Assembly: GCA_945948915.1 (NCBI GenBank)
Contig: CAMFCQ010000017.1
Coordinates: forward strand, 1 to 42,776
Reading direction: 5' to 3'
Source: an uncultured Clostridia bacterium
GTDB taxonomy: Bacteria; Bacillota; Clostridia; Christensenellales; Aristaeellaceae
DNA: 42,776 nucleotides
The position numbers were made by a program, and so were the translations under genes. Below are positions 1-42,776 of the stretch, in pieces (within the stretch, counting starts at the first letter, position 1; each line of letters starts with the position of its first letter). The notes beneath the pieces are model-generated. The model worked only from the letters and a program-made list of their open reading frames with translations. It was not told where the DNA came from and made no database searches.

Positions 1-33
1 GTTGTGCCGCAACGGGTTCGGAGTTTCAAAAAC

Positions 34-1011
34 TCACTCCCACTCAATCGTTCCGATAGGCTTCGGGGTCAGATCCAGCAGCACGCGATTGATGCCGTCC
101 ACCTCATGGGTGATGCGGTCGGTGATGTGGTGCAGCAGGCTGTAGGGGATCTCCTCGATGGTCGCGGTCATCGCGTCCGTGGTGTTGACTGCGCGGATGA
201 TGGCCGGCCAGCCCTCGTAGCGCTTGCCGTCCTTCACGCCGACGCTCTTCATGTCCGGCACGGCGATGAAGTACTGCCAGACCTTGCCGGCCAGGCCGTT
301 CTTGTCAAACTCCTCGCGCAGGATCGCGTCGGCTTCGCGCAGCGCGTGCAGGCGGTCGCGGGTGATCGCGCCCAGGCAGCGCACGCCCAGACCCGGACCC
401 GGGAACGGCTGACGGTAAACCATGCCGTGCGGCAGGCCGAGGGCCTCGCCCACGACGCGGACCTCGTCCTTGTAGAGCAGCTTCACCGGCTCAACGAGCT
501 CCATGTGCATCTCCTCCGGCAGGCCGCCCACGTTGTGGTGCGCCTTCACGCCCTTGCTCTCCAGGATGTCCGGATAGATGGTTCCCTGGGCAAGGAAGGA
601 AATGCCCTCGAGCTTGCTGGCTTCCTCATCGAAGACCTTGATAAACTCGCCGCCGATGATCTTGCGCTTGCGCTCCGGCTCGGAGACGCCGGCAAGCAGG
701 TCGAGGAAACGGTCGGTCGCATCGACGTAGATCAGGTTGGCGTCCATCGCCTTGCCGAACACCTCGATGACCTGCTCGCTCTCGCCCTTGCGCATCAGGC
801 CGTGGTTGACGTGCACGCAGACCAGCTGCTTGCCGATGGCCTTGATCAGCAGCGCAGCAACAACGGAGCTGTCCACGCCGCCGGACAGCGCCAGCAGCAC
901 CTTCTTGTCGCCCACCTGGGCACGTACGGCAGCAACCTGTTCCTCAATGAATGCGTTGGCCAGTTCAGGGGTAGTGATGCGGGCCATGGACTCTGGACGA
1001 ACATTGCTCAT
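34..1011 (-). CDS. guaA: GMP synthase ATP-pyrophosphatase subunit (GuaA C-terminal half only)
   Basis: Amidates XMP to GMP in purine synthesis, in the cytoplasm. The 325-residue protein carries the PP-loop SGGVDSS near residue 34 and the XMP-binding/dimerisation C-terminus ending in GTIEWE. Usual bacterial GuaA is about 510-520 residues. The N-terminal class I glutamine amidotransferase domain is absent, so ammonia must come from a separate GATase subunit or from free ammonium. I chose the ATG at 1011 because AGGAGT lies about 8 bases upstream; an open frame continues to 1179 but is not needed by the family. The gene has its own promoter (1058-1087). Its 3' end is close to the window edge, so a GATase gene to the left cannot be excluded. 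Identity is firm; the two-subunit interpretation is inferred. Confidence 0.93.
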   Translation of the reverse strand: MSNVRPESMARITTPELANAFIEEQVAAVRAQVGDKKVLLALSGGVDSSVVAALLIKAIGKQLVCVHVNHGLMRKGESEQVIEVFGKAMDANLIYVDATDRFLDLLAGVSEPERKRKIIGGEFIKVFDEEASKLEGISFLAQGTIYPDILESKGVKAHHNVGGLPEEMHMELVEPVKLLYKDEVRVVGEALGLPHGMVYRQPFPGPGLGVRCLGAITRDRLHALREADAILREEFDKNGLAGKVWQYFIAVPDMKSVGVKDGKRYEGWPAIIRAVNTTDAMTATIEEIPYSLLHHITDRITHEVDGINRVLLDLTPKPIGTIEWE

Positions 1012-1057
1012 GATGATCACTCCTGTATCGATTTGTAAATATGGGATTGCCGAACTC

Positions 1058-1087
1058 ATTCTATCACGCGGCAATTGCAGATGTAAA
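1058..1087 (-). promoter_or_regulatory. guaA promoter
   Basis: On the minus strand TTTACA (1082-1087) and TAGAAT (1058-1063) are separated by 18 bases, about 45 bases upstream of the guaA start. No guanine aptamer is visible in the short leader. Confidence 0.55.
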
Positions 1088-1141
1088 GAAAACCGGAAAA
1101 TTTCCTGCACGAACGTTCGGATTACGCCGCCCGAATGTATA

Positions 1142-1170
1142 TTTACATGCGCACAAAACCGCGATATAAT
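1142..1170 (+). promoter_or_regulatory. promoter of the S51 hydrolase/deacylase pair
   Basis: TTTACA (1142-1147), a 17-base spacer and a perfect TATAAT (1165-1170) lie 35 bases before the ATG at 1206. It is divergent from the guaA promoter. Confidence 0.65.
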
Positions 1171-1205
1171 GACTTTCAAATTGATATTGCGAAACGGGTG
1201 ATCAC

Positions 1206-1958
1206 ATGCTTCTTCTGATGACCAGCAGCCCCTGCGATGACCGCGTGCCGCAGGGCGTGAATCTGCCCTGCGTGCTGTGCGGGCGCAATCACTTTCTTGA
1301 CAATCTGCGCGCGCACTGGAAGCCGGACAGCCGCCTGGTCGTCGTCTGCTCCGATCCCTTCAATTTTCCGCTCAACGACGAGATGTGCGATACGTTTACC
1401 CGGTGCTTCAATTACCACGGGCTGACGGTTTCCTCCAGCACCATGCTCGACAGCCGCAACGCGCGCGATGCGGGCAGGCTCATCGCGTTCAGCGACGTGG
1501 TGCTGCTCGGCGGCGGGCATGTGCCCACGCAGAATGCTTTCTTCGCCGAAATCGGTCTGCGTGCGCTGCTGCGCGAGTATACGGGTGTGGTCATCGGCGT
1601 GAGTGCGGGCTCCATGAACTGCACAAACCCCGTCTATGCTCAGCCGGAGCTGCCCGGGGAATCCGTCGATCCCAATTACAGGCGCTTCCTGCCCGGGCTT
1701 GGGCTGTCCAGCGTGCAGATTCTGCCGCATTACCAGATGGTGAAGGACAACCTGCTCGACGGCAGGCGCCTGTTTGAGGACATCACCTTCGGCGACAGCT
1801 ATGGCCGTACATTCTATGTGCTGGTGGACGGCAGCTACGTCATGCGCTTGGGCGGCACCTATACGCTCTGGGGCGAGGGCTACGTCATCCGCGACGGCGC
1901 GATGCGCCTGATCTGCCGTGAGGGCGAGCACATCACGATTCTTCCCGGGGAGGCATGA
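1206..1958 (+). CDS. S51-family (PepE/cyanophycinase-like) class I amidotransferase-fold hydrolase
   Basis: Predicted cytoplasmic serine peptidase-like protein of 250 residues. The nucleophile elbow GVSAGSMN (about residue 135) matches the G-x-S-A-G pattern of peptidase S51, and LLGGGHVPTQN ahead of it resembles the family's GGGN loop. A later PHY at the end of the central sheet could hold the catalytic His. Members include dipeptidase E (Asp-X) and cyanophycinase; the substrate here cannot be told from sequence. Its stop overlaps the next start (ATGA at 1955-1958), so it is translationally coupled to a YbaK/ProX-like protein. It is not the missing GuaA GATase, because it has no Cys nucleophile. 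Confidence 0.75.
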   Translation: MLLLMTSSPCDDRVPQGVNLPCVLCGRNHFLDNLRAHWKPDSRLVVVCSDPFNFPLNDEMCDTFTRCFNYHGLTVSSSTMLDSRNARDAGRLIAFSDVVLLGGGHVPTQNAFFAEIGLRALLREYTGVVIGVSAGSMNCTNPVYAQPELPGESVDPNYRRFLPGLGLSSVQILPHYQMVKDNLLDGRRLFEDITFGDSYGRTFYVLVDGSYVMRLGGTYTLWGEGYVIRDGAMRLICREGEHITILPGEA

Positions 1959-2521
1959 GGATGGAGCTGCTGCATGGACGCCCCGCAAGCAGCGCGGGCC
2001 GGCTTGACAAGGAGATGCGGGTGTACGATCTGCTCGACAGCCTCGGCATCGCCTATGAGCGCACGGACCATGAGGCCGCCATGACCATGGAGGACTGCAT
2101 GGAGATCGACCGGATTCTCGATATCGTCATCTGCAAGAATTTGTTTCTGTGCAACCGGCAGAAGACGAGGTTCTATCTGCTGATGATGCCGGGCGACAAG
2201 ATCTTCAAGACCCGCGATCTCTCGCCGCTCATCGGCTCGTCGCGCCTGTCGTTTGCCGACGCGCAGGACATGGAGAAGTATCTGGACATCACGCCCGGCT
2301 CGGTCTCCGTCATGGGCCTGATGAACGACACACAGAACCATGTGCAGCTGCTGGTGGACAGGCCGGTCATCGAGAGCCCGCTGCTGGGCTGCCACCCATG
2401 CGTGAACACGTCAAGCCTGCGCCTGAAGACAGAGGACGTGCTCGAGCGCTTCCTGCCCGCCGTGCATCACGACGCGATCGTCGTCGATCTGCCGGAGTAT
2501 CGGGACGAAGCCTCGGTGTGA
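1955..2521 (+). CDS. YbaK/ProX-type aminoacyl-tRNA deacylase domain protein
   Basis: The 188-residue protein resembles the prolyl-tRNA synthetase associated domain (PrdX/ProXp-ala) family, which hydrolyses mischarged Ala-tRNA(Pro) in trans. Visible features are the N-terminal DLLDSLGIAYERTDH segment, the CKNLFLCNRQK strand that carries the conserved Lys, and the GSVSVMGLMND and GCHPCVNT segments near the C-terminus. The start overlaps the upstream stop by four bases. An alternative ATG lies six bases further on. Function as a trans-editing factor is by family; specificity is not shown. Confidence 0.82.
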   Translation: MRMELLHGRPASSAGRLDKEMRVYDLLDSLGIAYERTDHEAAMTMEDCMEIDRILDIVICKNLFLCNRQKTRFYLLMMPGDKIFKTRDLSPLIGSSRLSFADAQDMEKYLDITPGSVSVMGLMNDTQNHVQLLVDRPVIESPLLGCHPCVNTSSLRLKTEDVLERFLPAVHHDAIVVDLPEYRDEASV

Positions 2522-2613
2522 TCGGGCAGCAGGCCCGCGGGCACAAGTCGGTTTCAACACGGTGCGACAGCAGACCCGCGCCGTAATTTTATAAATGTGC
2601 AAGGAGGAATACC

Positions 2614-3024
2614 ATGAGGCTGGACGGATACGGGCTTTTCGTCAAGGATATGGGCACCATGATCCGCTTCTACCGGGATGTCCTGGGATTTGAGATCAAG
2701 GAGAGTGAAGACGCGGACAATGTGTACCTGCTCAAGGACGGGACGCTGTTCCTGCTCTATGGGCGAAAGGATTTTGAAAAGCTGACGAGCAAACGCTACG
2801 AATACCTTCAGGGCGTCAACGCGCATTCCGAAATGGAGCTGTATGTGGATACCTATCAGGAGGTCGATGAGCAGTATCAGCACGCCATGCAAAACGGCGC
2901 AACGTCTCTGCTGGAACCGACGACCGAACCCTGGGGACAGAGGACATGCTTCATCGCCGACCCGGAGGGGAATGTCATCGAAATCGGCTCCTGGAACAAG
3001 CCGTATGACGAGAAGGACAAGTGA
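2614..3024 (+). CDS. VOC (glyoxalase/bleomycin-resistance) family protein
   Basis: A 136-residue single-domain vicinal-oxygen-chelate protein. FYRDVLGFEI near residue 20, an EMELYVDT strand and the C-terminal FIADPEGNVIEIG are typical of the beta-alpha-beta-beta-beta repeats; the Glu in VIEIG and His/Glu residues on the strands are candidate metal ligands. An AAGGAGGA site sits just before the ATG. The substrate (methylglyoxal, a drug or a metabolite) cannot be inferred. A short intergenic region with no obvious terminator precedes it. Confidence 0.85.
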   Translation: MRLDGYGLFVKDMGTMIRFYRDVLGFEIKESEDADNVYLLKDGTLFLLYGRKDFEKLTSKRYEYLQGVNAHSEMELYVDTYQEVDEQYQHAMQNGATSLLEPTTEPWGQRTCFIADPEGNVIEIGSWNKPYDEKDK

Positions 3025-3069
3025 AAAATACCGCGGCTGTGTCCGTCCGGACATGGATGCCTCATTTTG

Positions 3070-3276
3070 ATGTCTCTCCTGCCGAGCGACAGAGAAAGAG
3101 ATTGCCTGTGATCAGGACGTGACGATCTGCGGAGGTACGGTCATTTCTGCCGTGGACGGATGGAGCATGGCTGGGCATTTGACATGCTGTCGGCCGCACA
3201 GTTCGCGCTGGCGGCGACGAACTGCATCCTGCTGAAAAGAGAGCAATCAGAAGGTACAACGGAGGATATGCAATGA
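3070..3276 (+). pseudogene. possible frameshifted small ORF ahead of the alpha/beta hydrolase
   Basis: An open frame ending at 3276 overlaps the next gene's ATG as ATGA, the coupling used elsewhere in the window. Its last 38 codons (from ATG 3160) read as plausible protein (WAFDMLSAAQFALAATN). Upstream, protein-like sequence continues in another frame (DVTICGGTVISAVDG), and an ATG at 3070 starts a third short frame that stops at 3109. This suggests a roughly 69-residue gene broken by two frameshifts. I do not recognise the family. It could also be a 38-residue gene or chance. Confidence 0.3.
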
Positions 3277-3872
3277 GACGTTTGGTCATCTATGTACATG
3301 GCAAGGGCGGCTGCGCGGAGGAATCGGAGCATTACCGGCCCCTCTTTCCCGACAGTGATGTGATCGGTTTTGACTATCACGCACAGACGCCCTGGGAAGC
3401 AAAGGAAGAGTTTTCCCGTTTCTATGATCTTCACAGCGAGGGATACGATTCGGTTGTGCTGATCGCAAACAGCATCGGAGCCTTTTTATCAATGCACGCC
3501 CTGGCTGAAAAGAGCATTTCAAAGGCCCTGTTCATTTCGCCCATCGTGAACATGGAGAGACTGATTGCGGACATGATGATGTGGTCAGCTGTAACAGAGG
3601 ATGAGCTGAAAAGCAAAGGACAGATTCCTACGGATTTTGGAGAGACCCTGTCCTGGGCGTATCTGTGCTATGTGCGGGCGCATCCTGTCAGGTGGAGCAT
3701 ACCCACCTGCATTCTGTACGGCGGAAAGGATCACCTGACTTCCAGAGAAACCATATCCGGGTTCGCGGAGCAGATCGGCGCAGCGCTCACCGTCATGGAG
3801 AACGGAGAGCACTGGTTCCATACGCCGGAACAGATGAACGTCCTTGATCGCTGGATCAGCAGCTCGATTTGA
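3273..3872 (+). CDS. small alpha/beta hydrolase
   Basis: A 199-residue single-domain hydrolase with no signal peptide. It has the oxyanion-hole motif YVHGKGG at residues 7-13, a nucleophile elbow ANSIGA (Ser near residue 69) instead of the usual GxSxG, an acid in YGGKDHL and a His in GEHWFH. The triad therefore appears complete. The size and motifs fit esterase-like hydrolases of unknown substrate. ATG 3273 overlaps a possible broken upstream frame by four bases and is preceded by GGAGGA. Confidence 0.8.
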   Translation: MRRLVIYVHGKGGCAEESEHYRPLFPDSDVIGFDYHAQTPWEAKEEFSRFYDLHSEGYDSVVLIANSIGAFLSMHALAEKSISKALFISPIVNMERLIADMMMWSAVTEDELKSKGQIPTDFGETLSWAYLCYVRAHPVRWSIPTCILYGGKDHLTSRETISGFAEQIGAALTVMENGEHWFHTPEQMNVLDRWISSSI

Positions 3873-3977
3873 TCATTTCATGAAGGAGGCGGCATCCCCT
3901 TCCGCGATCAGGATGAACACCGAATGGAGTTGTATCCGGAGATATTCAGCCAGCAGCGGAACGGATAAGCGCGCGTC

Positions 3978-4691
3978 CTATTCCTCCAGCCTCCATCCCC
4001 AATCCCCGTGATAGATCATCTGCCGGGTCATGCCGCCGTCGATGCAGATGTTCTCGCCGGTGATGAAGCCCGCCTTGTCCGAGCAGAGGAACAGCACCAT
4101 ATGGGCGATGTCCATGGGATTGCCCACCCGACCGGCCGGCTGCTGAATGGCATCCGGCCCTTCGTATACCCTGTACGCCGTGTCGATCCAGCCGGGCGAA
4201 ATCGAATTGACCCGCACCCGACCGGCGAGGCTGACGGCGAGCGCATGGGTCAGGGCCGCAATCCCGCCCTTGGCGGCGGTGTAGCTTTCGGTCTGCGGCT
4301 GGCTCATCCGATCCCTGGACGAGGAGATATTGATGATGGCGCCGCCGGAGGCGAAGTGCGGGGCAAACAGCTTGCTCAGATAAAAGGGCGCCGTGACGCC
4401 CACGGACAGCGCGTACTGGAATTCCTCGTAGGTGCATTCGTCGATGCCCTTCATCAGCGGCAGGGCGTTGTTGATCAGGAAGTCGATGTGCCCGTGTTTG
4501 TCCAGAACGGTCTGGGCAAAGGCGTGAAGCGTCTCCTTTTTGCTGATGTCCCCGACATAGTGCTCGCCCGGCGCGATGTCGATGATCTCCACCGCCGCGC
4601 CCTCGTCCCGGAAGGCTTCTGCAATCGCCTTCCCGATGCCGTGCGCGCCGCCTGTGACGACGGCGACTTTTTCTGCAAAGGCTGGGTTCAT
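3978..4691 (-). CDS. short-chain dehydrogenase/reductase
   Basis: A 237-residue classical SDR, cytoplasmic and NAD(P)-dependent. The Rossmann motif TGGAHGIG is at residues 14-21, the NNA-equivalent INNALP follows in mid-protein, the catalytic Ser lies in INISSS and the YxxxK in YTAAKGG. PGWIDTAYR and the C-terminal CIDGGMT are typical family ends. An acidic residue after the second strand (IIDIA) favours NAD(H) over NADP(H). AAGGAG precedes the ATG. The substrate is unknown; 3-oxoacyl-ACP or sugar/steroid dehydrogenases share this outline. Confidence 0.9.
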   Translation of the reverse strand: MNPAFAEKVAVVTGGAHGIGKAIAEAFRDEGAAVEIIDIAPGEHYVGDISKKETLHAFAQTVLDKHGHIDFLINNALPLMKGIDECTYEEFQYALSVGVTAPFYLSKLFAPHFASGGAIINISSSRDRMSQPQTESYTAAKGGIAALTHALAVSLAGRVRVNSISPGWIDTAYRVYEGPDAIQQPAGRVGNPMDIAHMVLFLCSDKAGFITGENICIDGGMTRQMIYHGDWGWRLEE

Positions 4692-4796
4692 GGGTTTGTT
4701 CTCCTTCTGAGGGTTTCACAGGATATGAAAATTGGAATTTGTCGTTCTGATAAACGGATAATTGTCAATTTGTTTTACATAAATATGTATCTGTCA

Positions 4797-5174
4797 TCAT
4801 AATGATTTTTGCATATCTTGAAATTCTATCAAGCCTATCGCCTCGTTTATTTCAGCCCATCTAATATCCCTTACCTCTTCAGCTTGCATTGTAGTATCCA
4901 TGGATTTGCTATAGGCAACGAAATAGACAACATCTTTGGTTACACCATCTTTAGGAGAGTATGTCTCTACTGTCCTAAAACCAGTGTCAATGATGACATC
5001 TAAACCGACCTCTTCTTTTATTTCTCTTAAAGCGGTCTCTTCTTCTTTTTCGTTCTCTTCAACATGTCCCTTAGGGACACCCCAGTGTCCGTCAAGCATT
5101 TGCTCCACTAAATAAAGTCGTTTGTCATTGATGTTTGTATAAACAATTGCTCCGCAACTTTTTTCATATTTCAC
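4797..5174 (-). CDS. NUDIX hydrolase, diadenosine-tetraphosphatase-like
   Basis: A 125-residue single NUDIX domain. The full Nudix box GX5EX7REUXEEXGU is present (GHVEEN, then E, then REIKEEVGL), with WGVPKGH just before it. The N-terminal KYEKSCGAIVY is typical of bis(5'-nucleosyl)-tetraphosphatases, suggesting Ap4A or another dinucleotide as substrate. I chose GTG 5174, which follows GGAGG by about ten bases and gives the family's normal start; a longer frame from 5216 would run into the upstream ferredoxin gene. The gene is clearly richer in A+T than its neighbours, which suggests recent transfer. Confidence 0.85.
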   Translation of the reverse strand: MKYEKSCGAIVYTNINDKRLYLVEQMLDGHWGVPKGHVEENEKEEETALREIKEEVGLDVIIDTGFRTVETYSPKDGVTKDVVYFVAYSKSMDTTMQAEEVRDIRWAEINEAIGLIEFQDMQKSL

Positions 5175-5202
5175 TTTGCCAATTCCTCCGTCAAATTCCG
5201 AT

Positions 5203-5412
5203 TTATCGCGCTGCATGATTTGTCTCTTTCTCCATCTCTTCCCGAATGTCCCGGATCAGATACTCGAGAAAATCCCTGCATTTCCCGCAGCCCCTGCCCG
5301 CGCCGGTTGCGTCCATGACCGCCTGCAGGGTGTCTGCTCCGTTCCGGATGGCATCCTCGATCATGCCGTATGTGACGTTTCGACAATGACATGCTTCTTT
5401 CCTGCGATTCAC
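5203..5412 (-). CDS. Bfd-like [2Fe-2S] ferredoxin
   Basis: A 69-residue protein with the four-cysteine Bfd pattern: CHC near residue 8, followed about 30 residues later by GCGKC, around a helix-turn (VTYGMIEDAIRNGADTLQAV). Bfd-type proteins carry electrons, for example to bacterioferritin for iron release, or form domains of nitrite reductase and glycerol dehydrogenase. No bacterioferritin lies nearby. The GTG start at 5412 follows GGAGGGA at a good distance. It ends 28 bases before the NUDIX start. Confidence 0.85.
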   Translation of the reverse strand: MNRRKEACHCRNVTYGMIEDAIRNGADTLQAVMDATGAGRGCGKCRDFLEYLIRDIREEMEKETNHAAR

Positions 5413-5471
5413 AATTTCGTCCCTCCTATGATATTGGGTTGCTTCGGTTCAACATCCGAAGCCTGTTGTGA

Positions 5472-5897
5472 TCAAAAAAGAATGACTTTGATCAGTAAAG
5501 CGATAATGACCAGCCAGATCAATACGACGGGTATGGCGTAAACCCATTTCTTCGGTTTCCCATTCTTCCACATCCCCTCCGACTGCGCTCTGCATCTTTC
5601 AAGCACATGGGCTGGAATCAGCTTCACGGTGATCACAATCAGGGCTGGCAGCAGAATCACATCATCCAGAACCCCCAGAACCGGAATAAAGTCCGGGATC
5701 AGGTCGATGGGTGACAGCGCATAGGCCACTGCGATTCCCGCGAATACCTTTGCCAATACGGGTGTTTCGTGATCCTTCAAGGCCAAAAACAACGCGGGAA
5801 TATCGGTTTTCAGTTTTCCTGCTCTTTCTTTCAGGTTCAGTTGTTCGCCCCTGCCATTCAATTCCTCACGGAGTTTTTCGCCCGTCCATCGTGTCAA
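5472..5897 (-). CDS. DUF1232 (YkvA-like) membrane protein
   Basis: A 141-residue protein. The DUF1232 core is visible in residues 45-85: VAYALSPIDLIPDFIPVLG, then DDVILLPALI. A basic stretch (KNGKPKKW) and a C-terminal membrane helix follow. The function of the family is unknown. The likely start is TTG 5897, 15 bases after the upstream stop and preceded by AAGGACGGA. The first ATG in the area is out of frame. Confidence 0.82.
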   Translation of the reverse strand: MTRWTGEKLREELNGRGEQLNLKERAGKLKTDIPALFLALKDHETPVLAKVFAGIAVAYALSPIDLIPDFIPVLGVLDDVILLPALIVITVKLIPAHVLERCRAQSEGMWKNGKPKKWVYAIPVVLIWLVIIALLIKVILF

Positions 5898-5912
5898 GCA
5901 GTCCGTCCTTGC

Positions 5913-6842
5913 TCAGAACAGATCCAGCGCATTGCTGAGATAGATTTCCTCCCGCACCTTCAGCTGATGCTCCGGCCTGGTCATGTAATAGAGCAGGAAT
6001 TCCAAAATCAGCGCGCTGCCCAGGCCGCGTCCCTCGATCTTGAACTGGGTAAAGCCCATGGGCAGGTAGGTGTTCACGATGTCGCCGATGCTGATGAAGC
6101 CGGGATTCTCCATCGCCTTGGAGAAGCGATAACCCTCGCCGGCGTCCGGCGCGGCGCAGCGGTGCTCTGGGCCGCTCTCGCCCAGAATCTTCCGGCTGAC
6201 GGCCTCGTAGCACTGCTTTCTGTCCCGACAGCCAAACCAGCAGCATTCGTTGCAGAGGAATTCCACCTTGGCCTTGAGCGGGTCGGGCAGCGCGCTCAGC
6301 CTGCCCAGCGCCTTGTTCAGGCGGAAATCCGGCACGACGTACCGGAACACCTCGCGCTCCAGCTCACGCTCGAGCTGCCCAAAGTCCGTCAGCACCTTGG
6401 TGGTGGAGGACACGAGGTACAGCCCCGGATACGTGCGCCGGATGTAGTCCATCAGCAGCTCCGAATGGACGATCACGCCGTTTTGCGGCCCGTTGCTGGC
6501 TTCAAGCATTCGGCAGAGGGCGTTGCATTTCCTGTCGGCAAGGTGCTCCTCCCGCAAAAGCGAATTGCTGAACGTCAGCCGTGCGGAGATGTCGTATGCC
6601 CGCGTCAGCGCCAGCGCTGCCTGCGGGTCGCAATCCTCCGCGCCGACGCGCCCGCCGCTCCAGATGCAGTCCGACGGCGCGCCGTAGATCGAGCCGATTG
6701 CACACCAGTCGTAGAACCAGTCCCTGTGCGCCCGATACAGCGGCAGGAACGCGCGGTACAGGTCGGTGAACTCGAACAGGCCGGGAAGATGATACATCGC
6801 GATGCCTTGCCTGGGCTTCGCAGGTTCAGAGTTTGCAAACAT
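5913..6842 (-). CDS. U32-peptidase-like iron-sulfur protein, function unknown
   Basis: A 309-residue protein I do not recognise with certainty. Features resemble the U32/UbiU-UbiV-RlhA TIM-barrel group: a late FTQFKIEGRG segment (U32 proteins have a similar QFKIEGR) and a cysteine cluster in mid-protein (LCNECCWFGC, then C at QCYEA) able to bind an Fe-S cluster. No signal peptide is seen. ATG 6842 follows GGGGTG by six bases; a GTG nine bases upstream is also possible. The start nearly touches the end of the DUF6079 remnant. It could be a tRNA/rRNA hydroxylation factor or a protease-like protein; this is inference. Confidence 0.55.
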   Translation of the reverse strand: MFANSEPAKPRQGIAMYHLPGLFEFTDLYRAFLPLYRAHRDWFYDWCAIGSIYGAPSDCIWSGGRVGAEDCDPQAALALTRAYDISARLTFSNSLLREEHLADRKCNALCRMLEASNGPQNGVIVHSELLMDYIRRTYPGLYLVSSTTKVLTDFGQLERELEREVFRYVVPDFRLNKALGRLSALPDPLKAKVEFLCNECCWFGCRDRKQCYEAVSRKILGESGPEHRCAAPDAGEGYRFSKAMENPGFISIGDIVNTYLPMGFTQFKIEGRGLGSALILEFLLYYMTRPEHQLKVREEIYLSNALDLF

Positions 6843-6847
6843 GAAAA

Positions 6848-7369
6848 TCACCCCACAACCAGCTTATTGGTCTTTTTCAGGAACTTCGCCGGGATTGGAC
6901 GATCCAGCTTGTTGTTGGTGATGGTTTTGACATCCGGGAATTTATAGGAAATACCGCGCCGGGCCAAATCCTGCTCCAGATTCGAAGTGATGATACCGCG
7001 CAGGGACATGGCTGTAGAGCCAATTTCAATACGCAGCACTTCAAAACGTCCAGCAATGCAAGCGGCATCTGCTTTGAATTGCGCGTTCTGAGCAAGAGCC
7101 AGAAGATCGGCTGAACCGGCGATGGATGAAATCACACTCATTAAGTGAGATTTACCGGTGCCATAGTTACCAACGAGCAGAACGCCCTTGTTGTCAACGA
7201 CGTTCTCCAACTGAAGCTGAGAGATAATCTTGGCACTGATCAGTTCAGCCATGCTGTCGCTCATAACATAACTGCTGACCAGTTCCTCGGCCTTCTTCTT
7301 ATCGTCTGCGCGGCGCAGAACAATGACCGACTCAATCGGATCGAACTGAATCAAATCACGGTACTTCAT
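6848..7369 (-). pseudogene. truncated DUF6079 (BREX-type P-loop ATPase) gene
   Basis: The frame starts well: AGGAGT eight bases before ATG 7369, then KYRDLIQFDPIESV and Walker A GNYGTGKS near residue 75. This N-terminus matches large DUF6079 proteins, P-loop ATPases related to BrxC/PglY of phage-defence islands, which exceed 1,000 residues. Here homology stops around residue 155 (KFPDVKTITNN). An unrelated tail of about 18 residues follows, then a stop at 6848. The ATPase, interface and C-terminal regions are missing, so it is most likely a dead remnant of a defence gene. A truncated product that interferes with a full-length protein is possible but unsupported. Confidence 0.72.
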
Positions 7370-7409
7370 GGTGCTGCACTCCTTATTCTGTGATGACATA
7401 TGTATCAAC

Positions 7410-8009
7410 GAATTTGGTATCATCATTCCAGAGGACAGCAGCATCACACCGATGATCCTCCATCTTCGCTCTCTCAAGGAAAAGGACGACATGCTGATCG
7501 TCGTGCTGCTGGCCGCCATACTCGGCCTGCGCCGCTCCGAAATCTGCGCATTGACACAAGAAGAATTCTTCGACGGCAAGGTACGCATTGACAAGGCCCT
7601 TGTACCCTCCTATGACAACAAAACCTTTGTCCTCAAGGGCACCAAGTCCAAAGCAGGAAAACGCATCCTGGCCGTGGAGCCTGGCGTCTACGCCACGGTC
7701 AAAGCCTACGGCTGCGACCCGTGCACAGGCCGCATCATCTCCACCAACCCGGCGCGCGTCTCTGCAAGGTACACCACGCTGGCCAGGCGCTTTGGCGTAC
7801 CGGGCAGCCTGCACGATCTGCGCCACTATTACGCCTCCATCCTCGCTGCGCTGAACGTCCCCGTCAAGTACGCCATGCGGCGTCTCGGCCACAGTACGCC
7901 GCAGGTGACTGAAAAGGTATACCAGCATGCGCTCTCTGCGTATGATCAGAAGTTCAATGACGTCGTCAACGAACACACTGCGCAGCTGGTTGGCGGTCCT
8001 ACCGTGTGA
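7410..8009 (+). pseudogene. 5'-truncated tyrosine recombinase (integrase)
   Basis: Only the catalytic domain remains. The Arg of LLAAILGLRRSE, a Lys in the following beta-hairpin, HDLRHYYAS (H-x-x-R), LGHSTPQV and the nucleophile Tyr in KVYQH are all present in order. The DNA-binding and core-binding domains that should precede this are absent, and no ribosome binding site starts the frame. It lies head-to-head with the DUF6079 remnant, whose start region overlaps the upstream part of this frame, so a deletion or recombination joined the two near 7385-7415. It ends 140 bases from the 3' end of tRNA-Ser, the usual place for an island integrase. Confidence 0.8.
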
Positions 8010-8106
8010 TATTCTCGTGTGATATGAATTGGAAAAACGCTTCCAACCGACAGTCATGCGCATTCGGAATCGGAAATCTCGTTCCACAATTATTCCAGCT
8101 ATTGCA

Positions 8107-8148
8107 AAGAAAAAATCCGGTTTCTCAGCTATTGCTAAAAAACCGGAT
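8107..8148 (-). terminator. terminator of tRNA-Ser
   Basis: Read on the minus strand, AATCCGGTTT and AAACCGGATT form a 10-bp stem directly after the tRNA CCA, followed by a T-rich tail. It leaves little room for a classic attachment-site duplication outside the tRNA itself. Confidence 0.75.
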
Positions 8149-8237
8149 TGGCGGAGAGTTAGGGATTCGAACCCTAGGGACCTTTCGGGTCCACAGCATT
8201 TCGAGTGCTGCACCTTCGACCTCTCGGACAACTCTCC
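8149..8237 (-). tRNA. tRNA-Ser(CGA)
   Basis: The 5' end is GGAGAGT and the 3' acceptor strand ACTCTCC, with discriminator G and an encoded CCA at 8151-8149. The anticodon stem-loop CAGCA-CTCGAAA-TGCTG gives anticodon CGA, reading codon UCG. A long variable arm (GACCC with GGGTC around GAAA) and the TTCGAATC T-loop confirm a class II serine tRNA. The gene is intact beside the integrase remnant. Confidence 0.96.
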
Positions 8238-8242
8238 AAAGA

Positions 8243-8271
8243 AGATGGGTCCTCTTTCTGAGGACCCATCT
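8243..8271 (-). terminator. 12-bp hairpin between htpG and tRNA-Ser
   Basis: AGATGGGTCCTC and GAGGACCCATCT pair perfectly around a five-base loop, followed on the minus strand by TTCTTTGG. It probably ends htpG transcription. It also overlaps the start point of the tRNA promoter and would lie in the pre-tRNA leader, so a processing role is possible. Confidence 0.55.
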
Positions 8272-8301
8272 ATTATAAAGCAAATCGCTTCATTCTGTCA
8301 A
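8272..8301 (-). promoter_or_regulatory. consensus promoter of tRNA-Ser
   Basis: A perfect TTGACA (8296-8301) and a perfect TATAAT (8272-8277) with an 18-base spacer lie between the htpG stop and the tRNA, as expected for a strong stable-RNA promoter. Confidence 0.8.
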
Positions 8302-8315
8302 GCCGGGAACCGCAA

Positions 8316-10220
8316 TTACAGCTCGGACGCGATGTCCACGATCTCCATGGAGCGGCGGATGAACTCGGTCATCTGCTCGGCCTGAAGCGGCTGGCGGGAG
8401 AGCTCGGCCAGGTCGTAGAGCTGGCGGGTGAGCAGCAGGCTGCGCTCGTCCTTTTCGCGGCTGGCCAGCTTCTTCACGGTCTTGTTGCGGCTGTTGAGCA
8501 CGACGGAGTACTTCGCCGGCATGGTGTACTCGCTGCGGCCGTAGATGCGGCCCATGTCGTTGAAGCGGCGGGTCTGCTCGTCCTCGATCAGCATCAGCGG
8601 AATGCTCTCGTTGGCCAGCGGCTTCACCTCGACGGTCAGATCGTCCTTGCCGGCCGCCTCGCGGATCAGGCCGGTCAGCTTCTCCTGATCCAGCGCCTCC
8701 GCCTCGCCCTCGGCCGTCAGGCTCTCCAGCTCCGCGTCCACGCGGCAGAACTTGAAGTTTTCGCCGGCGCACGCGCTGTACTCCATGTAGGAGACGAAGT
8801 TCACGTCGATCGCCTGGTCGAGCACCGCCACGTCGATGCCGCGCTCGGTGAACAGGCGGATGGCCGCGTCCTGACGCGCCGCGTCGGAGGTGTAGACCAT
8901 CTTGTTGCTGAGCTTCTCGCCATTGGCGGTCTTGTACTCCTCCAGGGTGACGTACTTGCCCGCAGTGGTCTTGAAGAGTACGCAGTCCTTCATGCGCTCG
9001 GCAAACTTCTCATCGCGCATCATGCCGTACTTGATGAACGGATGAATGTCCGGCCAGAAGCCCTCATAGGCCTCGCGCTCGGTCTTGAACATGCCGGTCA
9101 GCTTGTCGGCCACCTTCTTGGTGATGTGCGTGGAGATGCGGCGGACGTAGCCGTCGTTCTGCAGGAAGGAACGGGAGACGTTGAGCGGGAAGTCCGCGCA
9201 GTCGATCACGCCCTTGAGCAGCATCAGCCACTCCGGGATGACCTCCTTGATGTTGTCCGCGACGAAGACCTGGCCGGAGTACAGCTTGATCTGGCCCTCA
9301 ATGCCGCCGAACTGCTCCTTGAGCTTCGGGAAGTACAGGATGCCCTTGAGCTTGAAGGGATAATCCACATTCAGATGGATCCAGAACAGCGGGTCCTCAT
9401 ACTCGTGGAATACCTTGCGGTAGAACGCCTTGTAGTCCTCGTCCGTGCAGTCCTGCGGGGCCTTGACGTACAGCGGCGTGGTGTCGTTGATGGGCTTGGG
9501 CTCGGGCTTGGCGGGCTTCTCGTTATCCTCGGTCTTCACGATGTCGCCGTTTTCGTCGGTGACGGTCGCCTCGGCCGCTTCCTTCTTTTCCTCCTCGGGC
9601 TTGATCTCCTCGAGGTAGATCGGGTAGGCCATGAAGGAGCAGTAGCGCTCGAGCACCTCATGCACGCGCCAATAGTTGAGGAATTCCTCCTCCGCGTCGT
9701 TGATGTAGAGGGTGATGGTGGTGCCGCGCTCCGTGCGGTCGCTTTCGCTCATGGTGAAGCTCATGCCGTCCTCGCTCTCCCAGTGCACCGGGGTTGCGCC
9801 CTCACGGAAGGACAGCGTATCGATGGTCACCTTGTCCGCCACCATGAACACAGAGTAGAAGCCCAGGCCGAAGTGGCCGATGATGCCGCTGTTCTCCTTG
9901 TCCTCATCCTTGGCGTATTCCTCCAGGAAGGACTTCGCGCCGGAGAAGGCCACCTGGTTGATGTTCTTCTCCACTTCCTCCTGCGTCATGCCAACGCCGT
10001 CGTCGATGAAGCGCAGCGTCTTCGCCGCCTTATCGACCTCCACACGGACGGAGCAGTTCTCCGCTAGCTTGTAATCGACCAGGCGCAGCTTGGTAATCGC
10101 GTCGCAGCCGTTGGAGACCACTTCGCGGATGAAGATGTCCTTGTCGGAGTAGAGCCATTTCTTGATGATAGGCATGATATTCTGCGCATCAATGGATACG
10201 CTGCCGGTAATCGGATCCAT
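8316..10220 (-). CDS. htpG: molecular chaperone HtpG (Hsp90)
   Basis: ATP-dependent cytoplasmic chaperone of 634 residues, full length for bacterial Hsp90. The N-terminal GHKL ATPase domain shows the Glu of IREVVSNGCDA, DDGVGMT (D-x-G-x-G) and GHFGLGFYS. An acidic, lysine-rich linker (around residues 215-250) separates it from the middle domain, which carries the conserved Arg of VSRSFLQND. The C-terminal dimerisation domain ends at VDIASEL. An AGGAGG site precedes ATG 10220. A CIRCE operator and a promoter lie upstream, which points to HrcA heat-shock control. Confidence 0.97.
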   Translation of the reverse strand: MDPITGSVSIDAQNIMPIIKKWLYSDKDIFIREVVSNGCDAITKLRLVDYKLAENCSVRVEVDKAAKTLRFIDDGVGMTQEEVEKNINQVAFSGAKSFLEEYAKDEDKENSGIIGHFGLGFYSVFMVADKVTIDTLSFREGATPVHWESEDGMSFTMSESDRTERGTTITLYINDAEEEFLNYWRVHEVLERYCSFMAYPIYLEEIKPEEEKKEAAEATVTDENGDIVKTEDNEKPAKPEPKPINDTTPLYVKAPQDCTDEDYKAFYRKVFHEYEDPLFWIHLNVDYPFKLKGILYFPKLKEQFGGIEGQIKLYSGQVFVADNIKEVIPEWLMLLKGVIDCADFPLNVSRSFLQNDGYVRRISTHITKKVADKLTGMFKTEREAYEGFWPDIHPFIKYGMMRDEKFAERMKDCVLFKTTAGKYVTLEEYKTANGEKLSNKMVYTSDAARQDAAIRLFTERGIDVAVLDQAIDVNFVSYMEYSACAGENFKFCRVDAELESLTAEGEAEALDQEKLTGLIREAAGKDDLTVEVKPLANESIPLMLIEDEQTRRFNDMGRIYGRSEYTMPAKYSVVLNSRNKTVKKLASREKDERSLLLTRQLYDLAELSRQPLQAEQMTEFIRRSMEIVDIASEL

Positions 10221-10271
10221 AAACAGACCTCCTTGTATATCAAAAGCGATGGTTTTCCTGTGACAACACGT

Positions 10272-10300
10272 ATTGTAGCGCCGCTTTGTGCCGATGTCAA
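10272..10300 (-). promoter_or_regulatory. htpG promoter
   Basis: On the minus strand TTGACA (10295-10300), 17 bases, TACAAT (10272-10277). The predicted start is about 45 bases before the htpG ATG. Confidence 0.72.
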
Positions 10301-10307
10301 GAGAAAA

Positions 10308-10334
10308 TTAGCACTCGTCAATCAAGAGTGCTAA
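10308..10334. promoter_or_regulatory. CIRCE operator (HrcA site)
   Basis: A perfect TTAGCACTC-N9-GAGTGCTAA inverted repeat. It lies seven bases upstream of the htpG -35 box rather than over or downstream of it, and 58 bases before a TATAAT (10392-10397) that could serve the divergent flavoprotein gene. HrcA binding here could therefore act on either gene; htpG is the expected target. Confidence 0.95.
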
Positions 10335-10448
10335 CAATTCTGCCGCGGTCAATTGCAGAATTTCCCCCTTTTTTCTTGCGGCAAAATGGCGTATAATGGA
10401 CGCAGTTCCATACAAATGTTATTGCTGAAACAGAAAGGACGATTCAAC

Positions 10449-11702
10449 ATGGCTGTTCATATTCTGGAAGAGGCGCGGCGCTGTCTCAACTGCAAGGTGC
10501 CCATGTGTCAGAAGGGTTGCCCGATCCACACGCCGATTCCGAAGGTCATCCGGATGATGCTGGACGGCAAGCTGGATGAAGCCGGCTGGACCCTCTTTGA
10601 GAATAACCCGCTGACTACGGTCTGTTCTCTGGTGTGCAATCACGAGAATCAGTGCGAGGGGCACTGCGTGCTGGGCCGCAAGGGCGCGCCGGTGCACTTC
10701 TCCTCCATCGAGAACTACATCTCCAGCACCTATTCCAGCAAGATGAACAAGGGCCCTGCGCCCAGCAATGGCATTCGTGTGGCGATCGTCGGCTCCGGCC
10801 CGGCAGGTCTGACCATCGCGGTCATCCTGGCGCGCAAGGGCTATCAGGTCACGATCTTCGAGGGCAAGGACAAGATCGGCGGCGTGCTGCGCTATGGCAT
10901 CCCGGATTTCCGCCTGCCCAAGAGCGTGCTTGACGACTTTGAGTACCATCACCTCGTGCTCAAGAACATCAAGGTTCGCCCGAATACGACCATCGGCGGC
11001 GCTATCACCATCGAGAACATGCTCGAGGACGGCTACAAGTCCATCTTCCTGGGCACGGGCGTCTGGCAGCCGAACACCCTGCACATCAAGGGCGAGACGC
11101 TGGGCAACGTGCACTACGGCATCAACTACCTCAACAACCCGGACAGCTACCGCCTGGGCCAGACGATCAACGTCATCGGCGCGGGCAACGCCGCCATGGA
11201 CGTGTGCCGCACGGCGCTGCGCAAGGGCGTGCGCGAGGTCAACTGCTTCTCCCTGACGCGCAAGATCGCCGCGTCCAAGCACGAGTTTGACTACGCGGAG
11301 CTGGAGGGCGTGAGGTTCCACTACAACAAGAGGCCGGTCGAGATCGTCGACGAGGGCGTGATCTTCGAGGATGTAGCGGAATACGAGGACGGCACGTTCG
11401 AGGCGCTTCCGGAGTCCAGGAAGCTCTATGCTGCGGACAGCACGATCATCTCCATCAGCCAGGGCCCGCGCTCCCGTCTGGTCAATACCACACCGGGGCT
11501 GCAGGCCAACCAGCGCGGTCTGCTCGTCGCCGACGAATACGGCCGCACGACCCGTCCGGGCATCTTTGCCTCCGGCGATGTGGTCGCGGGCGCGCGCACG
11601 GTGGTCGAGGCTGTCGCCCACTCCAAGATGGTGGCTGAGGCCATGGACGCCTACATGCAGGGCTATGACCTGGAGAAGAAGCTCAAGGGGTTCATCAAGT
11701 AA
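10449..11702 (+). CDS. GltD-like NAD(P)H flavoprotein oxidoreductase with Fe-S cysteine motifs
   Basis: A 417-residue relative of the glutamate synthase small subunit. The N-terminus holds two cysteine clusters (CLNCKVPMCQKGCP, and CSLVCNHENQCEGHC) for [4Fe-4S] centres. The FAD motif GSGPAGLTIA follows near residue 115, then GGVLRYGIPDFRLP, the NAD(P) Rossmann motif GAGNAAMD and the C-terminal FASGDVVAGARTVVEA. No GltB-like large subunit is nearby, so it may be a stand-alone electron-transfer enzyme or partner a distant subunit (as GltD, NfnB and PreT relatives do). ATG 10449 follows AAAGGA; the frame extends upstream without need. A terminator follows at 11717-11753. Confidence 0.85.
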   Translation: MAVHILEEARRCLNCKVPMCQKGCPIHTPIPKVIRMMLDGKLDEAGWTLFENNPLTTVCSLVCNHENQCEGHCVLGRKGAPVHFSSIENYISSTYSSKMNKGPAPSNGIRVAIVGSGPAGLTIAVILARKGYQVTIFEGKDKIGGVLRYGIPDFRLPKSVLDDFEYHHLVLKNIKVRPNTTIGGAITIENMLEDGYKSIFLGTGVWQPNTLHIKGETLGNVHYGINYLNNPDSYRLGQTINVIGAGNAAMDVCRTALRKGVREVNCFSLTRKIAASKHEFDYAELEGVRFHYNKRPVEIVDEGVIFEDVAEYEDGTFEALPESRKLYAADSTIISISQGPRSRLVNTTPGLQANQRGLLVADEYGRTTRPGIFASGDVVAGARTVVEAVAHSKMVAEAMDAYMQGYDLEKKLKGFIK

Positions 11703-11716
11703 AGGCATACATACAA

Positions 11717-11753
11717 AGCGGGGGAACGCTGCACGGCGCTCTCCCGCTTTTTC
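11717..11753 (+). terminator. terminator of the GltD-like gene
   Basis: AAGCGGGGGA pairs with TCTCCCGCTT (one mismatch), followed by TTTC, 15 bases after the stop codon. Confidence 0.75.
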
Positions 11754-11898
11754 AGTTCCTCCCCTTGCGCCGATCGGCGTCATCGGCAGGGAAAACGCCG
11801 GATTGCGCGATTCGGGAGGATTCCCGGCATCGGGGGTCGAATAATCTATCAGGATTTACTGAAGAAAAGAAGATCTGGAAGAAATGGAGGAAAACGAC

Positions 11899-12450
11899 AT
11901 GAAACGAATGCTGATTCTGCTGCTGGTCATCGCGATGCTCGTTCCCTGCGCAGCGCTGGCCTATTACAACCCAACAACCGGCATGAGCACGGATTCACCG
12001 TCTGTCATGTACGCCCGTCTCAATCAGCGCATGGCGACTCGCACCGGCCCCGGCACGCAGTACAGCGAGCCCGGCACATTCTACTCCGAGGGCACCAAGG
12101 TGAAGCTCATTTCCTATACGACGGATATCAACGGCGTCAAATGGGTGCAGGCGGAGATCGACGCAAACGGAAGCCTGATGCGCGTGTATACCGGCCTCAA
12201 GCGCTTCAGCGGCGTGGATACAAGCAAGCTCTGCCGCGAGGAGCGCATGAACATTGCCGCTGCGCTGGACTCCAACATCACCCCGGCCTATGGGCCGGGC
12301 TGGCAGTATGCCGAATACGACTTCACCCTGCGCAAGGGGAGCCAGGTGCTGGTTCTGGATCATGAGAATGGCTATGACATGTGCGAATTCTATGTGAACG
12401 GCACGCTGTACCGCGCCTGGTTCCCGGACTGCGGACTGATTCCCCAATAA
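11899..12450 (+). CDS. secreted protein with two SH3b-like domains
   Basis: A 183-residue exported protein. The signal peptide is residues 1-22 or so (LLLVIAMLVPCAALA, cleavage after ALA). Two bacterial-SH3-like units follow: one with MATRTGPGTQYSE near residue 45, a second with ITPAYGPGWQYAEY near residue 135. SH3b domains often bind cell-wall peptides, but no catalytic domain is attached here. ATG 11899 follows GGAGG by eight bases; an in-frame ATG 15 bases upstream lacks a site. It is monocistronic, between two terminators. Confidence 0.78.
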   Translation: MKRMLILLLVIAMLVPCAALAYYNPTTGMSTDSPSVMYARLNQRMATRTGPGTQYSEPGTFYSEGTKVKLISYTTDINGVKWVQAEIDANGSLMRVYTGLKRFSGVDTSKLCREERMNIAAALDSNITPAYGPGWQYAEYDFTLRKGSQVLVLDHENGYDMCEFYVNGTLYRAWFPDCGLIPQ

Positions 12451-12532
12451 GACAGACGCACAGCTTCGCATACGCTGCACAGAGAAAGCGGCGCAGCCCG
12501 CATAGCCTGCCGACATGGCCGCATATCAAACA

Positions 12533-12578
12533 GCCCTCCTGCCGCAGCCCGGTTTTCCCGGCTCTGCAGCAGGAGGGC
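12533..12578. terminator. bidirectional hairpin between convergent genes
   Basis: GCCCTCCTGC and GCAGGAGGGC close a long stem with an inner CCCGG/CCGGG-type hairpin. It sits between the ends of the SH3 gene and the leftward yeiH-like gene. The flanks are only weakly T-rich. Confidence 0.55.
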
Positions 12579-12654
12579 GATTGTTTGCCTTTCGGCATTC
12601 ATGCAGTCAGCGCATGAGGCTGAGACAGCAGGCCGCCGACTCAGCCAATCCGCA

Positions 12655-13722
12655 TCAGCCGATGTAGCCGGCGAACAGGAACGCAAACGCGTAGGAGCAG
12701 ATGGCGACGGACAGCCAAGTGATGCCGCCCAGCGCAATGGGCTTGAGGCCCTTGGAGAAGACGTCCTTGAACTTGATCTTGAAGCCCACACCGGCCAGCG
12801 CCGCCGCGAACAGGTACTTGCCCAGCTTGCCCAGCAGGGACACGCCCTTGTCGCTGAAGATGCCCAGGGTGTTCAGGCCCGCCATCACGACGAACCAGAG
12901 GATGAACATCGGGAAGGTCTTCTTCACAACGGTCAGCGCGCTGTCATTCTGCGCGGCCGTGCCGTCCTTCCTGGCGCGATTTGCCATGACCAGCGTCCAC
13001 ACCAGCGCAACGAAGATCAGCATCGTGGTGCGCACCAGCTTGACGTTCAGCGCGCCCTGGAAGGAGGGATCGCCGATCATGGCCTGATAGGTGGCCTGAG
13101 CGCCCGCTACGGAAGAGGTATCGTTGATCGCGGTGCCGGCTACGAAGGCGAACTGGTTCGGCGTGAAGCCCAGCGCGGAGATGAGGTAGGGATAGGAGAA
13201 CGCAGCCAGCGTATCAAACAGGAAGATGGCCGCCATGGCGAAGGCGATTTCCGCCTCATGCGCCTTGATGATGCGGCTCAGGGTGGCAATCGCGGTGCCG
13301 CCGCAGATGCAGGTGCCGCCGCCGACGAGAATGGAGGTATTCTCGCTCACGCCGATCTTCTTGCCTACAAGCAGCGCCACCGTGAAGGAGAGCAGGATGT
13401 TGAAGATGATCAGCGGCAGGGCGCGCACGCCGGTGCCCAGAATGGCCGCAAAGGACAGCGTACCGCCGGTGGCGATGATGCCCCAGTTGAGGAACTGCTT
13501 GGAGCAGTAGGTCGTGCCCTCCTTGAAGTCCTTGCTGATGCTGGGCACAATGTTGCACACGATCATAGAGAAGAGCAGCGCCAGCATCGGGCCGCCGATG
13601 ACCGTGCGGCCAAACCAGGCCTTCTGCAGGTCGGTACTCATGTTGGCGGCAATGCCGACCACAATGCACAGCGCGATCGCGAGGATCTTGCCCCACTTGA
13701 TCGAATTGTTCTGATTGTTCAT
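12655..13722 (-). CDS. YeiH-family putative sulfate/sulfite exporter
   Basis: A 355-residue integral membrane protein with about ten hydrophobic segments. The family pattern is visible in GGTLSFAAILGTG, LVGGGTCICGGTAIAT, AAIFLFDTLAAFSYP and VAGTAINDTSSVAGA. YeiH (UPF0324) proteins are linked to sulfur compounds and are often named putative sulfate exporters; transport has seldom been shown directly. It lies downstream of the sulfite-reductase-like gene, separated by 166 bases that contain a strong hairpin, and is probably in the LysR-controlled cluster. AGGAAA sites precede ATG 13722. Confidence 0.85.
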   Translation of the reverse strand: MNNQNNSIKWGKILAIALCIVVGIAANMSTDLQKAWFGRTVIGGPMLALLFSMIVCNIVPSISKDFKEGTTYCSKQFLNWGIIATGGTLSFAAILGTGVRALPLIIFNILLSFTVALLVGKKIGVSENTSILVGGGTCICGGTAIATLSRIIKAHEAEIAFAMAAIFLFDTLAAFSYPYLISALGFTPNQFAFVAGTAINDTSSVAGAQATYQAMIGDPSFQGALNVKLVRTTMLIFVALVWTLVMANRARKDGTAAQNDSALTVVKKTFPMFILWFVVMAGLNTLGIFSDKGVSLLGKLGKYLFAAALAGVGFKIKFKDVFSKGLKPIALGGITWLSVAICSYAFAFLFAGYIG

Positions 13723-13839
13723 GACGAATTTCCTCTTTCCTCTGTATAGTTGTTATTTTAACGACAACATTCGGGCAAAAAAATATCTCTGCATCTGAGC
13801 AGGAGACCGCCATAAAACAGGCAATGGCATCGGAATGGC

Positions 13840-13866
13840 CTCCGGGCAGACAGCGTCTGCCCGGAG
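13840..13866 (-). other. 12-bp hairpin between the sulfite-reductase-like and yeiH-like genes
   Basis: CTCCGGGCAGAC pairs perfectly with GTCTGCCCGGAG around AGC, 23 bases after the upstream stop. No T-run follows on the minus strand, so an mRNA-stability or processing stem is as likely as a terminator. Confidence 0.5.
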
Positions 13867-13888
13867 AAGCCAAAGAGAAGCGAAGGGA

Positions 13889-14839
13889 TCAGCAGGTCGC
13901 GCCGCCCACCAGGTGCAGCTGCGCGTCCAGAATCGCCTGCTTGCGCTCGAGGATCGCGTCGGAGAGGATCTCCTTCTCAACATACTCGAAGCCCAGGCGG
14001 TCGATGGTATCGGCGAAGCGCTCGCCGGTCTTGCCCTGCTCACGGAAGAACAGGATGGCCTTCTCGACGGTGTTCAGCAGCTCTTCCTCGGTGGTGAAGA
14101 TCTTGGAGAGCGCCTTGCCCTGCGCCACCTTCTTGCCCCAGCGGCCGCCGATGGTGATCTTGTAGCCCGGGGTGCCTTCCTCGATCACGTCGAACGGGCA
14201 GGAGTTCACGCAGCGGCCGCAGTTGTTGCAGACATCCTCGTTAATGGTGATCTCGCCGTCTTCGAGCTTGGCAGCCTTCATCGGGCAGGAAAGCTCCACC
14301 TGGCACTTCTTGCAGCCGTTGCAGGAGTCGACGTCAACGTTCGGCACCAGCTGGCCGATGATGCCCAGGTCGTTCAGATCGGGCTTGACGCAGTTGTTCG
14401 GGCAGCCGCCGCAGGCGATCTTGAACTTGTGCGGGAGCTTCACGGTGTGGTAGCCCAGATAGAAGCGCTCGTGGATCTTCTCGCTCAGCGCGAAGGTGTC
14501 GTACAGGCCATACTGGCAGGTCGTGCCCTTGCAGGAAACGACCGGGCGAACCAGAGAGCCGGTGCCGCCGGTCATGAGGCCGGCCGGCGCGATGAACGCC
14601 TGGAAGGCCGGGATATCGTTGAAGTGCACGCCGCGGACCTCGACGGTCAGGCGGGTGGTGAACTCCACCTCGCCATTGCCGAACTTCTTGGCAGCCTCGG
14701 CGATGACTGCGGTCTGCTCGGCGGTGATCTTGCCGTTCACGGTGATGATGCGGGCATTGAACAGGTCGGTTCCCTTGTTGTTGAGGAAGCCCATGCCCTT
14801 GACGCGCTTGATTTCAGCAGCATTGATCGTGCAAGCCAT
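13889..14839 (-). CDS. siroheme-type sulfite/nitrite reductase with ferredoxin domain
   Basis: A 316-residue protein. An N-terminal nitrite/sulfite reductase half-domain (TTRLTVEVRGVHF near residue 65) is followed by siroheme/[4Fe-4S] cysteines CKGTTC and CGGCPNNC. A two-cluster ferredoxin insert follows (CNGCKKC with C, then CNNCGRCVNSCP), and a C-terminal remainder. The layout resembles anaerobic sulfite reductase subunit C (AsrC) and single-subunit DsrAB-like clostridial proteins. No AsrA or AsrB is present in the window, so its electron donor is unclear. It starts 45 bases after the CoA-disulfide-reductase-like gene; siroheme genes lie nearby at 17.8-19.2 kb. Sulfite is the likely substrate, inferred from the neighbours. 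Confidence 0.8.
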   Translation of the reverse strand: MACTINAAEIKRVKGMGFLNNKGTDLFNARIITVNGKITAEQTAVIAEAAKKFGNGEVEFTTRLTVEVRGVHFNDIPAFQAFIAPAGLMTGGTGSLVRPVVSCKGTTCQYGLYDTFALSEKIHERFYLGYHTVKLPHKFKIACGGCPNNCVKPDLNDLGIIGQLVPNVDVDSCNGCKKCQVELSCPMKAAKLEDGEITINEDVCNNCGRCVNSCPFDVIEEGTPGYKITIGGRWGKKVAQGKALSKIFTTEEELLNTVEKAILFFREQGKTGERFADTIDRLGFEYVEKEILSDAILERKQAILDAQLHLVGGATC

Positions 14840-14884
14840 TGTGTGTTTCTCCCTTTCCTCTTATGTCTTTATGGATGTGGCATA

Positions 14885-16513
14885 TTAGTCCACAGTGACG
14901 TCGGTAAACAGGTTGCCGCCCTCGAGCACGCGGGTATTGGTGTAGCCGAAGGCCTTGAGGCGGTTCTGCACCAGATACGCGCGCTTGCCCTTGTTGCACA
15001 CCAGCAGGATCTTTTCATCCTTGCCAAGGCCGTCGATCGGGCCGGTGACGCTCGGCAGATCGACATACGGCGCGCCCTCGATGGTGGGCTTGAGGGAAGC
15101 GTCCACGATGCGGTAGCCCTCGGCCTCGCCGGCAGCATACTGCGCAGGCGTAAAGGTCTCAATCTTGCCGTCCAGCTTGTTCTTGAGGACGTTGAGCACA
15201 TGGGCGAACGGATGGATGGCGGTGGAGAAGGGCGGCGCATACGCGAAGTCCAGACCGTCCAGATCCTCAAGCGTGGCCTTCATCATGATGCCGACCACGG
15301 CGATATCGACCACCTTGTCCACAGCGCCGGCGCCCATGACCTGCACGCCCAGCAGGCGCCGGGTGCTCCTGTCGGCGATCATCTTGATGGCCAGCGTGCC
15401 TGCGCCCGGCATGTAATGCGCCTTGGCGTCCACCAGCGCGATGACGCTCTCCGGATCAAAGCCCTCTTCCCTGGCCTGCGCCTCGGTCAGGCCCGTGCGG
15501 CCCACATCCAGGCCCGGCAGATGGCACACCGCCGTGCCCAGCACGCCGCGATAGCCGATCTCCTTGCCCATCATGTTCTGGGCGATGATGCGGCCGGCGA
15601 TGTTGGCGGTGGAGCCCATCGGGGACCAGGCCGGCTTGCCGGTGATGGCGTTGCGCACCATCGCGCAGTCGCCGGCGGCATAGATGTCCGGATCGTTGGT
15701 CTGGCCCAGCTCGTTGGTGAGGATGGTGCCCTTGAACATCTCGATGCCGGTGTCGTTCAGGAAAGCGGTGTTGGGACGGATGCCCGCGCTCATGACCACC
15801 AGATCCGCCTTGTAGGCCTTCTTGCTGGTGAGCACCTTGGCAGCCTTGCCGTCCTTACCCTCGATGGCGGTCACCGTCACGCCGGTGATGACCGGGATGC
15901 CGGCCTCAGCCAGCTTGCCCTCGATGTATTCGGCGCATTCCTCGTCAAAGCCGGGCAGCACATGCTTGGCCATGTCCAGCACGAAGGGCTTCACGCCGTT
16001 CGCCTTGAGGTTTTCTGCGACCTCCAGGCCGATGTAGCCGGCGCCCACCACGACCGCGCGCGCAATGCTGCCGCCCGCAATCACATCGCGCAGGGCGATG
16101 GCGTCCTCGGGCGTGCGCATGAAGAAGACGTTCTCAAGCTCCATGCCGGGAATCGGCGGATTCACGGGGCTCGCGCCGGTCGCGATGACCAGCTTGTCAT
16201 AGGCATAGGTCTTTTCCTCGCCGGTGGTCAGGTCAACGGCGGTGACCTGCTTGGCCGCGCGATCCACCTTCGTGGCCTCCACCAGGGTGAGCACCTTCGC
16301 GCCGGTCAGCCCTTCGTACTTTGCCGGGGTGTTGACGATCAGCTGCTCGCGCTCCTCGATGACATGGCCCACATAGTAGGGCAGGCCGCAGCCCGCATAG
16401 GAGATGTTCGCACCCTTGTTGAGAATCAGGACCTCATTGCTGCGGTCCTCGCGCATCAGCTTGGCAGCAATCTTGGTGCCCGCCGCAACGCCGCCCAGAA
16501 CGACAATCTTCAC
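14885..16513 (-). CDS. CoA-disulfide reductase-like flavoprotein with C-terminal rhodanese domain
   Basis: A 542-residue pyridine-nucleotide disulfide oxidoreductase. The FAD motif GGVAAGTKIAAK opens the protein, the single redox Cys is in YAGCGLPYY (near residue 43), the NAD motif is VVGAGYIGLEVAE, and YAAGDCA binds FAD. The last 80 residues form a rhodanese domain with active Cys in LLVCNKGKR. CoADR-RHD fusions reduce CoA disulfide/persulfide or polysulfide with NAD(P)H, producing sulfide. GTG 16513 follows GGAGG by seven bases. It heads the cluster and diverges from the LysR gene. Confidence 0.88.
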   Translation of the reverse strand: MKIVVLGGVAAGTKIAAKLMREDRSNEVLILNKGANISYAGCGLPYYVGHVIEEREQLIVNTPAKYEGLTGAKVLTLVEATKVDRAAKQVTAVDLTTGEEKTYAYDKLVIATGASPVNPPIPGMELENVFFMRTPEDAIALRDVIAGGSIARAVVVGAGYIGLEVAENLKANGVKPFVLDMAKHVLPGFDEECAEYIEGKLAEAGIPVITGVTVTAIEGKDGKAAKVLTSKKAYKADLVVMSAGIRPNTAFLNDTGIEMFKGTILTNELGQTNDPDIYAAGDCAMVRNAITGKPAWSPMGSTANIAGRIIAQNMMGKEIGYRGVLGTAVCHLPGLDVGRTGLTEAQAREEGFDPESVIALVDAKAHYMPGAGTLAIKMIADRSTRRLLGVQVMGAGAVDKVVDIAVVGIMMKATLEDLDGLDFAYAPPFSTAIHPFAHVLNVLKNKLDGKIETFTPAQYAAGEAEGYRIVDASLKPTIEGAPYVDLPSVTGPIDGLGKDEKILLVCNKGKRAYLVQNRLKAFGYTNTRVLEGGNLFTDVTVD

Positions 16514-16587
16514 GCAATTTCCTCCCTTTCGCAAAACAGCTTTTCATAAGCCGGTTCCTGCTGTTTCAAGCACACTGAGTATGTTAT

Positions 16588-16620
16588 TATTTTACCATTC
16601 ACGGAATTTGTTGTAAAATA
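16588..16620 (-). promoter_or_regulatory. promoter and inverted repeat of the sulfur cluster
   Basis: On the minus strand TTTACA, 17 bases and TAAAAT lie about 75 bases upstream of GTG 16513. The same bases form an 8-bp perfect inverted repeat, TATTTTAC-N17-GTAAAATA. The repeat may be a regulator site in the divergent LysR region or a by-product of two AT-rich promoter boxes. Confidence 0.5.
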
Positions 16621-16700
16621 CGGATTTCTGATAAATCAATTTGGTTTTTATGATATAATCGGGGAAACAGGTTCACATTTATCTAAGGAGGAGATTGCGC

Positions 16701-17588
16701 ATGGCGTCACTGAAGCAGCTCAGCATTTTCATCGCGGTGGCAGAAAAGCTGCGCATGAGCGAAGCCGCCAAAGCGCTCTACGTATCCCAGCCGACCGTCA
16801 GCCAGACGATCTCCGATCTGGAATCCGAGCTGGGCGTGGAGCTCTTTGAACGCGGGCGCAAGCAGCTTGTGCTCACGCCGCACGGGCGGCTGCTGCTTGA
16901 GCACGCGCGCCGGGTCATGGAGCAGGTCGATCTGATGAACGCCGCCGTCAAGGACGCGGCGCCGGTTCGCGAGCTGCGCATCGGCAGCACGCTCTCCATC
17001 GCCAACACGCTGCTTGCGCCCATTGGCCGGTATCTGGCGGACAACCATCCGGACATACAGTCTACCTATTTCATCGAGAATACCCGCAGCCTTGAAAACC
17101 GGCTGCTGCACAGCGAGCTGGACGTCGCGCTGATCGAGGGCCAGGTGCAGAGCGGCCAGATCGCCAAGCTGCCTCTGGTCAGGGATACGCTGATGGTGAT
17201 CTGCTATCGGGAGCATCCCTTCTGGGGCCGCAGCTCGATTCAGCCCCAGGAGCTCTCCGCGCAGCCGTTCATCCTGCGTGAGCAGGGCAGCGGCACGCGC
17301 AAAATCTTCGAGGACTACCTGCGCCTGGCGAAGGTGGACGTGCGCGTCGTCGGCGAGTCGTGCAGCTCCGCTGCCATCATCGATATGGTGCGCCACGGTC
17401 TCGGCCTGGGCGTGATCTCCCACCGCTGCGTGGAGCGCTACACCGATGCGGAGATCATCCATGCCTGCGCCATCGAGGGCATGCCCATGGACCGGCTCTT
17501 CTACATCTGCTACAACAGTCGGATGCCCGTGCGCTCCCAGATGCAGGACTTCATCGAGTCGTGCAAGCAGGTCGTCAGGGAAGGATAA
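16701..17588 (+). CDS. LysR-family transcriptional regulator
   Basis: A 295-residue regulator. Residues 1-60 form the winged helix-turn-helix (LKQLSIFIAVAEKL, then VSQPTVSQTISDLE). The rest is a PBP2-like effector domain (GSTLSIANTLLAPI onward). It starts at ATG 16701 after AAGGAGGAG. Its divergent position suggests it controls the CoADR-rhodanese/sulfite-reductase/YeiH cluster, as CysL- or YeiE-type regulators do for sulfite or YeiH genes; the effector is unknown. Confidence 0.92.
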   Translation: MASLKQLSIFIAVAEKLRMSEAAKALYVSQPTVSQTISDLESELGVELFERGRKQLVLTPHGRLLLEHARRVMEQVDLMNAAVKDAAPVRELRIGSTLSIANTLLAPIGRYLADNHPDIQSTYFIENTRSLENRLLHSELDVALIEGQVQSGQIAKLPLVRDTLMVICYREHPFWGRSSIQPQELSAQPFILREQGSGTRKIFEDYLRLAKVDVRVVGESCSSAAIIDMVRHGLGLGVISHRCVERYTDAEIIHACAIEGMPMDRLFYICYNSRMPVRSQMQDFIESCKQVVREG

Positions 17589-17640
17589 GGGCAGGCTTTG
17601 CACATCCTTCAGGCGCACGCCCGAGGGCGTGCGGTCTGAC

Positions 17641-17678
17641 CATATCAATAAAGCGGGCGCAAGCCCGCTTTTGATATG
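17641..17678. terminator. bidirectional terminator between lysR and cobA
   Basis: AAAGCGGGC-GCAA-GCCCGCTTT extends into flanking CATATCAA/TTGATATG complementarity, with T- and A-rich edges suited to both strands. Confidence 0.82.
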
Positions 17679-17695
17679 CGCTTCATGCTGATTTC

Positions 17696-17830
17696 TATTT
17701 CAAGGCAACAGCCATGTGCTAAGCCCCGTCAGGCAACGCTTCGCTCCCTGACTGATTGATCTGGAGGACTTCGCCATATAGGGATACGTTGGGCTGCCGA
17801 CCAAACCCCTTCTTCGCTTCGCGCTTACAG
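17696..17830 (-). repeat. intergenic repeat, copy A1
   Basis: Contains the family landmarks in plus-strand order: GCTAAGCCCCGTCAGG, the hairpin arms around CGCTTCGCTCCCTGAC, TTCGCCATAT, ATACGTTGGGCTGCC and CCCCTTCTTCGCTTCGCGC. Its end overlaps the cobA stop codon. Compare copies at 22468, 33061, 36606 and 39546. Confidence 0.8.
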
Positions 17831-18583
17831 CCCGTTATTATCTGTGTTCAGATCCATCCCCGCCACGTCGCCAATGACGATGACCGCCGGAGCCTTGACC
17901 TGCTGCGCCCGGGCCGCCTGCGCAATCGTCTCAAGCGTCGCGCGCACGCGCGCCGGGTGTTGGGAATTGCCGCCGGAGAGCACCGCCGCGGGCGTGCTGC
18001 CCGGCTTGCCCGCCGCCATCAGCCGGCTTACGATGCGCTCCAGCTGCGCAAGGCCCATCAGGAACACCAGCGTGCCCTGAAGCTGCGCGAAGGCGTCAAA
18101 CTCCTCGGGCAGGCCGTCCGCCGTGTCGGACGTGTGCCCGGTGATGATGTGCAGGCTGCGGCTTGCGCCCCGGTGCGTCACCGGAATGCCCGCCTCCGCC
18201 GGGATCCCGATGGCCGAGGGCACGCCCGGCACCTCGTGACAGGGCACGCCCGCCGCCAGCAGCGCGAGCATCTCCTCGCCGCCGCGGCCAAACAGATACG
18301 GATCGCCGCCCTTGAGCCGCACGACCATGCGGCCCATCCGGGCCTGGCGGATCAGCTCCGCGCAGATCTCCTCCTGCGGCGCGCTGTGCTGGCCGCTGCG
18401 TTTGCCCATGTACACGCGCTGCGCGTGTGCAGGCGCTTCATCAAGCAGCGCCTCGTCGATCAGATCGTCGTAGACAATCGCGTCGCAGCGCTGAATCAGC
18501 TTCAGAGCGCGCACGGTGATCAGGTCTGCCGCGCCGCAGCCCGCGCCGACCAGCCAGACCTCGCCCAGTTTTCCTTCGCTCAC
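17825..18583 (-). CDS. cobA: uroporphyrinogen-III C-methyltransferase
   Basis: SAM-dependent methylation of uroporphyrinogen III at C2 and C7 to precorrin-2, the entry to siroheme and cobalamin. The 252-residue protein shows [15 protein letters not shown] (residues 9-23), YDDLID, the signature [23 protein letters not shown] and [12 protein letters not shown]. It is single-function, without HemD or CysG domains. Its start overlaps the stop of the precorrin-2 dehydrogenase gene by ATGA, so the two are coupled and likely dedicated to siroheme for the nearby sulfite reductase. Confidence 0.95.
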
Positions 18584-19185
18584 AGCAGTTCCTCCATCTC
18601 TGCGCCGTCAAGCGGCGCGCCCTTGGCCATGCACGCGGCAAACAGACGCTTGAGCGCCGCTGCGCGCGCCTTCTCCTCCGGCATCAGCGCCTTGAGCACC
18701 ATGCGCTGCGCCTGCAGCCACAGCAGGATCTCCTCAAAGTGCTCCGGCACCATCGCTTCAATCTGCTCCTTAAAGTAGATCGCCGCCGTGGGGCTCGCGC
18801 CTCCGGTGGATACGCCCACGGAAAACGGGCCGTGGTGCACGAGCGCAGGGAAGATGAAGGAGCAATGCGCCGGATCGTCCACCACGTTGACCGGGATATT
18901 GCGCCGGCTGCACTGCTCGGCGATCACATGGTTCTGCTCGGGATCATCCGTCGCCGCGATGACAAACGCCCAGTTCGCGCGCAGATCGGACATCCGGAAC
19001 GCGCGCTGCACCTGTTCCACATCCTTCATCGCTGCGATTTCCGGCAGAATCTGCGGCGCGATCACGCGGATGGACGCGCCATAGGGCGACAGCTTTTCAA
19101 TCTTGCGCAGCGCCACCATGCCGCCGCCCACAACCAGGCCGCGCCGCCCTTCCAGCGGCACGAACATCGGGAAATACGGTTTCAT
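18580..19185 (-). CDS. precorrin-2 dehydrogenase/sirohydrochlorin ferrochelatase
   Basis: A 201-residue CysG-N/Met8p-like protein that oxidises precorrin-2 with NAD and may insert iron to give siroheme. It shows the Rossmann motif VVGGGMVALRKIE (residues 18-30), AATDDPEQNHVIAEQC, then NVVDDPAHCSFIFPA with the catalytic Asp, and GVSTGGASP. It is coupled at both ends: its ATG overlaps the ATPase gene's stop and its stop overlaps cobA's start, each by four bases. GGAGGAGG precedes its start. Confidence 0.93.
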   Translation of the reverse strand: MKPYFPMFVPLEGRRGLVVGGGMVALRKIEKLSPYGASIRVIAPQILPEIAAMKDVEQVQRAFRMSDLRANWAFVIAATDDPEQNHVIAEQCSRRNIPVNVVDDPAHCSFIFPALVHHGPFSVGVSTGGASPTAAIYFKEQIEAMVPEHFEEILLWLQAQRMVLKALMPEEKARAAALKRLFAACMAKGAPLDGAEMEELL

Positions 19186-19955
19186 GAATCCTCCTCCTGC
19201 GGCATGCAGTAGTACTGCCGCCCGTGCGGCGTGTCCGCAGCGTGCAGCGCGACGTGGAACACCGCGTCGATCACGCCGCTGTTTTCGATCTCCTGCGGCG
19301 TGCCGCAGGCGGCCAGATGCCCGTCCTGCATCACGGCGATGCGGTCCGCCATGCGCAGCGCCAGCGGGATGTCGTGCAGCACCAGCACCACGGCGCGGCC
19401 CTCGCGGGCCAGCTCGCGCGCCGTCTCCATCATGGACAGCTGATGCTCAATGTCCAGAAAGGTCGTCGGCTCGTCCATGAAGATGGTCTGCGTCTGCTGG
19501 GCCAGCGCCATGGCCAGATAGACGCCCTGCCGCTGTCCGCCGGACAGCTCGCCCACGTTCCTGTCCTCATACTGTGCCGCGCCCACGCGCGCAAGCGCGC
19601 TGCGCGCGATCGCGTAGTCTGCTTTGCCATAGCGGCGCGGATAGGACAGGTACGGGAAGCGGCCGTGCAGCACCATGCGCAGCGCCGTGATCACCGGCGT
19701 TGTGCGCGACTGCGTGAGAAACGCCGCCCGCTGCGCGATTTCCTTCCGGGACAGGCGCGCCATCGGCACGCCGTCATAGCGCACCTCGCCGCCGGTCCTT
19801 TCGATCAGGCCCAGCACCGCCTTGAGCAGCGTGCTCTTGCCGCAGCCGTTGGGCCCCAGCAGCGCCAGCACCTCGCCGGGGCGGAACGCAAGCGACACGC
19901 CGCGAAGGATGTCCTCCCCGCGATAGCCCGCGAAGAGGTCGTTCGTCTCAATCAC
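19182..19955 (-). CDS. FecE-type ABC transporter ATPase
   Basis: A 257-residue ATPase of the iron/siderophore/B12 import family. Walker A GPNGCGKST is near residue 38, the signature ELSGGQRQ and Walker B TIFMDEPTTFLD follow, and the switch His is in LVLHDIPLA. GTG 19955 follows AGGAGG by eight bases and overlaps the permease stop by eight bases. Co-transcription with siroheme genes suggests uptake of iron, or of a tetrapyrrole-related compound, for siroheme; the substrate is not shown. Confidence 0.93.
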   Translation of the reverse strand: MIETNDLFAGYRGEDILRGVSLAFRPGEVLALLGPNGCGKSTLLKAVLGLIERTGGEVRYDGVPMARLSRKEIAQRAAFLTQSRTTPVITALRMVLHGRFPYLSYPRRYGKADYAIARSALARVGAAQYEDRNVGELSGGQRQGVYLAMALAQQTQTIFMDEPTTFLDIEHQLSMMETARELAREGRAVVLVLHDIPLALRMADRIAVMQDGHLAACGTPQEIENSGVIDAVFHVALHAADTPHGRQYYCMPQEEDS

Positions 19956-20961
19956 CGGCGTGACCTCCTCTCTTCTTGAGCAGCAGCCACAGGAAGAACG
20001 GCACGCCCGCAAACGACAGCACAATGCCCACCGACAGCTCGTACGGCGCAAAGAGCACGCGCCCCAGCGTGTCGCACAGCGTCACCAGCGCCGCGCCGCC
20101 CATCGCGCAGGCGGGCATCAGCCTCTGGCTCTCCTCGCCGACAAGCCTGCGCATCATGTGCGGCACGATCAGCCCGACAAAGCCCAGCAGGCCGGCAAAG
20201 CTGATCGCCGCGCCGCAAAGCGCCGCCGCCAGCACCAGCAGCGCCAGCCGCACCGGGCGCACCGCAAGGCCCAGGCTTTGGGCTGTCTGTGTGCCCAGCG
20301 CGAGGATGTCCATCTGCTGCGCAAGCGTCATCACCAGCGCAAGGCTCACGAGAATCAGCGCCGCCGCCGGCGCGAGCCGCGTCATGGTCACGCTGGCAAA
20401 GCCGCCGATTCTAAAATCCGAGTAGCCGCTGAGCGCATCCGGCACAAGCGTGACCACCGCGTCAATCGCCGCGCTGAACAGGTTGGAGACCGCTACGCCG
20501 GAAAGCACCGTGGTCATGCGCGACGCGCCCGTCATTTCCGAGAGTGCCAGCACCAGCAGCACGCCGGCCAGCGCGCCGGCAAAGGCAATCACCGGCGTCG
20601 CCACGGCGGACATCGGCGCCAGCGCACAGGCCAGCGTGACCGCCAGGCCCGCGCTGGCGTTGACGCCGATGATGTTCGGTGCGGCCAGCGGGTTGCACAG
20701 CACCGTCTGGATCACCGCGCCGGCCACCGCCAGCGCGCTGCCGGAGAGCAGCGCGGCCAGCGTGCGCGGCAGACGCGTATAGAGGATGATCTTCGCCGCC
20801 ACCGTGTCATTTCTGCCAAAGAACAGCGCCGACACGATGTCCCCCGGCGCAACCGCCACTGCGCCGACGCACAGGCTCAGCACGGCACTCAGCAGCACGC
20901 ATGCCGGCAGAAGCAGGAGGACCTTACTGCTGTCCGTAGAGGATATCTGCGAGCTTCTCAT
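19948..20961 (-). CDS. FecCD-family ABC permease
   Basis: A 337-residue BtuC/FecC/FhuB-type permease with about nine to ten membrane helices. Family motifs include RLPRTLAALLSGSALAVAGA, NPLAAPNIIGVNASAG and the ATPase-contact region GFVGLIVPHMMRRLVG. ATG 20961 lies 38 bases inside the solute-binding protein gene and follows GGGGAGA at good spacing, so a real overlap is likely. One permease gene serves as a homodimer in this family. Confidence 0.93.
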   Translation of the reverse strand: MRSSQISSTDSSKVLLLLPACVLLSAVLSLCVGAVAVAPGDIVSALFFGRNDTVAAKIILYTRLPRTLAALLSGSALAVAGAVIQTVLCNPLAAPNIIGVNASAGLAVTLACALAPMSAVATPVIAFAGALAGVLLVLALSEMTGASRMTTVLSGVAVSNLFSAAIDAVVTLVPDALSGYSDFRIGGFASVTMTRLAPAAALILVSLALVMTLAQQMDILALGTQTAQSLGLAVRPVRLALLVLAAALCGAAISFAGLLGFVGLIVPHMMRRLVGEESQRLMPACAMGGAALVTLCDTLGRVLFAPYELSVGIVLSFAGVPFFLWLLLKKRGGHAGD

Positions 20962-21853
20962 ACGCCTCTCCCCACCGCGCGTTCGGCTTCAGGTTGTACA
21001 GTGCGCTGTCCATCACGTGAACCCTGTCCTCCTGAACCGCCGTCAGCGTCTGCCAGGCGGGATTGGAGAACAGCGTCTCCTCCAGCGCGGCCTTGGCCAC
21101 TGCCGGGTCGGCGCTCTGCTCCACGACGAAGATGAAATCCGGATCCGCCTGCAGGATGGCCTCCATGCTCAGCTGCTCCAGAAGGCTGGTTTCGCTGTCC
21201 GCGATGTTCACGCAGTCCATCGCCGCAAGCATCTCGCCCAGCACGCTGCCCTCGCTGCCCTTGACCTTGCAGCCCGATTTCGATGCCCGGATGTACAGCA
21301 CGGACGGCCTTCTGCCGTCGGCCCGCGCTCTCGCCGCTTCCACCTGTGCCCGAACCTCCTCGCCGTACAGGGCGTAGTTCTGCGCGCAGCCCGTGATCTC
21401 CGTGCAGGTCTTCAGCATCCGCAGATAGTCCTCAAAGGTATCCACATCGAAATAGATCGCGTTCAGGCCCATCTGCGCAAAGGCAGGCTCAAGCTCCACA
21501 TTGCGCGCCGTCGAGCAGCTGGCAATGACCAGCTCCGGGTTGGCCAGCAGCAGCTTCTCCATGCTCGGGTCCTTGGTCGCGCCCAGATTGATGACCTCGT
21601 CAGACAGCGAAAGATCAAAGCTGCGGAACGTGTCGTCCGCCGCGGCGACCAGCACATCCTTGCCGCCCGCCAGGCACCAGATATCCGCAAAGCTGCCGAT
21701 CATCGCGGCCACGCGCTGCGGCTGCTTGAGCACGGTCACGCTGCGGCCCAGGTCGTCCGTGAAGGTCATCGTCTCCTGTGCGGCGGCTGTGCCGAAAACC
21801 AGCGCCGCTGCCAGCAGCATCAGGGCTGCCGCGCGCATCTTCCATGAGTTCAT
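20924..21853 (-). CDS. FecB/BtuF-type ABC solute-binding protein
   Basis: A 309-residue exported protein. Its signal peptide is MRAAALMLLAAALVFGTAAAQ after a short basic start; there is no lipobox Cys, unusual for a Gram-positive binding protein. The periplasmic-binding fold begins with DDLGRSVTVLKQPQRVA (class III cluster) and shows LGATKDPSMEKLLLANPELV. The ligand could be an iron chelate, haem, cobalamin or another metal complex. ATG 21853 follows GGGAGA. It is first gene of the importer/siroheme operon. Confidence 0.88.
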   Translation of the reverse strand: MNSWKMRAAALMLLAAALVFGTAAAQETMTFTDDLGRSVTVLKQPQRVAAMIGSFADIWCLAGGKDVLVAAADDTFRSFDLSLSDEVINLGATKDPSMEKLLLANPELVIASCSTARNVELEPAFAQMGLNAIYFDVDTFEDYLRMLKTCTEITGCAQNYALYGEEVRAQVEAARARADGRRPSVLYIRASKSGCKVKGSEGSVLGEMLAAMDCVNIADSETSLLEQLSMEAILQADPDFIFVVEQSADPAVAKAALEETLFSNPAWQTLTAVQEDRVHVMDSALYNLKPNARWGEAYEKLADILYGQQ

Positions 21854-21892
21854 CGGGTTTCTCCCTTTCGTCTGTTTTTTGTCAACCTCGCC

Positions 21893-21922
21893 ATTATAGC
21901 ATCCCGCCCTGCACAGAAACAA
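21893..21922 (-). promoter_or_regulatory. promoter of the importer/siroheme operon
   Basis: On the minus strand TTGTTT (21917-21922), 18 bases, perfect TATAAT (21893-21898), about 45 bases before the binding-protein start. The -35 box lies in the T-rich tail of the preceding terminator. No Fur-like 19-bp palindrome is evident. Confidence 0.55.
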
Positions 21923-21925
21923 GAA

Positions 21926-21945
21926 AACGCCGAAGATTCGGCGTT
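21926..21945 (-). terminator. terminator of the moaE unit
   Basis: AACGCCGAA and TTCGGCGTT form a perfect 9-bp stem, followed on the minus strand by TTCTTGTTTC. Confidence 0.7.
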
Positions 21946-22005
21946 CGCAATTCATGAATTGAGGTATCAGAAAAATCGATGGGCGGGAGACGGGGAGTCC
22001 TCAAA

Positions 22006-22404
22006 TCAGACGGCGCTCTTTTCCACCTCGGTCACGCACTCGCTCTTGAGCCTGCCGACCAGGTGCTGCAGCGCGTCGATCACATGCGGGCGGATGTCGC
22101 CGCCCACGAGCACGAACATGATGTCCTCGCCCACGGCCAGCTCGCCCTCGTTGAGCCATGCCCGCACATAGGTGATGCCGTCCATGCGCAGCGTCTCGGC
22201 CACGACGGCCTCCATCTTCTCCCTGTCATAGGAGAAGGTCATGCCGGTGACGGGCGGCGTGTCCTGCGCGCCCGCGCGAACTCTGGCCTTCGCCGTGCCG
22301 CGCACCACGCCGTTGTGCGTGAGGTACATGCCGACCTTGTCGGCGTCAGGATGCGCCTTGGCTTCGGCAAGCCAGGCGTCCATCGAAGGAACGGTCTTTG
22401 CCAT
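22006..22404 (-). CDS. moaE: MoaE-type molybdenum cofactor protein
   Basis: A 132-residue protein of the clostridial/deltaproteobacterial MoaE variant. It contains MYLTHNGVVRGTAKARV near residue 26, a VTGMTFSYDREKMEAVV helix and VGEDIMFVLVGGDIRPHV. MoaE is the large subunit of molybdopterin synthase, which with MoaD adds the dithiolene sulfurs. No moaD is in the window, and these short variants may differ in detail from E. coli MoaE. AGGAGAG precedes ATG 22404. It is separated from mogA by a repeat element. Confidence 0.75.
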   Translation of the reverse strand: MAKTVPSMDAWLAEAKAHPDADKVGMYLTHNGVVRGTAKARVRAGAQDTPPVTGMTFSYDREKMEAVVAETLRMDGITYVRAWLNEGELAVGEDIMFVLVGGDIRPHVIDALQHLVGRLKSECVTEVEKSAV

Positions 22405-22445
22405 AAACGCTCTCCTTATGTGGTTCTCATACTACTCTCAAATAA

Positions 22446-22470
22446 AATCGGCCATGCAATAACCGGCCGT
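22446..22470 (-). terminator. weak terminator between mogA and moaE
   Basis: A 5-bp CGGCC/GGCCG stem followed on the minus strand by ATTTTATTT, at the end of repeat copy A2. Confidence 0.35.
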
Positions 22471-22600
22471 CAGGTAACGCTTCGCTCCCTGACTGCTTTT
22501 CTATGATCGCTTCGCGATATGGAGACGTTGGGGGATTTCATCCCCCAAACCCCTAGCCTGGGGACCAGTCCTCAGACCCCTTCTTCGCTTCGCGATCATA
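22468..22600 (-). repeat. intergenic repeat, copy A2
   Basis: Shares GTCAGGTAACGCTTCGCTCC, CTGACTGCTTT and the terminal CCCCTTCTTCGCTTCGCG with copies A1 and A3. The middle is different, with a GTTGGGGGATTTCATCCCCC hairpin. It lies immediately after the mogA stop codon. Confidence 0.8.
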
Positions 22601-22604
22601 ACCA

Positions 22605-23108
22605 TCATTTTTCCGGCGCGGCGCAGTCCGCCGAGCCCTCGGACGCGAGCATGTCCAGCCCGTGCTTGATCGGCTCGATGACGGCGAGGAGGTTTTCCTT
22701 CGCAGCCTTGGGGCTGCCGGGCAGGTTGATGATCAGCGACCGGCCGCGGATGCCCGCCGCGCTGCGGGACAGGCAGCCGCGCGGGGTGATCTTCATGCTC
22801 TCCGCGCGCATCAGCTCGGGAATGCCGGGCGTGGCGCGCTGCACCACGGCCATCGTCGCCTCGGGCGTGACATCGCGCGGGGAAAAGCCCGTGCCGCCAG
22901 TGGTGAGCACCAGACTGACACCCAGATCGTCGCAGCACTTCATCAGTTCCGCCTTGATCATCTCCATCTCGTCGGGGATAATGCCCGTGTACACCACGTC
23001 AAAGTCGTGTTCTCCCGCCAGCGCGCAAAGCACCGGGCCGCTCTTGTCCTCGCGCTCGCCGCGCGCGCCCTTGTCGCTGATGGTGAGCACCGCTGCTGTG
23101 TAGGTCAT
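22605..23108 (-). CDS. mogA: molybdopterin adenylyltransferase, MogA/MoaB family
   Basis: Activates molybdopterin by adenylylation before metal insertion. The 167-residue protein shows TISDKGARGEREDKSG near residue 9, the signature TTGGTGFSPRDVTPEA and INLPGSPKAAKEN. It is coupled to moaC by an ATGA overlap. MogA and MoaB cannot be separated reliably from sequence alone. Confidence 0.92.
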   Translation of the reverse strand: MTYTAAVLTISDKGARGEREDKSGPVLCALAGEHDFDVVYTGIIPDEMEMIKAELMKCCDDLGVSLVLTTGGTGFSPRDVTPEATMAVVQRATPGIPELMRAESMKITPRGCLSRSAAGIRGRSLIINLPGSPKAAKENLLAVIEPIKHGLDMLASEGSADCAAPEK

Positions 23109-23602
23109 TTTTCGTCATCCTTTCTCGCAAAGTCGCCGTGGACGCCGCCCGTCTTGGAAAGCAGGCGCACATCGGTGATGACCATGTCCTTCTGCACGGC
23201 CTTGCACATGTCGTAGACCGTCAGCGCCGCCGTGGATGCCGCCGTGAGGGCCTCCATCTCCACGCCGGTCTTGCCGTCGCAGGAGACCGTCGCGCGGATA
23301 TCGACCGCGCAGCGTGCCTCGTCGAGGGACAGTTCCAGGTTGATGCCGGTGATGCCGATCGGGTGGCACATCGGGATCAGATCCGGCGTGCGCTTGGCGC
23401 CCATCACACCCGCAATCTGCGCCACGGTGAGCACATCGCCCTTCTTCATGCCGCCGGTTTTGATCAGGCCAAACGTCTCCCGGCTCACCAGCACGCGCGC
23501 GCCGGCGACGGCCGTGCGATGGGACGGCGCCTTCCCGCCCACGTCCACCATCTTCGCGCGGCCCTGCTCGTTGAAGTGCGTGAAATCTTCCATGTTCTGC
23601 AT
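23105..23602 (-). CDS. moaC: cyclic pyranopterin monophosphate synthase MoaC
   Basis: Converts the MoaA product to cyclic pyranopterin monophosphate. The 165-residue frame contains FTHFNEQGRAKMVDV at the start, PDLIPMCHPI and the signature EMEALTAASTAALTVYDMCK. ATG 23593 gives a normal family start as well, and neither has a strong ribosome binding site. It begins a moaC-mogA pair after the modA terminator; no moaA is in the window. Confidence 0.95.
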   Translation of the reverse strand: MQNMEDFTHFNEQGRAKMVDVGGKAPSHRTAVAGARVLVSRETFGLIKTGGMKKGDVLTVAQIAGVMGAKRTPDLIPMCHPIGITGINLELSLDEARCAVDIRATVSCDGKTGVEMEALTAASTAALTVYDMCKAVQKDMVITDVRLLSKTGGVHGDFARKDDEK

Positions 23603-23686
23603 CCGCTTTACGTTGAACGGAATGAGGCAAAGTCAGAGCGGAAAAGGCGATGCGCGGATTAAGCCATTTTAACAAGAATTCGTATA

Positions 23687-23720
23687 GAAAAGGGGCAGGC
23701 AGCCGGCTGCCGCCTGCCCC
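23687..23720 (-). terminator. modA terminator
   Basis: GGGGCAGG and CCTGCCCC with an inner GC-rich stem, followed on the minus strand by TTTTC. It separates modA from moaC. Confidence 0.82.
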
Positions 23721-23735
23721 GGTCAGCGCGTGGGA

Positions 23736-24548
23736 TTATGGGTTCATCGGGCTGAAGCCGACCGCCTCAAACACGGCGCTGGCCTCCTCGCCGGTCAGGT
23801 AGGCAAGGAACGCCTTGGCGGCCTCTTCGTTCTTTGTTGTCTTGAGCACGGCGGCCGGATAGATGACCTGGCCGCACATCTCGGCGGTGGCGGTATCCAC
23901 GACGGTCAGGCCCGCGCTGTACGCGTCGGTGCCGTAGATGATGCCGCAGTCCACCACAGCCTCGGCCACCTGCGTGGTGACCTCCTTGACGTTGGAGCCG
24001 TAGGTGGTCACGCCTGCGGCGGCAAGCTCTTCCTCGCTGACGCCGTAGTACGCCAGGATCTTCTGGGTGTACTGGCCGACCGGCACGTCGGCGTTGCCCA
24101 TCGCCAGCATGAGGCTGCCAGCCTTGAGGCCCTCGATCAGCTGATCGTAGGAGGTCACGTTCTTCGGGTTGCCTTCCGGCACGGCGAGAGCGACCTTGTT
24201 CTCCAGCAGGTTGATGCGGGTGCCCTCAAGCACGAAATCAAGGCGCGCCGTGTTGGCCCCGGAGGTGATGTCCAGCGCGTTCATCTGCTTGGGCGCGGCG
24301 GAGATGAACAGGTCGCAGTCTGCGCCCTCCTCAATCTGGGTCTTGAGCGTGCCGGAGGAATCGAAGTTGCAGACGATCTCCACGTCCGGATCGACTTCCT
24401 TGTACAGCTCGGCGATCTTTGTCAGGGTTTCGGTCATGGACGCGGCTGCGAAGACGATCAGCTCGGTCTTTTCCGCGCAGGCGCACACGGACAGGGACAC
24501 GCTCAGCACGAGCGCCAGCACAAGGGCGGCAAGTTTTTGGATCTTCAT
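23736..24548 (-). CDS. modA: molybdate ABC transporter substrate-binding protein
   Basis: Binds molybdate or tungstate outside the membrane. The 270-residue protein has a signal peptide with a possible lipobox (SLSVC), then ELIVFAAASMTETL, DSSGTLKTQIEEGADCDLF and CGIIYGTDAYSA, all ModA landmarks. ATG 24548 is preceded by AGAGAAAACCCG, a poor ribosome binding site. modB and modC are absent from both sides: a strong terminator follows and moaC comes next, so the permease and ATPase must lie elsewhere. The leader carries RNA regulators. Confidence 0.93.
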   Translation of the reverse strand: MKIQKLAALVLALVLSVSLSVCACAEKTELIVFAAASMTETLTKIAELYKEVDPDVEIVCNFDSSGTLKTQIEEGADCDLFISAAPKQMNALDITSGANTARLDFVLEGTRINLLENKVALAVPEGNPKNVTSYDQLIEGLKAGSLMLAMGNADVPVGQYTQKILAYYGVSEEELAAAGVTTYGSNVKEVTTQVAEAVVDCGIIYGTDAYSAGLTVVDTATAEMCGQVIYPAAVLKTTKNEEAAKAFLAYLTGEEASAVFEAVGFSPMNP

Positions 24549-24576
24549 CGGGTTTTCTCTTTTCGTATTGATTTTG

Positions 24577-24643
24577 GGGGAGAAAGCCGCTATCCTATTC
24601 CTGATAGGGTGGACAAGAGGAATGCTCAGGCAGCTTTCTCCCC
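24577..24643 (-). ncRNA. long closed stem-loop in the modA leader, unclassified
   Basis: GGGGAGAAAGC (minus strand) pairs perfectly with GCTTTCTCCCC, 11 bp, enclosing 45 bases with an inner CCTAT/ATAGG hairpin. It ends 28 bases before the modA start codon, downstream of the riboswitch terminator, and lacks a T-tail. I do not recognise it as a known aptamer. Confidence 0.45.
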
Positions 24644-24701
24644 TATGTATAGGAAACGGCTGAGTGGCACCTCGGCCGTTTTCTATTGCCGAAAAGCGTG
24701 C

Positions 24702-24748
24702 GGAAAATAAAAGAATGGTCCGCAATCCCCAAAAAAGGATGCGGACCA
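24702..24748 (-). terminator. attenuator terminator in the modA leader
   Basis: TGGTCCGCA and TGCGGACCA arms extend through GGAT/ATCC around a T-rich loop. A T-rich tail (TTCTTTTATTTT) follows on the minus strand. It lies between the aptamer and modA. Confidence 0.82.
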
Positions 24749-24784
24749 CGACAAACAAAGCCGAGCCTGAACGGACGCTCTGAC

Positions 24785-24906
24785 CGTGCGTATTCCGTCT
24801 CCTTTTCAAACAGGAAGGCTGCACCGTTTCCCTTGCAGCCCTTAGCCGGTTGCCCGGCGCGGCCCTGATTCCATCGCTTTCGCCTTAGGAAGGAGGGCTC
24901 GAAGAC
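24785..24906 (-). ncRNA. Moco-type riboswitch upstream of modA
   Basis: The leader contains GAGCCCTCCTTCC, CGCCGGGCAACCGGC, GCAAGGGAAACGGTGC and AAAAGGAGACGGA in that order, which resembles my recollection of the Moco RNA motif. Position supports this: it begins at the predicted transcription start, precedes a terminator and modA, and Moco genes are next door. Moco RNAs usually sense molybdenum or tungsten cofactor. Assignment rests on motif memory, not an alignment. Confidence 0.6.
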
Positions 24907-24912
24907 AATACC

Positions 24913-24941
24913 ATTGTATCGGCCTGCGGACGATCTGTCAG
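24913..24941 (-). promoter_or_regulatory. modA promoter
   Basis: CTGACA (24936-24941), 17 bases, TACAAT (24913-24918) on the minus strand. The start point falls at about 24906, right at the aptamer's 5' end. Confidence 0.62.
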
Positions 24942-25009
24942 CCCGCTTGCGTCCCAAAAATGTCAAATGGACAGCCGGAGAGAAAAGCATGCTGCGCGGG
25001 GGGCTTCCG

Positions 25010-27514
25010 TCACCTGCGCAGATTCCTGACGATGGCCTGCACGATCTCCTCCATGACGATGGGCTTTGACAGATGCTCGTTCATGCCCGCGTTCAGCGAG
25101 GCCTGCACGTCCTCGGCAAAGGCGTTGGCCGTCATGGCAATGATGGGTATCCGGCGGGCGTCCGGGCGATCCTGCATGCAGCGGATGGCCGCGGTGGCCT
25201 CATAGCCGTTCATCTCCGGCATCATGATGTCCATGAGGACGATGTCAAAGGCGCCCGGCGGATTGCCGGCAAACAGGGCGACGGCCTCTCTCCCATCTCT
25301 GGCCCGCGTCACCTGAACGCCCAGATCCTCCAGCTGCACCATGGCGATTTCCGCATTCAGATCGTTGTCCTCCGCCAGCAGGAGCCTGACGCCCGCAACG
25401 CTCGCCCCGACGGCAGGAGGCTCCTTCTCCTGAATCCCGATTTCGTCCGTCAGCTCCACCGGCAGCTGCACCGTGAAGACGGAGCCCTGGCCCTTTTTGC
25501 TCTGCACGGAAATGGCGCCGCCCATCAGATCGACATACCGCTTGGTGATCGCCAGGCCCAGGCCGGTGCCCTTGTAATGCGTGCGCGCACCGTTTTCCTC
25601 CTGGGAGAACTCGTCAAATAGACGCTTGAGGAATTCCCCGCTCATGCCCACGCCGGTATCCGCAATCCGATAGCGCACCAGGATATGCCGCTCATCCTCG
25701 CCGGGCAGATAGCTTGCCTCAAAGGTAATGCTGCCGCCGTCCTGCGTGAATTTGACGGCATTGCTGAGGATGTTGACCAGCACCTCCCGAATGCGGATGG
25801 AATCAGCCAGCACATAGGGCGTCTCGGGCACGGCCAGGTCGGTGTGCAGGGTGAGGTTCCGGTCGGCCAGAAAGCCATGGATGATGCTGAGCACCGCGTC
25901 GGTCACAGCCGTCAAATCAACAAGCGTGGGCGCAAACTCGATTTTGCCGCTTTCGATGCGGCTGATGTCCAGCACGTCGTTGATCAGGGTCAGCAGATGC
26001 TCGGTGCTGTTCCTGATCTTGCACAGATAGTCCCTGACCTCCGCCTTGGGATCCAGCTTCAGCGCGATGTTGGTGAAGCCGATGATGGCGTTCATCGGCG
26101 TGCGGATGTCGTGGGAGATGTTGTTGAGGAACGTGGTCTTGGCGCGGCTGGCATCCTCCGCGGCGCAGACGGCGTCCTCGAGCTCCTGGTGGATCTTCTT
26201 GTCGCCGGTGCGGTCGGACAGATCCAGGATGTACTTCTCTTCGCCCTGGATGACATTGCAGAAGGCGACCACATGGAAAAAGCGCGTCTCGCCGCTGACC
26301 TGGTGGATATACTCCCTTTCCCATTCCGCCTGCCTGCCGGGGCGGATCTCCGCGAGGCTGTGGAACAGATGAACGGGGTCGTTTTCCGGGAGGATCCGCT
26401 CGATCACATGAGCGTTTTCGTAGATCTGCGCCGCCGGAATGCCCAGCAGCTTTTCAATGTTGGGGCTGACGTAATCCGTCCTCAGGCTCCGGGCGTCCAG
26501 CATCAGGAACACGTCGTCCACATTGACCGACAGCATGGAGAACAGCTCGTCGCGCACAAGCAGCTCATGATCCTTGCGTCTGAGCACCTGCCGGTTCTGC
26601 AGAATCACGATCACCAGAACCAGCATGGCCAGCACGACGGCAATGCCCGACACCACGAGCAGGGTCGTGGCCTGGAGTCTGTTCATGCTGGCGTTGACAA
26701 CGCTGGTGGGCACAATGCCCAGCACCATCCAGTCCTGAAAATGCGCGGACTCATACACCAGATAGTAGCGTGTGCTGCCGACGCAGAACACGAGCTCGCC
26801 GGAATTGCCCGCGAGAAAATCCGCCTGCACGGCAGCGCGGTCCTCGTCGGTCAGATGGCTGCACCGCTCCAGCAGGGCGAAGATGTTGCGGATGTTCTTG
26901 CGCCCTCCAGCGCCGTTGTCCACGACGATCCGGCCGTCGGGCAGCGCGGCGAAGGTGCCCGCCTGTCCGTTGAAGGCAGAGACCTTCAGCGCCTCCACCA
27001 GGTCAGAGTTATTGTAGGTGATGGCGATGGCCTCATAGCCAAAGCCCCGGTAGCTGCCGGGCGTGGCGGGCGCGGCAAACACCATGATCTCCGGCTTGTC
27101 CGGGACGACGGATTGGGCGACCACCGGCTTCTTTTCCAGAATCAGATCCGAAAGCTGCTCCCGCAGATCCAGATAGCCCTGTTTACCCTCCAGCGTGATG
27201 TATTCGCCGTCGCGGGAGATGAAGTAGAAATCGGTGAAGTTGGTCTCCTCCCGGGCCTGATTGACGTAGGATACGATGTCCTCCTCGCTCCCGGCCGCTT
27301 CCAGATAGGGCGCCCACATGCGCACGCGGCTCCAGCTGACCGTCACCAGGTTGTGCAGCGTCTGGTTGGCCTGATGGAAGATCTCAACAAGGTGATCAAT
27401 GCTCTCCTCATAGATCGTCCGGGAGACAAAGCCGGCATAATAGGACATTCCGGTACAAATCACGCCAGCGGCCAGCGCAAGCGCAAGCAGAATCGTGATC
27501 CATCGCTTCTTCAT
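25010..27514 (-). CDS. dCache-PAS hybrid sensor histidine kinase with receiver domain
   Basis: An 834-residue membrane sensor. Membrane helices lie near residues 5-25 and 285-308 and enclose a dCache-like extracellular domain (INTERIOR segments NFTDFYFISRDGEYITL and IMVFAAPATPG). A PAS domain follows (DDVFLMLDARSLRTDYVS, about 330-440), then HisKA with His near 467 in NISHDIRTPMNAI. The HATPase shows VNILSNAVKFT, DTGVGM and GTGLGLAITKR. The C-terminal receiver has its phospho-Asp near 762 in IVLMDIMMPEMNG and a conserved Lys in SKPI. No DNA-binding output is present, so the phosphate probably passes to the Hpt protein of the same operon. It follows a solute-binding lipoprotein gene. Confidence 0.93.
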   Translation of the reverse strand: MKKRWITILLALALAAGVICTGMSYYAGFVSRTIYEESIDHLVEIFHQANQTLHNLVTVSWSRVRMWAPYLEAAGSEEDIVSYVNQAREETNFTDFYFISRDGEYITLEGKQGYLDLREQLSDLILEKKPVVAQSVVPDKPEIMVFAAPATPGSYRGFGYEAIAITYNNSDLVEALKVSAFNGQAGTFAALPDGRIVVDNGAGGRKNIRNIFALLERCSHLTDEDRAAVQADFLAGNSGELVFCVGSTRYYLVYESAHFQDWMVLGIVPTSVVNASMNRLQATTLLVVSGIAVVLAMLVLVIVILQNRQVLRRKDHELLVRDELFSMLSVNVDDVFLMLDARSLRTDYVSPNIEKLLGIPAAQIYENAHVIERILPENDPVHLFHSLAEIRPGRQAEWEREYIHQVSGETRFFHVVAFCNVIQGEEKYILDLSDRTGDKKIHQELEDAVCAAEDASRAKTTFLNNISHDIRTPMNAIIGFTNIALKLDPKAEVRDYLCKIRNSTEHLLTLINDVLDISRIESGKIEFAPTLVDLTAVTDAVLSIIHGFLADRNLTLHTDLAVPETPYVLADSIRIREVLVNILSNAVKFTQDGGSITFEASYLPGEDERHILVRYRIADTGVGMSGEFLKRLFDEFSQEENGARTHYKGTGLGLAITKRYVDLMGGAISVQSKKGQGSVFTVQLPVELTDEIGIQEKEPPAVGASVAGVRLLLAEDNDLNAEIAMVQLEDLGVQVTRARDGREAVALFAGNPPGAFDIVLMDIMMPEMNGYEATAAIRCMQDRPDARRIPIIAMTANAFAEDVQASLNAGMNEHLSKPIVMEEIVQAIVRNLRR

Positions 27515-27540
27515 GACGTCGATTTCCTTTTGCTGCGGCT

Positions 27541-29433
27541 TTATGGATGCACAATGGTCACGTAGTCCGTGGGCGGCAGAAGCTGCCGGGTTTTCTCCAG
27601 CGCATTCATGATGCCGCCCTGGTTCGTGGGCTTCACCTCGTACACCTGCGTTCGCTTGTCCTTCAGGTCCTGCGGCATGGGGCAGTTGCAGAAGGTGGGA
27701 TGCTCCAGGCAGGTGTCCGCGCCAAGCAGCATCACGCTGTACACGGCGTCGTCGTCAAGGGGCTGCCCGTCCACGGTGATCTCGCCCAGGGCGAACTTTC
27801 CGCGCTCCGTCTCGGTGACGGTGTATTCCATGCCGCTGGTGATGGGCAGCAGGTTGCGGTGCATCACTGGGTTGGAGCCGTCCGCCTTCACATTGACCAG
27901 CCAGTCCATGATCCGGCGGATTTCCTCGCCGGTGTAGGAGGCCTGGTAGACGTTGTTCTTGTAGGTCATGATCCACTTGATCTGCTGCGTGGTGTAGTCC
28001 CCGGCAAAGATGGACGAGCTGATGACGCTGGAATAGCCGATGGCAATCTGCTCGCCGCCGAATACGCGCAGCGTGTTCATCAGGGAGGAGCCGGCAGGGA
28101 CGCCGTGCTCGCCAAAGTCGACGGAATAGGCGTTTTCCTGCGTGAACACCACCTCTTCGGCCTCCGGGTTGACGTAGTGCATGATCTGGGCGCTGAAATC
28201 CTCATAGGCACCCTGCGCGCCGTAGACGCCCTTCATCATCTTCTGGGCCACATCCAGGGAGATGGCGAAAATCTCCGTGGAGGCCAGGCGCATATACAGG
28301 TGATTGCTGTCGATGCAGTCCTGTACATATCGCAGGGAGGGCGCAGGCGAGATGCTCACCTCCTTGTTGTAGGAGAGCACGGAGGAGCCGGCGGCAGCGG
28401 CCCGCTGGCCCTCCTCGCTGAAGATGGCCAGCAGAACCTCCCGGACGGCCTCGCTCTTTTCCTTGTCCTCTTCCACATGCCTGGCGACGGCCAACTGGCA
28501 TATGGGGTAGGTGAGCACCCAGTTGTCCTCCGCGGTCTCGCCAAAGTACGGCAGGATGACGCTGCTCACGCCGTATTCCTCCGTGATCTCCTCAGCCATG
28601 GCCGCCGTGGCGCGGATCATGGCCGTCCGGCCTTCGAAATAGGGCTGGGTCACAGGAGAGAAGTTCAGCTGCTCGTCGCCAGGCTCAAAGCGCACGTCCC
28701 TGAGGAACTGCTCGTATCTGGCGAACACCTTCGGCCAGACCACATTGTCCAATCCCACCGGATTGTCCTGCGTCTCGCTTTCGTATTCCATGCGCCAGCG
28801 GGTACCCTCCAGGCTCATCAGCTCCGGGATGGCGCAGCCCTGCATGGTCTCCAGGCAGGTGTAGTCATATGCCCAGTCGGTCTGGAAGCCCTTGATGCCC
28901 AGCGCTTCAAAGGCGTCAATGGCGGCGATGAACTCGGCGTAGTTGGTGGGCAGCGCTATGCCATAGCGGTCAAACAGATCCTTGTTGGCCATGAGGCAGT
29001 CCACCTCGGCGCACATGGGCAGCCAGCGGATGGCGCCGCCCGTCTCGCGGTTGCTCTCCAGATAGCTGCTGTAAAACGTGCCGGCCACCTCGGATTTGCT
29101 CAGGTCCATCAGATGCCCGGCCAGAGGGGCGGCGTCGTTCAGGGAGAAGCGGCGGCAGGTGATGATATCCGGCAGGTCGTACCCGCGCTCCAGCAGATCC
29201 GTGTAGTAATCGATGGTGTTGTAGCTCTGAACAAAGGTGAAATCGATGTTGGGAAACTTCTGCTCCAGCCACGGGGTCAGCTCCTTGAACATGGACCGAT
29301 CCCACATGTAGATGCTGAGCGCAACCCTGCCGTCATCTTTCGCCTGCACGGTGCTCTCTGCCCGGTATTCGCAGCCGGTGAGCAGGATAGCCGCCAGGAT
29401 GACGCACAGCAGCAGACAGATAAGCTTCTTCAT
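27541..29433 (-). CDS. lipoprotein fusing an ABC solute-binding domain to a 5'-nucleotidase C-terminal domain
   Basis: A 630-residue exported lipoprotein with lipobox LLTGC (Cys 21). Residues about 30-420 resemble family 1 extracellular solute-binding proteins (LSIYMWDRSMFKELTPWLEQ, then DLPDIITCRR and YFEGRTAMI). Residues about 430-630 resemble the 5'-nucleotidase C-terminal substrate-binding domain: FAGDYTTQQIKWIMTYKN, YTGEEIRRIMDWL and ITVDGQPLDDDAVYSVM. The metallophosphoesterase domain is missing, so binding rather than hydrolysis is likely. There are no ABC permease genes nearby; it sits between Hpt and hybrid-kinase genes, implying a sensory role. ATG 29433 follows GGAGGGA by eight bases and gives a normal lipoprotein signal. 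Confidence 0.8.
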   Translation of the reverse strand: MKKLICLLLCVILAAILLTGCEYRAESTVQAKDDGRVALSIYMWDRSMFKELTPWLEQKFPNIDFTFVQSYNTIDYYTDLLERGYDLPDIITCRRFSLNDAAPLAGHLMDLSKSEVAGTFYSSYLESNRETGGAIRWLPMCAEVDCLMANKDLFDRYGIALPTNYAEFIAAIDAFEALGIKGFQTDWAYDYTCLETMQGCAIPELMSLEGTRWRMEYESETQDNPVGLDNVVWPKVFARYEQFLRDVRFEPGDEQLNFSPVTQPYFEGRTAMIRATAAMAEEITEEYGVSSVILPYFGETAEDNWVLTYPICQLAVARHVEEDKEKSEAVREVLLAIFSEEGQRAAAAGSSVLSYNKEVSISPAPSLRYVQDCIDSNHLYMRLASTEIFAISLDVAQKMMKGVYGAQGAYEDFSAQIMHYVNPEAEEVVFTQENAYSVDFGEHGVPAGSSLMNTLRVFGGEQIAIGYSSVISSSIFAGDYTTQQIKWIMTYKNNVYQASYTGEEIRRIMDWLVNVKADGSNPVMHRNLLPITSGMEYTVTETERGKFALGEITVDGQPLDDDAVYSVMLLGADTCLEHPTFCNCPMPQDLKDKRTQVYEVKPTNQGGIMNALEKTRQLLPPTDYVTIVHP

Positions 29434-29459
29434 TTGCATGTCCCTCCGTTCTGATGGAT

Positions 29460-29831
29460 TCATCGGTGATCCGAATCCCGATAGGCGCAGATGGCGTCCG
29501 CCGTGATCCGGTAATCCTGCTTCACGGTTTCAAGCAGCGCACAGGCGTCGGCGGGGATGGCCTGCGCTTCAGGCCGAAGCAGCTCCGTCAGCTGCGACGC
29601 GGACGCATACAGCCTGCTGAAACCGAGTGTGCCGCTGACGCCCTTGAGCGTATGGGCCGCGCGAAACGCCGCCCCGCGGCTGCCTTCCTCCATCGCCGAG
29701 CACAGCGATGCGAAGCTGTCATCGTCTAAAAACCTGACAACGAACCGCTCGACCAGACGCCTGCCGGACAGATGCTTTTCCGCCTGGGCCAGATCGCCGC
29801 CCAGCTGCCTGTAACACGCCTCGATTGTCAT
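29460..29831 (-). CDS. histidine phosphotransfer (Hpt) domain protein
   Basis: A 123-residue four-helix Hpt protein. The phosphorylatable His near residue 60 sits in AAHTLKGVSGTLGF. Hpt proteins relay phosphate between receiver domains. It is the first gene of the operon with the solute-binding lipoprotein (27 bases to the chosen start) and the hybrid kinase, whose receiver is the likely donor. A final response regulator is not in the window. Confidence 0.9.
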   Translation of the reverse strand: MTIEACYRQLGGDLAQAEKHLSGRRLVERFVVRFLDDDSFASLCSAMEEGSRGAAFRAAHTLKGVSGTLGFSRLYASASQLTELLRPEAQAIPADACALLETVKQDYRITADAICAYRDSDHR

Positions 29832-29851
29832 CGCGCCTCATCCTTTCGTCG

Positions 29852-29868
29852 TATGGATAGTATCCATA
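29852..29868. promoter_or_regulatory. palindromic operator candidate before hpt
   Basis: TATGGATA-G-TATCCATA is a perfect 8-bp inverted repeat lying between the predicted transcription start (about 29879) and the hpt start codon. Confidence 0.5.
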
Positions 29869-29885
29869 TCTGGTATATACATCTT

Positions 29886-29913
29886 ATTATACATGATTAC
29901 CGACGCTTTTCAA
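29886..29913 (-). promoter_or_regulatory. promoter of the hpt/lipoprotein/kinase operon
   Basis: TTGAAA (29908-29913), 16 bases, perfect TATAAT (29886-29891) on the minus strand. Confidence 0.62.
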
Positions 29914-29959
29914 GCGAGAATGCGGAGGTGCCGCCGCTTCTATCCTATGCAAACCGACA

Positions 29960-29998
29960 CAAAAAAAGAACCGGCCGACAAAAATCAGCCGATTCTTT
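29960..29998 (-). terminator. thiC terminator
   Basis: AAGAATCGGCTGA pairs with TGTCGGCCGGTTCTT (minor mismatches), followed by a run of seven T on the minus strand, 15 bases after the thiC stop. Confidence 0.85.
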
Positions 29999-30012
29999 TC
30001 AGGGTGTCCAAA

Positions 30013-31317
30013 TCAGAGAATGTCGATGTATTCGCCGTTGAGCGCCTTGTTCATGCTCCTGACCGCGCAGAACTTGCCGCACATGGAGCAGGAGTCCTCG
30101 TGCTCTGGCGCGCGGCTGTCGCGGATGGCCTTCGCCGTCTCAGGATCGATGGAGCAGGCCCACTGCTTCTCCCAGTCGAAGGTGCGGCGGGCATCGGCCA
30201 TGGCGTCGTCCAGATCGCGCGCGTGGGGGATCTTTTTGGCGATGTCCGCCGCGTGCGCCGCGATGCGGGAGGCGATGATGCCCTGCTTGACATCGTCCAC
30301 GTTAGGCAGCGCCAGATGCTCCGCCGGGGTCACGTAGCACAGGAAGGCCGCGCCGGAGGCTGCCGCGATCGCGCCGCCGATGGCGGAGGTGATGTGGTCG
30401 TAGCCCGGGGCGATGTCCGTCACAATCGGGCCGAGGACGTAGAAGGGCGCACCCATGCAGATCGTCTGCTGGAGCTTCATGTTGGCCTCGATCTGGTCCA
30501 TCGGCATGTGGCCGGGGCCCTCGACCATCACCTGCACGTCTTTTTCCCAGGCGCGCTTGGTCAGCTCGCCCAGGCGCACCAGCTCCTCGATCTGGCACAC
30601 GTCGCTGCCGTCAGCCAGGCAGCCCGGGCGGCAGGCGTCGCCCAGGGAGATGGTCACGTCGTACTCGCGGCAGATGTCCAGAATCTCGTCAAAGTATTCG
30701 TAGAACGGGTTTTCCTGGCCCGTCATGCTCATCCACGCAAACACCAGGGAGCCGCCGCGGGAGACGATGTTCATCTTGCGCTTGTGCTTCCTGATCTGAT
30801 CGATGGTCTTGCGGGTGATGCCGCAGTGCAGCGTCACGAAATCCACGCCGTCCTGCGCGTGCAGGCGCACCACGTCGATGAAGTCCTTGGCTGTCAGCGT
30901 CGCCAGATCGCGCTGGTAGTGGATCACGCTGTCGTAAACCGGCACCGTGCCGATCATGGCGGGACACTCAGAGATCAGCTTGCGGCGGAAGGGCTGGGTG
31001 TTGCCGTGCGAGGACAGATCCATGATGGCCTCCGCGCCCATGTTCACGGCCGCCATGACCTTCTGCATCTCGATGTCGTAGTCCTTGCAGTCGCGGGAGA
31101 CGCCGAGGTTTACGTTGATCTTGGTGCGCAGCATGGAGCCGACGCCGTTGGGCTCAAGGCAGGTATGCAGTTTGTTGGCGCAGATGGCCACCTGGCCCTT
31201 GGCGACGAGCGCACGGATCTCTTCCTCCGTGCGGTATTCCTTGCGGGCGACAGCCTGCATCTCAGGCGTGATGATGCCCTTGCGGGCGGCTTCCATCTGT
31301 GTGGCGTAGTTTCTCAT
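30013..31317 (-). CDS. thiC: phosphomethylpyrimidine synthase ThiC
   Basis: Radical-SAM enzyme converting AIR to HMP phosphate. The 434-residue protein is the short form without the N-terminal domain of proteobacterial ThiC. It shows [16 protein letters not shown]-type [43 protein letters not shown] and [11 protein letters not shown]. The C-terminal cluster motif reads CSMCGKFC, a CX2CX3C spacing one residue shorter than the CX2CX4C of E. coli ThiC. ATG 31317 follows AGGAAG. It lies at the end of the thiW-thiD-thiC unit, 23 bases after thiD. Confidence 0.95.
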
Positions 31318-31340
31318 GACGGTACTTCCTTTCAAGCAGA

Positions 31341-32138
31341 TTATTCAGCAAATTCGGAATGGAGATCAAAGGCGTGGTTCATCGGCCCGGAGCCCTGTCC
31401 CAGATCGAGCATCGCGGCAAGCGCGCCGGAGATGTACGCCTTGGCCCGCGCCACGGCGTCGTCAAGCGCATAGCCCTTCGCCAGGTTGGCGGCGATGGCG
31501 CTGGAGAGGGTGCAGCCGGTGCCGTGCGTGTTCGGATTGTCGATCCGCCTGCCGGCAAACCAGCGCGCCTGCCCGTTTGCATAGAGCAGGTCGTTCGCGT
31601 CGCTGACGCTGTGGCCGCCCTTGAGCAGCACAGCGCAGCCGTAGCGCTCGCTGATTTGCCCGGCAGCGGTCAGCATGTCCGCTTCGCCCTTGATGGGCAG
31701 GCCGGAGAGGATCTGTGCCTCGGGCACGTTGGGCGTGACCAGCGCAGCCATCGGGAACAGCTCCCGCGTCAGCGTCTCGATGGCCTCTGTCTTGATCAGG
31801 GCGGAGCCGCTGGTTGCCACCATGACCGGATCAACGACGATGTTCCTTGCATCGTAGTGCGCCAGCCGCTCAGCGATCACGTGAATCAGTGCGCCGGAGG
31901 ATACCATGCCGATCTTGACCGCATCCGGGCGAATGTCCTCGAACACCGCGTCCAGCTGCGCCTGCAGGAAGTCAGGCGTAACCTCCTGAATCGCGCGCAC
32001 GCCGGTGGTGTTCTGCGCCGTCAGCGCGGTGATGGCGCTCATGGCGTAGACGCCGTTTACGGTCATGGTCTTGAGATCTGCTTGAATGCCGGCGCCTCCG
32101 CAGGAATCGCTTCCCGCGATGGATAATGCTGTTTTCAT
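31341..32138 (-). CDS. thiD: hydroxymethylpyrimidine/phosphomethylpyrimidine kinase
   Basis: Phosphorylates HMP and HMP-P to HMP-PP. The 265-residue ribokinase-fold protein begins [21 protein letters not shown], with [23 protein letters not shown] and the anion-hole/catalytic Asp region [21 protein letters not shown] 32138 follows AAAGGAG. It is followed closely by thiC. Confidence 0.96.
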
Positions 32139-32302
32139 ACGAAACTCCTTTAAATACCTTTTGTTATGCAAATCTATTCGTATTGCGTCGTTCTCGGGCA
32201 CAGAGCCACATGATTTGCGGAACTTTGTCGGAGATGCCGCCGGCAGCATGCCAGTTTTTTAAGCGATACAAGGTGGTGCCCCCAATGTACCGCTGCGCGG
32301 AA

Positions 32303-32818
32303 TCAGCGCAGGCCGGCCTGAACCTTGCTGAGCGCGCCTGCGCGCTGCATGGACAGGATGATCACCACCGCCAGCACGGAGCCAACCGTCGTGGAGATCA
32401 GGAAGGGGATGATGTAGGCGTAGAAGGCCACGGCGGAGGCGGACACGCCCATGCACAGCACCGCCACCGGATACGCCAGCAGGCCGCCCACGACGCCGGT
32501 GCCGAAGACCTCGCCCACGGCCGTGGGGATGACCTTTTGGCACCTGCTGTACACCAGGCCGCACAGCAGCGCGCCGCACATGCTGCCTGGGAAGGCCATC
32601 AGGCTGCCCAGGCCCAGCAGGTTGCGGATCAGGCTGGCGCAGAAGGCGACGGCCACGCCATACCACGGGCCAAGCAGCACGGCGCACAGCACGTTGACCA
32701 CGTGCTGCACCGGCGCGCACTTGCTTCCGAAGACGGGGAAGGACAGCATGCTGCCCACGACAGCGACGGCGCACAGGACGGCCGCCAGGGTGAGACGAAG
32801 GGTCTGATTGCGTTTCAT
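32303..32818 (-). CDS. thiW: ThiW, thiazole-type ECF transporter S component
   Basis: A 171-residue membrane protein with five to six helices. It shows the S-component N-terminus TLAAVLCAVAVVGSMLSFPVFG, a CAPVQHVVNVLCAVLLGPWYG segment and LLGLGSLMAFPGSMCGALL typical of ThiW. ThiW is predicted to bind the thiamine thiazole precursor and to use the shared EcfAAT module, which is not in this window. It leads the thiW-thiD-thiC unit. AGGAG precedes ATG 32818 and the leader holds a TPP-like RNA. Confidence 0.92.
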   Translation of the reverse strand: MKRNQTLRLTLAAVLCAVAVVGSMLSFPVFGSKCAPVQHVVNVLCAVLLGPWYGVAVAFCASLIRNLLGLGSLMAFPGSMCGALLCGLVYSRCQKVIPTAVGEVFGTGVVGGLLAYPVAVLCMGVSASAVAFYAYIIPFLISTTVGSVLAVVIILSMQRAGALSKVQAGLR

Positions 32819-32867
32819 GATGATTTCTCCTTTGATGGTTGATGGAGGGCGGCAGCAAGCAAAGCAG

Positions 32868-32960
32868 TCTCCCGCCCGGGGGACGGCAGGGCACAATTAC
32901 CCCGCCGGTCGGTCGAGACTTGCTGGTCTCCTCTCACGCCGGAACACGGCTTCCCATCGC
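32868..32960 (-). ncRNA. diverged TPP-riboswitch-like leader of thiW
   Basis: Minus-strand order: GGGAAGCCGTGTTCCGGC, GTGAGAGG, hairpin AGAC-CAGCAAG-TCT, CGACCGACC, then GGGTAATTGTGCCC. The true TPP riboswitch at 34801 has CTGAGAGG-hairpin-CGACC followed by GGATAATGCC. The pyrimidine-sensing half is thus nearly intact, but the pyrophosphate-sensing half is altered and one G is inserted before TGAGA. A GGGCGG/CCGCCC hairpin (32847-32877) lies between it and the thiW ribosome binding site. Confidence 0.5.
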
Positions 32961-32971
32961 TGCAATGCTTT

Positions 32972-33071
32972 CCGTCACAGGGCGCTCCCCCTCTGACGGG
33001 CCCTCTCAGGCCGTACTGCCGGCCCCCTTTCGCATCAAAGTGTTATACTGTTTTCAAATAGAAACAGCCAA
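32972..33071 (-). promoter_or_regulatory. thiW promoter and 5' leader hairpins
   Basis: TTGGCT (33066-33071), 18 bases, TATAAC (33042-33047) is a possible minus-strand promoter whose -35 lies in repeat copy A3. The transcript would begin with two hairpins (GGCC arms at 33009 and 33020; CCGTCA/TGACGG at 32972-32999) before the TPP-like element. Confidence 0.35.
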
Positions 33072-33215
33072 GTGCTAAGCTCCGTCAGGTAACGCTTCGC
33101 TCCCTGACTGCTTTGACTGAATGGCTTCGCCATATGGGGATACGTTGGGCTGCCGCCCAAACCCGCCTGAGGGACGTAGTCCCTCAGACTCCCTTCTTCG
33201 CTTCGCGCTTATAGC
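33061..33215 (-). repeat. intergenic repeat, copy A3
   Basis: The fullest A copy: AAACAGCCAAGTGCTAAG, CGTCAGGTAACGCTTCGCTCC, GGCTTCGCCATATGGGG, TACGTTGGGCTGCCGCCC, a CTGAGGGACGTAGTCCCTCAG hairpin and CTTCTTCGCTTCGCGC. It lies about 90 bases after the thiE stop; the bases between hold nothing I recognise. Confidence 0.85.
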
Positions 33216-33303
33216 TCATTTCTATCAGAAAATAGTATTATTCCAAAGTGCTGTGAGCACGAATGGCGTATTCTCGCTCAGCACGCTGGATACAATACGA
33301 AGC

Positions 33304-33942
33304 TCACCCGACAATCTTCTCAATCTCCGCGCGCAGGAAGCGGCATTCCGCCTCGATGTCCTCCGCGGCGAAGATGCCGGAGACGATCGCCGCGCCCCGG
33401 ATGCCGGTACCCTCGAGGGACGCGATGTTCCTGCGGCTGATGCCGCCGATGGCCGCCACCGGGATGGACACGCTGGCGCAGATGCTCTCAAGCAGCTCGC
33501 GGGTCATGGGCCGGGCGTTCAGCTTTGTGGCGGAGCCGAAGATCGCGCCGCTGCCCAGATAGTCCGCCCCGGCCTCCTGCGCGCGCAGCGCCTGCTCCAC
33601 CGTCTTGGCCGTCACGCCCAGAATCCTGTCCGGGCCGATCAGACGGCGCGCCTGCTGCGCGGCCATGTCCTCCTGGCCCACGTGCACGCCGTCGGCGTCT
33701 ACTTCCACGGCCAGCGCCGCATCGTCGTTGATGATCAGCGGCACGCCGTATCGGGCGCACAGCGCCTTGATCTCCTTCGCCTCTGCCACAAGGGCGCCGC
33801 GCTCCATCTCCTTTTCCCGCAGCTGCACGCAGGTCGCGCCGCCCATAAGGGCCTGCTCCACCTGCTCGCAAAGGGTCTGCCTGCCCGTCCAGCTCCGGTC
33901 AGTCACGGCGTACAGCCGCAGCATGTCTTCAGCAAATCTCAT
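33304..33942 (-). CDS. thiE: thiamine-phosphate synthase
   Basis: Joins HMP-PP and thiazole phosphate to thiamine phosphate. The 212-residue TIM barrel shows LYAVTDRSW near residue 10, ATCVQLREKEM, LIINDDAALAVEVDADGVHVGQ-type segments, DYLGSGAIFGSATK and PVAAIGGI. Its start lies 14 bases inside thiM, so the two are coupled. Confidence 0.96.
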   Translation of the reverse strand: MRFAEDMLRLYAVTDRSWTGRQTLCEQVEQALMGGATCVQLREKEMERGALVAEAKEIKALCARYGVPLIINDDAALAVEVDADGVHVGQEDMAAQQARRLIGPDRILGVTAKTVEQALRAQEAGADYLGSGAIFGSATKLNARPMTRELLESICASVSIPVAAIGGISRRNIASLEGTGIRGAAIVSGIFAAEDIEAECRFLRAEIEKIVG

Positions 33943-34729
33943 ACCGTGCTCCCTTCTCCAAGGCGTCCGCGCTCAGGTGATACAGCGCGTCGATGATGTA
34001 GGTGCGGTAGCTCGCGCTGCCGTCCAGCGGGCCAAGCCGCTTGTGCGCCAGCTCGCCGCACAGGCCGTAGGCGCAGACCGCAGCGAGCGCCGCGGTCAGC
34101 CGGTTGCCCGGATTCGCGGCGGCATACGCGCCGATGAGGACGGACAGCTGGCAGCCGGTTCCCGTGACGCTGTGCATCATGGGGTGCCCGTTGTGCACGC
34201 GGTAAGCGGTCTTTCCGTCGGTGACAATGTCCTCGCTGCCGGAGACGACGACCACCGCGCCGGACGCCTGCGCCAGCTTCAGCGCCAGCGCCAGCGGGTC
34301 CTGCGCCGCATCGTCCGCATCCACGCCGCGCTGCGCCACAGTGCCCCGCAGCAGCGTCTGAATCTCGCTGGCATTGCCGCGGATGACGCCGGGCTGTACC
34401 TCCTGCAGGATGCGGTGCGCCGCGCTCCTGCGGAAATCGGAGCAGCCTGCGCCGACCGGGTCAAACACCACGGGCTTGCCCTGCGCCTTTGCAGCCGCGC
34501 CCGCCAGCAGCAGGGCCTCGATCTTCCGGGGGCTGGGCGTGCCCAGGTTGAGCACCAGACCGCGGCAGGCGGAGACGACCTCGCAAACCTCCGCCGGATC
34601 CTCCGCCATGATGGGCGACGCGCCGCTGGCGAGCACCAGGTTGGCGCAGTCGTTGGCCGTCACCAGATTCACCATGCAGTGCACCAGCGGACTGGCCTTG
34701 CGGGTATGATCGATGATTCTTCCTAGCAT
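33929..34729 (-). CDS. thiM: hydroxyethylthiazole kinase
   Basis: Phosphorylates the thiazole HET for salvage. The 266-residue ribokinase-like protein has PLVHCMVNLVTANDCANLVLA-type N-terminal sequence, ASGASPIMAEDPAEV, KPVVFDPVGAGCSDFR and SVTGTGCQLSVLIGA with the catalytic Cys. It is the first gene after the TPP riboswitch. With ThiW import it suggests that thiazole is salvaged rather than made: no thiG, thiH, thiS or thiF is present here. Confidence 0.95.
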   Translation of the reverse strand: MLGRIIDHTRKASPLVHCMVNLVTANDCANLVLASGASPIMAEDPAEVCEVVSACRGLVLNLGTPSPRKIEALLLAGAAAKAQGKPVVFDPVGAGCSDFRRSAAHRILQEVQPGVIRGNASEIQTLLRGTVAQRGVDADDAAQDPLALALKLAQASGAVVVVSGSEDIVTDGKTAYRVHNGHPMMHSVTGTGCQLSVLIGAYAAANPGNRLTAALAAVCAYGLCGELAHKRLGPLDGSASYRTYIIDALYHLSADALEKGARYEIC

Positions 34730-34747
34730 CTGCTTCTCTCGCTTCCG

Positions 34748-34784
34748 AAAAATAAAACCGGCGCTTCCTGCGGAAACGCCGATT
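34748..34784 (-). terminator. riboswitch-controlled terminator before thiM
   Basis: AATCGGCGTTTCC and GGAAGCGCCGGTT pair across GCA, with TTATTTTT following on the minus strand. Confidence 0.88.
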
Positions 34785-34800
34785 GTGCTTCATTAAGTTT

Positions 34801-34888
34801 CAAGCTCCCTACGGCGGCATTATCCACGTCAGGTAAAAAAGGTCGAAGGTGAATCCTTCCTCTCAGCCTGTCCACACAAGCTCCCTCG
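34801..34888 (-). ncRNA. TPP riboswitch upstream of thiM
   Basis: Minus-strand landmarks AGGCTGAGAGG, CTTCGACC, ACCTGACGTGGATAATGCC and GCCGTAGGGA match the THI element in order. A terminator follows, so TPP should prevent thiM-thiE transcription. Confidence 0.95.
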
Positions 34889-34968
34889 CTGATTCAGTTG
34901 TCACAAAGTTCCGGGCGAAGAATGCCGCCCGAACCATGCAGATATTCTATCTCTTTTTTCGCGGAAAA

Positions 34969-35517
34969 TCAACCCATATTTTGAAGGCTTGAAGTGCGCG
35001 CGATATCCGTCATGCGTCCCTCCTGCTTCACGCCCTCCAGCGCCAGAAGGCTCCGCTTCCTGTCCACGCCGCCCGCGTAGCCCGTCAGGCTGCCATTCGT
35101 GCCGAGCACGCGATGGCAGGGCACGATGATGGACACCGGGTTATGGCCGACGGCGCTGCCCACGGCCTGCGCGGACATGTGCGCCAGGCCGCGTTTCTGC
35201 GCGATTTGCACGGCGATTGCGCCGTAGGTCGTCGTGCTGCCATAGGGAATGCCGCGGAGGATGTCCCAGACCTCTCGCTGAAACGCCGTGCCGGTGAGGT
35301 GCAGCGGCGGCGTGAAGTCCGGCGCGCGGCCGGAAAAGTACTGATCCAGCCAGCGCTTCGCGTCATCAAGGAGGGGAAGCTCCCGCTCCTCGTGCGACGC
35401 GTCAAGGGACTGCGCAAAGTGCTTCTGCCCCTCAAACCACAGGCCCGTCAGGCCCTCTTCATCCGCCGCCAGCAGGATATCGCCCAAGGGCGAGGCATAG
35501 CGGCCGGTGAACTGCAT
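34969..35517 (-). CDS. ogt: methylated-DNA--protein-cysteine S-methyltransferase
   Basis: Removes O6-alkyl groups from guanine to its own Cys. The 182-residue protein contains the N-terminal SPLGDILLAADEEGLTGLWF, the DNA-binding FQREVWDILRGIPYGSTTTYG and the active site IVPCHRVLG. Its ATG overlaps the leuB stop by one base (TGATG), so a DNA-repair gene ends the leucine operon; there is no metabolic link I can see. A CGGGCG/CGCCCG hairpin at 34912-34933 may terminate it. Confidence 0.95.
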   Translation of the reverse strand: MQFTGRYASPLGDILLAADEEGLTGLWFEGQKHFAQSLDASHEERELPLLDDAKRWLDQYFSGRAPDFTPPLHLTGTAFQREVWDILRGIPYGSTTTYGAIAVQIAQKRGLAHMSAQAVGSAVGHNPVSIIVPCHRVLGTNGSLTGYAGGVDRKRSLLALEGVKQEGRMTDIARTSSLQNMG

Positions 35518-36581
35518 CAGATTCTTGCCGCGACGAGGTCGCCCATCTGCGTGCAGCCGACCTTCGTGCAGCCCTCGGACCAGATGTCGCCGGTGCGGTA
35601 GCCCGCATCGAGCACCTGCGCAACCGCTGCCTCAATCGCCGCGGCCTCCGCTTCCAGGCCCAGGCTGTGGCGCAGCAGCAGCGCACCGGACAGGATGGTG
35701 CCCAGCGGGTTGGCGATGTCCCTGCCCGCGATGTCCGGCGCAGAGCCGTGGATCGGCTCGTACAGGCCGCGCGTGCCCGCGCCCAGGCTGGCGGAGGGCA
35801 TCATGCCCAGGCTGCCCGCGATGGCCGCGCTCTCGTCGGAGAGGATATCGCCGAAGAGGTTGCCGGTGATCATCACATCGAACTGGCTCGGGCGCAGGAT
35901 GAGCTGCATCGCCGCGTTGTCGACGTACATGTAGGTGACCTCGACCTCCGGGTATTCCTTCGCCAGCTTCGCGACGGTCTCGCGCCACAGGCGGGAGCAC
36001 TCCAGCACGTTCGCCTTGTCCACCGAGCAGAGCTTCTTGCGGCGCTTCATCGCCATCTCAAAGCCGATGCGCGCCAGACGCTCGACCTCCATCTCGCTGT
36101 ACGCCATCTCGTCGGTCGCCGCCGTGCGATCCTCGCTGCGCCAGCGTTTGCCGAAGTAGATGTCGCCGGTCAACTCGCGCAGGATCATGATGTCGATGGG
36201 CTGCGTGATGATGTCCGGGCGCAGCGGGCAGGCACCCGCCAGCTGCGGATGGATCGTGCAGGGGCGCAGGTTGGCAAACACCTGCATGCCCTTGCGCAGG
36301 GCCAGCAGGCCCTTTTCCGGGCGGCGCGCCGGTTCCACGCCGTCCCACTTCGGCCCGCCGACGCTGCCCATGAGCACCGCATCGGCGGCGTTGCATTTGG
36401 CCAGCGTTTCCTCTGTCAGCGGCACACCGTACGCGTCGATGGATGCGCCGCCGAGCGCGCACTTCTCAAAGCTGAAGGTGTGGCCGTATTTCGCCGCCGC
36501 CTTCTCAAGCACCTTGACCGCCTGCGCGACGATCTCCGGGCCGATGTAATCGCCCGGCAGAGTCACGATATTTGCATTCAT
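35517..36581 (-). CDS. leuB: 3-isopropylmalate dehydrogenase
   Basis: Oxidative decarboxylation of 3-isopropylmalate in leucine synthesis. The 354-residue enzyme shows ANLRPCTIHP, ILRELTGDIYFG, the metal-binding DKANVLECSRLWR and VDNAAMQLI, and NLFGDILSDESA with GSLGMMPSA and HGSAPDIAG. An oddity is GDYIGPE at residues 10-16, where most relatives have GDGIGPE. GGGAGG precedes ATG 36581. Confidence 0.96.
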   Translation of the reverse strand: MNANIVTLPGDYIGPEIVAQAVKVLEKAAAKYGHTFSFEKCALGGASIDAYGVPLTEETLAKCNAADAVLMGSVGGPKWDGVEPARRPEKGLLALRKGMQVFANLRPCTIHPQLAGACPLRPDIITQPIDIMILRELTGDIYFGKRWRSEDRTAATDEMAYSEMEVERLARIGFEMAMKRRKKLCSVDKANVLECSRLWRETVAKLAKEYPEVEVTYMYVDNAAMQLILRPSQFDVMITGNLFGDILSDESAAIAGSLGMMPSASLGAGTRGLYEPIHGSAPDIAGRDIANPLGTILSGALLLRHSLGLEAEAAAIEAAVAQVLDAGYRTGDIWSEGCTKVGCTQMGDLVAARI

Positions 36582-36605
36582 GGGACTCTTCCTCCCTACT
36601 GATCT

Positions 36606-36765
36606 GTTTGAACCCGTTTCAATCGCAGGCTGCTGCGCAGCCTGCTCTGAAACTGCGTTTTCTTCGGTTGTTTGGGGCTGCCGCCCCTGGCCCTGCCAAG
36701 GGGCGCTGCCCCTTGACCCCGCAAGGGATTTCATCCCTTGCCCCTTCTTCGCTTCGCGCGGTTTT
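36606..36765 (-). repeat. intergenic repeat, copy B1
   Basis: Begins GTTTCAATCGCAGGCTGCTG with a long stem to CTGCTCTGAAAC, then GGGGCTGCCGCCCC, AAGGGGCGCTGCCCCTT and AAGGGATTTCATCCCTT hairpins and the shared CCCCTTCTTCGCTTCGCGC end, overlapping the leuD stop. It separates leuD from leuB. Confidence 0.85.
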
Positions 36766-37258
36766 AAGCCTGAACTTTTTTCCTGACGTAGTTCGCGATG
36801 CCGCCGCAGTTGACGATCTCCTGGATGAACGGCGGCAGCGGCGCGGCCGTGAACGTCTCGCCGGTGGTCAGATCGGCAATCACGCCGTTGTCCAGATCCG
36901 CCTCGACCTCATGGCCGTCAGCGATGGCCGCGGCGGCCGCCGGGCACTCGACGATCGGCAGGCCGATGTCGATGGAGTTGCGGTAGAAGATGCGGGCAAA
37001 GCTGTCCGCGATGACCAGCTGGATGCCGCTGGCCTTGATAGCGATGGGCGCGTGCTCGCGGGAGGAGCCGCAGCCGAAGTTGCGGCCCGCGACGATGATC
37101 CTGCTCGTCTCGCTCTTCGCCTTGAAATTGCTGTCGATGTCCTCCATGCAGTGGGAGGCCAGCTCCTTGTGATCGGTGGTGTTCAGATAGCGGGCCGGGA
37201 TGATGACGTCGGTATCGACATGATCACCGTACTTGATGACCGTAGACTTGACTTTCAT
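36764..37258 (-). CDS. leuD: 3-isopropylmalate dehydratase small subunit
   Basis: Swivel subunit of isopropylmalate isomerase. The 164-residue protein contains [15 protein letters not shown], the signature [14 protein letters not shown] and [18 protein letters not shown], as in the short archaeal/clostridial LeuD group. Its ATG lies one base after the leuC stop, with AGGAGG inside the end of leuC. Confidence 0.96.
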
Positions 37259-37259
37259 A

Positions 37260-38522
37260 TTACATGACCTCCTCAGGCGTGGCGACGCGGCCCATGATCG
37301 CGGAAGCGGCGGCAACCGCCGGGCTGGCCAGGATGACTTCGCTGCCGGTGTGGCCCATGCGGCCCACAAAGTTGCGGTTCGTGGTGGACACCGCGCGCTC
37401 GCCGTCGGCCAGCACGCCGCAGTGGCCGCCCAGGCACGGGCCGCAGGTCGGCATGGTGAAGATCGCGCCGGCATCGACGAAGATGTCCACAAGGCCCTCC
37501 TCCAGGCAGGTCTTCACAACCTGCTGCGTGCCGGGGATGACGATGCAGCGCAGGTACGGCGCCACCTTCTTGCCCTTGAGGATCTGCGCGGCTACGCGCA
37601 TATCGCTGATGCGGCCGTTGGTGCAGCTGCCGATGACGACCTGGTCGATCGCCAGATCGGCGCACGCCCGCGCAGGCTTGGTGTTCTCCGGCAGATGGGG
37701 CAGGGAGACGGTCATGTCCAGCTGGTCAAGGTCGATCTCCACGACCTTCGCGTACTCCGCATCCTCGTCCGCCTCAAACGCCGTATACGGGCGGCTGACA
37801 CGTTCGGCCAGATATGCCCTGCACACGTCGTCCACCGGGAAGATGCCGTTCTTCGCGCCAGCCTCGATCGCCATGTTCGCGATCGTCAGGCGGCCGTCCA
37901 TGCCGATCTCCTTGACGCCCTCGCCGGTAAACTCGAGCGACTGATACAGCGCGCCGTCCACGCCGATCTCGCCGATGAGGTGCAGAATCACGTCCTTGCC
38001 GGACACCCACGGCTTCATCTTGCCCTTGAGCACGACCTTGACCGCCTCCGGCACCTTGAACCAGCACTCGCCGGTCGCCATGCCCACGGCCATATCCGTG
38101 GAGCCCACGCCCGTGGAGAACGCGCCGACCGCGCCATAGGTACAGGTGTGGCTGTCCGCGCCGATGATGACCTCTCCCGGGGCGACGATGCCCTGCTCCG
38201 GCAGCAGCGCATGCTCGATGCCCACGCGGCCCACCTCATAGTAATGGACGATCTTCTGCGCCTTGGCGAAGTCGCGCATCTGCTTGGCCATCGTCGCGGA
38301 CTTGATGTCCTTGTTGGGGACGAAGTGATCCGGGATCAGCGCGATCTTCGCGGGATCGAACACCTTCGTCGCACCCATCTTCTCAAACTCGTTGATCGCG
38401 ACCGGCGCGGTGATATCGTTGCCCAGCACCAGGTCGAGCCTGCACATCAGCAGCTCGCCGGCGCGGCAGCTTTTAACGCCCGCGGCGCGCGCGAGGATTT
38501 TCTGCGTCATGGTCATGCCCAT
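37260..38522 (-). CDS. leuC: 3-isopropylmalate dehydratase large subunit
   Basis: Catalytic aconitase-family subunit that isomerises 2- to 3-isopropylmalate. The 420-residue protein shows [40 protein letters not shown] and [12 protein letters not shown], which together give the [4Fe-4S] cysteines. ATG 38522 follows AGGAGGA by seven bases. It is the first gene after a leucine T-box; leuA is not in the window. Confidence 0.97.
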
Positions 38523-38539
38523 CTGTACATCCTCCTTTG

Positions 38540-38790
38540 ATACTCTCCAAAAAGTAAGAAGCCTCGCACACCTGCTTTTCGCAGGGGCGAGGCGTAAAAT
38601 GCCACACGGTACCACCCTGATTCAACCCGACTGCGCACACAGCAACAGAGGGGTCCTCATTAGCCTTAACGCGGCGGCGTACGTCCCGCGCTCATCACGC
38701 AGGCGGCTCCGGAGTGAGTTATCCCGCTTGCCCGCCGCCGGCTTGCACCAAACGCCGGCTCTCTTTAGGTCAGGCAATGCGTCTTTTTTC
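38540..38790 (-). ncRNA. leucine T-box leader
   Basis: Minus-strand features: the Stem I motif AGAGAGCCGGCGTTTGGTGC, specifier context AACTCACTCCGGAG with a CTC (Leu) codon at 38718-38716, the antiterminator core AGGGTGGTACCG (38607-38618) and a terminator. Uncharged tRNA-Leu should permit leuCDB-ogt transcription. Confidence 0.93.
38549..38593 (-). terminator. T-box terminator before leuC
   Basis: GCCTCGCCCCTGC pairs with GCAGGTGTGCGAGGC around GAAAA, followed by TTCTTACTTTTT on the minus strand. Confidence 0.9.
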
Positions 38791-38831
38791 CTTCATGGCC
38801 TTTACAAAAGCTATGCACGATTTGCATATTA

Positions 38832-38860
38832 TTGTACCTGTGCGGTGACGCCTTGTCAAG
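38832..38860 (-). promoter_or_regulatory. leu operon promoter
   Basis: Perfect TTGACA (38855-38860), 17 bases, TACAAT (38832-38837) on the minus strand, upstream of the T-box. Confidence 0.75.
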
Positions 38861-38900
38861 CCGTAAATGCCGTTCATTTCACCGCTGGGATGATTGAGTT

Positions 38901-39506
38901 TCACTCAATCGGAAAATCGTAATAGACCTTCGGCGCATCGGAGGGCAGCGTATAGTGCCACCATTCCTCGCTGTAATCCTCAAAGCCCGCAGCCAGCATG
39001 CCCGTGCGCAGCAAGCGGCGGTTGGCCTTCTGCGCCGGCGTGATGTCCTCGCAATCATGCGAAGAAATGGAGGAGAACCAGTCGAACTCACCACCCATGT
39101 CAAGCGGCGTGCCGTCCCTGTCCGTGAGCGTCAGATCCACCGTCATGCCGCGCGAATGGCCGGAATACACGGCGATATAGCCCCTAGGAAACAGCTCGGA
39201 CTTCTCGAGCGTCGGATAGAACTCCGCCTTCATCTTCGTGTCGCTGAGGTCCTTTGCCCAGCGGACGAAGTGATCGACCGCGCGCTGGGGACGGTATGCG
39301 TCGTAGATGAGCAGATGCAGCCCCTGTTTTTCAAACGCGTCCGCCGCCTGCTTAAGCGCCATAGCCGCTTCGGTGCGCAGCACGCCGCGCGGGGCAAGGT
39401 AGCCGTCCACCGGGCAGCCGACAAAGTTGTGGCTGCCCGCGTAGCGGATATCCTCGCGGACGGACGGGATGACATCCCTGATGTAGACAAAGCCTTCCGG
39501 AAGCAT
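38901..39506 (-). CDS. VanX/DdpX-like D-alanyl-D-alanine dipeptidase (M15D)
   Basis: A 201-residue zinc peptidase. It has YDAYRPQRAV with the transition-state Arg, the zinc motif SGHSRGMTVDLT (S-x-H-x6-D) and EEWWHY carrying the catalytic Glu and third ligand. There is no signal peptide, as for cytoplasmic VanX. VanX removes D-Ala-D-Ala in glycopeptide resistance, but no vanH, vanA or vanRS genes are here, so a housekeeping role in recycling D-Ala dipeptides is more likely. AGGAATTATT precedes ATG 39506. Confidence 0.92.
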   Translation of the reverse strand: MLPEGFVYIRDVIPSVREDIRYAGSHNFVGCPVDGYLAPRGVLRTEAAMALKQAADAFEKQGLHLLIYDAYRPQRAVDHFVRWAKDLSDTKMKAEFYPTLEKSELFPRGYIAVYSGHSRGMTVDLTLTDRDGTPLDMGGEFDWFSSISSHDCEDITPAQKANRRLLRTGMLAAGFEDYSEEWWHYTLPSDAPKVYYDFPIE

Positions 39507-39545
39507 AATAATTCCTCCAGTTTGCAGGAAAATTCAGTCACGCGC

Positions 39546-39693
39546 ACCAATCCGTTTCAATCGCAGGCTGCTGCGCAGCCGGCTCTGAAACGGCGTTCTC
39601 TCTTCGAATTGGGAACGCCGGGGCCGCAGGCCCCGGACCCCGCCTGAGGGACATTGTCCCTCAGACTCCCTTCTTCGCTTCGTGCCTACAGCC
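39546..39693 (-). repeat. intergenic repeat, copy B2
   Basis: Shares CCGTTTCAATCGCAGGCTGC, the stem to GGCTCTGAAACG and the terminal CTTCTTCGCTTCG with B1. Its middle has GGGGCCGCAGGCCCC and CTGAGGGACATTGTCCCTCAG hairpins, the latter as in A3. It lies directly after the fhs stop, before the vanX-like gene. Confidence 0.85.
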
Positions 39694-39705
39694 GCTGCTC
39701 TGTAA

Positions 39706-41382
39706 TCAGAACAGGCCCACGATCTTGCCGTCGTCGGTGACATCGATGTTCTCGGCGGCCGGCACCTTCGGCAGGCCCGGCATGGTCATGATATCGCCGG
39801 TCAGCGCCACGATGAAGCCCGCGCCGGCGGAGACCTTGAGGTTGCGCACGGTGACGGTGAAGCCCTCCGGCGCGCCCAGCAGCTTCTGGTCGTCGGAGAA
39901 GGAATACTGCGTCTTGGCCATGCAGATCGGATACTCGCCGAAGCCCAGCTCGGTGAGCTGCTGCGCCTGCTTCTTCGCCGCCGGGGTGAGCGTCACGCCC
40001 GCGCCGCGGTAGACGTTCTTGACGATGGCGTCGAGCTTCTGCTCGATGGTGGTATCCAGCTCGTAGGCGTAGCGGAAGTTGTTCTCGCCCTCCTCGCACA
40101 GGCGCACGACCTCGCGGGCCAGCTCCTCGCCGCCTTCGCCGCCCTTGGCCCAGACCTCGGAGAGCGCGACGTTCACGCCCAGCTCGCGGCACTTCTCGCG
40201 CACGAGGTCAAGCTCCGCCTCAGTGTCCATCGGGAAGCGGTTGATCGCCACGACGCAGGGCAGACGATAGGTGGTGGTGATGTTTTCAACATGGCGCAGC
40301 AGGTTCGGCAGGCCCTTGGCCAGCGCCTCGAGGTTCTCGCTGTTCAGGTCGGCCTTGGCCACGCCGCCGTGATGCTTGAGCGCGCGCACGGTCGCCACGA
40401 CGACGACAGCCGCAGGCCTCAGGCCCGCCTTGCGGCACTTGATGTCCAGGAACTTCTCCGCGCCAAGGTCCGCGCCGAAGCCGGCCTCGGTCACGCAGTA
40501 GTCGCCCAGCTTGAGCGCCATGCGGGTGGCCATGATGGAGTTGCAGCCGTGGGCGATATTGGCGAACGGACCGCCGTGGATGAACGCCGGGGTACCCTCC
40601 AGCGTCTGCACGAGGTTCGGCTTGAGCGCGTCCTTGAGCAGCGCGGCCATCGCGCCCGCCGCCTTCAGGTCGCCCGCGGTGACGGGCTTGTCGTCGTAGG
40701 TGTAGCCCACGATGATTTTGGACAGGCGCTCCTTCAGGTCGCGGATGGAGGAGGACAGGCAGAACACGGCCATGACCTCGCTGGCGACGGTGATGTCAAA
40801 GCCGTCCTCGCGCGGCACGCCCTGCATTTTGCCGCCCAGGCCATCGATAATATTGCGCAGCTGGCGGTCGTTCATGTCCACGCAGCGCTTCCAGGTGATC
40901 TTCTTGACGTCGATGCCCAGCTTGTTGCCCTGCTGGATGTGGTTGTCCAGCATCGCGGCCAGCAGGTTGTTCGCCGCGCCGATGGCGTGGAAGTCGCCGG
41001 TGAAGTGCAGGTTGATGTCCTCCATCGGGACGACCTGCGCGTAGCCGCCGCCGGCCGCGCCGCCCTTCACGCCGAACACCGGGCCCAGGCTCGGCTCGCG
41101 CAGCGCGAGGATCGCGTTCTTGCCGATGCGGCGCATGCCGTCGGCCAGGCCCACGCTCGTGGTGGTCTTGCCCTCGCCCGCCGGGGTGGGGGAGATGGCC
41201 GTGACCAGCACCAGCTTGCCGTCGGGCGCGTCGTTCTCATTCAGAAGATTGTAATCCACCTTCGCCTTGTGGTTGCCGTAAAGCTCCAGATACTTTTCGC
41301 AAACGCCCGCGGTCTTTGCGATTTCGCGGATGTCCTTCATTTCACATGCCTGCGCGATTTCGATATCGGACAAATAAGCCAT
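39706..41382 (-). CDS. fhs: formate--tetrahydrofolate ligase
   Basis: ATP-dependent activation of formate to 10-formyl-THF, feeding purine synthesis and one-carbon or acetogenic metabolism. The 558-residue protein carries the P-loop [17 protein letters not shown] near residue 65, [21 protein letters not shown]-type signature, [27 protein letters not shown] and the C-terminal [25 protein letters not shown] precedes ATG 41382. A ZTP riboswitch and terminator control it. Confidence 0.97.
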
Positions 41383-41425
41383 GACAGAATCCTCCTTATG
41401 TCGTTTCCGGCAGCGTCTTTCCATA

Positions 41426-41456
41426 CAAAAAGGCGCACCGAACAATTCAGTGCGCC
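41426..41456 (-). terminator. riboswitch-controlled terminator before fhs
   Basis: GGCGCACTGA and TCGGTGCGCC pair across ATTGT, followed by TTTTTG on the minus strand. Its 5' arm overlaps the end of the aptamer. Confidence 0.9.
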
Positions 41457-41535
41457 CAGACGGTCGGCTATAGCGCTTGCGCGCCGCGGCACTTCCTGTG
41501 GGTGATCCCACTTCCGTCAGTCATGCCGCTTCCGA
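41451..41535 (-). ncRNA. ZTP (pfl) riboswitch upstream of fhs
   Basis: Minus-strand segments CATGACTGACGGAAGTGGG, CACCCACAGGAAGTGCCG and CCGACCGTCTGGGCGC fit the pfl motif, whose 3' hallmark is CCG-CC-TGGGC. It precedes fhs, one of the commonest ZTP-riboswitch genes, and a terminator. Confidence 0.82.
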
Positions 41536-41567
41536 AAGGGCCAATTCTCCCTGCTCGGATCAGAAAA

Positions 41568-41608
41568 ATCATACCATGCCCGGCCGCTTGCGTCAAGTGA
41601 AATTTCAC
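41568..41608 (-). promoter_or_regulatory. fhs promoter with adjoining palindrome
   Basis: TTGACG (41591-41596), 17 bases, TATGAT (41568-41573) on the minus strand. The perfect palindrome GTGAAATTTCAC (41597-41608) abuts the -35 box and could be an operator. Confidence 0.6.
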
Positions 41609-41655
41609 ATCCGGGGTCCATTCGTCAGAAAAACGACAGAATCGTATTTTTCGCA

Positions 41656-41684
41656 TTGCAATTCTTTCGTTTCTATGGTAATAT
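41656..41684 (+). promoter_or_regulatory. serC promoter
   Basis: TTGCAA (41656-41661), 17 bases, TAATAT (41679-41684). Confidence 0.55.
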
Positions 41685-41742
41685 GGGGCAAATACCCCCT
41701 CCGAAATGATGAATTGAGACTGTTGTCCTGCACTTTCGGAGG
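41685..41742 (+). other. hairpins in the serC leader
   Basis: GGGG-CAAATA-CCCC (41685-41698) shares two bases with a 9-bp perfect stem CCTCCGAAA/TTTCGGAGG (41698-41742), so the two are alternatives. The second ends ten bases before the ribosome binding site AGGAGG. No known aptamer is recognised. Confidence 0.45.
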
Positions 41743-41766
41743 AATTCACTGAGGAGGCTTATTTCT

Positions 41767-42776
41767 ATGAATCGCGTCTACAATTTCGCGCCCGGCCCGT
41801 CCATGCTTGCGACTGAAGTGCTCGAAAAGGTACAAAAGGACCTGCTCTGCTACGGCAGTACGGGCATGTCCGTCATGGAGATGAGTCATCGATCTAAAAT
41901 GTACCTGGAGATCTTTGAGAAGACCGTCGCGGACTTCAGGGACGTGATGGGCGTGCCGGAGGGCTACAAGGTCATGTTCCTGCAGGGCGGCGCCACCGCC
42001 ATGTTCTCCGCCGTCGCCATGAACCTGATGCAGGGCGGCAAGGCCGACTACATCGACTCCGGCAACTTCGCGCACAACGCGCTGGTGGAGGCCCAGAAGT
42101 ACGGCGAGGTCAACGTCGCCGGCTCCTCCCGCGAGGACAACTACACCTATATCCCGGCCTACACGCTCTCCCCGGACGCCAAGTACGTCCACATCACCAC
42201 CAACAACACCATCTACGGCACGCGCTACGACCATGTGCCGGACACCGGCGACATCCCGCTGGTGGCGGACATGTCCTCCAACATCCTCTCGGAGGTCTAC
42301 GATGTCTCGAAGTTCGGCGTGATCTACGCCGGCGCGCAGAAGAACGTCGCCCCGGCCGGCGTGGTCATCCTCGTCGTGCGCGAGGACCTGATGGGCCATG
42401 AGCTGCCCATCACCCCGAAGGTCATGAGCTTCAAGAAGATGGCCGACGCGGACAGCATGCTCAATACCCCGAACTGCTTCGGCATCTACGTGGCGGGCCT
42501 GACCTTCGAGTGGCTCAAGAAGCAGGGCGGCGTCGCGGCCATCGAGAAGGTTAACATCGAGAAGGCCAACCTGCTCTACGACTTCCTGGACAACTCGAAG
42601 CTCTTCAAGGGCACCGCGCAGGCACAGTACCGCAGCCGCATGAACGTCACCTTCGTCACCGGCGACCCCGATAAGGACGCGGCCTTCGTCAAGGCGGCGG
42701 CGGCGCAGGGGCTTGTCAACCTCAAGGGCCACCGCATCGTCGGCGGCATGCGCGCGAGCATCTACAACGCCATGCC
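41767..42776 (+). CDS. serC: phosphoserine aminotransferase, 3' end beyond the window
   Basis: PLP enzyme making phosphoserine from 3-phosphohydroxypyruvate and glutamate, also used in B6 synthesis. The frame is open to the window end (336 codons of a usual 360). It starts NRVYNFAPGPSMLATEVLEK and shows MSVMEMSHRSK, LQGGATAMFSAVAMNL, ADMSSNILSE, the Schiff-base Lys in YAGAQKNVAPAG and the late GHRIVGGMRASIYNAM. AGGAGG lies nine bases before ATG 41767. Confidence 0.96.
   Translation, partial: MNRVYNFAPGPSMLATEVLEKVQKDLLCYGSTGMSVMEMSHRSKMYLEIFEKTVADFRDVMGVPEGYKVMFLQGGATAMFSAVAMNLMQGGKADYIDSGNFAHNALVEAQKYGEVNVAGSSREDNYTYIPAYTLSPDAKYVHITTNNTIYGTRYDHVPDTGDIPLVADMSSNILSEVYDVSKFGVIYAGAQKNVAPAGVVILVVREDLMGHELPITPKVMSFKKMADADSMLNTPNCFGIYVAGLTFEWLKKQGGVAAIEKVNIEKANLLYDFLDNSKLFKGTAQAQYRSRMNVTFVTGDPDKDAAFVKAAAAQGLVNLKGHRIVGGMRASIYNAM

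Follow-up and report, generated by a model that had tools for sequence, protein, structure and literature searches.

The window, that is the whole stretch of 42,776 nucleotides from an uncultured Clostridia bacterium, probably an inhabitant of an animal gut, that was analysed here, raises the question of why a lipoprotein joining a family 1 ABC solute-binding domain (SBP) to the C-terminal domain of 5'-nucleotidases (5NC) should be encoded between the gene of a phosphotransfer protein (Hpt) and that of a hybrid sensor kinase. In the reading favored here, to which a probability of roughly 0.72 is assigned, the three genes would encode an SBP-assisted sensory phosphorelay in which a non-catalytic nucleotidase tail has been repurposed.

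The gene unit and its three proteins

Three minus-strand open reading frames (ORFs) lie within window positions 25010-29831, for Hpt, then the SBP-5NC lipoprotein and then the kinase (Table 1), in the order that an earlier sequence-only reading had proposed for a three-gene unit. The Hpt stop and the lipoprotein start overlap as ATGA if the first ATG is used, the gap being 26 bp if translation starts at Met11, and the spacing between lipoprotein and kinase is also 26 bp. The lipoprotein start first given, at 29433, corresponds to this Met11 and stays a candidate, but the first ATG of the ORF is at 29463 and Met9 (29439), preceded by GGAGG, is a candidate as well; the true start is probably Met9 or Met11. 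The promoter-like and terminator-like sites are supportive only, because the scan totals were near chance (3 promoters versus 1.5 expected and 5 terminators versus 4.1 expected). A tie to the thi genes was rejected, as the terminator-like stem and a separate promoter-like site stand between, and by eye no thi genes were recognized beside the relatives in clusters of at least three loci, Pfam having been run on few clusters.

Table 1. Features of the gene unit and its flank, in window coordinates
Feature	Position	Strand	Remarks
Promoter-like site, sigma-70 type, ahead of Hpt	29886..29913	(-)	TTGAAA-16-TATAAT; 11/12 consensus positions; consensus match alone
Terminator-like stem with T-run after thiC	29975..29992	(-)	parts gene unit from thi genes; consensus match alone
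Hpt phosphotransfer protein	29460..29831	(-)	123 aa; acceptor motif HTLKG (His60); PF01627
SBP_bac_1 + 5_nucleotid_C lipoprotein	27541..29463	(-)	640 aa from first ATG; PF01547, PF02872
Hybrid sensor kinase	25010..27514	(-)	834 aa; HisKA, HATPase_c and REC over cut-off

The lipoprotein matches SBP_bac_1 with 28.8 bits (cut-off 26) over approximately residues 45-430 and 5_nucleotid_C with 40.7 bits (cut-off 23.6) over approximately residues 440-600, and no metallophosphatase domain was matched in it by Pfam. The proposed fusion without the enzyme domain is thereby upheld, including the match to the 5'-nucleotidase C-terminal family on which the proposal had been staked. The signal peptide carries the lipobox LTGC with Cys31, from which the SBP is predicted to be exported or lipid-anchored, and a loose lipobox pattern is present in 79 of 83 aligned lipoprotein sequences. 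This alignment was assembled from 88 SBP-type ORFs of 560-760 aa, 84 of them uncut by contig ends, from which the two of locus L114 were removed to leave 82 and to which the window's sequence was added. It includes a group of 17 second copies, a few of which are not tandem upstream copies (L047, L106, L112, L087), and across all 83 sequences 29 columns are invariant, 23 of these being in the SBP part.

In the kinase, a transmembrane helix, a dCache-like ectodomain (approximately residues 30-285), a second transmembrane helix (both helices judged by eye), a PAS-like region, HisKA with the H-box SHDIRTP, HATPase_c and a receiver (REC) follow one another. The earlier description as a dCache-PAS hybrid kinase stands firmly for the last three domains, which are all well above their Pfam cut-offs, but less so for the first two, as PAS_3 reaches 18 bits, below its cut-off, and the window's own ectodomain gave no match to the dCache_1 model (PF02743). 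That model is matched at E<=0.01 by 58 of the 60 related ectodomains (best 2.2e-11) that were aligned with the window's, out of 61 with L114 left out, and the dCache label is therefore valid at the level of the family only. When the kinases of seven relatives were scanned whole, dCache_1 was matched in four, each time under the 45-bit cut-off, and the ectodomain profile found no relative in the PDB at E<=0.1.

Pairing of the lipoprotein with the sensor domain

A genome scan yielded 230 relatives, the best 80 of which were kept (L044-L123), with contigs that carry two labels, recognized by their lengths and coordinates, counted once (L069=L016, L052=L017, L081=L018, L096=L019, L105=L020, L109=L021, L117=L022); the metagenome-bin labels of the relatives, e.g. 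Spirochaetales, may be wrong. The neighbor count bears out the expectation that homologues would adjoin kinase genes: as in the window, the SBP gene is linked to a sensor kinase gene, with a related sensor domain, in 63 of the 72 loci among these best 80 of 230 that have at least 250 bp of downstream sequence (both L114 and L115, which look near-identical, being included), and the gap is at most 100 bp in 60 of them. Three loci with full downstream sequence (L051, L074, L087) carry the SBP-5NC gene with no kinase after it. The flanking ORFs that recur in at least 4 of the 80 loci, antisense shadows aside, are the lipoprotein, the kinase, Hpt, an HTH-REC regulator, a REC-GGDEF-EAL protein, an ABC exporter-type gene (9 loci) and a rhodanese-domain lipoprotein (5 loci).

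The SBP and the sensor domain also diverge together. Over 52 pairs, taken from the window and from 51 loci at which the two genes are both close to full length, the SBP distances track those of the dCache domain (r=0.888, partial 0.823) and not those of the kinase core (r=0.622, partial 0.252). Co-divergence is also possible through neighbors that are merely inherited together, but plain joint inheritance is argued against by the two clear cases of a swapped transmitter, L048 and L052, in which the SBP is 71-84% and the dCache domain 54-67% identical to the window's group and the kinase core is a different one (38-46%). Presentation of a ligand by the lipoprotein to the kinase, as suggested in the sequence-only reading, would thus gain indirect support from the co-divergence.

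In an unlikely alternative, the signal would be bound by the dCache domain itself, and the lipoprotein would be just a local scavenger or modulator. Direct ligand binding by dCache domains is described in the available part of one source, with AI-2 as the example (PMC7584622), and the kinase of the CuaDSR system, in the available portion of its report, responds without its SBP, though less well (PMC10384115). Against this stand the co-divergence of the SBP with the dCache domain, the frequent adjacency of the two genes and the strong conservation of SBP residues.

The nucleotidase-type tail and the importer question

The tail belongs recognizably to its family, PF02872 being matched at E<=0.001 by all 55 C-terminal parts tested, and differs from the UshA/CpdB-type 5'-nucleotidases, with which it has 5_nucleotid_C in common, in standing without a metallophosphatase domain and without the classical nucleotide-site motifs. 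Among the 83 aligned lipoproteins the GN[HE][DE] string and the NGGxR-type and GGDGY motifs are found in none and a PFxN-like string in five, whereas the NGGxR-type, GGDGY and PFxN-like motifs are all present in the classical 5'-nucleotidase of the window's genome (L028). At the first clamp column, matched to UshA Phe429, which we take to be the Phe within PFGN, the residue varies (F, N, A, Y or other), and the alignment has a gap over the stretch where the second clamp residue would fall. It has to be noted that another protein of the window's genome, a metallophosphatase that shares this C domain (L029), is without these motifs too, so that their loss from the tail is not proof against nucleotide binding.

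A tail that binds a nucleotide or nucleoside, making the system a nucleotide sensor, is quite unlikely, even with the family match, the high conservation of W497, W521, N531 and H535 in the main copies, and a whole-protein profile that reaches the solved nucleotidase 3ivd through the tail (E=0.0027). The tail-only profile reaches 3ivd at E=0.29 only, and a single-sequence PDB search with the tail gave one match, an esterase (E=1.3). In favor of nucleotide binding, CpdB has a C domain that shows no activity on its own yet has a substrate/adenosine site, according to the part of that study available (PMC7922932). The nucleotide-like ligand that the sequence-only reading had allowed nevertheless fares badly, as a ligand of the tail, against the missing motifs and the variable clamp column, one of two control nucleotidases lacking the motifs as well. 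Judging from its sequence, the tail has probably ceased to be a nucleotide-binding half-enzyme, and it is most likely a docking or second regulatory domain.

As had been claimed, no ABC permease was found nearby: the 42.8-kb contig holds no match to PF00528, the one permease family searched, which has 76 matches elsewhere in the genome. SBP_bac_1 proteins commonly serve ABC importers. Same-strand genes for a PF00528 permease and an ABC ATPase stand approximately 2-3 kb upstream at L092, L097 and L103 (by Pfam for the L092 pair only), and at L057 a 73-aa piece of an ABC ATPase, scoring below 60 bits, lies 66 bp upstream. A rough screen, which scored at least 60 bits to any of ten ORFs from permease loci of the window's own genome, over a span reaching 3.5 kb upstream and 5 kb downstream, was positive at 12 of the 80 loci, with no same-strand positive within 1 kb, and this is an overcount in that an exporter (L074) and ATPases (L092) were picked up as well. 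No fixed ABC-importer neighbor was seen across the 80 loci, and homologues usually accompanied by ABC permeases in place of kinases, the pattern named beforehand as contrary to a sensory role, were not what the survey revealed. The rival view of the lipoprotein as a usual binding protein of an ABC transporter, with its permease encoded elsewhere and an incidental kinase neighbor, is, despite the genome's many permeases and the three copies without a kinase, very improbable in view of the kinase linkage and the few, overcounted positives of the screen.

Relay, output and biological meaning

Hpt scores 42.9 bits against PF01627 (cut-off 24.6) and is one of the 20 sequences, out of 21 Hpt sequences, that have HxxKG. 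With their phospho-sites intact, the hybrid kinase and Hpt are predicted to form a multistep phosphorelay (HK-REC-Hpt-RR). The window's Hpt is the only match in its genome (88.7% complete), and a single match per genome was likewise found in the three other trio genomes tested; since Hpt is the sole one detected in all four, the REC-to-Hpt step proposed earlier is supported. The Hpt step is not general, because a same-strand Hpt is present in the run at just 14 of the 80 loci. Two named strains, Pseudoflavonifractor phocaeensis An858 (L044) and An901 (L045), have this trio as well, and only one Hpt was detected in each, so that ligand finding and tests of the relay are practical.

As to the output, the distant regulator of the sequence-only reading agrees with the window's genome, where nothing linked was found, but not with all relatives, as an HTH-REC regulator is present in the same run at 13 of the 80 loci (plus two fragments), a REC-GGDEF-EAL protein at six, and a REC-LytTR gene upstream of Hpt at three, namely L044 (280 bp), L045 (1.3 kb) and L046 (beyond the HTH-REC gene). 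Among the loci compared, the nearest relatives of this REC-LytTR in the window's genome are on contigs C16 (65.5 bits) and C14 (49.9 bits), scores too weak for orthologues. Searches of the same genome gave matches to the REC part of HTH-REC without the HTH part, and no GGDEF proteins. Receivers gave 22 hits in this genome, corresponding to roughly 20 proteins. Its two Spo0A_C proteins (C11:23891, C55:5393) and the two REC-LytTR proteins are no more than candidates for the terminal regulator. A search for HTH-REC at E<=1e-30, covering 14 genomes from among those of the 80 loci, found it full-length in two (G693, G697), by its receiver part in eight, where the match in G696 is perhaps a broken or cut-off copy, and not in four, which include those of the trio loci L044, L045 and L069; the genome of L055, another trio locus, has receiver-part matches.

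In the model favored here, the lipid-anchored SBP-5NC protein would capture an extracellular ligand in the SBP cleft, probably a sugar-like one as predicted for most SBP_bac_1 proteins, and would then contact the dCache domain of the membrane kinase, with the tail possibly serving the docking. The kinase would autophosphorylate at HisKA and pass the phosphate to its own REC and on to the co-encoded Hpt, from which it may reach a response regulator encoded elsewhere in the genome.

A precedent for a binding-protein-assisted kinase is CuaD-CuaS-CuaR of Ruminiclostridium cellulolyticum, in which, in the part of the report available, a lipoprotein SBP gene shares an operon with its own sensor kinase and the SBP CuaD binds that kinase (PMC10384115). 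The same portion differs from the present locus in describing CuaD as a 410-aa SBP without further domain, CuaS as a 627-aa kinase with HAMP, no receiver and an outer part without predicted domain, and the output as a linked YesN/AraC regulator, CuaR, an adjoining ABC importer operon being under control (PMC10384115). In LuxP-LuxQ, TorT-TorS and XylFII-LytS, too, a binding protein acts on the ectodomain of a sensor kinase, according to the accessible part of a 2018 review, which describes the indirect binding mechanisms found up to then as relatively few in number (PMC6321045). The two best matches of the transmitter part of the window's kinase are the TorS and LuxQ NCBIfam models, at scores under their curated cut-offs. 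The binding proteins of these three systems come from other families and, to our knowledge, are without a 5NC tail. No SBP-5NC fusion paired with a kinase was found in the open-access literature searched.

Characterized binding-protein-assisted kinases are thus few, and here one SBP-plus-tail family and one dCache family recur together while transmitter and output vary. The locus also suggests that the C domain of a nucleotidase has been put to new use apart from its enzyme. More tentatively, the pair may form a signal-reception cassette that is self-contained and widespread among Clostridia-type anaerobes, many of them from animal guts. In this cassette the two-part lipoprotein would be a dedicated dCache adaptor that senses one conserved ligand class across many hosts, with interchangeable transmitters and outputs (DNA-binding or c-di-GMP). 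If this were true, then, because no catabolic gene was seen recurring beside the lipoprotein among the 80 loci, what is sensed would be a signal, or else a glycan derived from the host or the microbiota, and not a nutrient taken up next door.

Domain make-up and probable gene unit in the window

The window's lipoprotein carries an LTGC lipobox and joins SBP_bac_1 (28.8 bits against a Pfam cut-off of 26) to 5_nucleotid_C (40.7 against 23.6) with no Pfam match to a metallophosphatase domain, which bears out the fusion described in the sequence-only reading. The modest SBP_bac_1 score is solid at family level, because the profile of 83 aligned lipoproteins matches the solved family-1 binding protein 3quf at E=5e-18, spanning the domain. 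PF02872 is matched by 55 of 55 C-terminal parts tested (E<=0.001) and by the 10 members of alignment A1 (E<=0.01), and three second-copy lipoproteins scanned stay below its curated cut-off (18.5, 18.4 and 22.4 bits). In the kinase, HisKA, HATPase_c and REC lie well above the Pfam cut-offs and a PAS-like stretch lies below. The dCache sensor that had been proposed stands for the relatives, 58 of 60 aligned related ectodomains matching dCache_1 at E<=0.01, but not for the window's own ectodomain, which has no dCache match; in whole-kinase scans of seven relatives, four match dCache_1, all below the curated cut-off.

The lipoprotein's first ATG overlaps with the stop codon of Hpt (ATGA); translation more likely begins at Met9 or Met11, a short distance past the end of Hpt. 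Lipoprotein and kinase are 26 bp apart. As had been claimed, the three minus-strand genes probably form a separate transcription unit, because of a promoter match and a terminator-like stem, found by a scan whose window totals are close to those from shuffled sequence. Past the kinase lies a molybdate gene set with a molybdenum-cofactor riboswitch at its head. The 42.8-kb contig holds no PF00528 permease for the ModA-like protein encoded there.

Features of the window and of related loci (L numbers)
Feature	Location	Strand	Remark
Hpt	29831-29460	minus	first in transcription order
Lipoprotein, 640 aa	29463-27541	minus	second in transcription order
Hybrid kinase, 834 aa	27514-25010	minus	third in transcription order
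-35/-10 promoter match	29913-29886	minus	11/12 positions; consensus scan
Terminator-like stem after thiC	29992-29975	minus	consensus scan
Molybdenum-cofactor riboswitch	24783-24916	minus	
TPP riboswitch	34789-34897	minus	
ZMP/ZTP riboswitch	41447-41534	minus	
ModA-like molybdate binding protein	23736-24824	minus	SBP_bac_11
Lipoprotein without downstream kinase	L051:5944-7839		SBP-5NC
Lipoprotein without downstream kinase	L074:5995-7917		SBP-5NC
Lipoprotein without downstream kinase	L087:6001-7866		SBP-5NC
Metallophosphatase	L029:1372-2943	minus	window's genome
Rhodanese-domain lipoprotein	L065:3994-4533		near cassette
HTH-REC regulator	L046:4676-5557		
REC-LytTR regulator	L044:4614-5327		Pfam
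REC-LytTR regulator	L045:3567-4289		
REC-LytTR regulator	L046:3821-4543		

Neighbourhood and co-divergence among the relatives

When one genome per species was scanned, 230 relatives came up, of which the best 80 were kept; these carry the labels Oscillospiraceae, Lachnospiraceae, Erysipelotrichaceae, Clostridia and others, and a small number are Spirochaetales or Anaeroplasma bins. Deer caecum, colon or rectum appears in several of the record titles, including that of L069, the nearest same-genus relative. Relatives occur in 9 of 300 genomes of the same organism family (E<=1e-20) and, in a loose first look, in 6 of 391 genomes of the class over five families (E<=1e-40), the window's own included in both counts, a patchy spread as for a cassette gained and lost.

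At least 250 bp of downstream sequence is available in 72 of the 80 loci, and in 63 of these a kinase with a related sensor domain follows the lipoprotein (60 within 100 bp), in keeping with the proposed pairing. L051, L074 and L087 have full downstream sequence and no kinase, the unpaired copy of L087 adjoining a second, divergent module of Hpt, lipoprotein and kinase; L070, L089 and L100 have 320-545 bp and no kinase match. Of the last three loci, L082 holds part of a kinase, L104 has a piece of the sensor where the contig ends, and in L112 a second lipoprotein comes before the contig end. Outside the 80, L187 has the order Hpt, kinase, lipoprotein, second lipoprotein, and L186 has two modules in succession. 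Tandem SBP-5NC lipoproteins are seen in L090, L092, L094, L096, L097, L100, L101, L103, L107, L109, L114, L115, L118, L120 and L123.

When all flanking ORFs were clustered, antisense shadows being set aside, the families present in at least four of the 80 loci were the lipoprotein (80), the kinase (65), Hpt (20), HTH-REC (13), an ABC exporter-type gene (9; ABC_membrane plus ABC_tran in L074), REC-GGDEF-EAL (6) and a rhodanese-domain lipoprotein (5: L065, with relatives in L092, L094, L097 and L103), opposite which lies one small cluster. An ABC screen reaching 3.5 kb upstream and 5 kb downstream, which overcounts by catching exporters and ATPases too, was positive in 12 of 80 loci and found no same-strand ABC gene within 1 kb; in L057 a piece of an ABC ATPase, 66 bp upstream, falls under its threshold. 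L092 has a confirmed PF00528 permease, with relatives in L097 and L103, in each case 2-3 kb upstream and accompanied by an ATPase.

Over 52 lipoprotein-kinase pairs, SBP distances correlate with those of dCache at r=0.888, as against 0.622 for the kinase core, 0.677 for PAS and 0.740 for REC; when SBP, dCache and kinase core are taken together, the partial correlation is 0.823 for SBP-dCache and 0.252 for SBP-kinase core. SBP tracks dCache over the kinase core because L048 and L052 keep SBP and dCache domains 71-84% and 54-67% identical to the window's group and have kinase cores only 38-46% identical, with two receivers each (among the 52 kinases, 31 have a single receiver and 21 have two), a pattern which argues that the sensor half moves with the lipoprotein and the transmitter is swapped. 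The co-divergence fits, and does not prove, a physical partnership of lipoprotein and dCache domain.

The C-terminal tail and the ligand

In alignment with the 5'-nucleotidase of the window's genome (L028), the tail has GYSSVIS, TYKNN and a gap in the places of NGGGIR, PFGN and GGDGY. None of the 83 lipoproteins has an NGGxR-type or GGDGY string, and five have a PFxN-like one. The column matched to UshA Phe429, which we take to be the Phe of PFGN, holds F, N, A, Y or another residue. The main copies share a different conserved set, including W497, W521, N531, H535 and a CNCPMP stretch, mostly absent in the second copies; the 17 of these that were aligned share just 32-38% identity with the window's lipoprotein. 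The base is described as stacked between Phe429 and Phe498 in UshA and between two Tyr in CpdB (PMC7922932). Because the classical strings are absent and another set is conserved, the tail appears to be strongly selected for a role other than that of a classical nucleotide site, and it may act as a docking domain. For the tail, this speaks against the nucleotide-like ligand of the sequence-only reading, though the control metallophosphatase L029, with the same C domain, also lacks the usual strings, which counts against over-reading their loss.

All 83 sequences, with the second copies counted in, share 23 invariant columns of the SBP part (among them D99, W147, D196, D200, Y201, W223, R224, Y227, W243, R284, W315 and N387), which suggests one ligand class across the family. 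A survey of model bacteria is reported to predict almost all SBP_bac_1 proteins as sugar binders (PMC9602780); no catabolic gene that would name the sugar was recognised among the recurrent neighbours of the 80 loci.

Proposed relay, candidate outputs and known systems

The window's kinase has one receiver. The window's Hpt keeps HTLKG; counting it, 20 of the 21 Hpt sequences have HxxKG. Where Hpt is present, its pairing with the kinase would be hardly ambiguous, since the window's genome (88.7% complete) has one Hpt match, the cassette's, and the genomes of three other trios tested (L044, L045, L069) have one each; just 14 of 80 loci have an Hpt on the same strand within the run.

L044, L045 and L046, two of which are exact trios, have a REC-LytTR regulator upstream of Hpt and in its orientation, a candidate output there; the L044 protein is the one scanned with Pfam. 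The REC-GGDEF-EAL genes (L063, L075, L077, L095, L098, L123), with EAL and GGDEF over cut-off in the four of six scanned with Pfam, may link the sensor to c-di-GMP in relatives. Of six HTH-REC regulators scanned, five have an N-terminal HTH_26 over cut-off and a C-terminal REC, and the sixth (L061) has REC only; the N-terminal Cro/CI-type HTH with C-terminal receiver, the reverse of the usual order, is seen in L046, L049, L057, L064 and L114. The window's genome has no GGDEF match, only receiver-part matches to HTH-REC, and distant relatives of the L044 REC-LytTR protein on contigs C16 and C14; its terminal regulator would be unlinked to the cassette. Spo0A_C domains occur in two of its proteins (C11:23891, L149; C55:5393, L162), the latter with a receiver just below the Pfam cut-off.

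Binding-protein-assisted kinases are described for LuxP-LuxQ, TorT-TorS and XylFII-LytS (PMC6321045) and for CuaDSR (PMC10384115), and the window's system seems to work in a similar way. It is set apart from them by the lipoprotein's 5NC tail, by a dCache-type ectodomain, by an Hpt or outputs that can be exchanged, and by having no linked importer.
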